Shown here: in pieces, positions 1 through 40,227 of the stretch
Position numbering within the stretch: position 1 is the stretch's first letter
How the letters are laid out: every line of letters begins with the position of its first letter
Source of the DNA: Archangiaceae bacterium
GTDB lineage: Bacteria > Myxococcota > Myxococcia > Myxococcales > Myxococcaceae
Reading direction: 5' to 3'
NCBI GenBank assembly: GCA_016879935.1
Contig: JAACJQ010000075.1
Coordinates: 1 to 40,227, forward strand
DNA length: 40,227 nucleotides
Position numbers and translations under genes: made by a program
Notes under the pieces: generated by a model
Databases searched by the model: none
What the model saw: the letters and a program-made list of their open reading frames with translations, nothing else
What the model was told of the DNA's origin: nothing

Positions 1-1106
1 CCCGCGTACTCGACGGTGACGTTCTCCATCACGTTGCCCGTGGGCGGCGCGAGCGACATGTAGATGCCCTCCCAGTCTCCAGCGGCGGGCGTCGCAGCGG
101 CCGAGGTCAGCACGATGGGCGCGGCAGCCGTACCCTGCGCGACGAGCTTCACGGGAGCACCCGAGCCCTTGTCGCCCAGCACGAGCCCCATGCTGCCCTG
201 CCCCTCCTTCTCGAACTTCATCGTCACGCCCGGCTCGATGGTGAGCGTCAGCGTCGACTTGCCGAGGTCGTACATGAGGAACTCGCCGTTGAAGATGTAC
301 GGCACGCCGCGGTTGGGGAACGTCTCGTCGATGTCGAGGCGGGTGACGGAGCGGATGTAGATGGCCTCGCGCTTGTTGGGCGTGAGCACGCTGTCTTTCG
401 GAATGGTGCCGACGCCGCCGGGCTGAATGTCGAGCGGGAACCCGGTGAGGAAGCGTGGGTCGGGCTCGGTCTCGGCGCCGCTGCCGGTGATGAAGAGCTT
501 CTCGGAGTCGTTGGTGAAGGCCGAGTAGCCACGCAGCGTGATGCCGTTGCTGCCGGAGTCACGCACGACGACGTACTTCGTGCGCAGCTTCTGCTGGAGC
601 GGTTTGGCCTGCGTGCCGCGCGCCTCGATGGCGGCGTTGGTGGAGTTCGCGTTGCGGCTGCCTCCGCTCGAGAGCGCCGTGTACGAGAGGTCGAGCGCGC
701 CGGTCTCCTGCACGAACAGGCTCACCCACCGCTCGCCGGCGTTCTCGGCGCGGAAGACGACGGGCAGCAGCTTCGCGCCGTCGAAGGTGCCGACCGCCGT
801 GAGCTTGCCGGGCTTGCCCGTGGCGCCGCTGTTGCCGATGGAGACGACCGCGTCTTTCTTGAGCACCACGACGGCGCAAGCCTCGATGGTGACGTTCGCC
901 TCGATGCGCAGCGAGCTGACGACGTGCGGGCTGGTGGCCGCCGTCCACGTCTCGTCGGCGGTGACGTTCGCGGTGTGTTGGGTTCCCGCGCCAGTCACGG
1001 CAGGGCAGTCACCACGGGCGACGACCTCTTCTGGCGTGATGGTGCGCATCGGGCCTGGGCACGCGAAGAGGGGAAGGACGGCGAGACAACAGAGCAGTTG
1101 GCGCAT
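1..1106 (-). CDS. Lipoprotein with beta-helix-like repeats, C-terminus cut by window edge
   Basis: Read on the minus strand from an ATG at 1106 and open to base 1, so about 368 residues are visible and the C-terminus is missing. The protein begins MRQLLCCLAVLPLFACPGP, a lipoprotein signal with lipobox LFAC, so it should be lipid-anchored in the envelope. The rest is built of short Val/Ile/Gly-rich strands such as LRIEANVTIEACAVVVL and LTIEPGVTMKF. These recur with a spacing typical of right-handed parallel beta-helix proteins, and the visible C-terminal part repeats the pattern. No catalytic motif is visible. Many myxobacterial surface proteins of this shape are unassigned. The beta-helix call is inferred from strand pattern, not from a recognised profile. 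Confidence 0.75.
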   Translation of the reverse strand, partial: MRQLLCCLAVLPLFACPGPMRTITPEEVVARGDCPAVTGAGTQHTANVTADETWTAATSPHVVSSLRIEANVTIEACAVVVLKKDAVVSIGNSGATGKPGKLTAVGTFDGAKLLPVVFRAENAGERWVSLFVQETGALDLSYTALSSGGSRNANSTNAAIEARGTQAKPLQQKLRTKYVVVRDSGSNGITLRGYSAFTNDSEKLFITGSGAETEPDPRFLTGFPLDIQPGGVGTIPKDSVLTPNKREAIYIRSVTRLDIDETFPNRGVPYIFNGEFLMYDLGKSTLTLTIEPGVTMKFEKEGQGSMGLVLGDKGSGAPVKLVAQGTAAAPIVLTSAAATPAAGDWEGIYMSLAPPTGNVMENVTVEYA

Positions 1107-1174
1107 GGGAACTCCTGGGAGCCGTGAAGACGCACGAGCCGCAGTCCGCGGGACTCGTACCTCGTCATACGTCG

Positions 1175-3091
1175 TCACAGCCACGACGACCATGCTGCGG
1201 TCAACGCCTGGGCCTGCTCGAGGAGCCACGGGTTCGACGGCACCACCTCGAGCCGCGGGCCCCACGCGTCGCGCAGCCACGTCAGCTCCTCGGCGTTCGG
1301 CAGCGCGTTGGGCCCGTGCAGCGGCGTGACGTGCAATGGAGCGAGGAGCAGCCGCTCGATGCCCTCGACCGCCGCCAGCCCCTGAAGCCCGAGCTGCGGG
1401 TCACCGGGCTTGTCGAGCTGGAGCGGCGAGAAGCAGCAACACAACTGCCAGCCCGCAGCCGAGCGCACCAGCCAGAGGTGCGGGTTCAGGTTCACCCGCT
1501 CGAGCGTCGACTTCGTCCACAGCGGCAGGCAGCGCTCGACGAGCTGGCGGGGGCGCGTCGACGAGACGGTCAACACCCGCACCCGGCCCAGCACCTTCGA
1601 GGCAGCCTCGAGCGCCTCGGGCTGGGGGTTGCCGAGGTCGAGCGTGTCGATGGAGAGCCCCTCGAGTCGGTCGGGAGGAGGCGGCGCCGAGATGGCGAGG
1701 AGCTGGAGCTTCGGCTGACGCTCGCGCAACTCCGCGGGCCACGACTGGTACGCGTGGCCCTTCACCGACAAGCGCTTCAGCGGCGGCAGGTTCATCAACC
1801 AGTCGGTGCTCACCGCCTGCTGGAAGTACGTGAGCGACAACGCCTCGAGCTTCGTGAAGCGGGCGAAGGCATCACCAGCGAGCGCGCCGCCGGCGACAAT
1901 GAGCGACAACGACGTCAGCGCGGGAAACTGCGGAGCCAGCGAGGCCGACGAGAAGGTCTCGTCGTGATTGAAGGCGAGCACCACGTTGGTCCACCCCGGG
2001 CGCGGCACGGCTCCCAGCTTCTCGCGGTTCTCACGGCTGAGGTTCGCGACGCGGCGAACCCGCGCCATCACCGGGTCGTCGACCAGCGCCCGCAGCTGCT
2101 TCGCCGACAGGCCGTTGGGCAGTGTCAGGTTCTCGACCGTCGCCCATGCCGCCGAGCCGATGACGGGCTTCACGCTGCGAGACGAGGCCCTGACGACGAA
2201 GGGGAACCCGCGATGCACGAAGCACTCACCACCCGCCGAGAGCGGAAGGTTCCACGCCGTGACGCGCTGGTGGTCGCGATACAGCGCCTGCTCCCGCGCG
2301 AGCGTCTCGAGCGAGCCCTGCCCCGCCGCGCGCCGCACCTGGAGCGAGATGAATTCACCACGCTCGTCACCGCGCTCGCTCAACGTGTCGGCGAAGACGA
2401 GGCGCGGCCCGTCGTCGTCGGGGTTCGCGTAGATGGCAGCGAGGAGCCCCTCGTCACTCTGCTTCGCGCGTTTGACGTCGCCGGCCTTCGAGTCGGCAGC
2501 GCGCTTCTCGACGTCGTAGCCCTGCTCGAGTTCGGCGAGCCTCGCGTCGTCCGCGGTGCCGAGCGTCGGCTCCTTCAGCGACGTCATCGCCTCGGCGGCT
2601 TTCGCGAGGTGCCCTGCGACGAGCTCACCCATCGTCGAGTTGATGATGGCCTTGTAGCGGCTCGACAAGCTCAGCATTCCCTCGCGCGCGCGCACGTCAG
2701 CCGAAGCCTTCAGCACCTCGATGCAAGCCTTGAAGAACGGCAGCGTCGTGGTCGCGCTCCGGCCCGGCTTCTCGAGCAGGCCCAGGATGCCCGTGACGAC
2801 CCGTGGGTCTCTCCACTGGGCGAGCAGCTTCACGCGCTCGGCGGCGGGGCCGGACTTCACCGCGGGTACGATGGCGGCGAAGAGCCGCGGCAGGTCGAGC
2901 AGGTCGCGCTTCTTCTCGAGCGCCAGCCACGCCTCGGTGTCGGCGGCTTTTCCACCAGCGCCGACGAGCGCGCGTGCATCTCCTGCCTCGAGCCGTGCCG
3001 AAGCCCACGACGCCAGCCGCGCCCAGCGAGGGTGCTTCGTCTGCTGATGCCGCTGAATCGCCTCGCGGAGCACCTTCAGGTCATCGGCCAT
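1175..3091 (-). CDS. TIGR02996 domain protein with leucine-rich-like C-terminal half
   Basis: About 638 residues from the ATG at 3091; a GTG at 3118 in the same frame is the alternative start, and neither has a clear Shine-Dalgarno. Residues about 212-255 carry the TIGR02996 signature (LLAAIYANPDDDGPRLVFAD followed by LSERGDERGEFI). This short repeat-companion domain is common in myxobacteria and planctomycetes and has no known biochemical role. The first 200 residues are helix-rich and charged. From about residue 350 onward, Leu-rich strands (LTSLSLIVAGG, LEALSLTYF, LKRLSVKG) look like degenerate leucine-rich repeats, which usually follow this domain. No signal peptide, so probably cytoplasmic. 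Function unknown. Confidence 0.85.
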   Translation of the reverse strand: MADDLKVLREAIQRHQQTKHPRWARLASWASARLEAGDARALVGAGGKAADTEAWLALEKKRDLLDLPRLFAAIVPAVKSGPAAERVKLLAQWRDPRVVTGILGLLEKPGRSATTTLPFFKACIEVLKASADVRAREGMLSLSSRYKAIINSTMGELVAGHLAKAAEAMTSLKEPTLGTADDARLAELEQGYDVEKRAADSKAGDVKRAKQSDEGLLAAIYANPDDDGPRLVFADTLSERGDERGEFISLQVRRAAGQGSLETLAREQALYRDHQRVTAWNLPLSAGGECFVHRGFPFVVRASSRSVKPVIGSAAWATVENLTLPNGLSAKQLRALVDDPVMARVRRVANLSRENREKLGAVPRPGWTNVVLAFNHDETFSSASLAPQFPALTSLSLIVAGGALAGDAFARFTKLEALSLTYFQQAVSTDWLMNLPPLKRLSVKGHAYQSWPAELRERQPKLQLLAISAPPPPDRLEGLSIDTLDLGNPQPEALEAASKVLGRVRVLTVSSTRPRQLVERCLPLWTKSTLERVNLNPHLWLVRSAAGWQLCCCFSPLQLDKPGDPQLGLQGLAAVEGIERLLLAPLHVTPLHGPNALPNAEELTWLRDAWGPRLEVVPSNPWLLEQAQALTAAWSSWL

Positions 3092-3195
3092 GAGGGCGCG
3101 CAGACTAGCCGGAGCCACAGCGACACGGCGGGAGTCGAGTCGATGGACACGGTGCGAACGACGGCCGACTCGCGCTTGAGCTACCTTGCTTCGAG

Positions 3196-3555
3196 ATGAG
3201 CCCAGAGACGAAAGAGGCGCTGCGAGTCGGGCGCGAACACTTCAACGCCAGGCGATTCTTCGAAGCACACGAGGCGTGGGAGACGGCGTGGCGGCGAGAA
3301 GCGGGGCTCGACCGCTCGTTGCTGCAGGCGCTCATCATGGTGGCGGCCGGCTGCGTGAAGGCGACGCGTGGTGAGCCACGCGGCACGATGAAGCTGCTGG
3401 CGTCAGGCGCCGAGCTGCTGCCCGCGTTTCACGACGACGCGGGGCTGAACCTCGAAGCGTTCGGGAGCGCGGTGCGGCAGGCCGCGACGGCAGCGGAGCA
3501 GTGGAACGGTGGTGGCGCTGCGCTCGTGCCGACGTTCACGCTCGACGCTTCGTGA
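3196..3555 (+). CDS. DUF309 family protein
   Basis: A 119-residue protein with the DUF309 hallmark near the N-terminus: HFNARRFFEAHEAWETAWRR, followed by a Leu-rich helix (LLQALIMVAAGCVKATRGEP). The family is a small all-helical bundle with a conserved FFEAHE(V/A)WE motif; its function is not established. Length matches the family. The start is the first ATG in frame, just downstream of an AT-richer stretch. It converges with the minus-strand MYXO-CTERM gene, and the two coding regions overlap by 20 bases at their 3' ends (3536-3555). Confidence 0.88.
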   Translation: MSPETKEALRVGREHFNARRFFEAHEAWETAWRREAGLDRSLLQALIMVAAGCVKATRGEPRGTMKLLASGAELLPAFHDDAGLNLEAFGSAVRQAATAAEQWNGGGAALVPTFTLDAS

Positions 3556-4948
3556 CGAAGAGCAACAACACGAACACGGCGAGCGCTCCACCCTCAGACG
3601 AGCACCCGCACCCGACGACGTAGTCGTGCTCGCCAGGAGCGACGCCGGCATCACCTGACGCTCCCGCATCGACCGTTCCAGCATCGAGCCGACCGGCGTC
3701 GGGGCCCGCGTCCATCGGCGTGCCCGCATCGACTTCGACTGATCCGGCATCGACCTCGACGCCCGAGTCGCCAGCACCCGCATCCGTTCCCGCGTCGGCC
3801 TGGCCGCCATCGTTCATCGCGCCCGCATCGACCGTTCCCGCGTCGACCGTTCCCGCGTCGACCGTTCCCGCATCGACCGCTCCCGCATCGACCGCTCCCG
3901 CATCGACCGCTCCTGCATCGACCGCTCCTGCATCGGCCGGGAGCACCGTGAGCACCTGCGTCGAGCTCACGAGGTCATCGGACTCGAACATGACGACGAC
4001 GGACGAGCCGGGGTCGACGCGCAACCTCACGCTCTGCGCGGCCGTGCCCGCGGGGAACACGAGGCTGCCCGCCAACGACACAGCACACCGGCCGTCCTGA
4101 AAGAGCGTGCCGCCGTCGACCTTCACCGCGATTCTCGTCGTCGACGAGACCGGCGCGGGCATGTTCGAGAACGACGACAACGTGCGAAGCGTCATCGTCT
4201 CGCAGACACCGGCCGTCACTTGCGTCGGCGTGACGTCGACGCGGCTGGCGATGGGCGCGGGGGAGGCGGCGAAGTCGTCGTAGTCCATCACGCCGGTCCA
4301 CTCCGACTCGCCGTAGACGGGGCCGACGAGAATGTTCGAGAACTGCGTGCCGGTGTGGTCGTACTGCTGCCGCGCGCGCTCGCTGCCATCGATGGCGTAG
4401 CTGCACGTCGCGGCGACGGTGCCCACGTTCTGCAGCGCGAGCTCGACGAGGTGAAAGCCGCCGTCTGGCACCACGGTGGTGGGCGCCGAGGGGCTGAAGA
4501 ACATGCTGTTGCGGTCGAAGCAGACGAGGCGCACCTCGTTGGTCGCGGGGTTCCACTTCGTCTCGGCGAGCGTGCCCACTGCGGTGTTCCCCTGCGTCAT
4601 CAGGAAGCTGAGCGCACCGGGAACGCCGTTCGACGCGCTCACTCGCCACCACACCCGCGTGTACTGATTGCCGGTGCCGGTGATGTTCCGCCCGAGCACC
4701 ACCTGCGTATCGACGCCCGCATCGCGGTGGTTGTCGATGGTGCGAAGGCCGAGCACGCCGCGCTTCACCGCCGAGCCTTCCGTCACCACCTGCTGGTTCG
4801 GGTACTGCAGCCCGATGAAGTCCCACACGCCGGGCTGCACCCTGCTTCCGAGCAGCGAGCCCTCGAACCCGTCGCTGAAGGTGGCCTGCGCCCGGGCAGC
4901 GTCACCAAGGAGCAGCGCTGCGAGCAGCAGACACCGGGTCGAGGGCAC
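3536..4948 (-). CDS. Secreted surface protein with Asp-Ala-Gly repeat stalk and MYXO-CTERM-like anchor
   Basis: A 470-residue protein from a GTG at 4948; no in-frame ATG gives a better N-terminus. Residues 1-22 form a signal peptide (LLLAALLLGDAARAQA). Residues about 24-230 look like an all-beta concanavalin/LamG-type domain (TFSDGFEG..., WWRVS, DYDDFAAS). About 230-340 is a second beta domain. Residues about 343-440 are low complexity, made of repeated (A/T)VDAG units. The C-terminus reads VVGCGCSSEGGALAVFVLLL, then KRRA: a Cys-rich motif, a hydrophobic segment and a basic tail, as in MYXO-CTERM sorting signals. In that family the signal is processed and the protein displayed on the cell surface. 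The ligand of the beta domains is unknown. Confidence 0.85.
   Translation of the reverse strand: MPSTRCLLLAALLLGDAARAQATFSDGFEGSLLGSRVQPGVWDFIGLQYPNQQVVTEGSAVKRGVLGLRTIDNHRDAGVDTQVVLGRNITGTGNQYTRVWWRVSASNGVPGALSFLMTQGNTAVGTLAETKWNPATNEVRLVCFDRNSMFFSPSAPTTVVPDGGFHLVELALQNVGTVAATCSYAIDGSERARQQYDHTGTQFSNILVGPVYGESEWTGVMDYDDFAASPAPIASRVDVTPTQVTAGVCETMTLRTLSSFSNMPAPVSSTTRIAVKVDGGTLFQDGRCAVSLAGSLVFPAGTAAQSVRLRVDPGSSVVVMFESDDLVSSTQVLTVLPADAGAVDAGAVDAGAVDAGAVDAGTVDAGTVDAGTVDAGAMNDGGQADAGTDAGAGDSGVEVDAGSVEVDAGTPMDAGPDAGRLDAGTVDAGASGDAGVAPGEHDYVVGCGCSSEGGALAVFVLLLFVTKRRA
3822..3941 (-). repeat. 15-bp tandem repeat encoding AVDAG/TVDAG units
   Basis: Seven consecutive 15-bp units run from 3822 to 3926 (plus-strand consensus cccgc[a/g]tcgaccg[t/c]t), with a degenerate eighth to 3941. 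On the minus strand each unit adds five residues, (A/T)VDAG, to the stalk of the MYXO-CTERM-like protein. Neighbouring units differ at only one or two positions, which suggests recent slippage or unequal exchange. Confidence 0.93.
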
Positions 4949-4966
4949 GCCTCTTCATAGGCCGAC

Positions 4967-5500
4967 TCAGGGCGCCTGCGGAGGCGGCGGCGGCCCCATG
5001 CGGCCACCACCCGGGCCCGGCATCTCGGCCTGCAACTTCTCCCAGGCCTCGGGGCCGATGAGCTTGCGCACCTTGAGCATCAACCCGACGCGGTTCTTCC
5101 GCACGGCGAGCTCGGCCTTCGAGATGAGCTCGAGCTTCTGCATCACCTTCGACTCGTCGGGCTTCGGTTCGCCGAGCACCCGCTCGAGCTCGAGCTGCGC
5201 GCGTTTGTGGTCGGCCTCGAGCGTGATGAGGGCCTCGTTCGCGTCGAGTGAGGCCTCGCGCACCTGCTTCGTCACCTCGGGGCTGAGGCCCAGCTTCGCG
5301 GCGACGGGCGGGGGAATGCCCATGGGGCCGTGCATGCCGGGGCCTCCGAAGCCGGGGCCGCCAGGGCCGCCCATACCGTGATGACCACCCATGCCAGGCG
5401 GTGGCGGGCCTCCAGGTCCACCGGGGCCGGGGCCAGGCCCGGGCTGGGCAAACGCGAGCGAAGCAGCGAGCAACGAAGCGGCAGGAAGGAAACGGTTCAT
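4967..5500 (-). CDS. Spy/CpxP-like periplasmic protein (putative heavy-metal sensor family)
   Basis: A 177-residue protein starting at the ATG at 5500, which is preceded by a good GGAGAA at 5506-5511 and lies one base after the stop of the anti-sigma gene. A signal peptide (LPAASLLAASLAFAQ) is followed by a Gly/Pro/Met/His-rich linker with GMGGHHGMGG, which could bind metal. A helical domain with KLGLSPEVTKQVREA and heavily charged helices follows, then a Pro-rich tail. This resembles Spy/CpxP or the periplasmic heavy-metal sensor (PF13801) group, which act as small periplasmic chaperones or sensors. It is the last gene of a sigma/anti-sigma operon, so it is probably the envelope sensor or a target of that switch. 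Confidence 0.72.
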   Translation of the reverse strand: MNRFLPAASLLAASLAFAQPGPGPGPGGPGGPPPPGMGGHHGMGGPGGPGFGGPGMHGPMGIPPPVAAKLGLSPEVTKQVREASLDANEALITLEADHKRAQLELERVLGEPKPDESKVMQKLELISKAELAVRKNRVGLMLKVRKLIGPEAWEKLQAEMPGPGGGRMGPPPPPQAP

Positions 5501-5501
5501 G

Positions 5502-5981
5502 TCAGTTCTCCAGGGTGAGGGTGGACGACGGCGCGAGCCACTCCGGCAACGCACCGAAGGCGGCGTAGGTGGCGTCACTCGTGGTGACGTCACGGTGAAG
5601 GTCGTGTTCGAGCTGCTGCGACAACGAGACGAAGGCGCTCCACTCGCGGTCATGGTCGGCTGGCACCGAGGCGACGAGCTCGGTCTCGACCCGCAGCGGA
5701 GGCGTCGGCGCGGCGATGACGGGCTCGTTCACGGCTGGCGCCGGCCGGAGCACCGCGAACCCGCAGACGCCGGCGACCGCGAGCAGCACGGTGAGGCCAC
5801 GGAAGAGCACCACGCGGCGACGCAGGCGCGTGCGCAGCCGCGGCTCGAGATGACGGGCTGCCTTCGCGGCGAGGTGGTCGCTGGCGAAGCCGTCACAGGT
5901 GGCGCAGGTCTTCAGGTGCGCCGCGGTCTCGGAGGTCGGCTCGTCGGCGCTCACCGCGTGCTGCACGTCGTCACAGGTCAT
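5502..5981 (-). CDS. Membrane-anchored anti-sigma factor-like protein
   Basis: A 159-residue protein whose ATG at 5981 overlaps the stop of the sigma gene by one base (TGATG), implying translational coupling. The N-terminus has a zinc-finger-like anti-sigma segment: HLKTCATCDGF, with the CxxC of the zf-HC2 family, although the spacing to the first His is short. A transmembrane helix (VVLFRGLTVLLAVAGVCGFAVL) follows, then about 85 residues predicted to lie outside the inner membrane. Its position between an ECF sigma gene and a periplasmic protein fits an anti-sigma factor that holds the sigma until an envelope signal arrives. The pairing is inferred from gene order. Confidence 0.78.
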   Translation of the reverse strand: MTCDDVQHAVSADEPTSETAAHLKTCATCDGFASDHLAAKAARHLEPRLRTRLRRRVVLFRGLTVLLAVAGVCGFAVLRPAPAVNEPVIAAPTPPLRVETELVASVPADHDREWSAFVSLSQQLEHDLHRDVTTSDATYAAFGALPEWLAPSSTLTLEN

Positions 5982-6526
5982 CACGGCAGCTCCTTGTCGG
6001 GCAGAACGCCCTGCGCTCTCAGCGCCTTCACCGCGCGCTGCACGTGCACCCGCACGGTGCCGCGGTTCATCGCCATGGCCTCGGCCACCTCGTCGAGCGA
6101 CAGCCCCTCGAGGTAGCGCAACGAGAACGCGGTGCTCTGCTTCGGCGACAGGCCTTCGAGGGCGGCGGCCAGCTTCGCGCGGTGCTCGCTTCGTGCTGCG
6201 TCGTCGTCGACGGGCTCGACGACCTCGGGCTCGACGAGGAGCAGCTTCGAGAACGCGCTCCACAACCGCCGGCGCCGCAGGTGACTCATGGCGCGGTGCA
6301 CGACGATGCGCCTCAACCAGCCCGGCGCCGCCGCTGCGTCTTTCAAGCTCGCCCGCTGCGACCACGCCTGCGTCATCGCTGCCTGGAACACGTCCTTCGC
6401 CTCTTCTGCGTCCCACACGAGCCGGCGAGCCAGGGCCTCGAGCCCGCGCCGCTGCGCAGACACGAGGGCTTCGAAGTCGAGAGCGACCTCAGGCACGGGC
6501 GGCATCATGGAAGACGCGCTGTCCAC
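5981..6526 (-). CDS. ECF RNA polymerase sigma factor
   Basis: A 181-residue sigma-70 family factor of the ECF type. Region 2 is visible as LARRLVWDAEEAKDVFQAAM, then PGWLRRIVVHRAMSHLRRRR. Region 4 is a helix-turn-helix, LEGLSLDEVAEAMAMNRGTV then RVHVQRAVKALR. Regions 1 and 3 are absent, as expected for the class. The frame opens with a GTG at 6526; ATG codons at 6508 and 6505 are alternative starts and no Shine-Dalgarno decides between them. It leads an operon with an anti-sigma gene and a Spy-like gene and should direct RNA polymerase to an envelope- or metal-stress regulon. Confidence 0.9.
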   Translation of the reverse strand: MDSASSMMPPVPEVALDFEALVSAQRRGLEALARRLVWDAEEAKDVFQAAMTQAWSQRASLKDAAAAPGWLRRIVVHRAMSHLRRRRLWSAFSKLLLVEPEVVEPVDDDAARSEHRAKLAAALEGLSPKQSTAFSLRYLEGLSLDEVAEAMAMNRGTVRVHVQRAVKALRAQGVLPDKELP

Positions 6527-6571
6527 TCACCCGGGAAAGACGCACCAGGGAGAGGCCCGGCATACACGCCG

Positions 6572-7522
6572 CTACTGGCAGTCAGGCGTCGTGCAGGTGC
6601 ACGGAACGTCGACGGGCGTGACGGCGCAGCCACCCACGGGCGTGAGGCGAATGGAAGGCAGGGCGTTGAAACCGGGGGTCAGCGTCACCATCAGGTTCGC
6701 GGCCTGGTAGTTCGTCTTGCCGACGGCGAGCGTCTGCGGCCCGCCGGGCGTGAGGTCGATGAGCTCGGCGAACCCACGGCCCTCCTTCGTGCAGGTCGCG
6801 CGGCCTTGAATCGCCACGCGGGCGGTGAGCGCCGCTCCGGTGCAGTCGTCGACGACGTTGAGGCTGACGCGCGCCCGCTGCTGACACGTCATCGACACGG
6901 GCTCACACCACAACGTCGCCGGGCAGCCGCCACAGGGCAGTGGAGTCAGCTGCAGGTCGATGCGGTTCGCGCCCGGGTTGATGCTGAGGCGAAACGTCTT
7001 GCGCTCGTAACGCGCGAACACGGCGGAGCCATCGACGTCTCCGGTGGACAGACCCTCGAAGGTGAAGCCGCCACGCTCGTTGCTGACGACCGAGGCCACA
7101 CCGACGTTCACCGTCACACCTTGCAGCGGCGCACCCGTCTGCGCGTCGGTCACCGAGCCCGCGAGCCGCGCACACGCCTGACAGCGCAGCGGCGTGAGCT
7201 CGACGACGAGCCGATTGGTGCCCTCGACGAGCGAGACCCTGAAGTCCTTTCGTTCGTAGCCCTGCTTCACCGCGGTGCCGTCGAACTCGCCCACGGCCAG
7301 GTCGTCGAGCGCGAAGGTGCCGTCGGCGTCGGAGGCGATGGACGCGGAGGCGACGTTGATGGTGACGCCGGCGAGGGGCGCTCCGGTGGAGACGTCGGAG
7401 GCGGTGCCCGTCAGCCGAACCTTCGGCAACACCGACGGCAGCCCGAAGATCTGCTCGCGCGACAACGGCTCGAGGCCGCAGCCCGCCAGCAGCAGCACGA
7501 ACACGACTCGCTTCACCACCAT
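6572..7522 (-). CDS. Lipoprotein with two carboxypeptidase-regulatory-like (CarboxypepD_reg) repeats
   Basis: A 316-residue protein from the ATG at 7522, which overlaps the 3' end of the caspase gene by 10 bases. The N-terminus MVVKRVVFVLLLAGCGLEP is a lipoprotein signal with lipobox LAGC. Two homologous beta-sandwich repeats follow: LTGTASDVSTGAPLAGVTIN and LAGSVTDAQTGAPLQGVTVN, each with a later F(T/A)(F/L)(D/E) strand and a Y..K.FR strand. This is the CarboxypepD_reg-like / SpaA-like fold used in surface proteins. Several Cys pairs (CQAC, CGGC, CTCTTPDC) separate and follow the repeats and may form disulfides. It is the last gene of the second ECF operon and probably sits on the outer membrane. 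Confidence 0.82.
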   Translation of the reverse strand: MVVKRVVFVLLLAGCGLEPLSREQIFGLPSVLPKVRLTGTASDVSTGAPLAGVTINVASASIASDADGTFALDDLAVGEFDGTAVKQGYERKDFRVSLVEGTNRLVVELTPLRCQACARLAGSVTDAQTGAPLQGVTVNVGVASVVSNERGGFTFEGLSTGDVDGSAVFARYERKTFRLSINPGANRIDLQLTPLPCGGCPATLWCEPVSMTCQQRARVSLNVVDDCTGAALTARVAIQGRATCTKEGRGFAELIDLTPGGPQTLAVGKTNYQAANLMVTLTPGFNALPSIRLTPVGGCAVTPVDVPCTCTTPDCQ

Positions 7523-9180
7523 AGGGTTGCTCCCGCGGTCACCACTGGTTCGGCGAAAGGCACGCGCACGCCGTCGAGCTGCACCCACGTCGCCTCGAAG
7601 CGGCCCTCGAGCCAGAGCGAGAGCCACGTGAACAGGGTGCCCTCGGCGAGCAGGCCGGCGCCGAGTGACGGCGCGAAGGGGTCACCCGACACACGCGCGT
7701 TGGCGAGCCGCAGAATCGTCTTGAAGCCGACGGAGCCGAAGGGCGTCACGCCGAGCCGCTCGTCGAAGAGCAGAAAGCGCCAGCCGCCACGCGCGTTGAC
7801 GGCCACGCGGCGGTAGAGCGCGTCGTTCGCCGACGAGCTGCAAAACGCGCCGCGCAGGCCCGTCATCACGTGACCGAAGTGGAGGCGAGCGCCGACCTCC
7901 ACACCATGCTCCAGCCCCGGCAAGCCGAACGGCGTCGGCGACAACACGTACGACGCGTCGACCCCGAAGGAGCGCACGCGGCTCGAGAGCACGTTGGGGC
8001 GACCCGAGACGTACCCGGCGTCGAGCGCGGCGACGACCTGCTGGGAGAACGGGCTCTGGAACGAGACCGGCTCCCAGTCGATTTCTCCACGTTCCCGCGT
8101 GCGCTTCGTCGCCGAGTCGATGAGGGCGCCCACCGTGCGCGACTCGCCCGAGACGAGTTCGACGTCGGCGGCGCTGCCCAGCTCTCCATCGCGGCGCTGT
8201 ACCTGATAGCGGCCCGAGGGGAGCGTCAGCGTCATCTTCCGCCCCGCGGGCTTGAACAGCTCGGCGAAGACGGGGAGCCCGCTCGGTGACGAGACGCGCA
8301 GCCGGCCCTGGGTGCTCTCGGGCAAGACGAGCCGCGTCGTTCCACCAAGGCTGATGACGGGCGCGCGCAGGTCGCCGCCGGGCGCTTCGAACCACGGCCG
8401 CTGCCCGGTGAGGCCTTCGGTGTTGAAGGCGACGAAGGCGGCGAGCTCTCCGAATCGAACGACGTCGTCTCCGTCGGCATCGGCCGCGCCCGCCAGCCCC
8501 GACGCGAGCACGTGCGAGAAGAAGCCACCCATCAGGTCGCTCGCTTCACCGGCTGGCTTGTCGCTCTGCGCGGCAGTGAGCACCCCGAACGACGTGGAGG
8601 CCGCGCGTGCTTCGAGCGACGCAATCTCCTGCGAGAGGTCGGGCCCACCGCGCTCGGTGAAGAGGCTCTGCGAGCGACAGGCATCGATGAAGAGCTCGAC
8701 GTGGTCGGCGCCCAGCTCCATCAAGGCGAGCTTCAGCTCCTTGCCGGTGATGCTCGCTTCGTCTCCGGCTTCGGGCTCGAGCAGCAGCCGGCCGGTGAGC
8801 CCGTGCCCTGCGTAGAAGAAGAACACCGTCGCGGGGCGCGTGCGGCGGGCGAGCTTCGACTTGAGCTCAGCCAGCGCGCGGGAGAGCCCGGTTCGCGTCG
8901 GCGCCGCATGCACGGGCATCGACAGCCCCGCAGCCTCGAGCGTCGTGTTCGTCTGCGCGTCGGGCGTGGTGAGCACCGTCACGCCACCTGCGACCGACAG
9001 CGCCTCGAACCAGCGCGCCATGCGAAGCGCATCGTCATCGGCGAAGCGCAGCGTCGGCAGACCGGGCGAGGTGCTCGTGCGCGCCAGCCCTCCGTTGTGA
9101 CCGACGACGACGGCGTACACGTCTCCTCCGCTCGCAGGAGCGACCGACAACACGAGCGAGAGCAGGAGACTGGACGTCAT
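7513..9180 (-). CDS. Exported caspase-family (peptidase C14) protein
   Basis: A 555-residue protein from an ATG at 9180 that overlaps the anti-sigma stop by four bases (ATGA). Residues 1-18 form a signal peptide. The caspase fold runs to about residue 270: VYAVVVGHNGG strand, RFADDDA, then FFFYAGHG with catalytic His126 and LFIDACRS with catalytic Cys168. Both active-site residues of clan CD are present, so it should be an active Cys protease or a closely related hydrolase. The C-terminal half is strand-rich and ends in aromatic residues (GATLWW), somewhat like an outer-membrane barrel, but I cannot assign it. Fusion to export and an ECF switch points to an envelope or extracytoplasmic role rather than cytosolic cell death. 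Confidence 0.88.
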   Translation of the reverse strand: MTSSLLLSLVLSVAPASGGDVYAVVVGHNGGLARTSTSPGLPTLRFADDDALRMARWFEALSVAGGVTVLTTPDAQTNTTLEAAGLSMPVHAAPTRTGLSRALAELKSKLARRTRPATVFFFYAGHGLTGRLLLEPEAGDEASITGKELKLALMELGADHVELFIDACRSQSLFTERGGPDLSQEIASLEARAASTSFGVLTAAQSDKPAGEASDLMGGFFSHVLASGLAGAADADGDDVVRFGELAAFVAFNTEGLTGQRPWFEAPGGDLRAPVISLGGTTRLVLPESTQGRLRVSSPSGLPVFAELFKPAGRKMTLTLPSGRYQVQRRDGELGSAADVELVSGESRTVGALIDSATKRTRERGEIDWEPVSFQSPFSQQVVAALDAGYVSGRPNVLSSRVRSFGVDASYVLSPTPFGLPGLEHGVEVGARLHFGHVMTGLRGAFCSSSANDALYRRVAVNARGGWRFLLFDERLGVTPFGSVGFKTILRLANARVSGDPFAPSLGAGLLAEGTLFTWLSLWLEGRFEATWVQLDGVRVPFAEPVVTAGATLWW

Positions 9181-9887
9181 GGCTGCACTGACAAGACCCC
9201 CGTCACCTGCGGCCTGGCAAGTGGCAGCTTCTTCGTCGAGGTCGACAGGCCCTTCGCGGCGCGCAGCACCTCATCGGGCGTCGAGTCGGTGACGGCGAAC
9301 AGACGCCACGTTCCCGCGGGCAACGACTCACTGGAGCCGGTGGGCAGCACGCGCGCTCCCGTCTCGTTGAGGACGACGACGACGACCTGCGCCTTCGAGC
9401 TCACCTGGAGCCAGTCGTTGGCAGAGAGCGAGGCTTCACCCGAGGCAGGCAGCTCGGCGACGAGGCGCACGGGAACGTCTCCCGACTTCGGCTTGGCGTA
9501 GATGGAGATGGAGAACGGCGCCGCGGGCACTTCGGTGCCTCCGCGCTCGACGACGTCTGGCTCGTGTTTGAGGAAGGCGACGAAGGCGAGCGTCGCCGCG
9601 AGCGAGACGGGCATGGCGATGAGGGCCCAGCGAGGCGCGGAGCGGGTGCGCGGCTTCGGAGCCACCATCGCTTCCAGACGCGCCCGCTCACGCGCGAGCT
9701 CGGCGCCCGTGGCTTCCGACGTGCCCGTGGCGGCGCGCGCGGTCAGCATCAACGCGTCGTAGTGCGCCCGGCATGCCTCACACGTCGCGAGGTGTTCCCG
9801 GAGCGAGCGCTCTTCGTCGACCGACGACGTGCCCGCGACGGCTGCTTCGATGGCGCCGCGATGGAAGAGCAGGCTCACGACAGCCAC
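9177..9887 (-). CDS. Zinc-finger anti-sigma factor
   Basis: A 236-residue protein beginning at a GTG at 9887 (another in-frame GTG at 9878), overlapping the upstream sigma gene by 13 bases. Residues 32-39 carry the HxxxCxxC zinc motif of zf-HC2 anti-sigma factors (H32, C36, C39 in HLATCEACR). A single transmembrane helix lies at about 87-106 (WALIAMPVSLAATLAFVAFL). The C-terminal part, about 130 residues, is predicted to be periplasmic and resembles a DUF4384-like beta domain (SANDWLQVSSKAQVVVVVL), which often accompanies caspase proteins. It should hold the neighbouring sigma inactive at the membrane. Confidence 0.85.
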   Translation of the reverse strand: MAVVSLLFHRGAIEAAVAGTSSVDEERSLREHLATCEACRAHYDALMLTARAATGTSEATGAELARERARLEAMVAPKPRTRSAPRWALIAMPVSLAATLAFVAFLKHEPDVVERGGTEVPAAPFSISIYAKPKSGDVPVRLVAELPASGEASLSANDWLQVSSKAQVVVVVLNETGARVLPTGSSESLPAGTWRLFAVTDSTPDEVLRAAKGLSTSTKKLPLARPQVTGVLSVQP

Positions 9888-10447
9888 TCCTTCGCGAGGG
9901 CCCGCAGCGTGTCACTGGCCGCCAGCCGCGCGACGAGCTTCTTCTTCAGGTACTTCGTCTGCCGCACCGTCACGCCCATCACGCCCGCGAGCTCTTCGTT
10001 CGTGAGCCCTTCTCCGAGGCCCTTCGTGAGCACGGTGTCTTCCTGCTTCGGGAGTGACTGGCGGAACGTGTCGACGGCCTGCTTCAAGGTCGCGCTCATG
10101 AATCGTTCATCGACGGTGGGGCCTTCGAGCCACAGCGCGTCGTCGAGGTCGTCGATGGGCACCGACGCATCGGGGCGGCGGCCCTTCGCGCGCAGCAGCT
10201 CGCGGCAGCGGTTCGCCGTCACGGCGCGCAGCCACGGCCCGAGCGCGCCACGGTTCACGTCGTACGAAGACTGCATGCGGTGAACCATGAGCCACACCTC
10301 CTGCGCTGCCTCTTCCTGCTCGAACGGGGTGCGGAAGAAGCGCGCCACCCAGCGGCGCACGTTCCGGGCGTTCGTCGAATACACGTCGAGAAAGGCGGCG
10401 CTCTCGCCGCGGGCGAATCGAACCTGCAACGTCGTGTCGTCCGACAC
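9875..10447 (-). CDS. ECF-type RNA polymerase sigma factor controlling the caspase operon
   Basis: A 190-residue sigma factor starting at a GTG at 10447. Region 2 is seen as RTPFEQEEAAQEVWLMVHRM and GPWLRAVTANRCRELLR. Region 4 is GLTNEELAGVMGVTVRQTKY, ending in a basic recognition helix (LKKKLVARL). It heads a tightly overlapping operon: sigma, anti-sigma, caspase-like protein, lipoprotein. A GAACC-type element on the minus strand (TGAACC, 10488-10493), about 40 bases upstream of the start, could be an ECF -35 box for autoregulation. The matching -10 is not convincing, so this is only a suggestion. Confidence 0.88.
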   Translation of the reverse strand: MSDDTTLQVRFARGESAAFLDVYSTNARNVRRWVARFFRTPFEQEEAAQEVWLMVHRMQSSYDVNRGALGPWLRAVTANRCRELLRAKGRRPDASVPIDDLDDALWLEGPTVDERFMSATLKQAVDTFRQSLPKQEDTVLTKGLGEGLTNEELAGVMGVTVRQTKYLKKKLVARLAASDTLRALAKEWLS

Positions 10448-10513
10448 TGTCAGGGCCTTATGCCCGGCCCCGGAATCGGGACAAACGGGTTCAGGCGCGC
10501 GGAGACGTCAGAC

Positions 10514-11431
10514 TCACGGCCGACAGTAATAGAGAGACCCCACCAAGCGGGGTTTGGCCCCCTCACAGTGCTGCTCGAAGGTCGCGCTGAATCGAGCGAT
10601 GGCGCCCCCATCTGGCTCGAAGACCGCACGCTGCACCTGGAAAGAACCCGTCAGCATGTTGCAGCCTCTGCCCTCACCGCTGATGCTCAAGCCAGCGTTG
10701 GTGTCGTTGAAGGGGTATCGCACGGCGCCGGTGAAGGCCTGACCGCTCGCAAAGTCGACGCCATTCTTGGTCTCGAAGGCGGCTGACCAGGTGGTGGGCC
10801 TGTCTTTCGGAGTGACGTCGAACCAGAGCTGGTTCTTGAAAACGCGACCGTCCAGGCTGTTCAAGAACCTCCACGAGCCCCTGACCGTGCGATTGCCAGG
10901 GGCACTGTAGTCGCCGTCTTCGCCCCTCAGCGTCAAGTAGCTGGAGTCGTCGGTACACGGAGCGAGCGCACAGACGTGAGCCGTGTTGCACACGTCTCCA
11001 GGCGCGCAGTCCACGGAACTCGCGCAGAGGCCCGGCTTGTTCGAACAGACCGTCATCGAACAGGTTTGCCATGGGTCACAGTTGGCGTCCGTGGAGCAAC
11101 CGCGGCGCACCGAGAAGGACGTCGCAGCCGTCACGACCGCTCCGTTCGTCGGCCAGGTCGCGGTGAAGCGATATGGAGGCGTGCACGTCGTGTCGCAGAG
11201 GAACTGCGCGCTCGCCGTGCCGAAGCTGTCGAGCTCGACACTGGGGCTCGAGAACGACCCTTGATCGGAGTCGAACGTCACCGTGCCCTTGCCAACGGTG
11301 CCATCTGGATTGGTGGCCACTGCGCGCACCGAGAGTCCTGACGTCACCGTGAGCGACAGCTCCGGAGTGCCCTGCGGTCCGGTCATGCACGACGTCAAGA
11401 CAACGAGCACCCCACCCAGGCGAACGCGCAT
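10514..11431 (-). CDS. Lipoprotein with Ig-like N-terminal domain and Cys-rich centre
   Basis: A 305-residue protein. I place the start at the ATG at 11431 rather than the GTG at 11440, because it gives a compact lipoprotein signal, MRVRLGGVLVVLTSCMTG, with lipobox LTSC. Residues about 25-110 resemble a bacterial Ig-like (Big) domain (VRAVATNPDGTVGKGTVTFD). A Cys-rich segment follows, CSTDANCDPWQTCS and CASSVDCAPGDVCN, a pattern frequent in myxobacterial surface proteins. The C-terminal 130 residues form a strand-rich unassigned domain ending in LVGSLYYCRP. It stands between tamB and the caspase operon on the same strand, separated from each by about 60 bases. No function is recognised. Confidence 0.78.
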   Translation of the reverse strand: MRVRLGGVLVVLTSCMTGPQGTPELSLTVTSGLSVRAVATNPDGTVGKGTVTFDSDQGSFSSPSVELDSFGTASAQFLCDTTCTPPYRFTATWPTNGAVVTAATSFSVRRGCSTDANCDPWQTCSMTVCSNKPGLCASSVDCAPGDVCNTAHVCALAPCTDDSSYLTLRGEDGDYSAPGNRTVRGSWRFLNSLDGRVFKNQLWFDVTPKDRPTTWSAAFETKNGVDFASGQAFTGAVRYPFNDTNAGLSISGEGRGCNMLTGSFQVQRAVFEPDGGAIARFSATFEQHCEGAKPRLVGSLYYCRP

Positions 11432-11487
11432 TTGAGCCACACGCTACTGCGCCGCGAAGTGTGGGCCAATCTGCAGAGGCGCGCTGA

Positions 11488-14400
11488 TCAGAAGTCGCGG
11501 CTCCACACGATGTCGGCGCCGAACGCAGGCGCATCGACGCCACCGCTCGCCTGCAGCGACACGTCTTTCGACACCTGCAGCTCGAGCCGGCCCGTGTGCA
11601 CGCTCTCACCACGCGCCTTGTTCGCGCCGGGCTGGCCGACGTAGCCGAGGTAGAGCGAGTCGCTCAGGTACTTGCCGACCTCGACGCGGGTCGACTCGAG
11701 GCCCTCTGCTCCCGTCTCGATGCTCACCACGTCGACGATGTCGATGGGCAGCCGTTTGAGCAGCGCCGACTTGAGCTGGTTCGCCGCGAGCGAGCCGATG
11801 ACCGACACCGCCTGCTCGGCCGTGATGGCGCCCGACGAACGCCGCAGGTCTCGCCGCCCCGTCGCGAGCAAGGTGTAGATGTCTGATTCGCTCATCGACG
11901 GGTCCGAGCTCACCTTCAGCACCACGTCGGTGCCGCGGCCGACGACGTTCACCGTCACCTTCACCTTCTCGCGGTCGTTCGTGTGCAGCGCGGTCACGTT
12001 CACGTACGGCTGCTTCGCAGGCCCGGCGAAGCGCACGGTCGAGTCGGAGCGGGCTCCGACGGTGTTCGAGCGCACCACCTTGAACTCGCGCCCGATGACG
12101 TCGATGCGGCCACCGAGCACCTGCGCCTCGCCGAAGAGCTGGGTCTCGCCGGTGTACTCGACGCGGAAGCCCTCGCTCAGCCCGAGCTCGAGGTTCAAGT
12201 CGGAGCTGCGCAGCCAGATGTTCCGCGGCGCGTCGATGACCGCGCGCACGGCGAGAGACGAGGCCTCGGCCTGCTTCACCGCTTCACCACGGCGGCGGCC
12301 GGCGATGGTGCGGCCTCCACGCACGATGACGAGGTCTTTGGGCCGCTCGAGGTCTTGAATGTCTTTTCGTTTCACCTCGGGCAGCTCGACGTCGACGCGC
12401 GAGAGGGAGATCTTCGGCAGCTCGATGGCGCCCTCGGAGAGCTCGGCGTTCAGCTCGTACTTCACGCTGAGAATCGCCAGCAGCTGGTCGTCGGTGACGA
12501 TGGGGAACCGCGTGGCCGTGCCGCTCGACTCGAAGGTCCAGATGCCGGTGGGCTGTCGCACGGCGACCAGGGGATTCATCGCGAACCCGCCACCACCGGC
12601 GCGCACCGACAACGTCTGCACCTCGACGCGCTCACGCGAGACGACGGTCTCGAGGTCGATGTCGCGGTAGTCGCCATAGCTCGCCAGGCCGAGCCGCCCC
12701 TTCTTCCACGCCACCTCGCCACCGATGTCGGGGTTGCCCGAGAGGCCCTTCACCTTGAAGTTCGAGAGCGTGAGCTGGCCTCCGACGATGCGCACCATCG
12801 GCGTCACGCCCGAGAGGAAGCCCAGGTCGAAGTCCTTCGAGGCGACCGAGAGGTCGAGCGGAATGGCCGTGAGCGAGAGGCCCTGGCGCAGCGTGGCGAT
12901 GGAGAGGTCGACGCCCACCGTGCCCGTCGCGCGCAGCTCACTGTTACCCGACGCCTTGAGCGTCAGCCCGATGGACTGCGCTTTGCCTTGCGTGCGGCTC
13001 ACCAGACGCGCCTGCCCGAGCGGAACCTTGCCGAAGCTGAGGCCCTGCACGGTGCCGTCGATGGTGAGCTTCGGGTCGTCGAGCGTGCCCTTCATGTCGA
13101 GGTCGAGGCTCACCGCGCCGGTCGGCATCACCTCGTCATCGCGTTTGGGCAGCAGGCGGCTCAGCGGCAGCGGCATGACCGAGAGGCGCCCGGTGACGTG
13201 CTCGGCCCCCAGCGCGTCGACGTGCTCCAGCTTCGCGAGCGTGGTGTCGACGAAGAGGTCGAGGTCGTAGAGCGGCTTGCCCAGCATGCGGCCCTTGCCC
13301 GAGAGGCGGGTGACGGTGTCTCCGGCGGTGAGCACGAGCGTGCCGTCGAGGTCTTCGAGCGGCGCAGCGTTCACCCGCTCGAAGTCGAGCGTCACCTGGC
13401 CCTTCGGGTCGTCGAGGCTGCCCACCACGTGCGCCTTCATCGAGGCGCGGCCCGTGACGTCGTCGAAGCCCTTCACGCCGAGCGCCTTCACCTTCTCGAG
13501 CGCGAGGCCGGCCACGGTCGCGTCGACGGTGAGCGGAGCCGTCATCAGCGCGTCGAGCGTCGGCAGCTGCCGTCGCAGGCCGGGCACGGTGAACGGCGTG
13601 ACGAGCGTGCCGGTGACGACGGCGCCGAGGGTGCTGGCCTCGAGCTTCGCCGTCAGCTTGCCCTCGTCGTTCGTCGCGACGGTGAGCACCACGGGCTCGA
13701 GCACGAGGTTCTGCTGGAGCGCTGCGGTGCGCGTGAGCGTGAACAGGTCGGAGCCCGCGCTGAGGGTGATGGCCGGGTCGTTCGCGGGCCCCTTCGCCGA
13801 GAGGTGACCGCTCAACGTTCCCGTCACTGGCCACGTCTCGGCCCGCCAGCTCTGGAGCGCCTCGAGGTTCACGTCGCGCACGTCGGCGTCGACCTCGAGC
13901 AGATCGCTCTGCTCGTCGCGGAGCGCGAAGACGGGCACGTCGAAGCGGCCGTCGATGGCGCCGAGCGACGAGCTGACCTGCGCGGTGCCAGTCGCGCGCC
14001 CATCGACGAAGCGGCCATCGACGGTGCCCGAGAGCTGCGTGACGCCCTTCACCGCGCCGTCTTTCACGGTCAGCTTCGCGACGACGTTCGGCAGCGGAAG
14101 CGCTCCGTCGAGAGAAGCATCGAGCGACACCACGCCCGAGAGCCCGAGCGTCGGCGGCACGAGGAACTTCGGCAGCCGGCCCACGTCGACGTCGACGGCG
14201 TGCACGTCGGCCTTCACGGTCTTGCCCTTCAGCTGGCCTTGCAGGCGCAGCTCCTGGCGGCCCGCCGTGAGCGTGAGCGGCGCGATGGAGACGCTGGGCT
14301 GCCACTCCACGCGGGTCGGCTGACTGAGCGTCCACCGGTCGACGCCCGTGTCGAGCTGCAGCGACGCGACCGCGAGCCCCGCCGAGTCGGCGTCGAGCGT

Positions 14401-15984
14401 TCCATGCAGCGAGAGCCCCAGCGCGCCATAGCCCTTCGTCGTCAACGTCACGTCGAGCTCCCGGCCGTGCGTCGTCACGGCGGCGCGCAGCTCCTCGAAG
14501 GTCTGCGCTCCCAGCGTCAGCTTCGTCGCGAGCAGCGTTCCATCTGCGTCGAGCGGCTTCGTCACGTCGGGCACCGTCACGTCGACGACGAGCGACTTCG
14601 CCGCGAGCGTCGAGACGCGCAGGTCGTCGAGCTGGCCCTGCACCGCCACCTTCGGGTGACGCGTCGGCCCCGTCACCTGCAGCGCGAGCGAGCCTCTGCC
14701 CGAGAGCAGCGGCAGGTGCGCGCCGGTGAACTCCACCGCCGTGGCGTCGAGCTTCGAGAGGTCTTGCGCGAGCAGCGTGCCCGAGAGGTTGAGCGTCGAG
14801 AGCGAGGCGCGGCCGCTCAACTTCACCTCGGCGCCCGGCACCTTCGCGAACAGCTTCTTCACCTGCGCCTGGCCTGCCCTGGCGGTGAGCTGCACGTCGG
14901 CCTGGCCCAGCGTCACCCCCTCGAGCGTCTTCCACGTCGCCTGCGCGTCGAGGTCTCCCGTCAGTTGCTCGGGCGCGAGGTTCGGCGCGCTGCCCTTCGC
15001 CGTGAGGCTGAGCCGTGACGACTTGCCGCCGACGAGCCACTCCGAGAGGTCGACGTCATCGGCCGTCAGCTCGAACTTCGAAATCGACCTGGTCTCGAGG
15101 TCCCACGCGCCGGTGACGCTCAGCTTCGCCTTGCCACCGCTGGCCTCGAGCTTCGCGCCCTTCAGCGAGGCCTTGCCCGTCAGCACCACCGTCTGCCGCA
15201 GCGCGCTCGAGCCGGTGAGCGACTCCACGAGCGCTGGCGTGATGCGAACCTCGTCGACCTCTGAAGCGGTCTCAGGCCAGTCGAAGGTGCCCTTCACGAC
15301 CTCGTCGGCGAAGTGCAGGTCGGTGAAGACGTGGAGCGTGTCGGGCTTCGGGCTGGTGGTGCTGGCGGTGAGGGTGACGGGGCCCTTCACCGGGTCGGTG
15401 CCCAGCGCGGTCAGCTCGAGCGACGACACCACCGTGAGCGGCTGCGTGGTGACGACGGCCTTCGCCTTCGCGGCGAGCTGCTCGAGCCGCACCGTGCGCG
15501 TGCCGTCGGTGAACGAGGCGTCACCGCCCACCAGCTCGACCCCTTCGACGGTGAGCTTCAGCGGCGAGCCCGGCCCGGTCGACGGTGTCTTCGAGGCGAT
15601 GGCGCGCATGAAGTTGAGGCCACGCTCGTCCTGCACGAGCACGACGTGCGGCTGCTCGAGGCGAACCCGGCTGACGCGAAAGTCCTTCCGCGCCGCGGCG
15701 GCCACGTCGACGTCGAGCTCGGCGCGCTTCACCGACATCACCAGCTCGCCTTCGGGCGTGTACAGCTCGAGCCCTTCGAGCACGAGGTGGCCGTCTTCGA
15801 AGTCGACGCGCTCGAACTCGAGCCGCCCGGCGATGGAGCCCTTCACCACCTGCACCACCTGCTCGCGAAGAAACGCCTGCCCGCCGCTGCTGCGCAGCCA
15901 CGCCACGGTCAGCAGCAACACCACGAGCACGAGCACCAGGAGCACCACCGACATGCGCCTGACGCGTTTGCCGAGGCTGGCCAT
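11488..15984 (-). CDS. tamB: TamB/DUF490 translocation and assembly module protein
   Basis: A 1,498-residue protein. Its ATG at 15984 overlaps the tamA stop by one base (TGATG). A basic N-terminus and one transmembrane helix (about residues 11-30, VVLLVLVLVVLLLTVAWL) anchor it in the inner membrane. More than 1,000 residues of short amphipathic beta strands follow, typical of the AsmA/TamB groove that spans the periplasm. The last 300 residues match the TamB C-terminal domain, with VLGGRIDVIGREFKV, then SDIYTLLATGRRDL, and a terminal aromatic (WSRDF) expected of a partner of an Omp85 barrel. The family helps assemble outer-membrane proteins or move phospholipids. Length is within the family range. 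Confidence 0.93.
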   Translation of the reverse strand: MASLGKRVRRMSVVLLVLVLVVLLLTVAWLRSSGGQAFLREQVVQVVKGSIAGRLEFERVDFEDGHLVLEGLELYTPEGELVMSVKRAELDVDVAAAARKDFRVSRVRLEQPHVVLVQDERGLNFMRAIASKTPSTGPGSPLKLTVEGVELVGGDASFTDGTRTVRLEQLAAKAKAVVTTQPLTVVSSLELTALGTDPVKGPVTLTASTTSPKPDTLHVFTDLHFADEVVKGTFDWPETASEVDEVRITPALVESLTGSSALRQTVVLTGKASLKGAKLEASGGKAKLSVTGAWDLETRSISKFELTADDVDLSEWLVGGKSSRLSLTAKGSAPNLAPEQLTGDLDAQATWKTLEGVTLGQADVQLTARAGQAQVKKLFAKVPGAEVKLSGRASLSTLNLSGTLLAQDLSKLDATAVEFTGAHLPLLSGRGSLALQVTGPTRHPKVAVQGQLDDLRVSTLAAKSLVVDVTVPDVTKPLDADGTLLATKLTLGAQTFEELRAAVTTHGRELDVTLTTKGYGALGLSLHGTLDADSAGLAVASLQLDTGVDRWTLSQPTRVEWQPSVSIAPLTLTAGRQELRLQGQLKGKTVKADVHAVDVDVGRLPKFLVPPTLGLSGVVSLDASLDGALPLPNVVAKLTVKDGAVKGVTQLSGTVDGRFVDGRATGTAQVSSSLGAIDGRFDVPVFALRDEQSDLLEVDADVRDVNLEALQSWRAETWPVTGTLSGHLSAKGPANDPAITLSAGSDLFTLTRTAALQQNLVLEPVVLTVATNDEGKLTAKLEASTLGAVVTGTLVTPFTVPGLRRQLPTLDALMTAPLTVDATVAGLALEKVKALGVKGFDDVTGRASMKAHVVGSLDDPKGQVTLDFERVNAAPLEDLDGTLVLTAGDTVTRLSGKGRMLGKPLYDLDLFVDTTLAKLEHVDALGAEHVTGRLSVMPLPLSRLLPKRDDEVMPTGAVSLDLDMKGTLDDPKLTIDGTVQGLSFGKVPLGQARLVSRTQGKAQSIGLTLKASGNSELRATGTVGVDLSIATLRQGLSLTAIPLDLSVASKDFDLGFLSGVTPMVRIVGGQLTLSNFKVKGLSGNPDIGGEVAWKKGRLGLASYGDYRDIDLETVVSRERVEVQTLSVRAGGGGFAMNPLVAVRQPTGIWTFESSGTATRFPIVTDDQLLAILSVKYELNAELSEGAIELPKISLSRVDVELPEVKRKDIQDLERPKDLVIVRGGRTIAGRRRGEAVKQAEASSLAVRAVIDAPRNIWLRSSDLNLELGLSEGFRVEYTGETQLFGEAQVLGGRIDVIGREFKVVRSNTVGARSDSTVRFAGPAKQPYVNVTALHTNDREKVKVTVNVVGRGTDVVLKVSSDPSMSESDIYTLLATGRRDLRRSSGAITAEQAVSVIGSLAANQLKSALLKRLPIDIVDVVSIETGAEGLESTRVEVGKYLSDSLYLGYVGQPGANKARGESVHTGRLELQVSKDVSLQASGGVDAPAFGADIVWSRDF

Positions 15985-18188
15985 CAGAAGGCCTCCCCGA
16001 TGGAGAGGTGCACCGTGCAGAGGTTGTCGGGCGCTCCGGAGTAGGTGGTGGAGCCGGTGTTGCCGAGGTTGAAGAAGCAGCCCGACTGCGAGACGTACGC
16101 GGGCTTCGTCGGGTCGTTCTGCAAGAGTGGCCCGCCGATGAAGGGCAAGCGAAACGCGACGTCGCCACGAATGGGCCCGAGCGGCGTGCGGTACCGAACG
16201 CCGACGCCGACGGCCGTGTAGAAGTCCTTCGAGAAGTCGGTGCCCGCGCCGAGCGGCTCGCTGGTGACGAGGCCGTTGTCGACGAAGAAGGCGAGCACGA
16301 ACGACTCGGTCAGCTCGAAGCGCAGCTCGGCCGAGAGCTCGAAGAGGCCGTTGCCGCCGATGGGCACCGTGGCGCCGAGGGCACCGGTGAGGCAATTCCC
16401 CGCGGCGTCCTTCTGGCAGATGTGCACGCCGTCGGCGCCAATCTCGTTCGAGGGCAGCGGCCCGGTGCCCGTCTGAATCACCGCGAGCGGCGAGAGGCGA
16501 CGCTGGTTGAAGCCGCGCATGTACGAGCCGCCCGAGAAGAACCGCGTCACGATGGGCGTCTCGCCTCCACCCAGACCAACCAGCGTGCCCGCCCGCGCCT
16601 TCCCGGCCAGCGTGAAGCGCCGCTCGGGGCCGAAGCTGAAGTAGCCGCGCACCTCGGGCACCAGCTTGAGGAACGGCGTGATTTGCGTGGTGCGTGAGAG
16701 CCCCGCCTGCCCGGTCGCGCCCACGTAGAAGCCCGACTTCGGCTCGAGCTTGTTGTCGCGGCGGTCCCACTCGGCGGTGACGTCGAGGAAGGCCAGCAGG
16801 CAGAGGTCGTCGACGGTGGGAATGATGCGGCCCGCCGGCAGCGCAGGGCACCCCACGGCGGCGCTCGGCGCGACGTTGAGCTGCTGCATCACGGGGATGT
16901 TGAGGAGGTAGACGTTGTTGTTGAGCGACGTACGCACGCTCAAGTCGACGAGCGGCTGCCAGCGAATGGCGAGCGCGAACTCGGCGCCGAGGTAGTCGAA
17001 CGCGTTGTCGAGCGCGCGGAAGAGCCCGAGCGAGGTCTCGAGCTTGAGCTTGCGGTTGTTGAAGAGCCGCGGCACCTCGTAGTTCGCGTCGGCGTTGAAG
17101 AAGAAGCCAACCCGCGCGCCGGCCGGCCCTTCGATGGCCTGACGAATCACCTCGGGAATGTTCGGGAGGAACGCGATGCCCGGCTTGAACTTGAGCGAGA
17201 GCTTGTCGAGCAGCGCGCCGTTGGGGAACAGCCGCGCGAAGCCGAGGTTGCGGTCGGTGTATTCGACGAAGCCGCGCACGTCGTTGCGAATCAAGTCGCC
17301 ACCGCCGCCGCCGCCGAAGCGAATGCTGCGCATCGACGCCTCGCGCACGTCGACGATGATGGGCAGCTCGGCCTTCTCGCGGTCGGGAATACCGCGGTTG
17401 ACCTTCACCGCGCTGAAGACGCCCATCTGAAAGACGCGGGCCTGCGCGTTCGCGAGCGCCGTGTCGGTGTACCAGGAGCCCTTCGGCAGCTCCTCTTCGG
17501 CCTCCTCCTTGATGAGCTTCGACGGCACGACCTTGCCGATGGTGGGCGCGTAGACCTCTCCGAAGCGGAAGCGCAGGCCGGTGTCGACGTCGAGCACCGC
17601 GTCGACCTTCGCGGCGTCGAGGTCGACCACCGCTTCGCCTTCGACCTTCGCTTCGGCAAAGCCCGCTTCGTGCAACTGCGAGACGAGCGACACCTTCGTC
17701 TGCGCCCACGTCTCTTCGAGGAAGACGGTGCCGAGCTTGAGCGGAATGCTCGCGAGCAGGCGCGGCTCGAGGTCGGGCACGCCGCCCAGCCCACGCAGGT
17801 CGAGCGTGCGCAGGGTGGCGGGCTCTCCTTCTTTCAGCTTCACCTTGAGCGTGACGGTGCCGGTGCCCGTCTCGGTGACGAGGTCTTCGAGCACGCGCGC
17901 CTGGTAGTAGCCGCGGGCTTCGTAGACGCGGGTGATGCGGCGCAGGTCGGCCTGCCAGGTGTTGACGTCGAACCACTCGGTGCCGCCGAGAAAGGGGAAC
18001 CAGCGCGACCACCACGGCGTCGCGTTGGTGACGATGCGCTCGGTGACGTCGCGCTCGTCGAGCGCCTTCATGCCCTCGAGGTCGAGGCGGTCGACGCGCA
18101 GCGAGTCGGGCGAGGGCTTCGGCGTCGCGCACGCACACGTCAGCGCGAGCAGCGCGGCGACGAGTCTGGGAGCGCGAGGCGAGGACAT
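15984..18188 (-). CDS. tamA: Omp85-family outer membrane assembly protein (TamA/BamA-like)
   Basis: A 734-residue protein from the ATG at 18188. An N-terminal signal ([15 protein letters not shown]) is followed by POTRA-type domains: [17 protein letters not shown], then [11 protein letters not shown], and [20 protein letters not shown]. The C-terminal half is a 16-strand-type barrel with the Omp85 hallmarks [16 protein letters not shown] (the (V/I)RG(F/Y) loop motif as MRGF) and [16 protein letters not shown], ending in a terminal Phe. It is directly coupled to tamB, so it is the outer-membrane half of the TAM complex. It is transcribed divergently from the RNA-polymerase-like pair. Confidence 0.93.
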
Positions 18189-18311
18189 GAAACCGCCCCC
18201 AGACGTACACCGACCTTCCGAGCGGAGCGACCTCGAGTCACCGCGTTCCTGCCCGTCAGAAAGTGGACTCGTTCGTCTTCTCGTCGAAGCCATCGGGTAG
18301 CGTCGCGCGCC
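18189..18311. promoter_or_regulatory. Divergent intergenic region between tamA and the RNA-polymerase-like operon
   Basis: These 123 bases are the only non-coding DNA between the tamA start and the beta-like start, so promoters for both directions must lie here or inside the flanking genes. A G-rich run (GGGGGCGG on the minus strand) just before the tamA ATG may act as its ribosome site. The beta-like ATG at 18312 lacks a clear Shine-Dalgarno. I see no convincing -35/-10 pair or operator. Confidence 0.4.
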
Positions 18312-19166
18312 ATGTCCGAGCCCATCGATGGAGTGCGTACGAGCGTGTTCTTCCCAGACGCGCGGCCCACGGGTGCTCCGACGGGCACGGTGGCGGCCGA
18401 GGCGTCGGTGCCCGAGGGGTTCGTGGTGGTGAGCCCGGCGTTCGCGGAGCGGCTGACGACGCACCACTCGATGTGGTTCGAGACGACGCTCGAGGCCACG
18501 GAGGAGTTCACGCGCGACCTCCCGAACGTTGGTGAAGAAGCGCTCTCGGCCCTCGACGAGCGCGGCGTGGCGCAGGGAGGCTCCGCGGTGAAGCCCGGGA
18601 GCATTCTCATCGGCAAGGTGGCCGCGCGCGGCGCGACGCCGCTGAGCCCTGAGGAGAAGCTGCTGCGCGCCATCTTCGGAGAGAAGGTCGGTGACGTGGT
18701 CGACCGGTCGCTGCGCGCGCCGCCGCTGTGCTTCGGCACCGTGAGCGCCGTGGAGTTCTCGCCGCCGAACGCGCGCGTGCAGGTGTCGTGGACACGCCCG
18801 CTCGAGCCCGGAGACGAGCTCGACTTCGACGGCCAGCGCCGCGTGGTGAGCGCGATTCGCGCCGTGACGGGAGACTTCGCGACGTCAGGCATCGGAGCGA
18901 ACGCGCGGGTGACGAAGGTGTCGTGCGCACGCGACGCGCTGAAGGTTCGCGGCATCGGCCCCTATGACGTGCAAACCCAGGTGCCCGTCGACGGCGCCGT
19001 GCTCGAGCGGGCCGCGCAGCAGGTGCTGGCCACGCACGCCCCGTGGATGTTGTGGGAGACGATGACGCTCAAGGCCGACGCGGTGATGTCGCGCAGCCGG
19101 GCCTACGAGTCGCTCGTGAAGCAGGAGAACCCCGCGAAGGACCTCGCAGAAGGAGCCGAGCGATGA
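18312..19166 (+). CDS. Degenerate RNA polymerase beta (RpoB) C-terminal-half paralogue, non-catalytic
   Basis: A 284-residue protein that aligns end to end with the C-terminal half of RpoB, with large deletions. Residues 65-84 ([20 protein letters not shown]) match the beta segment EITADIPNVGEAALSKLDE. Residues 112-131 ([20 protein letters not shown]) are almost identical to true beta. Residues 142-178 cover the base of the beta flap and the RRIQPGDKMAGR region (here [12 protein letters not shown]), with the flap tip removed. Residues 208-226 match HARSTGPYSLVTQQPLGG, and residues 247-269 match the YTLQEMLTVKSDD region. The aligned catalytic Lys residues (E. coli K1065 and K1073) and the FEDS acid pair are changed. 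It therefore cannot be a working beta subunit, and the whole N-terminal half (Rif pocket, lobes) is absent. Its stop overlaps the next gene by four bases. Confidence 0.9.
19150..19155 (+). promoter_or_regulatory. Shine-Dalgarno for the beta-prime/alpha-CTD fusion gene
   Basis: AAGGAG lies 7 bases before the ATG at 19163, inside the 3' end of the beta-like gene. Together with the four-base ATGA overlap it fixes this start and indicates coupled translation of the two polymerase-like proteins. Confidence 0.85.
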
Positions 19167-20584
19167 AGGACATCTTCGACTTCTTCGAGCGGCCCAAAGC
19201 CTTCGAGCACGAAGTTCCCGAGACGGTGACGCGGACGAAGGCGCTGCTCCGTGGGCTGGGCCTGTCGGTGTCGTTCGATGGCCCCGCGACGGTGAGCGCG
19301 GCGACGGAGCAGAACGTGCTGCAGTGGTCGCTCGGCCGCATCACCACGCGCGACGAGCTGTTCTCGCAAAAGGTGTTCGGCCCCGAGAAGGACTACGAGT
19401 GCGAGTGCGGCAAGTACCAGCGCATGAAGCACCGCGGCGTCGTGTGCGAAGACTGTGGCGTCGAGGTGATTCAGTCGAAGGTGCGGCGCGAGCGCTTCGC
19501 CCACGTCGAACTCCCGGCTGCGTGCGTGCATCCGCTGATTCCCGGGCATCGGGTCACGATCGTTCCCGTCGTACCGGCGGGGTTGCGCACGAAGGGCTCC
19601 GAGCTGAACGACGCGACGGAAGCGCTGGTCGAGGCGACGACGGCGAGAGCAGCGCAGGCCGCGCTCGAGGCGCTGTGCACGGTGCTCGCCTCAGAGCTCG
19701 CCGCGAGCTGGAGGAACGCGCTCACGAAACGCTCTGACTATTCGGGAGCGGCAGCGCTCACGGTCGACCCGACGCTGCGCGCAGGTGAGTGCCGGCTGCC
19801 TGTGGAGCTCGTCACTTCCCTCTTCGCGCCTCACACCTACGGCGGCCTCGAGGCGGCGGGCTACGCGACGACCATCAAGAGCAGCAGACGCATGGTGGAG
19901 GAGAAGCAGCCCGAGGCGCTGCGCATCGCCGAGCTGGAAGCGCATGGCCGGCCGGTGCTGCTCGTCGTCGAGGGGCGTGTGGTGAGCCGCACGGTGACGA
20001 TGTGGAGCGCTCCGGCGATTGGCGTCGACGCGCTGACGTACACACGGCTTGGCGGCCGGGTGGCGAGCGTGTTCGTGCCCATCACCACGCAGGCGGCTCT
20101 CGAGTGCGCGCGTTTGTCCGACGTGCCGACGGCTTCTGCGTCTGCTGGAGGCTGGGTGAGCGAGGCCGTCGCCGACGGTGAGCTGTTGAAACACGCGCTC
20201 CGCGCGGCGAGCGAGGGCGCGACCGATGACCTCGGTGACGAATTGCTGCGCTCGGTGCTGGGCCGGCCACCTGCGAGCGGCCCGGCGCAGGACGAGCTGC
20301 GTCAGTGGGAGGAGCAACGTCGGGCAGCTGCGCGACTCGCATTTCCAGAGCCCGCCCCGAAAGAGCCCGAGCCGGTGGAGCACTTCGACCGCTCCGTCGA
20401 CGAGCTCGAGGTCTCGGTGTCGACCGCGAACGTGTTTCAGCACATGGGTCTCAAGACCATCGGCGACCTCTGTCAGAAGACCGAGGCCGACCTGCTCAAG
20501 ACGAAGGGCGTCACCCGAAAGACCCTCAAAGAGGTGAAGGAGCTGCTCGCCGAGATGGGTCTGTCACTCGGCATGAGGCGCTGA
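19163..20584 (+). CDS. Chimera of RNA polymerase beta-prime N-terminal region and alpha C-terminal domain, non-catalytic
   Basis: A 473-residue protein. It starts [12 protein letters not shown], like delta-proteobacterial RpoC. Residues 71-113 ([20 protein letters not shown], then [12 protein letters not shown] and KVRRERF) are the beta-prime zinc-binding domain, with Cys80, Cys82, Cys95 and Cys98 at canonical spacing. Residues 130-150 match the PVLPPDLRP/SDLND region. Residues 186-245 match KRVDYSGRS through GLATTIKAAKKMV. Residues 290-312 match the active-site segment, but NADFDGD is missing ([18 protein letters not shown]), so the catalytic Mg-binding Asp residues are gone. The region after it (bridge helix, trigger loop, jaw) is absent. 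After a Pro/Glu-rich linker (395-406), residues 410-471 are an alpha-[16 protein letters not shown], then [18 protein letters not shown] and [10 protein letters not shown]. Probably a regulator or decoy of RNA polymerase partners (inference). Confidence 0.92.
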
Positions 20585-20585
20585 C

Positions 20586-21074
20586 TCAGAAGCCCAACCC
20601 GAGGTGCACGACCACCGTCGCGGAAGGCTGCACGCCATCGTTGGTCGCCCTGAACCGAATCGGGAACGCCGCTTCGACGAAGAGCGCGTTGCTGCCGATG
20701 GCGAAGCCCTTGTTCAGCAGGGGCGTGAAGCCGTAGCTGCCGTTCGTCTCCCACGCGCCGCGGGTGCCCACCGTGAAGCCCATCGGCAGGCTGTAGAGCA
20801 GCCCCGGGTGCACCACGATGTTCGCCGCGCCGTGAGCCACGTCGATGAGGGCCACCAGCTCGGCATCGAACGAGAGGTTGCCGATGATGCCCAGGCCCAA
20901 CCCGCTCGACACGCCGACGACCAGGCCCGACGCCACCGTCGTCACCGGCGCGTTCGCCGCCATCGTCACCATCGGCATCACCACGCCGAGGTGCCCATGC
21001 ACCGGCTTCGACGGCTCAGCCATCGCCACCGACGCCGCACACACCACGCCCACCACTCCGTACCGATGCATCAT
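20586..21074 (-). CDS. Small secreted or outer-membrane protein of unknown function
   Basis: A 162-residue protein from the ATG at 21074, preceded by a strong purine-rich AAGGGGGA (21078-21085). A signal peptide (GVVGVVCAASVAMAEP) is followed by alternating hydrophobic/Gly strands ending in VVVHLGLGF, an arrangement seen in small outer-membrane beta-barrels with a terminal Phe. Its stop is one base from the stop of the beta-prime-like gene, on the opposite strand. It starts 31 bases after the di-haem peroxidase stop on the same strand, so it may be the last gene of that operon. Function not recognised. Confidence 0.7.
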   Translation of the reverse strand: MMHRYGVVGVVCAASVAMAEPSKPVHGHLGVVMPMVTMAANAPVTTVASGLVVGVSSGLGLGIIGNLSFDAELVALIDVAHGAANIVVHPGLLYSLPMGFTVGTRGAWETNGSYGFTPLLNKGFAIGSNALFVEAAFPIRFRATNDGVQPSATVVVHLGLGF

Positions 21075-21077
21075 GAT

Positions 21078-21085
21078 TCCCCCTT
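21078..21085 (-). promoter_or_regulatory. Shine-Dalgarno for the small envelope protein
   Basis: AAGGGGGA on the minus strand ends 3 bases before the ATG at 21074 and 6 before the second ATG at 21071, whose spacing is more usual. Either start would leave the signal peptide intact. Confidence 0.6.
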
Positions 21086-21105
21086 CGAGTGACTGCGGTT
21101 GAACT

Positions 21106-22107
21106 TCAGCGAGGCAGCGCCGGCACCACCGCGTCGGCTGGTGACGAGAGCGTCTTGAGGAAGGCGACGAGGTCTTTCTTCTCCTGCGCCGTCAGCGACA
21201 GCTTCTGCACGTCTGACGAGACGCTGGGTCTGCGGGCACGGCCACCGACGTCGTAGAAGTCGACGATCGCCTCGAGCGTGGCCTCGGAGCCATCGTGGAG
21301 GAACGGCGCGCGGCGATCGGCGTCGCGCAACGTCGGCGTCTTGAAGGCGTGGTCGAGCGCTTCGATGCCCTCGAAGTCCTTCAGCGCGCCACGGCCGCGG
21401 TCGGCGTCCTTCACTCCGATGTCGTGGAAGCTGTCGTCGGTGAAGCGCCAGCCCGAGTGACACTTCGAGCACGCGGCCTTCGTGTTGAAGACGACGAAGC
21501 CACGCTTGGCCGCGTCTGACAACGCCGCGGCGTCACCCTGCACCCAGCGGTCGAACGGCGCGGGCGGCGACACGATGGTGCGCTCGAAGGCGGCGATGGC
21601 GCTCGCGAGCCCCTTCGCCGTCACGCCCTCGCCGGGGAAGTTCTTCTCGAAGGCCTGCCGATAGCCCTCGACCGCCGAGAGCCGCGCGAGCACGTCACCC
21701 GCGGCCATGTTCATCTCGGCCGGCGACGTGATGGGCCCCATCGCCTGCTCCTCGAGCGTCTCGAAGCGGCCGTCCCACATGAAGGGGCCACCCCAGCCGG
21801 CGTTCAGCACCGTCGGCGACCGGCGACCGAGCGTCTTCATGGAGTGCCCGACCGCTCGCGGCAGGCCGTCGCCCCAGCTCAGCGCCGGGTTGTGGCACGT
21901 CGCGCACGAGACGATGCCCGAGGCGCTCAGCCGCGGGTCGAAGAACAGCTGTCGACCCAGCGCGACGCGCTCGGGTGCGTCGGGCGCGAGGCCCTTCGCG
22001 GGGCGTTGGTACTGGGCGGCGAACTCACGCGCTTGAGACTCGACGGGTGGTGCCGCAGCGGCGGCGATGGAGACACAGCAACAGAGGAACGACACGCGGG
22101 GGTTCAT
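21106..22107 (-). CDS. Di-haem cytochrome c peroxidase / MauG family protein
   Basis: A 333-residue exported protein from the ATG at 22107. Signal peptide (VSFLCCCVSIAAAAAP) is followed by the two c-type haem motifs of the bacterial CCP/MauG family: C68-A-T-C71-H72 and C213-S-K-C216-H217. Other family motifs are seen, such as ALGRQLFFDPRLSASG, RRSPTVLNAGW and FKTPTLRDADRRAPFLHDG. It reduces hydrogen peroxide or performs MauG-like oxidation in the periplasm using electrons from small cytochromes or cupredoxins. The gene begins six bases after the histidine kinase stop. Two of the other operon members encode possible donors, a cupredoxin and a cytochrome/cupredoxin fusion. Confidence 0.92.
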   Translation of the reverse strand: MNPRVSFLCCCVSIAAAAAPPVESQAREFAAQYQRPAKGLAPDAPERVALGRQLFFDPRLSASGIVSCATCHNPALSWGDGLPRAVGHSMKTLGRRSPTVLNAGWGGPFMWDGRFETLEEQAMGPITSPAEMNMAAGDVLARLSAVEGYRQAFEKNFPGEGVTAKGLASAIAAFERTIVSPPAPFDRWVQGDAAALSDAAKRGFVVFNTKAACSKCHSGWRFTDDSFHDIGVKDADRGRGALKDFEGIEALDHAFKTPTLRDADRRAPFLHDGSEATLEAIVDFYDVGGRARRPSVSSDVQKLSLTAQEKKDLVAFLKTLSSPADAVVPALPR

Positions 22108-22113
22108 GATGGG

Positions 22114-24411
22114 TCAGGCTCCAACGGCGAGGGGTGGCACGACGACGAGCGTGGGCTGGTCGGGAAACCAGAAACGAAATCGGGCGCCATGGTCGTTCTC
22201 GACCGACACCTGGCCACCGAGGCGCCGGCACTCGGCCAGCACCGCCGACAGCCCCACGCCGCGCCCCGACGTCTCGCTCACCTCGTCTCGGGTCGAGACA
22301 CCATCGGCGAAGAGCGCGTCGACGAGCTCGTCGTGCGTGTTGGCGGGCATGCGCCGCTCGAGCGCCCGCTGCTTGAGCTTCTCGAAGTCGATGCCTGCGC
22401 CGTCGTCGCCGATGCAGACCTCGGTGCCGCCGCGCGCCCGGTGGGCCTCGATGCGCAGCGCGCCCGTCGGAGACTTGCCCTTCGCCACCCGCTCCTCGGG
22501 CCGCTCGAGGCCGTGGTCGATGGCGTTTCGCACCACGTGCACCAGCGTGCGCAGGAACGGGGTGAAGCGCTGCGGCTCGACGCGCAGGTCGTCGGCGTGC
22601 ACCGACACCTCGACGCGTTTGTTCAGCTTCTGCGCGGTGAGCACGGCCTGCCGCGCCAGCGCCTCCAGCCGCGCGCCGAGCGACGTCAGCGCCAGCGAAC
22701 GAACGAACTGTGCGCTCTGGGTCTCGTGGTGCTGCTCGAGCAGCGTGGCGAGCGGCTCGAGCGCCTCTCGGGGAATCGAGACCCTTCCACCCAGAGTGTC
22801 GCTCAGCATCGACCGCGCGCGGCGCTCGAAGGCGAGGTACCGCGTCGACAGCCGTTCGCGCCAGGCGTCGGGCAGGGCGCCCTGCTCCTCGACGACCGAC
22901 TCGGCCTCGTGCACCAGCCCCGAGAAGGCCTCGAGACCGAACACCGCCGAGGTGCCCTTCACCGTGTGCAGCCGCCGCTTGAGCGTGACGAGGTCGGTGT
23001 CGAGCTGCGCGAGCTCGGCGCTCGTCTCGTCGAGCCAGGCGCCGGCTTCGTCGGGCTGCTCACGCGCCCGCTCGAGGAACTGGAAGAGGTCGCGCGACTC
23101 GAGGCTCGCCTTGCGCAGCCGCACCTCTTCGGTGACGTCACGCAGCGTGACGATGAGCAGCTCGAGCTGGCCCGCAGCGCTCCGCACTGGAGAGAGCGCG
23201 AAGGCGAAGGTGCGCTCGCCTCGTTCATACGTCGCGGGGAACTGGCTGGCCGACACCTCGAAGGGGAAGACGTCTTCGACGAGCTGCTCGAACAGACTCT
23301 GGACGTACGAGCGCTTCACCTCGTCGTCGGGGAACAACCAGCGCTCGAAGCTGGCACCCGCTTCGAGGGGCGCGAGCTCGGCCATGGCGCGCGACCAGAG
23401 CGGTTGAATGCGCCGGGCCGGGTCGATGACGACGAGGCCTTCGCTGAGGCTCTCGAGCACCGCGCGGGTTCTGCGCTCGGCGTCGGCGATCTGCCGCGCA
23501 CAGCCCTGAAGCTCGTCGCGCGCCGCGAGCCCTGCCAGGTGCTGCGCCACGGTGGTGGAGAGGCTCTGCCAGAAGCCCAGCTCTTCGGGCTGCGTGACGG
23601 GGCTGCCAGGGTCGAGCGAGCCCAGCGTTCGTCCTCCCGAGGTCAGCTCGAAGCCGCGCCCGCCTTCGTCGACGAGCGACACGCCCTGGCCCAGCGTGGC
23701 CCGGAGCGTCGCCCCCACCTCGGCCGACGACGTCGTCGAGAGCAGCTGGCGGGTGACCTCGACGAGGCGCTGCATGCGGCTCGTCGAGTCGAGCGCGGCG
23801 CGGCGGCTGCGGTTGAGCGCGAAGAGGCCGATGACGAGCAGCCCTGCCCCGGCGAAGAGCCCCCACAGCAGGCGGCCGGTGCGCTCGGTCTGCGCGGTGA
23901 GCGCGACCTCGGCTTCGCGGGCCTTGTCGTCGGCGAGGCTGGCGAGCCTGGCGATGAGGGCGTCGTACCGTTCACGCGCGGGCACGACGGTGGTGCGGTA
24001 CGTCGCGCGCGCCGCCTCGACCTCGCCGCTCGCGAGCTGCTCGAGCAGCATCTCGTCGAGCGGCTTGAGCTGGCGTTCGTCGAGGTCGCGCACCTGCTCG
24101 AGGAGCGCGTTGATGTTCGCGTCGGTCGCCAGCGCCGCGAGCTCGCTCATGCCGGCCTTCTGCCGGTCGTAGGCGGCGATCTTCGCCTCCGACACCTCGA
24201 CGATGAGGTCGGGGTCGAGCAGCAGGGCCTGCGTGGTGTCTGCCTGGGTCATCGCCTCTCGCGCGACGTCGCCAGAGAGAAGGCGCAGGCGGCCGGCGCG
24301 TTCGAGCACCAGCCGGCTCTGCACGAGGCCGTCGTCGACCAGGTGTCTGGTGAGCGCCGCCATGGCCGCGACGAGCGCCAGGGTCGCTGCGAGGGGCGCC
24401 CAACGACTCAC
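22114..24411 (-). CDS. Membrane CheA-like histidine kinase with HPt and PAS-like domains
   Basis: A 765-residue protein from a GTG at 24411 that overlaps the cupredoxin stop (GTGA). Two transmembrane helices (about 7-22 and 180-200) flank a four-helix-bundle-like periplasmic sensor domain. A coiled/GAF-like linker and a PAS-like domain (AVLESLSEGLVVIDPARRIQ) follow. Then comes an HPt domain with phospho-acceptor His in LKRRLHTVKGTSAVFGL. The catalytic ATPase is of CheA type: N-box HVVRNAIDHGLERPEER, G1 IGDDGAGID, G2 GRGVGLSAV. The CheA P5/CheW-binding domain and any receiver domain are absent, so the cognate response regulator must be encoded elsewhere. The operon context suggests it senses periplasmic redox or copper state. 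Confidence 0.9.
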   Translation of the reverse strand: MSRWAPLAATLALVAAMAALTRHLVDDGLVQSRLVLERAGRLRLLSGDVAREAMTQADTTQALLLDPDLIVEVSEAKIAAYDRQKAGMSELAALATDANINALLEQVRDLDERQLKPLDEMLLEQLASGEVEAARATYRTTVVPARERYDALIARLASLADDKAREAEVALTAQTERTGRLLWGLFAGAGLLVIGLFALNRSRRAALDSTSRMQRLVEVTRQLLSTTSSAEVGATLRATLGQGVSLVDEGGRGFELTSGGRTLGSLDPGSPVTQPEELGFWQSLSTTVAQHLAGLAARDELQGCARQIADAERRTRAVLESLSEGLVVIDPARRIQPLWSRAMAELAPLEAGASFERWLFPDDEVKRSYVQSLFEQLVEDVFPFEVSASQFPATYERGERTFAFALSPVRSAAGQLELLIVTLRDVTEEVRLRKASLESRDLFQFLERAREQPDEAGAWLDETSAELAQLDTDLVTLKRRLHTVKGTSAVFGLEAFSGLVHEAESVVEEQGALPDAWRERLSTRYLAFERRARSMLSDTLGGRVSIPREALEPLATLLEQHHETQSAQFVRSLALTSLGARLEALARQAVLTAQKLNKRVEVSVHADDLRVEPQRFTPFLRTLVHVVRNAIDHGLERPEERVAKGKSPTGALRIEAHRARGGTEVCIGDDGAGIDFEKLKQRALERRMPANTHDELVDALFADGVSTRDEVSETSGRGVGLSAVLAECRRLGGQVSVENDHGARFRFWFPDQPTLVVVPPLAVGA

Positions 24412-24710
24412 GGCGCCACCACCTTCACCTTCAGCGTCATCTTCGGGTGAATCGCGCAGCGCACCTCGTAGGTGCCGGGCGCGTCGAACGAGACGCTCTG
24501 CTTGTCGCCGGGCGGTTGGATCTTGAGGTTGAACTTCGCGTCCTTGCTGAAGACGTTGTGGGCGACCGTGTCGTCGTTGACGAAGGTGACGCGCTGGCCC
24601 GCTTTGACGGTGATGTCTCCGGGAGCGAAGGCCTTGTCCTTCTGGGTGACGACCTCGTCTGCGAAGGCGAGGGTCGAGGCGAGCAGACCGGCGAGAACGA
24701 ACGTCTTCAT
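24408..24710 (-). CDS. Small type-1 copper protein (cupredoxin/plastocyanin-like)
   Basis: A 100-residue exported protein from the ATG at 24710, which overlaps the upstream gene stop (ATGA). Signal peptide FVLAGLLASTLAFA, then a single cupredoxin fold. The copper ligands are visible: His51 (TVAHNVF), Cys85, His88 and Met91 in RCAIHPKM. This is the blue-copper His-Cys-His-Met set. It should shuttle electrons in the periplasm. It sits between a cytochrome c-cupredoxin fusion and the histidine kinase, and is a likely electron partner of the di-haem peroxidase two genes on. Confidence 0.92.
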   Translation of the reverse strand: MKTFVLAGLLASTLAFADEVVTQKDKAFAPGDITVKAGQRVTFVNDDTVAHNVFSKDAKFNLKIQPPGDKQSVSFDAPGTYEVRCAIHPKMTLKVKVVAP

Positions 24711-25333
24711 GGGGTCACCTTCACGTCGAGGCGCATGGCGGGGTGAATGGCGCAGCCGAACCGCATGGAGCCCGGCTGCTCGAGGAGCACCCGGTCCCAC
24801 TGGAGGGGCTTCTGGCTGCGAATCGGGGGCGCGGTCTTGCTGCCGAGTGCGTGCACCTCGTGGTCCACGTCGTCCTCGTTCACGAAGACGAGCGTGTCGC
24901 CCACGCGGGCCTTCACCTCGGACGGCGTGAAGACCTTGCCCCGCTGGTGAATGAGGAAGACGCGGCTCTTCGGTGTCGGGTGGGGCGCGGGCGGGTGGTC
25001 GCCTCGTTTGAGCGGCTCGGGAATCACCGACCAGACGTAGGTGGCGACCGCTTCGATCTCTGCGGGCGTGAGCGCACCGTCGAACGAGGGCATCACGTTC
25101 AGTCGGCCGTGCGTGACGGTGTCGACGATGCTGCGCTTCGAGTTGCCCCAGCGCAGCGGCTCGGCGGTGAAGTTCCGGGGCTTGAGAGGCAGGTCGTCGG
25201 CCAGCGGGCCGTGGCCGTCGGCCATCTCGCCGTGGCACATCGAGCACCGGTCGAGAAAGGTCTGCCGCCCCTTCGCGAGGTCATCATTGGTTTGCGACAG
25301 CAGCGCCACCATCGCCCAGGCCGGCATCCCCAT
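24707..25333 (-). CDS. Cytochrome c-cupredoxin fusion protein
   Basis: A 208-residue protein, first gene of the operon, from the ATG at 25333; the ATG at 25327 is also possible. A short hydrophobic start (MPAWAMVALLSQ) is followed by a class I cytochrome c domain, residues about 18-107, with haem motif C30-S-M-C33-H34 and candidate axial Met81 (LNVMPSF). The second half, about 125-208, is a cupredoxin: His158 (DVDHEVH) and Cys194/His197/Met200 in FGCAIHPAM. The cupredoxin half resembles the stand-alone cupredoxin downstream, so one may have arisen by duplication. The fusion puts a haem and a copper centre in one periplasmic protein. The signal peptide is weak. Confidence 0.88.
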   Translation of the reverse strand: MGMPAWAMVALLSQTNDDLAKGRQTFLDRCSMCHGEMADGHGPLADDLPLKPRNFTAEPLRWGNSKRSIVDTVTHGRLNVMPSFDGALTPAEIEAVATYVWSVIPEPLKRGDHPPAPHPTPKSRVFLIHQRGKVFTPSEVKARVGDTLVFVNEDDVDHEVHALGSKTAPPIRSQKPLQWDRVLLEQPGSMRFGCAIHPAMRLDVKVTP

Positions 25334-25458
25334 GTGTTGAGGAATTGCAGAATGCCGGCCACGGCCGCCGGCTCCCGGATCAGAAGGAGTTGACGAACAT
25401 CAGGGTGAGGTCAGCAGCGACTGTCGGGTCACGACGGCCCATGCGGCGACCCAGTCGT

Positions 25459-27135
25459 TCACCTGAGCCTGCACGACGCGAGGTCGAGGTTCTGCGCGAG
25501 CGTGCGAACCCTCGCGAACTGTTCGTGCACCAGCCGATCGACCTCTGCCGGTCTGAACGGTGACAGTCGTGACGAGAGCACTTCGAGCAACGACTCGCGC
25601 TCGAGCGTGAGCAGGTGCAGCCACCGGTGCAGGCCGGTCGTCGACACGATGGCGCGCGCCTGACGGTCGCTGAACGGCTCCCCTCGCACCGCGTGACGCC
25701 CGAGCCGGGCGTGGGCGGTGAGTTCGATGCTGTCGAGGTGCATGAGCGCCCAGACCGCTTCGTCTTTCGTCTCGGCAGCGTCGACGAGCGCGGCGAGGCG
25801 TTCGTCTGCGGCGACGCGCATCAGCCCTTCGATGATCTCGAGGCGGTTGTCGGCCGGCAGCTTTTCGCGACGGAGCCGTCGAAGGACTTCCTCTCGAGAA
25901 CGGCGAACGAAGATCTCGACCATTTCGCGAGGCCTGCGTGGGCGCGCTTCACCGTCGTGGAGGCAGGTCGTATCGAGGCGCCACCAACTCTCGAGCGCGC
26001 GGTCTCTCCATAAGCGGCGCATGACGGCGATGCCTTCGACGCCTGGCGGCAGCGTGACGACCAGCGTCGTCACGTCGGAGAGCGCGTGCTGCGTGCCTTC
26101 GTCGAACTCCTGACGCTCCTCGGCGAGGCGAAGACGTTCGGCGGCACGCTCGGCGTCCCCGGTCGTGAGGAAGTGGAACTCGAGCCGCTTCGAGACCGTC
26201 CACTGACGCATCTCGATCTCGACGCAGATGGTGTTGTTCCGCTCGGGGCGGCTCCATCGGTGGAGGCGCGGGCGGTCGTGCTTCCTCGGCAAGCCGAGAG
26301 CGTGAGCCACACCCTGACTCGGAGTCTCGGGGTGCTCCATCAGCAGACTCGCGGCGCCGATGATGCGAGCGACCTCGTATTCGGGGAACGCGAGGGCATC
26401 GGCCGCACCATTCGCGAGCAGGTTGGGAAAGAAGCCACCGTGCACCCGCACGCGACCTGGCTCGAGGCTGATCATGCACTTCGCGAGCGCCGTCAGCTCG
26501 ATCATGCCTCGCTGTTCGGAGATCAATGGATAGCGCCGCGGCAGGCGAAGCTGTTCGAGCGCGCGAGCGAGCGAGGTCGAATCGGGCGCCTCGGCGAGCA
26601 ACTGCTCCTGCGGAAGCGGAGCGTGACCAAGTCGCTCGATCAGGAGCCGCTGATCAGCCGTCAATCCATCGACCAGCTCGGGAACGAAGGTCGGCTCTCG
26701 ACGGTGCGTGAGCGGTTCTGAGTCGACGAAGACGGGAAGGTCTCGTTCACGTTCGCGCTCCCACTCACGCACGAGTAGAGGGTTCTCAGCGCGGTATTCG
26801 TCCCACTCGATCTCGTCGGAGCGTGGGTCGGCGAGCCACTCCAGCAGGCTGTTGACGCCGAGTTCCTCGCGCGGCTCCCACGTGAGTTCGATCTCTGGCG
26901 TCGTTCCCTGTGGCGCGGGCTCGTGCATCGACAGTGGCTGCCAGGGCCCGTCGCGGTTCAGCCCCGTACGTCGCAGCCCTCGACGATCGAGCTCTGCTTC
27001 GGCCCGCTCCAACTGTTGCTGAAGCGCGTTCAACGTCTGCCGGTCGACGGGGTCGAGCTGCTGTCCATCGAAGCCACGCACCGTCGCAAGGGTCTCGCGC
27101 CACCGCGCCAGCAGCTGTTCATCGCTCTCGGCCAC
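25459..27135 (-). CDS. Orphan protein of unknown function, 558 residues
   Basis: Starts at a GTG at 27135, 18 bases after the stop of the WYL regulator on the same strand, so the two may be co-transcribed. No signal peptide, transmembrane helix or known motif is visible. The N-terminus is a charged coiled-coil-like helix (LNALQQQLERAEAELDRR). An acidic/aromatic stretch lies at about 90-130 (SLLEWLADPRSDEIEWDEY). A strongly basic helical part is at about 420-445 (FVRRSREEVLRRLRREK), and a helical C-terminus ends LDLASCRLR. The codon bias matches a real gene. The mixture suggests a multi-helical cytoplasmic protein; I assign no function. Confidence 0.72.
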   Translation of the reverse strand: MAESDEQLLARWRETLATVRGFDGQQLDPVDRQTLNALQQQLERAEAELDRRGLRRTGLNRDGPWQPLSMHEPAPQGTTPEIELTWEPREELGVNSLLEWLADPRSDEIEWDEYRAENPLLVREWERERERDLPVFVDSEPLTHRREPTFVPELVDGLTADQRLLIERLGHAPLPQEQLLAEAPDSTSLARALEQLRLPRRYPLISEQRGMIELTALAKCMISLEPGRVRVHGGFFPNLLANGAADALAFPEYEVARIIGAASLLMEHPETPSQGVAHALGLPRKHDRPRLHRWSRPERNNTICVEIEMRQWTVSKRLEFHFLTTGDAERAAERLRLAEERQEFDEGTQHALSDVTTLVVTLPPGVEGIAVMRRLWRDRALESWWRLDTTCLHDGEARPRRPREMVEIFVRRSREEVLRRLRREKLPADNRLEIIEGLMRVAADERLAALVDAAETKDEAVWALMHLDSIELTAHARLGRHAVRGEPFSDRQARAIVSTTGLHRWLHLLTLERESLLEVLSSRLSPFRPAEVDRLVHEQFARVRTLAQNLDLASCRLR

Positions 27136-27153
27136 GATGCCGGAGCATAGCCC

Positions 27154-28113
27154 TCAGCGCCGGGCACTTCGGGTGAGGCTGCGACGAAGCCGCTCGATCT
27201 CGGCCAGGAGCGGCGTGCGCAACGACGCCGGCTCGAGCGACGAGAACTCGACACCGCTGAGCAGCAACATGGAGGCGAGCGTCACCATCGACGGCGCTCC
27301 GCACTCCAGCGAGCAGGTCTTCGCATCGATTGGCGTCACGACTCCGACCCACGGCGCGACGTTTCGACGGAGCGTCTCTGCGGGCTGCCCGACCCGCACC
27401 TTCACCTTGAGCGAATACGCATCGCGCGCGAGCGCCTCCGACAACATCTGCTCGGGCTGTCGAGGCGGCGTGCGGGGAGAGAAGCGAAAGCCGGCGCGTG
27501 GCTCGACGATGCGGTCGACGCGAAAGGTCCTCCAGTCGGCGCGGCCGAGGTCGAACGCGAGCAGGTACCAGCGTTGATTCCCCGTCTGCGCCAGCCGCAG
27601 CGGCTCGACCTCACGCTTCGTCACCGCGCCATCGTGCGCGCGATAGTCGAACGCAACCGTCACCGCGTCACGGCAAGCGGACGCGAGCGTCAGCAACGTC
27701 GAGGCCGGCACCGTCGGCTGACGGTCGAGCGTCACGATGGTCGACTGCAGCGCCTGCAGCTTGCGTCGGTGCTTCGCGGGCAACGACTGCTCCACTTTCG
27801 CGAGCAACCGCAGCGTCGCGCGCTCGAGGCCGGGCATGGCCGTTCCCGTGCTGGCGAGCGCGAAGGCCAGCGCGACCAGCTCGTCACCCTCGAGCGCCAG
27901 CGGAGGCACCACGTTGCTCGCGCCGAGCTGATACCCACCACCGACGCCTGCCGACGCGTCGACGACGTAGCCGAGGCTGCGCAGGCGCTCGACGTCGCGC
28001 CGCAACGTGCGCTCGGTCACCTCGAGCCGGCCCGCGAGCTCGGCACCCGACCAGTGCCGCCTCGCCTGCAACGTCGCCAGCAACCGCAACAACCGTGCCG
28101 AGGTCTCGACCAT
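27154..28113 (-). CDS. WYL-domain transcriptional regulator with N-terminal helix-turn-helix
   Basis: A 319-residue regulator. I chose the ATG at 28113; the upstream in-frame ATG at 28134 lies inside an inverted repeat. The N-terminal winged HTH is of the DeoR/HTH_11 type: WSGAELAGRLEVTERTLRRD, then VERLRSLGYVVDASAG and GGGYQLG. Residues about 145-215 form a WYL domain (VTVAFDYRAHDGA, REVEPLRLAQTGNQRWYLLA, VDRIVEP), which usually binds a ligand or nucleic acid. A C-terminal WCX-like region follows. YafY-type regulators commonly repress a divergent neighbour, here a GFA-family gene. Confidence 0.92.
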   Translation of the reverse strand: MVETSARLLRLLATLQARRHWSGAELAGRLEVTERTLRRDVERLRSLGYVVDASAGVGGGYQLGASNVVPPLALEGDELVALAFALASTGTAMPGLERATLRLLAKVEQSLPAKHRRKLQALQSTIVTLDRQPTVPASTLLTLASACRDAVTVAFDYRAHDGAVTKREVEPLRLAQTGNQRWYLLAFDLGRADWRTFRVDRIVEPRAGFRFSPRTPPRQPEQMLSEALARDAYSLKVKVRVGQPAETLRRNVAPWVGVVTPIDAKTCSLECGAPSMVTLASMLLLSGVEFSSLEPASLRTPLLAEIERLRRSLTRSARR

Positions 28114-28131
28114 GCAGAACGGTCTACCAAC

Positions 28132-28158
28132 CATTGCGGACCGAAGCTGTCCGCAATG
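28132..28158. promoter_or_regulatory. Perfect 10-bp inverted repeat, candidate operator of the WYL regulator
   Basis: Arms CATTGCGGAC (28132-28141) and GTCCGCAATG (28149-28158) are exact reverse complements with a 7-base spacer. The element lies between the divergent WYL regulator (start 28113) and GFA gene (start 28194), in the expected place for an operator controlling both. The link to the regulator is inferred from position. Confidence 0.7.
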
Positions 28159-28180
28159 TCTGAGAGAACTCCGACTCAGA

Positions 28181-28186
28181 AAGGAA
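28181..28186 (+). promoter_or_regulatory. Shine-Dalgarno of the GFA-family gene
   Basis: AAGGAA lies 7 bases before the ATG at 28194 and supports that start. Confidence 0.7.
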
Positions 28187-28193
28187 GCACACC

Positions 28194-28610
28194 ATGAAGA
28201 CGTACCGGGGAAGCTGTCACTGTGGAGCCGTCGCCTACGAAGCCGAGATCGACTTCGCCGCCGAGGGCACGGGCAAATGCAACTGCACGAGCTGCTGGAA
28301 GCGCCGGTGGTGGGGCGTGAAGGTTCGACCCGAGCAGTTTCGAATTCTGAAGGGCGCCGAGCAGCTCGTGCGCTACCCCGCCAATGGCCCATCGGTCTCG
28401 GGCGGCCCCGGAGGGTTCTGCAAGACGTGCGGCGTGACGCCGTTTCAACAGGCGCTGGTCACGGAGTGGAACCACGGAGTGACCGTCAGCATCAACGTCG
28501 CGACACTCGACGATCTCGAGCCGGCCGAGTTGCTCGCGGCGAAGGTGCAGTACTTCAACGGTCGCGACAACGCGTGGTGGACACCGCCACAGGAGTCGCG
28601 CCACCTCTGA
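28194..28610 (+). CDS. GFA-family zinc protein (glutathione-dependent formaldehyde-activating enzyme-like)
   Basis: A 138-residue protein with the GFA zinc ligands: C8-H-C10 (GSCHCGAV), C29-N-C31 with C34 (GKCNCTSC), and C76-K-T-C79 (FCKTCGV). The fold is the Mss4-like beta tent. Family members bind two zincs; the founding member reacts glutathione with formaldehyde, but most homologues have untested activity, so 'detoxification' is a loose label. It is divergent from a WYL regulator across an inverted repeat, suggesting inducible expression. Confidence 0.9.
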   Translation: MKTYRGSCHCGAVAYEAEIDFAAEGTGKCNCTSCWKRRWWGVKVRPEQFRILKGAEQLVRYPANGPSVSGGPGGFCKTCGVTPFQQALVTEWNHGVTVSINVATLDDLEPAELLAAKVQYFNGRDNAWWTPPQESRHL

Positions 28611-28634
28611 GGCGTCCGTTGCTACGATTGACGC

Positions 28635-29372
28635 ATGGCGTACGTCGACCCGAACTCATTCGCCTCTGACGCTGGAGGCCTGACGCTCTCGCTGAAGAAG
28701 CTCGAGGCGCTCGAGCCTGCGTTGCTGGGCACCGAACGTCACGTCTGCTCGCCAGTGTGTAACGTGAAACACACCACGACGGAGCTTCAAGCCCGGCTGA
28801 GCGAACATCTGGAGAAGGGTGACAGCCGCGCTGCGGTCGTGGTGTCGACGACGCCGCTGCTGGTGGCGGCTTGGTCCGACGACCTCGACGGCGCCGTGTT
28901 GCTGCGTTTCCCTGGCGCGTTCGTCGAGCGGTATTCGCTCACGCCGGGCACGCGGCTCCTGACGGTGAACCTGTATCAGGCGCTCCGGCACCCCCGAACG
29001 AAGGAACCCGTCGTCGCGGTCGACCTGGTGCCCGGCCCGATGGCAACGGGCTGGTCGAACGTGTTGCCGTGCATCGCCGAGTTCGTCTCCGACGACACCG
29101 AACGAATCGAGGCGCGCAAACGAGCCATCGACGAAGCGGAGTGGCGTCAACTCGACGAAGCCGCGAAGGTGCGCGTCGAACGGCTTGGAGCGAACACAGC
29201 GCGCCCGGGAAGCCCGCTGCTGCTGGGAACGCCCGTCGCCATCGGAGGCAGCCCAGACCTGTTCCGCAGCGCCACGGGGGCCGGCTTCGCGAGGTTGTCT
29301 TCACGACCGACGCCCGAGGTCGTGATGGGCATCATCGTGGCCATCGTGATCTTGAGGCTGCTGTTGATGTGA
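28635..29372 (+). CDS. Unknown protein with C-terminal membrane anchor
   Basis: A 245-residue protein beginning 24 bases after the GFA stop. It has no signal peptide. The body is a mixed alpha/beta domain (RAAVVVSTTPLLVAAW, DDLDGAVLLRFPG, RLLTVNLYQAL) with two early cysteines (HVCSPVCNVKH). The last 17 residues are strongly hydrophobic (VVMGIIVAIVILRLLLM), so the protein is probably tail-anchored with its bulk in the cytoplasm. No family recognised. Confidence 0.72.
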   Translation: MAYVDPNSFASDAGGLTLSLKKLEALEPALLGTERHVCSPVCNVKHTTTELQARLSEHLEKGDSRAAVVVSTTPLLVAAWSDDLDGAVLLRFPGAFVERYSLTPGTRLLTVNLYQALRHPRTKEPVVAVDLVPGPMATGWSNVLPCIAEFVSDDTERIEARKRAIDEAEWRQLDEAAKVRVERLGANTARPGSPLLLGTPVAIGGSPDLFRSATGAGFARLSSRPTPEVVMGIIVAIVILRLLLM

Positions 29373-29396
29373 GCCGAGGCAGCCTACCGTCACCGC

Positions 29397-29873
29397 ATGC
29401 TCCTCACCGCCCTCTGCGCCCTTGCCCTCTCGGCCGAACCCCTCTTCGAGCTCGACGGCAACATGCTGAAGACCGAGCCGATTCTCTTCGAGACCGGCAA
29501 GGCGACCATCAAGCCCGAGAGCGACGCGGTGCTCGAGCACGTGAAGGCGTACCTCGAGGCGAAGACCTCCATCTCGATGCTGCGGGTCGAGGTGCACGCC
29601 GACAGTCAGGGCAGCGAGGCCTTCAATCAGAAGCTCACCGAGGCGCGCGCGGCCGAGGTCGTCGCGGCGCTCGTGAAGAAGGGCGTCTCGTGCGCGCGGC
29701 TCATCGCGGTCGGCTTCGGGTCGAGCAAGCCCATCGCGGCCAACGACACCGCTGAGAACCGGGCCCGCAACAGGCGCACCGTGTTCGTCAACGCCGCGCT
29801 GCGTGGCCGCGCCATCGGCGGCATGCCCCTCGACGGTGGTGGCGTGGTCGCGAAGGTGCCCACCTGCCTGTGA
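29397..29873 (+). CDS. OmpA-family peptidoglycan-binding protein
   Basis: A 158-residue exported protein. Short signal peptide (LLTALCALALSAEP), then an OmpA C-terminal domain: ILFETGKATIKPESDAVLEH, VEVHADSQGSEAFNQKL, TEARAAEVVAALV and ENRARNRRTVF. The Asp in VHADSQG and the Arg in NRRTVF correspond to the residues that hold diaminopimelate. It should tether the envelope to peptidoglycan. No barrel or lipobox, so it is probably a soluble periplasmic member. Confidence 0.9.
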   Translation: MLLTALCALALSAEPLFELDGNMLKTEPILFETGKATIKPESDAVLEHVKAYLEAKTSISMLRVEVHADSQGSEAFNQKLTEARAAEVVAALVKKGVSCARLIAVGFGSSKPIAANDTAENRARNRRTVFVNAALRGRAIGGMPLDGGGVVAKVPTCL

Positions 29874-29879
29874 TGCGAC

Positions 29880-30749
29880 TCACGGTCCGCGCTCGATGAC
29901 ACCGTCGGCGCGCAGCCTGTCCCAGAACACCAGGCCACCGTCGCGCATCACCTCACGGCGCTCGAAGAAGCCATCACCGTCGCGGTCTTCCGAGGTGATG
30001 ACGAGTCCGTCGCTCACGTGGAAGACGCCGCGCTCGAACCGGCCATCGTGGTCGGCGTCGGTGAAGTGCGCCACCAACCCTCCGTCAGGTGCCAGAACTC
30101 GCGAGTGCGCGACTGGCAGGTATGGCGGCACCCACGTCGTCTCGACACGCCCTCGTCCGGGAACCGTGACGACATCGAAGTCGTACTCGCCGTCACCATC
30201 GGTGTCCGACGAGATGTCGCTCGTTCCTCCCGCCTCCTCGACCGACTGAAAGACCTCGGCGAACCCATCCTGGTCGGCGTCGAGCCAGGTCGTCAGCCGA
30301 CCTCGCCCGCGCAGCTCGACACGTTCGAAGACGCCGTTCCGGTCGTGGTCGATGCTCAGCCGCTCGCGCCCGTGGTCTTCGTCTGCGTAGGCCGTTCCAG
30401 AGAGGTTCCACGAGCCCTTCGAGGCCTGCGGGCGCTCGAGCGACCACACGCGAACCCAGCCGAGAATCGAGGTGACGGTCAGCGCGAGAATGGCGACGAC
30501 GGTCCACGAGGCGCGCAGACGAGGAGGCGCTGGCTGTTCGCCGCGCGCCAGCTCAGCTCTGGCCCGGAGCGACTCGCCGCTCGCGCACCACAGCTCCACC
30601 CTCGGCCCGCCTGGCAGATGCGGCTCGAGGCCCGACACGTCGCCGTGTCTGATCTCAGCGTCGATGCCCGCGGCTTCGAGAACGCCCTTCGCGAGGTGCG
30701 CCTCGGTGAGGTTCCTGAACGTCGCCACGCAGACGAAGCCGGTCGCCAT
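29880..30749 (-). CDS. DUF2007-like membrane protein with Asp-rich repeats
   Basis: A 289-residue protein from the ATG at 30749. The N-terminus (about 5-60) resembles the DUF2007 'putative signal transducing' domain: VATFRNLTEAHLAKGVLEAA, then GIDAEIRHGD. A transmembrane helix lies at about 82-98 (WTVVAILALTVTSILGW). The rest contains repeated acidic loops, DHDRNGVFERV, DADQDGFAEVF, DTDGDGEYDFD, DADHDGRFERG and DRDGDGFFERR. These look like calcium-binding D-x-D-x-D-G loops of dockerin/EF-hand or VCBS-type repeats. The architecture suggests a cytoplasmic domain and an outside Ca-binding domain; function unknown. Confidence 0.75.
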   Translation of the reverse strand: MATGFVCVATFRNLTEAHLAKGVLEAAGIDAEIRHGDVSGLEPHLPGGPRVELWCASGESLRARAELARGEQPAPPRLRASWTVVAILALTVTSILGWVRVWSLERPQASKGSWNLSGTAYADEDHGRERLSIDHDRNGVFERVELRGRGRLTTWLDADQDGFAEVFQSVEEAGGTSDISSDTDGDGEYDFDVVTVPGRGRVETTWVPPYLPVAHSRVLAPDGGLVAHFTDADHDGRFERGVFHVSDGLVITSEDRDGDGFFERREVMRDGGLVFWDRLRADGVIERGP

Positions 30750-30788
30750 CGCCCGGTGCTACCCGAACGCGGAACGCCCCGCGAGCCG

Positions 30789-32528
30789 TCACCGCTTGCG
30801 ATTCACCGCGAACCGCACGCCATCGGGGTACGGCGGCACGCGCACCGGCCGGCCCGACTCGAGCTGCTGCTTCACCCCATTCCACCAGCTCGCCTCGAAC
30901 AGGTTCGGGTGCTTCGTCTCGAGCACCTGCTGCACGCGCGGGTCGGTGAAGAAGAACGGCTTCCACTCCTCGGGGAAGACGTCCTTCGGCCCCACCTGAA
31001 ACCACGCCTCGCCGCGCGTCTCGTCTTCGTCGTCACGCGCCTTGGGAATGGTGCGGAAGTTCACCTGCGTCACCAGGTCGATCTCGTCGTAGTCGTAGAA
31101 GATGACGCGCCCGAGCCGCGTGACGCCGAAGTTCTTGTAGAGCAGGTCGCCCGCGAAGATGTTGGCCGAGGCCAGCTCTTCGAGGCACTTGCCGAAATCG
31201 TCGACCGCCCGCGCGAGGTCCTGGTCGCTCGCCTTGCGCAGGTACAGGTCGAGCGGCGTCATGCGGCGCTCGATGTACAGGTGCGAGAGCACGATGGAGT
31301 CACCGTCCTCGGTCAGCTGCGTCGGCACCTCGCGGCGGAGCTCCTCGAGCAGCGCAGGCGAGAGACGTGACTTCGGCAGCGCGACGTCGGCGTACTCGAG
31401 CGTGTCGGCCATGCGCCCCGCGCGGTCGGCCTTCTTCACCAGCCGGTACCGGTCCTTCACCATCGCGCGGTCGACGTCTTTCGGCGGCTTGGCGCGGTCG
31501 CGGATCAGCTTGAACACGTACGGAAACGACGGGAGCGTGAACACCAACATCACCAGCCCCGCCGTGCCGGGCGCCAGCGTCATCGGGTCGGTCGAGTGCC
31601 GCAGGTGGTGCAGGAAGTCGCGGTAGAAGAGCGCCTTCGACGCCTTGCCGAAGCCGAGCATCGCGTACAGCTCCCACGGCGGCTTGCTCGGCAACATGCG
31701 ACGCAGAAAGTGAACCCACGTCGAGGGCACGTCGATGTCGGCGAGGCAGTACGCGCGCGTCGACGAGAAGAGAACGGCCAGCAGCGTCGGGTCGAGGAGC
31801 ACCGAGTCGAGCACCAGCCGCCCTGCTCCGTCGTGCACGATGGGCACCACGAACGGCACCATCGTCAGCCCGTTGAACGCGCGGCCGACGATGTACGCCT
31901 CCTGCCCGCGGAACAGCAGCGACTCGAGCACCTGCAGCTGAAAGTTCGGCTCCACCACCAGCGGCCGCGGCATCGCGCGTCGCAGCGCACGCACCACGCA
32001 GTTCACGTCACGCTCGAGGTCGGCGTACGGCTTCGTCAACCCGAAGTCGGTCACCAGTGTCGCCAGCGTCTTCCGCAGCCCGGTGCGCGCCGGGTAGTAG
32101 CAGCGGTACGAGGGCTCCTCGAGGTCGAGGTACTCGGTCGACACGCTCGGCCGCACGAACATGAAGCGGTTTCGAAAGTAGCGGCGGTGCAGCACGCGCG
32201 TGGTGACCGAGTTGAAGAACACCTCGGCGAGCTCGGGCTGGCGGTGGTCGAGCAGCAGCGCGATGTACGCGAGCTTCACGTCGCCCCAGCGCGCGTCGGT
32301 GAAGACGTCGGGCGTGAAGTCCTTCGTGAGCCGCGCCACACACTCGGCCACGCGCGTGTCGTACCAGCCGATGCGCTCGGTCTGCAGGCGCCGCAGCGCG
32401 CTCCAGTCTCGCGCTTCGAAGAGGCCCTTCGCGGCCTGGCCCGTCTGCCGCATCAACGCGTAGTGCGTCTCGAACCCGTCGAGGAGTGCCCGGGCGACCT
32501 GCGCTTCGAGGGGACGTGGCGGCTGCAT
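30789..32528 (-). CDS. aceK: Isocitrate dehydrogenase kinase/phosphatase
   Basis: A 579-residue protein from the ATG at 32528 (GTG at 32537 is possible), the same length as E. coli AceK. It phosphorylates and dephosphorylates isocitrate dehydrogenase to divide carbon between the TCA cycle and glyoxylate bypass. The AceK ATP site is visible as APGTAGLVM (319-327) with Lys340 in YVFKLIRDR. The catalytic/metal part is DLLYKNFGVTRLGRVIFYDY (461-480) with Asp461 and Asp479. FYRDFLHHLRHS (301-312) is also diagnostic. It starts 25 bases after the Ser/Thr kinase stop on the same strand. No aceA, aceB or icd is in the window. Confidence 0.96.
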   Translation of the reverse strand: MQPPRPLEAQVARALLDGFETHYALMRQTGQAAKGLFEARDWSALRRLQTERIGWYDTRVAECVARLTKDFTPDVFTDARWGDVKLAYIALLLDHRQPELAEVFFNSVTTRVLHRRYFRNRFMFVRPSVSTEYLDLEEPSYRCYYPARTGLRKTLATLVTDFGLTKPYADLERDVNCVVRALRRAMPRPLVVEPNFQLQVLESLLFRGQEAYIVGRAFNGLTMVPFVVPIVHDGAGRLVLDSVLLDPTLLAVLFSSTRAYCLADIDVPSTWVHFLRRMLPSKPPWELYAMLGFGKASKALFYRDFLHHLRHSTDPMTLAPGTAGLVMLVFTLPSFPYVFKLIRDRAKPPKDVDRAMVKDRYRLVKKADRAGRMADTLEYADVALPKSRLSPALLEELRREVPTQLTEDGDSIVLSHLYIERRMTPLDLYLRKASDQDLARAVDDFGKCLEELASANIFAGDLLYKNFGVTRLGRVIFYDYDEIDLVTQVNFRTIPKARDDEDETRGEAWFQVGPKDVFPEEWKPFFFTDPRVQQVLETKHPNLFEASWWNGVKQQLESGRPVRVPPYPDGVRFAVNRKR

Positions 32529-32552
32529 GACGCGCACGACTTGAGCACAGCG

Positions 32553-35441
32553 TCACTCGAGCGGGTGCCTGGCGAGGAGCTGCTCGGCCTCGGTCTTCAA
32601 CGCCTGCTGGTCGGGCTCGACAGCGAACGTGATGGCCTGCGCGGCGAGCTGCCGGGCCTGGTCGGTCGCGCCGTTCGCCAGGTGCGCCTTCGCCAGCTGC
32701 AGCGAGCTCTGCGCCTTGAGCCGCGAGTTCCCCTCGAGCCGCAGGGCCGCGTCGTGCGCCTTCTCTGCCGCCGCGCGGCTCTCTTTCGACTGCAGCCGGG
32801 CGAGCGCCTGGGCCCGCGCCAACATGAACGTCACGTAGAACTGCTTCCGGTCGGCCTTCATGCGCTCGTACACGGCGGCGGCCGTGTCGAACTCCTTCAC
32901 GGCCTTTTCGTCGTCCCCTTGCGCGGCCAGCACCAGGCCCAGCTGGGCATCGTTCTCGGCCGTCGACAAGCCGCCGTTGTCGCCCATCGACTTCAGCCGC
33001 TTCGCTGACTGAAGCGCCGCGCCGAGCTCGTTCGACGCCAGCAGCAACCGGCAGCGCACCTTCTCGAGCCCCTCCTGACTCGAGGGGAAGGGGGCCAGCA
33101 CCACCTCGGCGGTCGACAGCAGCTCGCGCGCCTCGTCGAGGCGGCGGACGGTGACGAGCATGGCGATGAGGTTGACGGCGGCGCGGCCCGAAATCTGCGC
33201 CGTCGCGCCGCTGGTGCGCAGGCGCAACTCGTAGGCGCGACGCAGGCCCGAGAGCGCCGCTTCGCGGTCGTCGAGCTCACGCGCGAGGTGACCCAGCTCG
33301 TTCCACGTGGGGCCGAGCGTCGGGTGGTCGACGCCGAGCAGCGCCTCTCGCGAACGTCGAGAGCGCTCATAGGCCGCCTGCGCCTGCGACAAGGCGCCCT
33401 GCTCCATGTGAATCCACCCGATGGAGGAATGGAGCCTGGCGACGTCGAGGCCCGCGGGGCCCTGAGCGCGCACCAGCAACTCGAGCGCCCGCTGGTACGC
33501 CGCGAGCGAGGCGTCGAAGTCGTCCATCAACCAGCGCGCGTCGCCTTCACCTTCGTCGAGCAGCGCCTCGAGCACGGGGTCGTTGACCCTCGGCACCAGC
33601 CCGCGCCCCACGTTCACCAGCGCGAGCGCGACGGCCGGCTGCTGTTGGCGCCAGCCCACCAGCGACGCGAGCAGGCCCAGCGCGTGGAGCGCCGTCGGGT
33701 CGTCGTGCGAGAGCAGCGCCAGCCTGAGCGCTTCGTCGAGGGGCGGTCTCGCGGCGGCGTACTGGTCGGCCTGCCGTTCGAGGCTCCCCAGCTCGAGCGA
33801 CGCCACGCCGATGGTCTGCGCGTCATCGAGCGCGCGCGCCGAGCCGAGCGCCCCGACCAGCACCTTGCGCGCATCGGCGTGGCGACCGAGGGCCACCAAC
33901 ATGCGGCCCTCCGAGAGCTGCTGCTCCACGACCTCGGCCTGGCGCCGCAGGCCATCGCTCAACCCGGCGCGCTGCTCGAGCAGCTCGACGGTCGCGCAGC
34001 GCTCCACCTTCGTGAGCCTGGTGACGGCCGCTGCCGCCTCCGTCACCACCTCGACGTCGGCCTGCTGAAAGCGGGTGGCCAGCGTCTGCAGCTCGACGCG
34101 CCGGTTCTCGAGACACGAGAGCCGCAGCGCCAACTGCCGCTCGGTGCGCGTCTGGCGCAGCAGGGTGTCGTCGCACGCGCGGTGCCGCTCGGCGACCCAC
34201 GAGGCCATGAAGCCATCGAGGTTCGTGCGCACGAAATCGAGCGCCAGTGGCGCGAAGGGTTGCTTCGTCGCGAGGAAGGCCTGCTCGACCTGGCTGCTGG
34301 CAGCGCTGTTCCACACGCTCGCGAGCCGGTCGGTCTCGCGGTGACAGCTCGACGCGCGCACGGTCGGCCACGACCACAGGCCCACGCCGACGCCGGCCGT
34401 CACGAGCGCCGCGAACCCCGTCAGCCACAGCCGCCGGCGGCGCGCCGATGGGTCTCGCTCGAGCGCCTCGAGCAACGCCTGCATCGACGGGTGACGTTCG
34501 AGCGGGTTCGGCGAGAGGCCGCGCGCGACGAGCGGAAAGAGCCACGCCGGAACCGTGGAGCCCTTCGGCGGCGGCGGCACCTGCCCTGCCTGCGTGAGGC
34601 GCGCCATCGTCTGCAGGTCGGGCCCGACGAAGGGGCGCTGGCCGTAGAGCGCCTCATAGAGCGTGGTGCAGAACGCGTACTGGTCGGTGGCCGGCGTCGA
34701 CGGCTGGCCGAGGTACTGCTCGGGCGCCATGTAGCCGGGCGTACCCATGACGGAGCCGGCGACGGTGAGCGGCGTCTCGAGCGAGAGCGCGCCGCTGGTG
34801 CTGGGCGTCGCCGGCTGCTCGGCGTCTCCACTCGAGCGCGCGAGGCCGAAGTCGGTGACGCGGGCGCGCCCGTCTTTGCCGACGAGCACGTTGGCCGGCT
34901 TGAAGTCGCGGTGAATGATGCCGGCAGCGTGGGCCGCTTCGAGCCCGCGGCCCGCCTGAACGCAGACGGCCAGCGCCTCACGCCACGGCCGCGGCGCCTC
35001 GGTGAGCCAGCGCTGGAGCGTGGCGCCCTCGACGAACTCCATGGCGACGAAGAGCGAGTCGCCCGTGCGGCCCACGTCGTAGACGGGCACCACGTTCGGG
35101 TGCGCGAGCCTGGCCATGGCCTGCGCTTCACGCGCGAGCCTCGCGGTGCCTCCCGTGTCACCGACGCCCGCGCGTGCACGCAGCAGCTTCAGCGCGACAC
35201 GCCGGTCGAGGGCGGGGTCGTACGCGCGATACACCACGCCCATGCCGCCCTGCCCGACGGCCTCGACGATGAGGAACCGGCCGAGCCGGCTCCCGTCGAC
35301 GGGCAGCTCTGCGGCGACGACCTCTTGCGTCGACGACTCCGACGACGGCACGTCGCGCCGAATCGTCGGCTCCGAGATGGAGTCCTGGCTCGGCTGGCAG
35401 ACAGGGCACGAAGCAGGGCTGGCGCCGTGAGGGCACGTCAC
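32553..35441 (-). CDS. Serine/threonine protein kinase with transmembrane helix and TPR-like tail
   Basis: A 962-residue protein; I chose the GTG at 35441 because the upstream frame has no family residues. A Cys/His motif opens it (CPHGASPASCPVCQ, residues 3-16), probably a small zinc site. The Hanks-type kinase spans about 54-325: Gly loop GQGGMG (63-68), Lys85 in VALKLL, catalytic HRDFKPAN (177-184), DFG 197-199, GTPGYMAPEQ. A single transmembrane helix (LWLTGFAALVTAGVGVGLW) follows, then about 550 residues of helical TPR-like repeats (LNELGHLARELDDREAALSG). This architecture is very common in myxobacteria. Its substrate is unknown. Confidence 0.93.
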   Translation of the reverse strand: MTCPHGASPASCPVCQPSQDSISEPTIRRDVPSSESSTQEVVAAELPVDGSRLGRFLIVEAVGQGGMGVVYRAYDPALDRRVALKLLRARAGVGDTGGTARLAREAQAMARLAHPNVVPVYDVGRTGDSLFVAMEFVEGATLQRWLTEAPRPWREALAVCVQAGRGLEAAHAAGIIHRDFKPANVLVGKDGRARVTDFGLARSSGDAEQPATPSTSGALSLETPLTVAGSVMGTPGYMAPEQYLGQPSTPATDQYAFCTTLYEALYGQRPFVGPDLQTMARLTQAGQVPPPPKGSTVPAWLFPLVARGLSPNPLERHPSMQALLEALERDPSARRRRLWLTGFAALVTAGVGVGLWSWPTVRASSCHRETDRLASVWNSAASSQVEQAFLATKQPFAPLALDFVRTNLDGFMASWVAERHRACDDTLLRQTRTERQLALRLSCLENRRVELQTLATRFQQADVEVVTEAAAAVTRLTKVERCATVELLEQRAGLSDGLRRQAEVVEQQLSEGRMLVALGRHADARKVLVGALGSARALDDAQTIGVASLELGSLERQADQYAAARPPLDEALRLALLSHDDPTALHALGLLASLVGWRQQQPAVALALVNVGRGLVPRVNDPVLEALLDEGEGDARWLMDDFDASLAAYQRALELLVRAQGPAGLDVARLHSSIGWIHMEQGALSQAQAAYERSRRSREALLGVDHPTLGPTWNELGHLARELDDREAALSGLRRAYELRLRTSGATAQISGRAAVNLIAMLVTVRRLDEARELLSTAEVVLAPFPSSQEGLEKVRCRLLLASNELGAALQSAKRLKSMGDNGGLSTAENDAQLGLVLAAQGDDEKAVKEFDTAAAVYERMKADRKQFYVTFMLARAQALARLQSKESRAAAEKAHDAALRLEGNSRLKAQSSLQLAKAHLANGATDQARQLAAQAITFAVEPDQQALKTEAEQLLARHPLE

Positions 35442-35461
35442 ATGCCCGACAGTAGCGCCAC

Positions 35462-37906
35462 TCAGACGAGGCGCAGCTGCGAAGGGCGGTGCAGGTGCGA
35501 CGGCGCCACGGGCTCTTCGATGACGCTCGGTGGAATCGCGTTGAGCCGGCCGGCAGCCGCGGCGCCCGAGAGGAACGCGCCCTCGATGCGCGCGCCCAGG
35601 CACCAGTCACCGCACAGCACCACGCGCCCCGAGTCGTGCACGAGACAGTCGGCGCCGAGCGGCTTCGTCACCAGCGCGTAGCGCCAGCGGTGCGCCTTCT
35701 GAAACGAGGGCTCGACGCGGGTGGCGCCCGTCGTCACGAAGAAGGCCTCGACGAGCTGCGGCAGCACCTGCTCCGGCGTCGCTTCGAGATGGGCAGCGCT
35801 CCACTCGGCGTTCGCGTGCACGACCCAGCGCTCTCCTTCACGGCGGTCGGGCTTCGACGACTCCCGCGCGACCCACGAGAGCGGGCCGACGTTGACGAAG
35901 GCCGCGTCGACGTCGAGCGAGAGCGGCTGGTCGAAGGCCAGCATCACGGCCCAGGTCGGCGCGTAGTGGGCTTCACGCACGCGCGAGGCGAGCTCGTACG
36001 AGAGGGGGTCGACCAGCGTCGCGGCCTGGGGCCCGGGCGTCGCCACCACCACCGCGTCGTACTCACCCAGCGGAGCGCCCGCTTCTCCCGTGAGCCCGAA
36101 GCGCTCGTCACGGCGCACCAGCCCATCGACGCGGGTGCCGTACCGAACGTCGAGGCCTTCGAGCATGCGCTCGAGCAGCGCGCTCATGCCGGGGGTGGCG
36201 ACGAGGCGCACGAGCGGCTTGCCCTCTTTCGTCGCTTCGAGCTCGACGCGCGGCTTCGGAGCGCCGAACACGCCCAGCTTCGGCTTCCACTCGGCGACGA
36301 CGCGCTCCTGCCACCACGCGCGCGCCAGCCTCGCGAAGCGCTCGTCACGCACGGTGAAGTACTGCGCGCCGTGGTCGAAGTGCAGCTCACCTTCACGGCG
36401 CGTCGAGAGTCTCCCGCCCGGGCCGCGGCCCTTGTCGAACACCGTCACGGCGTGGCCGGCATCGACGAGCGCGCGCGCACACGAGGCTCCCGCGACCCCA
36501 CCACCGACGACGGCCACCACGAGCGGCTGCCCCCGCGACGGCCGATGCATGCGGCGCTCGTACTCGGCGACGTCGAAACGTCTGCCCTGCTCGTCGAGGT
36601 CGCGCGAACGCACGCTGCCGAAGAACTTCGTCTCGGGGGTGAAGGGCCGGTCGAGCGCGCCGAGGCACCAGAGAATGCCGCCGTACGACGCGGGGTCGCG
36701 GCCATCTAGGGCGAAGCGGTGGTTCAGGTCGATGAGCACCGCGAGCGCTTCTCTCGCGTTCTTCGTCCACGGAATGAGGGCCTTCCCCCACGTCATGCGC
36801 ACGTTGTTGTGCAGCTCGCCGTGCGTGAGGAGCGAACGCTGCGCCGCGTCCCACAACGGCTGACCGGTCTGGGCGCGCGACAACTGCTCCCACGAGGGAA
36901 GGAACTCGCGCCCATCACGCTCGTGCAGCGCGAGCGTCTCTCTCGCCCACGCCGGGAGCACGTCGACGGTCTCGTGATTCGGGTGGTGCCAGCAGAAGTG
37001 CCAGGCGATTTCGCGGAACGTCAGCAGCTCGTCGAGGAACTTGTCGGCCGACTCGGTGCGGTGCGCCGCGCAGTCTCGCGCGACACGAAATGGCGAGAGG
37101 TGCCCGAAGTGCAGGTGCCCCGAGATGCGGCTGTTCGCGTCGCGCGTCGGGTCGTTGCGGTCTCTCGCGTAGCGGTCGAGCGTGGAGTCGCGGTAGCGCA
37201 GCCAGCGCGCGAGGCCTGCGTCGGCGCCGCCCTTCGTGTGATGCACGGGTCCGACGGTGTGGTCGATGTCACAGCCCGCGACGAGGCCAGGGAGGTCGGC
37301 GGCCTGCAGGTCGAGCGAGTCGAACTCGGGCACGAACGGCGGGTGTGACGGCTCGACGTCGACCCACGGCGCGGTGAGGCGCGTCTTCCAGAGCGGCTCG
37401 GCGGCTTTGCGAAAGACGAACGCGCGATCCATCGGGCGGGGGAAGGCCCAGACTGGCGCGAGGCACGACGCGTCGACGCGCCACAGCGGAGCCACGGCCG
37501 CCACCTGCTCGTCCCACTTGAGCATCGGCTGAACGGGCATGAAGTCGACGACGACGAGCGCGGCGTCTTTCGCGAGCTCGAGCAGGTGCGGCCGCCGGTC
37601 GGTCGCGCGTTGCAGGTGGAAGATGGAGCCGATGCCGCGCGCCTTCAGGTCTCGCTGCAGGTCTCGCGCGCCCTCGAGGATGAACGTGTGCAGGCGGTCG
37701 GAGGCGTAGCGGTAGCGCTCCGAGAGCGCGTGATAGACGAAGCACGGCACGCCGAGTGACTTCGCCATCGAGAGCGCGACGTCGAGCGCGGGGTTCTCGG
37801 TGGCGCGTGCGGCGGTGCGCGTCCAGTACACGACGTACTTGCCCGCGCGCGGTGGTGGCGCTTTCGGGTCGACTCGCTCCGACAGGTGCGGGGGCAGTGC
37901 AGCCAT
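35462..37906 (-). CDS. Class II CPD photolyase fused to a renalase-like FAD oxidoreductase
   Basis: An 814-residue two-domain protein from the ATG at 37906. Residues 1-455 form a class II cyclobutane pyrimidine dimer photolyase: YWTRTAARATENPALDVAL, SGHLHFGHLSPFRVA, LTFREIAWHFCW, NNVRMTWGKALIPW, LDGRDPASYGGILWCLGALD and TPETKFFGSVR. It should repair UV dimers using reduced FAD and blue light. Residues about 462-800 form an FAD oxidoreductase with a Rossmann motif VVGGGVAGASCARAL (467-480) and the renalase-like DKGRGPGGRLSTRR (491-504), FDHGAQYFTVRD and a terminal GDWCLGARIEGAFLSG. Fusion of a flavin reductase-like domain to a photolyase suggests that it reduces the photolyase FAD (inference). 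It lies 20 bases before the kinase gene. Confidence 0.93.
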   Translation of the reverse strand: MAALPPHLSERVDPKAPPPRAGKYVVYWTRTAARATENPALDVALSMAKSLGVPCFVYHALSERYRYASDRLHTFILEGARDLQRDLKARGIGSIFHLQRATDRRPHLLELAKDAALVVVDFMPVQPMLKWDEQVAAVAPLWRVDASCLAPVWAFPRPMDRAFVFRKAAEPLWKTRLTAPWVDVEPSHPPFVPEFDSLDLQAADLPGLVAGCDIDHTVGPVHHTKGGADAGLARWLRYRDSTLDRYARDRNDPTRDANSRISGHLHFGHLSPFRVARDCAAHRTESADKFLDELLTFREIAWHFCWHHPNHETVDVLPAWARETLALHERDGREFLPSWEQLSRAQTGQPLWDAAQRSLLTHGELHNNVRMTWGKALIPWTKNAREALAVLIDLNHRFALDGRDPASYGGILWCLGALDRPFTPETKFFGSVRSRDLDEQGRRFDVAEYERRMHRPSRGQPLVVAVVGGGVAGASCARALVDAGHAVTVFDKGRGPGGRLSTRREGELHFDHGAQYFTVRDERFARLARAWWQERVVAEWKPKLGVFGAPKPRVELEATKEGKPLVRLVATPGMSALLERMLEGLDVRYGTRVDGLVRRDERFGLTGEAGAPLGEYDAVVVATPGPQAATLVDPLSYELASRVREAHYAPTWAVMLAFDQPLSLDVDAAFVNVGPLSWVARESSKPDRREGERWVVHANAEWSAAHLEATPEQVLPQLVEAFFVTTGATRVEPSFQKAHRWRYALVTKPLGADCLVHDSGRVVLCGDWCLGARIEGAFLSGAAAAGRLNAIPPSVIEEPVAPSHLHRPSQLRLV

Positions 37907-37995
37907 CGGGCTCGGAGATAACAGCACCACCTCGGGTGCGCCCGCCGGACCCCAGCAGAGTCCGAGCTTGAAGCGGAACCGAACCGGGGCCGCCC

Positions 37996-38535
37996 TCAGG
38001 CCTCGAGAAGTGCGCAGACACGGCCGACCAGTTCCTTGAATGACGGGCATCGCCCGAGGAATTGGGCGCGCGCCGTGAGGTCGGCGACCGCGAGACGATG
38101 ACACGCTCGATCTCTGTCCCTGAGGGCGGGCTTTCCCGCCTCGAGTTGGAGACCCGAACACTCGGCGGCCGCTCTCGCCACGTCGTCCATGTTGCGGACG
38201 ATCAGGACGACATTGTCGGGCTCCGAGTCAGTCCGTTCCGAGAGGATTTGGATGACCTGCTCTCGGGCCGCCTGCGGCAGTAGACCTAAGTGCTCGCGAA
38301 TCTTGTCGTCGTCCGGAGCAAGAACTCGGGTGGCTCTACTCGCAACTAAGTGTGCCTTCGGGATCAGCTTGTCCACACCACTGAAACACCGAAATGCCAC
38401 TTGGAATGACAGTTCATGCTCGCTCTCTAACTGCAAACGCTGGTCGGCAACGCATTTCAACAGCAACACATGAGGCCCAAAGTTGGTGACCCCACGCATC
38501 TGCGAGTCCTCGTACAGAACGGTGGCCTTCGTCAT
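37996..38535 (-). CDS. Small partner of AAA ATPase, possibly TOPRIM-like
   Basis: A 179-residue protein whose ATG at 38535 overlaps the ATPase stop by four bases (ATGA). I see acidic motifs that could form a TOPRIM-like metal site: Glu9 in TVLYEDSQM, Asp117/118 in NVVLIVRNMDDV, and Asp140/142 in ALRDRDR. TOPRIM nucleases pair with AAA ATPases in several phage-defence systems (OLD/Gabija, PARIS, DUF4276 partners), but no family signature is clear here and the assignment is tentative. The local DNA looks less GC-rich than its neighbours. Confidence 0.65.
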   Translation of the reverse strand: MTKATVLYEDSQMRGVTNFGPHVLLLKCVADQRLQLESEHELSFQVAFRCFSGVDKLIPKAHLVASRATRVLAPDDDKIREHLGLLPQAAREQVIQILSERTDSEPDNVVLIVRNMDDVARAAAECSGLQLEAGKPALRDRDRACHRLAVADLTARAQFLGRCPSFKELVGRVCALLEA

Positions 38536-39740
38536 TGCGAGACGCTCGTGAGGATCTCGGGGAGCATCCCATCGCGCCGAATTTCCCCGAGCGAGTGGTA
38601 CATCTTCCGCCACTCGACGAGCCTGTCAGCATCGATGCCGTTCAACACCGCTCGCCGCGACGCATCGAGTGTCAGCACGCGGACGAACCTCTCGGGCTTG
38701 TCGAGAGCGTCGAGGAATGCGTCGGCGTGAGTCATCACGAGGACGGGTCGACGAGCAGCGATCTCCTCGAACAGCCAAGCGGCGCGCGTGAGCAGGCGAG
38801 GATGAAGGTGAAGTTCGGGCTCGTCCCAGATCACCGCAGACGCCTCGTGGTCGAGGTGCTTGAGCGCGACGAGGAGCAGGTAGCTGAGCTGTCCCTGTGA
38901 CAATTGAGACGCTGGCACCTCTCGCGTTCCGAAATGGAGCCGGAGCTGCATTTGGCCCGGTGCCGGCGACGCGACTGATACGTACGAGACGTCAAGGCCG
39001 AGGCCCGCTCGAACGTCCTCGAGAACAGCTCTGTTCACGTCGGGACCCTTCGCGAGGATCGTCGAATAGACCGACGTGATATTCGAGCCGTCGCGGGCAA
39101 GTCGCCGGGCAGGCTCTGGTCGCGTTGGGTTTCTCAAGGAGCGGACAGTGCCGAGTTCGTGAGGCTGCGCCCACAAGGGTCCCACTTCGATCGGAACGAA
39201 TGTGTCGAGAGAGGAAAACACGCGACGGACGAGCTCAATCTCCCCGCTGGGATCCTGAATGCCTGGCGCGAGCATGGCAGACTGTTCCTGATCGATGGAC
39301 AGCCTCTGACCGAGGGTCGGCCCGTCGGAGGCCGACCGCCACATCGCGTCGGGCCCGGTTCTGCTGAAGACCGGGTAGAACTGCCCGATATCCCCCATTC
39401 GCGAGAGCGTTTCCTTTGCGAACGACGGCAGCCCGACGCCCGAGGAGGCGAGTTCGGCGGAATACTCGACCAACGTCTCGCCCTCCTCGCAGCGTGCGGT
39501 CAGACGAAATGGAATGGCCAATGACCGCCGAAGCTCCGAGAGATCCCCGTGGCGGGTGTAGAAGTCGAACGCAAAGCGGCCTGGGGTCGCCAGCCTGCGA
39601 AGGAGCTCGAAGCTCTCGACAATCGTGCTCTTGCCCGAGCCGTTCTCTCCGATGAACACCTGGAGGCCATCGAGCCGAATCGTGAGGTCCTCTATGCATC
39701 GGAATCCCTGAATCCTCAAGGACGTGAGCTTTGCGGCCAT
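38532..39740 (-). CDS. AAA-type (AAA_15/21, ABC-like) ATPase, putative defence protein
   Basis: A 402-residue cytoplasmic protein from the ATG at 39740. SMC/ABC-like ATPase motifs are complete: Walker A GENGSGKST (31-39), signature LSQGQLS (280-286), Walker B AVIWDEPELHLHP (302-314) and switch His338 in VLVMTHAD. The N-terminus LTSLRIQGFRCIEDLTI is diagnostic of AAA_15/21 proteins related to RecF/OLD. It is coupled to a small downstream gene. Such pairs are frequent in defence islands. Codon use looks less GC-biased, suggesting transfer. A metabolic or DNA-repair role cannot be excluded. Confidence 0.85.
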   Translation of the reverse strand: MAAKLTSLRIQGFRCIEDLTIRLDGLQVFIGENGSGKSTIVESFELLRRLATPGRFAFDFYTRHGDLSELRRSLAIPFRLTARCEEGETLVEYSAELASSGVGLPSFAKETLSRMGDIGQFYPVFSRTGPDAMWRSASDGPTLGQRLSIDQEQSAMLAPGIQDPSGEIELVRRVFSSLDTFVPIEVGPLWAQPHELGTVRSLRNPTRPEPARRLARDGSNITSVYSTILAKGPDVNRAVLEDVRAGLGLDVSYVSVASPAPGQMQLRLHFGTREVPASQLSQGQLSYLLLVALKHLDHEASAVIWDEPELHLHPRLLTRAAWLFEEIAARRPVLVMTHADAFLDALDKPERFVRVLTLDASRRAVLNGIDADRLVEWRKMYHSLGEIRRDGMLPEILTSVSQ

Positions 39741-39941
39741 TTGCGAACCTTACCGGAGAGTGGGCGCGCGGTCCGGTTCACGACGAGCCAGCCAAGCTGC
39801 TCAGCGACCCTCGTCTCCTCCCGGAGTACGAGGCCACCCTTGGCGAACCCTCCGGTGAAGAGCAGGCCAACGCTATGCGAGATAACACACCTCATCGGGT
39901 GCGCCCGGAACCTGTCTCGATGTGGTGGAGTCTGTGGGGAC
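39741..39941. other. Non-coding gap, no feature recognised
   Basis: About 200 bases between the divergent ATPase and the plus-strand secreted protein. It is somewhat richer in A/T than the flanks. I see no tRNA, inverted repeat or insertion-sequence end. It must contain the promoters of both neighbours. Confidence 0.5.
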
Positions 39942-40227
39942 ATGCTCCTCGCCCTCGTGTTGACCGCCGCGCCCGTCGAGCTGCACGTGTTGTCAGCCGG
40001 GCTGCTCGCGCCGTCGACGAAGACGCCGGTGGGTGCGCTGTCGGACGTCTCCATCGACGCGAAGAAGTGGCTGTCGCCCACGCTGATGAAGGCGCACCAC
40101 GAGAGCAAGACGGTCGAGCTCGAGGCCCTCGTCGACCTCGACCGTGATGGCACGTACGTCGAGGCGCTGGCCAACCGCGACGTCGCGCTGGCGGGTACGG
40201 GGCCGTGGACGGTGGTGCTCAAGAAGA
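39942..40227 (+). CDS. Probable exported protein, 3' end beyond window
   Basis: Plus-strand frame open from the ATG at 39942 to the window end (95 residues). Reads MLLALVLTAAPVELHVLSAG, a short signal peptide-like start, then LLAPSTKTPVGALSDVSIDA and an Asp-rich DLDRDGTYVEAL. Codon bias matches local genes. Too little is visible for a family. A minus-strand frame across the same bases is the weaker alternative. Confidence 0.55.
   Translation, partial: MLLALVLTAAPVELHVLSAGLLAPSTKTPVGALSDVSIDAKKWLSPTLMKAHHESKTVELEALVDLDRDGTYVEALANRDVALAGTGPWTVVLKK

Follow-up and report, generated by a model that had tools for sequence, protein, structure and literature searches.

We propose, tentatively, that the site-1 protease dedicated to an ECF anti-sigma factor may be a protease of caspase fold held in the outer membrane, which would cut its target after an invariant Lys/Arg close to the inner membrane, and that a single myxobacterium may operate up to about ten such relays side by side, each acting on a promoter set of its own. 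The proposal starts from a single contig of 40,227 nucleotides (the window, by which the whole of this stretch of DNA is meant) from the 9.5 Mb genome of a myxobacterium of the Archangiaceae. According to the gene calls and Pfam matches, its minus strand carries an overlapping run of four genes encoding an ECF sigma factor, an anti-sigma factor, a caspase and a lipoprotein (Table 1). The sigma and anti-sigma genes overlap by 13 bp, the anti-sigma and caspase genes by 4 bp and the caspase and lipoprotein genes by 10 bp, which bears out the 4-13 bases reported for these genes in the initial annotation.

Table 1. Features of the sigma/anti-sigma/caspase locus, in coordinates of the window.
Feature	Position	Strand	Basis
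Candidate sigma-dependent promoter TGTCC-N14-GGCATA, 11 nt ahead of sigma start codon	10459..10483	-	Conserved before orthologous sigma gene in G001, G002, G003, G024; the window's only match even at 2 mismatches
ECF sigma factor, 190 aa	9875..10447	-	PF04542 E 1.1e-10; TIGR02937 above cut-off
Anti-sigma factor, 236 aa: ZAS domain, one transmembrane helix, periplasmic beta domain	9177..9887	-	zf-HC2 match; 4-helix N domain in model, RsiW match 5wuq Z 5.6
Zinc-binding motif H32-x3-C36-x2-C39 of anti-sigma	9771..9794	-	Sequence
Predicted anti-sigma transmembrane helix (about residues 86-104)	9576..9632	-	Hydropathy and model
Arg115-Gly116 of anti-sigma, predicted site-1 cleavage point, disordered juxtamembrane linker	9540..9545	-	K/R 123/123, G 123/123; residues 77-122 pLDDT < 50
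Predicted anti-sigma periplasmic beta-sandwich domain (residues 125-236), DUF4384-type by family	9180..9515	-	17/22 divergent representatives match PF14326 (DUF4384), window copy alone without match; model pLDDT about 70-90
Predicted exported caspase (C14), 555 aa	7513..9180	-	PF00656 above cut-off
Putative caspase signal peptide (about residues 1-18; n-region without basic residue)	9127..9180	-	Sequence; orthologues and paralogues also open with a hydrophobic signal-like segment
Caspase p20-like domain (about residues 20-265) with D50, H126, D166, C168	8386..9123	-	PF00656, conservation, profile alignment; model confidence low here
Catalytic His126	8803..8805	-	119/119 homologues
Catalytic Cys168	8677..8679	-	120/120 homologues
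Small beta domain between caspase and barrel (about residues 283-350)	8131..8334	-	Model secondary structure, medium confidence
Predicted 8-stranded outer-membrane beta-barrel (residues 398-555, C-terminal Trp)	7516..7989	-	pLDDT about 80-93 over most; NspA/OmpA matches
CarboxypepD_reg lipoprotein, translationally coupled, non-conserved member	6572..7522	-	PF13620 E 1.5e-21; two ortholog loci only

The lipoprotein has the lipobox LAGC, and its gene falls outside the interval 7513-10447 assigned to the operon in the initial annotation. It had been counted there as an operon member and its overlap is real, but BLAST recovered it in just two ortholog loci (L038, 70%; L043, 36%), and for this reason it is not a conserved part of the module; synteny rules it out as a core part. 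A second ECF sigma/anti-sigma pair in the window (5981-6526 and about 5502-5984) was likewise ruled out as belonging to the same unit, the two lying about 5 kb apart in genome G003 with other genes between them.

The sigma factor scores 41.5 bits against PF04542 and 48.8 bits against TIGR02937 (cut-off 42.9), with a sigma-4 match of 16.5 bits that stays under the Pfam cut-off, and its sequence appears to hold the sigma-2 and sigma-4 regions only, as expected of an ECF factor. For the anti-sigma factor the zf-HC2 score is 21.5 bits, just under the cut-off of 22.2, and a fold search with its AlphaFold2 model returned RsiW (5wuq_C; 53 aligned residues, 2.3 A, 26% identity); the Hx3Cx2C motif and the modelled anti-sigma fold together suggest a class I ZAS protein. 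The N-terminal helices and the periplasmic domain are ordered in the model, and hydropathy and the model give a single transmembrane helix followed by a periplasmic domain. Fold search with this last domain gave generic matches only (Z about 6 or less), and its assignment to the DUF4384 type comes from its relatives (Table 1). A profile search of 60 genomes, in which the match of the window's anti-sigma is circular because its sequence is a row of the query alignment, identified 150 DUF4384-type anti-sigmas, 137 of which directly precede a caspase: 92 stand before caspases from the initial similarity lists and, of the other 58, 45 stand before a further caspase. All nine members in the source genome are caspase-linked. 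Variant layouts were also seen, with the caspase just upstream of the anti-sigma gene (L186, L192), one gene further on (L187) or convergent (L206), and at L196 a barrel-like protein without caspase domain occupies the place of the caspase.

The protease domain of the caspase scores 29.9 bits against Peptidase_C14 (PF00656; cut-off 21.4) and is related by profile matches to metacaspase-4 (6w8s, E 2.1e-7) and to Geobacter GSU0716 (3bij, E 0.0055); its model, built from five sequences, is poor and of low confidence, and the evidence for this domain is sequence-based. His126 and Cys168, which had been described as intact and whose positions prove exact, are invariant, and so are D50 and D166 across 119-120 homologues. 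In a profile alignment D50 falls on the alpha-1 Asp of metacaspases, while D166, located through the D-x-C motif, stands two residues ahead of the Cys, as it does in metacaspases. The S1 pocket of TbMCA2, which takes basic P1 residues, is lined by Asp95 and Asp211, and Arg/Lys is the preferred P1 residue of active metacaspases (PMC4357240; PMC6426788). The p20 domain, the His-Cys dyad and the putative acidic S1 pocket point to a C14 protease of the metacaspase/orthocaspase kind and, given the invariant S1-pocket Asp pair and the Arg/Lys preference of metacaspases, the enzyme would be expected to cut after Arg/Lys, the residue type that the anti-sigmas keep. An anti-phage role was considered and rejected, as PADLOC, run on four proteins, returned only a weak caspase match and no defence partner.

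The C-terminal part of the caspase is modelled as a beta-barrel, for which the fold search returned NspA (1p4t; Z 18.6, 152 aligned, 2.7 A), OmpA (1bxw; Z 17.7, 155 aligned, 2.4 A) and OmpW (Z 17.0); with eight antiparallel strands and an aromatic C-terminus in the model, it is probably a barrel of the OmpA/NspA type. Barrels of this type have both ends on the periplasmic side, as has been shown for OmpA, and the protease domain is therefore expected in the periplasm. A barrel-type outer-membrane C-terminal signature was found in 61 of 82 sigma-linked caspases versus 7 of 25 unlinked ones (p 8e-5). A cytosolic caspase was rejected in view of the signal-like N-terminus and the predicted outer-membrane barrel, and the extracytoplasmic location given in the initial annotation agrees with both predictions; export of the "secreted" caspase thus stands, while simple secretion gives way to predicted anchoring in the outer membrane. 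The stretch of about 50 residues ahead of the barrel (352-400) might let the protease reach the inner-membrane linker.

The arrangement recurs widely. About 118 loci were fetched from 60 genomes, chosen by caspase similarity alone, and among the 112 caspase homologues with enough upstream sequence to be evaluated, 86 have a same-strand ECF sigma gene one gene upstream. This linkage is far beyond chance, and the conserved synteny implied by the initial annotation is thereby found. In most of the 86 linked cases the sigma stop codon lies about 0.6-1.0 kb ahead of the caspase domain (median 803 bp, room for one gene); the intervening gene product has one transmembrane helix in nearly all of them, and the Hx3Cx2C motif occurs in 61 of 85 linked anti-sigmas. 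Twelve caspase matches were found in the source genome, ten of which follow an ECF sigma gene and an anti-sigma-like gene, and about ten paralogous copies are present there, the window's module among them. Over 83 modules the pairwise distance-matrix correlations of sigma, anti-sigma and caspase reach 0.88-0.93, with 0 of 2000 permutations as high, from which it appears that the three genes have spread as a co-inherited unit.

A single feature is invariant in the periplasmic half of the anti-sigmas, namely a Lys/Arg-Gly pair (Lys in 108 and Arg in 15 aligned sequences, then Gly in 123/123, counts that are not independent, the sequences being related by descent). In an independent scan, 82 of 83 anti-sigma linkers had [KR]G no more than 45 residues from the helix, versus 31 expected from shuffles. 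The window's own pair, Arg115-Gly116, falls inside the disordered linker of the AlphaFold2 model, and site-1 cuts of anti-sigmas are expected in the linker adjoining the membrane. In a control set of nine anti-sigmas with no caspase detected in the fetched stretch, eight retain [KR]G; the motif by itself is therefore no proof of cleavage, and it could be inherited or structural. At L225, the one caspase-free anti-sigma without the pair, the next gene has a metallopeptidase-like HEAVH motif. The suggestion, made in the initial annotation, that the caspase might cleave the anti-sigma gains support at the level of sequence, where the invariant Lys/Arg-Gly, its linker position and the S1-pocket Asp pair all point to this site.

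The candidate promoter TGTCC-N14-GGCATA was found by aligning the regions ahead of the sigma gene. It has 18 occurrences in seven genomes of the genus against one for the reversed pattern; with one mismatch allowed the signal is lost (15 matches versus 21 in the reversed control). Five genomes (G000-G003 and G024) have it before the sigma gene, and it also precedes 13 further genes, all of whose products have a lipoprotein-like N-terminus with a Cys at about position 15-18; no informative Pfam match was obtained for these 13 candidate regulon members. At most sites, as well as at the one-mismatch and outgroup sites, a start codon follows 8-12 nt after the motif, a spacing that suggests leaderless transcripts; where no start codon stands at this distance, as at L238 and L245, the match looks fortuitous. 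The refined motif is present in 6 of 8 genomes with an orthologous caspase versus 0 of 10 without one (p 0.0015, for genomes that are not phylogenetically independent). Genome G005, which is 85% complete, has one motif site, and the orthologue was not detected in it. Judged from its sequence, the promoter ahead of the sigma gene looks autoregulated, in keeping with the direct sigma control of the caspase claimed in the initial annotation.

These elements can be assembled into a mechanism, to which we give an even chance, in which the caspase is the site-1 protease that releases the sigma factor, and the sigma factor drives a lipoprotein regulon together with its own operon. The exported caspase would be fixed in the outer membrane by its predicted eight-stranded C-terminal barrel, and its protease domain would project into the periplasm. 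In the inner membrane, the anti-sigma factor would use its ZAS domain to bind the ECF sigma on the cytoplasmic side while displaying its beta domain in the periplasm on a flexible linker. An envelope signal would activate the caspase, which would then cut the anti-sigma after Arg115 in the linker. A resident M50 site-2 protease, for which candidates are present (PF02163 matches), would complete the degradation of the anti-sigma and free the sigma factor, which would presumably transcribe its own operon and the lipoprotein genes from TGTCC-N14-GGCATA promoters. An obstacle to this scheme is that a protease anchored in the outer membrane must span the periplasm to reach the inner-membrane linker.

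The main rival to this switch, in our judgement unlikely, takes the caspase as an output: an unrelated site-1 protease would inactivate the anti-sigma, the sigma factor would then bring about production of a periplasmic caspase acting on envelope or prey proteins, and the Lys/Arg-Gly pair would be the structural start of the periplasmic domain. The caspase is indeed the third gene of an operon that is apparently driven by its own sigma factor, the rest of the candidate regulon consists of lipoproteins, that is, of envelope products, and the pair persists where no caspase was detected. An effector, however, needs no dedicated periplasmic type of anti-sigma, yet such anti-sigmas adjoin caspases in 137 of 150 cases, and the invariant residues lie in a disordered linker outside the folded domain and match the expected P1 of the protease.

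Two further readings appear improbable. The sigma-induced caspase might kill the cell or its neighbours from the envelope, by cell death, autolysis or fratricide, a role of the kind suggested for Myxococcus metacaspase operons in the part of an earlier study that deals with them (PMC3501461). Myxobacteria do undergo developmental lysis. Among the lipoproteins that make up the candidate regulon, however, no lytic protein can be recognised, signalling paralogues are a better fit than ten death switches to a genome with about ten copies side by side, and the PADLOC result described above also speaks against this reading. A conformational, non-proteolytic signal is about as poor a candidate: the periplasmic domain of the anti-sigma would inhibit or sense the caspase as a pseudo-substrate lock, with the Lys/Arg-Gly pair filling the S1 pocket uncut, like the gingipain prodomain Arg. 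Fusion of DUF4384 to caspase domains elsewhere suggests physical contact of this sort, whereas the invariant His/Cys dyad argues for catalysis and the pair is located in a flexible linker.

If the site-1 proposal is true, bacterial caspases would relay signals across the membrane instead of serving as death proteases, transmembrane sigma signalling would gain a type of site-1 protease that is a cysteine protease held in the outer membrane, and one multi-copy ECF class of myxobacteria would be explained. With its predictable P1 residue and predicted regulon, a caspase tied to one anti-sigma makes the role of bacterial caspases beyond defence and cell death directly testable in cultured myxobacteria. 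The sigma-caspase operon link itself is already known; the barrel, the recurrent co-inherited module, the DUF4384-type anti-sigma, the Lys/Arg-Gly pair with the S1 pocket, and the promoter are new. No description of a caspase as anti-sigma site-1 protease, of a caspase with an outer-membrane barrel or of a DUF4384 anti-sigma was found in the literature searched, which took in subscription journals only to a small extent.

The association of sigma factors and caspases in myxobacterial operons was published in 2012 (Asplund-Samuelsson, PMC3501461), where, in the part concerned with these operons, metacaspases are placed with sigma-70 genes in Myxococcus xanthus (four of its five metacaspases), Anaeromyxobacter, Haliangium and Sorangium. 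The present module shares this association and extends that part of the account, which suggests a cell-death role, by the anti-sigma, its periplasmic domain, the Lys/Arg-Gly pair, the predicted outer-membrane barrel and the promoter. Metacaspases and orthocaspases (C14B; TbMCA2, MaOC1) have the same HC dyad, D-x-C motif and S1-pocket Asp pair; unlike TbMCA2 and MaOC1, the window's caspase is predicted to be exported and to carry an outer-membrane barrel, and it has a dedicated anti-sigma partner. A link to a CHAT protease has been proposed for ECF54 sigma factors with CHAT/subtilase neighbours (PMC8999054), likewise an ECF group under the putative control of a neighbouring caspase-clan protease; ECF54 is without an anti-sigma, whereas the predicted target here is a membrane anti-sigma. 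The three-part relay of outer-membrane protein, inner-membrane anti-sigma and ECF sigma recalls FecA/FecR/FecI, although a Pfam scan found no FecR domain in the window's anti-sigma, and the outer-membrane partner would be a protease-bearing eight-stranded OmpA-like barrel rather than a TonB-dependent receptor. As in the RseA/DegS/RseP system of E. coli sigma-E, a membrane anti-sigma with a cytoplasmic sigma-binding domain would undergo a periplasmic site-1 cut followed by the action of an M50 site-2 protease; in contrast to that system, the site-1 cut would here fall to an outer-membrane-anchored cysteine protease of caspase fold whose gene belongs to the same operon.

Promoter-like sites of the form TGTCC-N14-GGCATA were found 8-12 nt upstream of the start codons of lipoprotein genes (loci L236-L263), which suggests, as far as the sequences go, that these genes are transcribed as leaderless mRNAs and form a putative regulon of the operon's sigma factor.

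At L202 and L225, the gene after a DUF4384-type anti-sigma factor encodes no caspase but carries a metalloprotease motif (HESGHFLGLAH at L202, HEAVH at L225); the anti-sigma factor of L225 lacks the Lys/Arg-Gly motif. In one sigma/anti-sigma module (L196:2238-2849) the caspase domain is absent and a barrel-like protein alone is left, with a C-terminus of the same type as in the barrel-bearing caspases. A family of exported caspases shows no sigma linkage (L061, L066, L068, L069, L072, L073, L087, L090, L091, L093 and L096); these have no barrel-type C-terminus and most terminate in ...DLSP or similar.

Neighbors of the operon in the window
Feature	Position	Strand	Basis or location
Very long open frame, TamB-like C-terminal part	11488-18210	-	reading and local BLAST
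Second ECF sigma	5981-6526	-	within 4967-6526, just downstream of operon
Possible anti-sigma of second ECF sigma	about 5502-5984	-	within 4967-6526

Only a small lipoprotein gene separates the operon from the TamB-like frame, otherwise directly upstream; in genome G003 (L038), reading and local BLAST likewise place TamB upstream. The second sigma/anti-sigma pair is a separate system, since in G003 it lies ~5 kb from the operon. The stretch that holds this pair (4967-6526, minus strand) also encodes a small Gly/Pro-rich protein, which may be a Spy-like periplasmic protein.

Follow-up and report, generated by a model that had tools for sequence, protein, structure and literature searches.

A stand-alone gene pair of an OLD-family ATPase and a small, putatively TOPRIM partner in an Archangiaceae bacterium

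Introduction

Near the right-hand end of the window, the term used here for the whole 40,227-nucleotide stretch of DNA that was analysed (contig JAACJQ010000075.1 of an Archangiaceae bacterium), a gene for an ABC/OLD-type ATPase is joined to one for a much smaller protein. The question that this locus raises is what the small protein is, and whether the two together might constitute an anti-phage system. Modules of an ABC ATPase and a TOPRIM protein recur in several such systems, to which the present pair would add a further partner. In PARIS, as described in extracts of PMC12409363, the TOPRIM protein AriB is kept in an inactive state by a hexamer of the ABC ATPase until a phage protein binds to this ATPase; AriB, once released, dimerises and then cuts tRNA. 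The same extracts list AbiL alongside OLD and PARIS, and state that homologues of AriB exist in many uncharacterised anti-phage systems, while the substrates are given as DNA for OLD and GajA and as tRNA for AriB (extracts of PMC10568477 and PMC12409363).

Results

A conserved two-gene unit

The locus comprises two genes, both read from the minus strand:

38532..39740, minus strand: ABC/OLD-type ATPase gene (component A), ATG start, 402 aa
37996..38535, minus strand: small TOPRIM-like protein gene (component B), ATG start, 179 aa

An earlier note on this DNA had described a RecF/OLD-like ATPase overlapping by four bases with a 179-residue protein, and both open reading frames are indeed in place, with the letters ATGA shared between them as a 4-bp overlap. 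The codon-position GC of the two genes (0.69 and 0.76 at the third position, 0.42 and 0.47 at the second) indicates that both frames are truly coding. Conservation likewise argues that they are real genes, since the two proteins share 47% and 55% identity with those of a congener and full-length homologues are found across several families. An Rfam scan of 37500-40227 gave no match, and a promoter scan found no promoter and a single terminator-like site at chance level. The pair is also less GC-rich than its flanks, as the earlier note had observed: its GC content is 62.0%, against a mean of 69.2% and a minimum of 65.5% among 362 stretches of the same length from the rest of the contig, and its GC3 of 0.74 compares with 0.88 in five neighbouring genes. 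A second GC dip in the window lies at 10001-11500 (63.8-65.0%).

The ATPase and the small protein form a conserved unit. The family of the small protein was sought over 195 genomes of the phylum, starting from the window protein and continuing with profiles whose scope is that phylum. With a 12-row profile (E 0.001), it is found in 13 of the 195 genomes as 16 copies, three in G005, two in G011 and single copies in the remaining 11; a further small-gene remnant in G151 was seen in earlier searches, not with the 12-row profile at E 0.001. An ATPase of the window's family lies directly upstream of every one of the 12 intact copies. At eleven of the junctions the genes overlap, by 1 or 4 bp, and at the remaining one a gap of 2 bp separates them; some starts of the homologous ATPases are the ends of matched stretches rather than start codons, and the stops and junctions are correct.

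Broken small genes also occur, five in number (L028, L029, L053, L027 and L054) and located in four other genomes, in which the gene is split between frames, truncated or internally deleted. The upstream ATPase is retained in L028, L029 and L053, and no ATPase match was detected for L027 and L054. Any single broken copy could be a sequencing or assembly error, and the broken copies, two of them without a detectable ATPase, suggest that the pair is gained and decays. There is no second copy of the small protein in its own genome, three more rows at E 0.1-0.6 being noise. Searches of plasmids with the small proteins P0001 and L025, of phages with L025 and of viral contigs with the small proteins gave no match, nor did the ATPase of L049 against plasmids or the window ATPase against phages. 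A scan of genome contigs with P0001 alone returned nothing, and one with a two-row alignment returned a single locus, in the same record as L024.

The ATPase

The three motifs of an ABC/OLD ATPase, Walker A, the signature and Walker B, are all present in component A, and an H-loop-like TH-A-D is carried as well:

39627..39650, minus strand: Walker A GENGSGKS, residues 31-38 (from sequence and conservation)
38799..38903, minus strand: ABC signature LSQGQLSYL (280-288) to Walker B WDEPELHLHP (from conservation)

Within Walker A, residues G31, N33, G34, G36, K37 and S38 are invariant in all 13 ATPase rows, and the same holds for S281, G283, D306, E307, H311 and P314. Pfam assigns the protein to AAA_21 (6e-19) and AAA_15 (1e-14), and its PADLOC matches are HEC-01A (1.7e-31, in two stretches), AriA (5.8e-20) and MAD3 (1.4e-17). 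The NCBIfam MAD3 match (1.5e-22) falls far below the cut-off of that model, and the RecF-like match to TIGR00611 (3.7e-9) is also below cutoff. ABC ATPases were reportedly classified by Krishnan in 2020.

The small protein and its predicted active site

The small protein has no match to any Pfam or PADLOC model at E up to 10, and NCBIfam returns just two weak, irrelevant rows, which bears out the earlier view that it carries no clear known signature. Its acidic motifs had been called scattered; they are more than that, as E9, D75-x-D77 and an acid at position 117 are conserved in all 12 intact copies. In these copies E9, D10, H22, D31, D75, D77 and N115 are invariant, while position 117 is E in 10 and D in two, the window protein being among the latter. 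R141 and R156 are nearly invariant, and it may be guessed that one or the other could act as a basic residue.

A model in which the window protein was placed first reached a pLDDT of 55 from two rows and gave no fold match. With the family member L048 (190 aa; from the same record as L024) placed first and the window protein added, pLDDT rose to 65.6, with a pTM of 0.61. Foldseek matched the latter model to the TOPRIM domain of XccOLD, the Xanthomonas OLD protein (6njw, E 3.5e-4), which was the sole PDB match below 0.001. In VIA-align, ranks 1 to 10 were all GajA/OLD TOPRIM domains (Z 7.9-7.2, rmsd 3.9-4.5, 146-161 aligned); rank 11 went to an unrelated protein (Z 6.7) and rank 49 to a small TOPRIM protein (Z 5.1), with the warning that Z under 8 may reflect a common arrangement and that the model derives from two sequences. 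In BFVD an unrelated 630-aa phage protein ranked first (E 9.5e-4), ahead of a viral RloB-like protein at rank two (E 0.01).

The L048 model runs strand-helix-helix-strand-helix-helix-strand-helix, and its three strands are followed in turn by E12, D80-x-D82 and N119-x-E121. The predicted metal ligands of the window protein are as follows:

38509..38511, minus strand: E9, predicted to bind metal A, where strand 1 ends (ED invariant; from conservation; compare TsOLD E377 and BpOLD E400)
38305..38313, minus strand: D75-x-D77, both acids predicted to bind metal A, where the DxD strand ends (compare TsOLD D431/D433 and BpOLD D455/D457)
38185..38193, minus strand: N115-x-D117 (family N-x-[E/D]), predicted metal-B motif (compare TsOLD S478-x-E480 and BpOLD T506-x-E508)

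According to extracts of PMC7049728, metal A is bound by E377, D431 and D433 in TsOLD and by E400, D455 and D457 in BpOLD, and metal B by D381, S478 and E480 in the former and E404, T506 and E508 in the latter. From their order and from the predicted strands, E9, D75 and D77 are predicted to be the counterparts of the OLD metal-A ligands, and N115 and D117 those of the metal-B S/T-x-E motif. At the metal-B motif, the acid is kept and S/T is replaced by N in 12 of 12 copies. In OLD proteins a further acid follows the first E at +4 (TsOLD D381, BpOLD E404), and the E of the VEGxTE motif of DUF4276 is the same acid; this column is unconserved in the small family, which instead has the invariant D10 directly after E9.

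Probable kinship with DUF4276

DUF4276 is present in 33 of the 97 genomes of the phylum searched for it. Directly upstream of it, on the same strand, 27 of 30 loci have an ATPase that matches the profile of the window's ATPase family (E 1e-44 to 1e-17), the exceptions being L063, L072 and L075, and the ATPases near RloB or DUF4435 genes match that profile far more weakly (best 4e-15). PADLOC identifies the DUF4276 proteins as HEC-01B (five tested) and their linked ATPases as HEC-01A (three tested), the latter with E-values of 6e-99 to 1.5e-171 against 1.7e-31 for the window ATPase. A maximum-likelihood tree built from 44 ATPases places the 13 that have the new partner in a single clade (98/97), next to but separate from the 27 DUF4276-linked ATPases; the four RloB/DUF4435 rows of this tree are long branches, whose placement is unsure. 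G057 has a DUF4276 gene of the HEC-01B type some 8 kb away from one copy of the pair (contig C94, 4028-4645 and 12935-13498).

The profile comparison with DUF4276 and DUF4435 that the earlier note had proposed gave a match of Pfam DUF4276 to one of the eight small-family members tested (E 0.006), and none of PF14491 (DUF4435) to the same number at E up to 10. The HEC-01B model likewise matched none of eight at E up to 10. When the 12-row small family was compared with 27 DUF4276 proteins by hhalign, a score of 29.4 was obtained over 110 collinear columns, at an absolute probability of 24%, the alignment pairing DxD with DxD, NMES with ELEAW, and a C-terminal PSF. None of 100 column shuffles reached this score (maximum 15.8), the reversed control scored 11.5, and the background for the small family was 13.2 with response regulators, 14.6 with its own ATPases and 16.1 with five RloB proteins. 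RloB and DUF4276 are related families, and their score against each other, as a reference, was 32.2. Removal of DUF4276 group Y, G or P gave 33.5, 33.4 and 31.2, whereas removal of group S (eight sequences) gave 19.0 (P 0.05), and an 8-row family alignment gave 22.3 (P 0.011). Because the score depends on group S, and because Pfam matches only one member of eight, the kinship is graded as likely rather than proven: the small protein is likely a remote relative of the DUF4276 (HEC-01B) family. A TOPRIM fold is supported by the model and the profile, and the conserved residues, the profile similarity to DUF4276 and the fold matches together point to a stand-alone OLD-type TOPRIM nuclease.

Apparent insertion and mobility

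The features that surround the pair are the following:

35465-37906, minus strand: left flank, DNA photolyase N-terminal part fused to a flavin amine-oxidase part (Pfam)
37915..37944, plus strand: left-hand unit of an imperfect 30-bp direct repeat, with a perfect 13-mer at its end (37932-37944)
37949..39921: apparent insertion containing the pair, with no homologous sequence at the corresponding site of congeners (flank alignments)
39879..39907, plus strand: right-hand unit of the same repeat, on the other side of the pair (repeat search of flanks)
39942-40226, plus strand: right flank gene of at least 95 aa, cut by the contig end (ORF)

The place between the flanking genes is a variable spot between two conserved genes. 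In three of the six congeners (L114, L115 and L116) these two genes share a contig, and in all three the pair is absent without trace, other sequence standing between them. Homology to the congener flanks stops at 37896-37948 and restarts at 39921-39923. The interval 37906-39942 differs in each congener, with gaps of 2459, 2251 and 1201 bp in L114, L115 and L116, respectively, and in L114 the start of the right-hand gene occurs a second time, as a 52-bp stretch with 83% identity. The photolyase/amine-oxidase fusion is kept in five of the six congeners (in one as two matched pieces) and is absent as such in G152. On the other side, contig C391 (G000:C391:3-86) opens with 28 residues identical to the last part of the right-end gene, and is probably the continuation of the window.

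Among 1000 random flank pairs of equal size none attained the score of the direct repeat, and with larger flanks one of 300 did. The left copy of the repeat is similar to what precedes the photolyase gene in congener G150, and the insertion may therefore have duplicated a target or promoter region. No comparable direct or inverted repeat was found at the other 11 loci, the nearest being a direct repeat at L026, which 10 of 300 random pairs equalled. The GC3 of the pair, with neighbour genes called by an in-house ORF heuristic, is below the mean of the neighbours at 12 of 12 loci and below that of every neighbour at seven. A Pfam scan of ten ORFs adjoining the other copies revealed no defence island: they belong to housekeeping families (kynureninase, NAD-binding oxidoreductase, DUF167, thioredoxin, HCS1-type helicase, Lnb_N, RecA and HSP20), or, in two cases, have no match. 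It therefore seems that the pair travels alone, outside defence islands. The transfer signature on which the earlier note had staked its reading is thus visible: from its absence in three of three congeners, its low GC3 at all 12 loci and the flanking repeat, the pair looks mobile.

Discussion

A proposed mode of action

The explanation that we consider probable is that the pair is a stand-alone mobile operon, in which an OLD-family ABC ATPase is combined with a separate, highly divergent OLD-type TOPRIM nuclease for a PARIS-like anti-phage action. The role in anti-phage defence is one that we infer by association, and a PARIS-like scheme would most likely be the most economical reading for the pair. 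By analogy with PARIS, the ATPase would oligomerise and, in complex with the small TOPRIM protein, keep it inactive; the trigger would be a phage protein or a state of the DNA, which the ATPase would sense before releasing or activating its partner. The freed small protein, probably a dimer, would then act as a nuclease on a nucleic acid substrate, tRNA or DNA, by two-metal catalysis, with E9, D75 and D77 holding metal A and N115 and D117 holding metal B. Such cleavage would stop phage production, with arrest or death of the cell.

A more tentative proposal, to which we assign somewhat less than even credence, is that the small proteins represent a separate, unnamed lineage of free-standing OLD-type TOPRIM effectors with a re-wired metal-B site, and thereby a new two-gene anti-phage system. 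The re-wiring would consist in E9-D10 for E-x3-E/D and N-x-E for S/T-x-E, and the lineage would stand beside AriB (DUF4435), HEC-01B (DUF4276) and RloB. If this were true, the re-wired site may mean another substrate, and the pair offers a natural variation of the metal site for asking which residues set the choice between tRNA and DNA. As the PADLOC and Pfam profiles miss the partner, operons like this one would go uncounted.

Several observations would also suit a toxin-antitoxin or addictive operon, in which a TOPRIM toxin held by the ATPase served selfish stabilisation without anti-phage specificity: the two genes overlap, their GC is lower, their positions are scattered and stand-alone, and some copies are broken, while the Pfam label of AAA_21 itself reads 'putative AbiEii toxin, Type IV TA system'. 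We regard this as unlikely, since the known relatives with an ATPase/TOPRIM layout that are covered by extracts of PMC12409363 and PMC10568477 (PARIS, Gabija and OLD) are phage defences, and since antitoxins are typically small, whereas the ATPase is the large component and conserved. The patchy distribution of the pair (13 of 195 genomes), its absence from the same place in all three congeners with both flanks, its low GC3 at every locus and its broken copies, at least five in number, weigh in turn against a housekeeping or DNA-repair function of the RecF/RecR kind, unrelated to conflict. Such a function, which would accord with the sub-cutoff TIGR00611 match of the ATPase, with the one copy of the pair that adjoins recA and with the presence of TOPRIM in RecR (extracts of PMC10568477), appears very unlikely.

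The small protein might, alternatively, regulate the ATPase as an alpha/beta (Rossmann-like) protein without a TOPRIM fold, its kinship with DUF4276 being spurious. It has no match to a curated family, its profile score is modest and its model is of low confidence, all of which agree with this idea. Yet the top ten fold matches all belong to one family and Foldseek agrees independently, the conserved acids follow the predicted strands in the OLD order, and the small gene occupies the operon slot of DUF4276. A non-TOPRIM regulator is thus distinctly unlikely, and the OLD-type TOPRIM nuclease remains the preferred assignment for component B.

Comparison with known systems

The OLD and Gabija GajA proteins share with the pair an ABC ATPase of the same broad family and the metal-A triad of E and DxD, and their TOPRIM domains are the best fold matches of component B. 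However, the pair consists of two polypeptides rather than one, has N in place of S/T in its metal-B motif and no conserved acid at +4, and, unlike Gabija, no GajB helicase neighbour is seen beside it. Systems of the RloB/AbiL type also combine an ATPase with a small TOPRIM-like partner, and the viral RloB-like protein ranked second in BFVD. Membership in RloB is nevertheless rejected, as the hhalign score of the small family against the five RloB proteins (16.1) is near background and the RloB-linked ATPases are far more distant.

With PARIS (the ABC ATPase AriA and the TOPRIM protein AriB), the pair has in common the adjacency of its two genes and, to the extent that the low-confidence model is right, a TOPRIM partner and the fold class. 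AriB is a protein that we take to be DUF4435, and the partner of the present pair, at 176-224 aa, has no DUF4435 similarity in eight of eight members. Since, furthermore, the DUF4435-linked ATPases match the window ATPase profile weakly and are far more distant, membership in PARIS/DUF4435 is rejected. In PARIS itself, Ocr or Ptr sets off the cleavage of tRNA. The PARIS-like layout proposed in the earlier note is supported as regards a two-gene ATPase with a TOPRIM-like partner, but the nearest relative is HEC-01, not PARIS.

HEC-01, which is itself only a candidate system in the PADLOC library, pairs an AAA_21 ATPase (HEC-01A) with a DUF4276 protein (HEC-01B), and a search of one library of papers for DUF4276, also combined with AAA and phage, found no mention of that domain. 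Its gene order, overlapping operon and homologous ATPase are those of the present pair, whose small partner distantly matches DUF4276 by profile; on the other hand, this partner has no HEC-01B match, and the ATPases of the window's group form their own clade. Given the shared operon slot and the likely kinship of the partners, we read the pair as a diverged sister system to HEC-01 and an analogue of PARIS, by test a member of neither.
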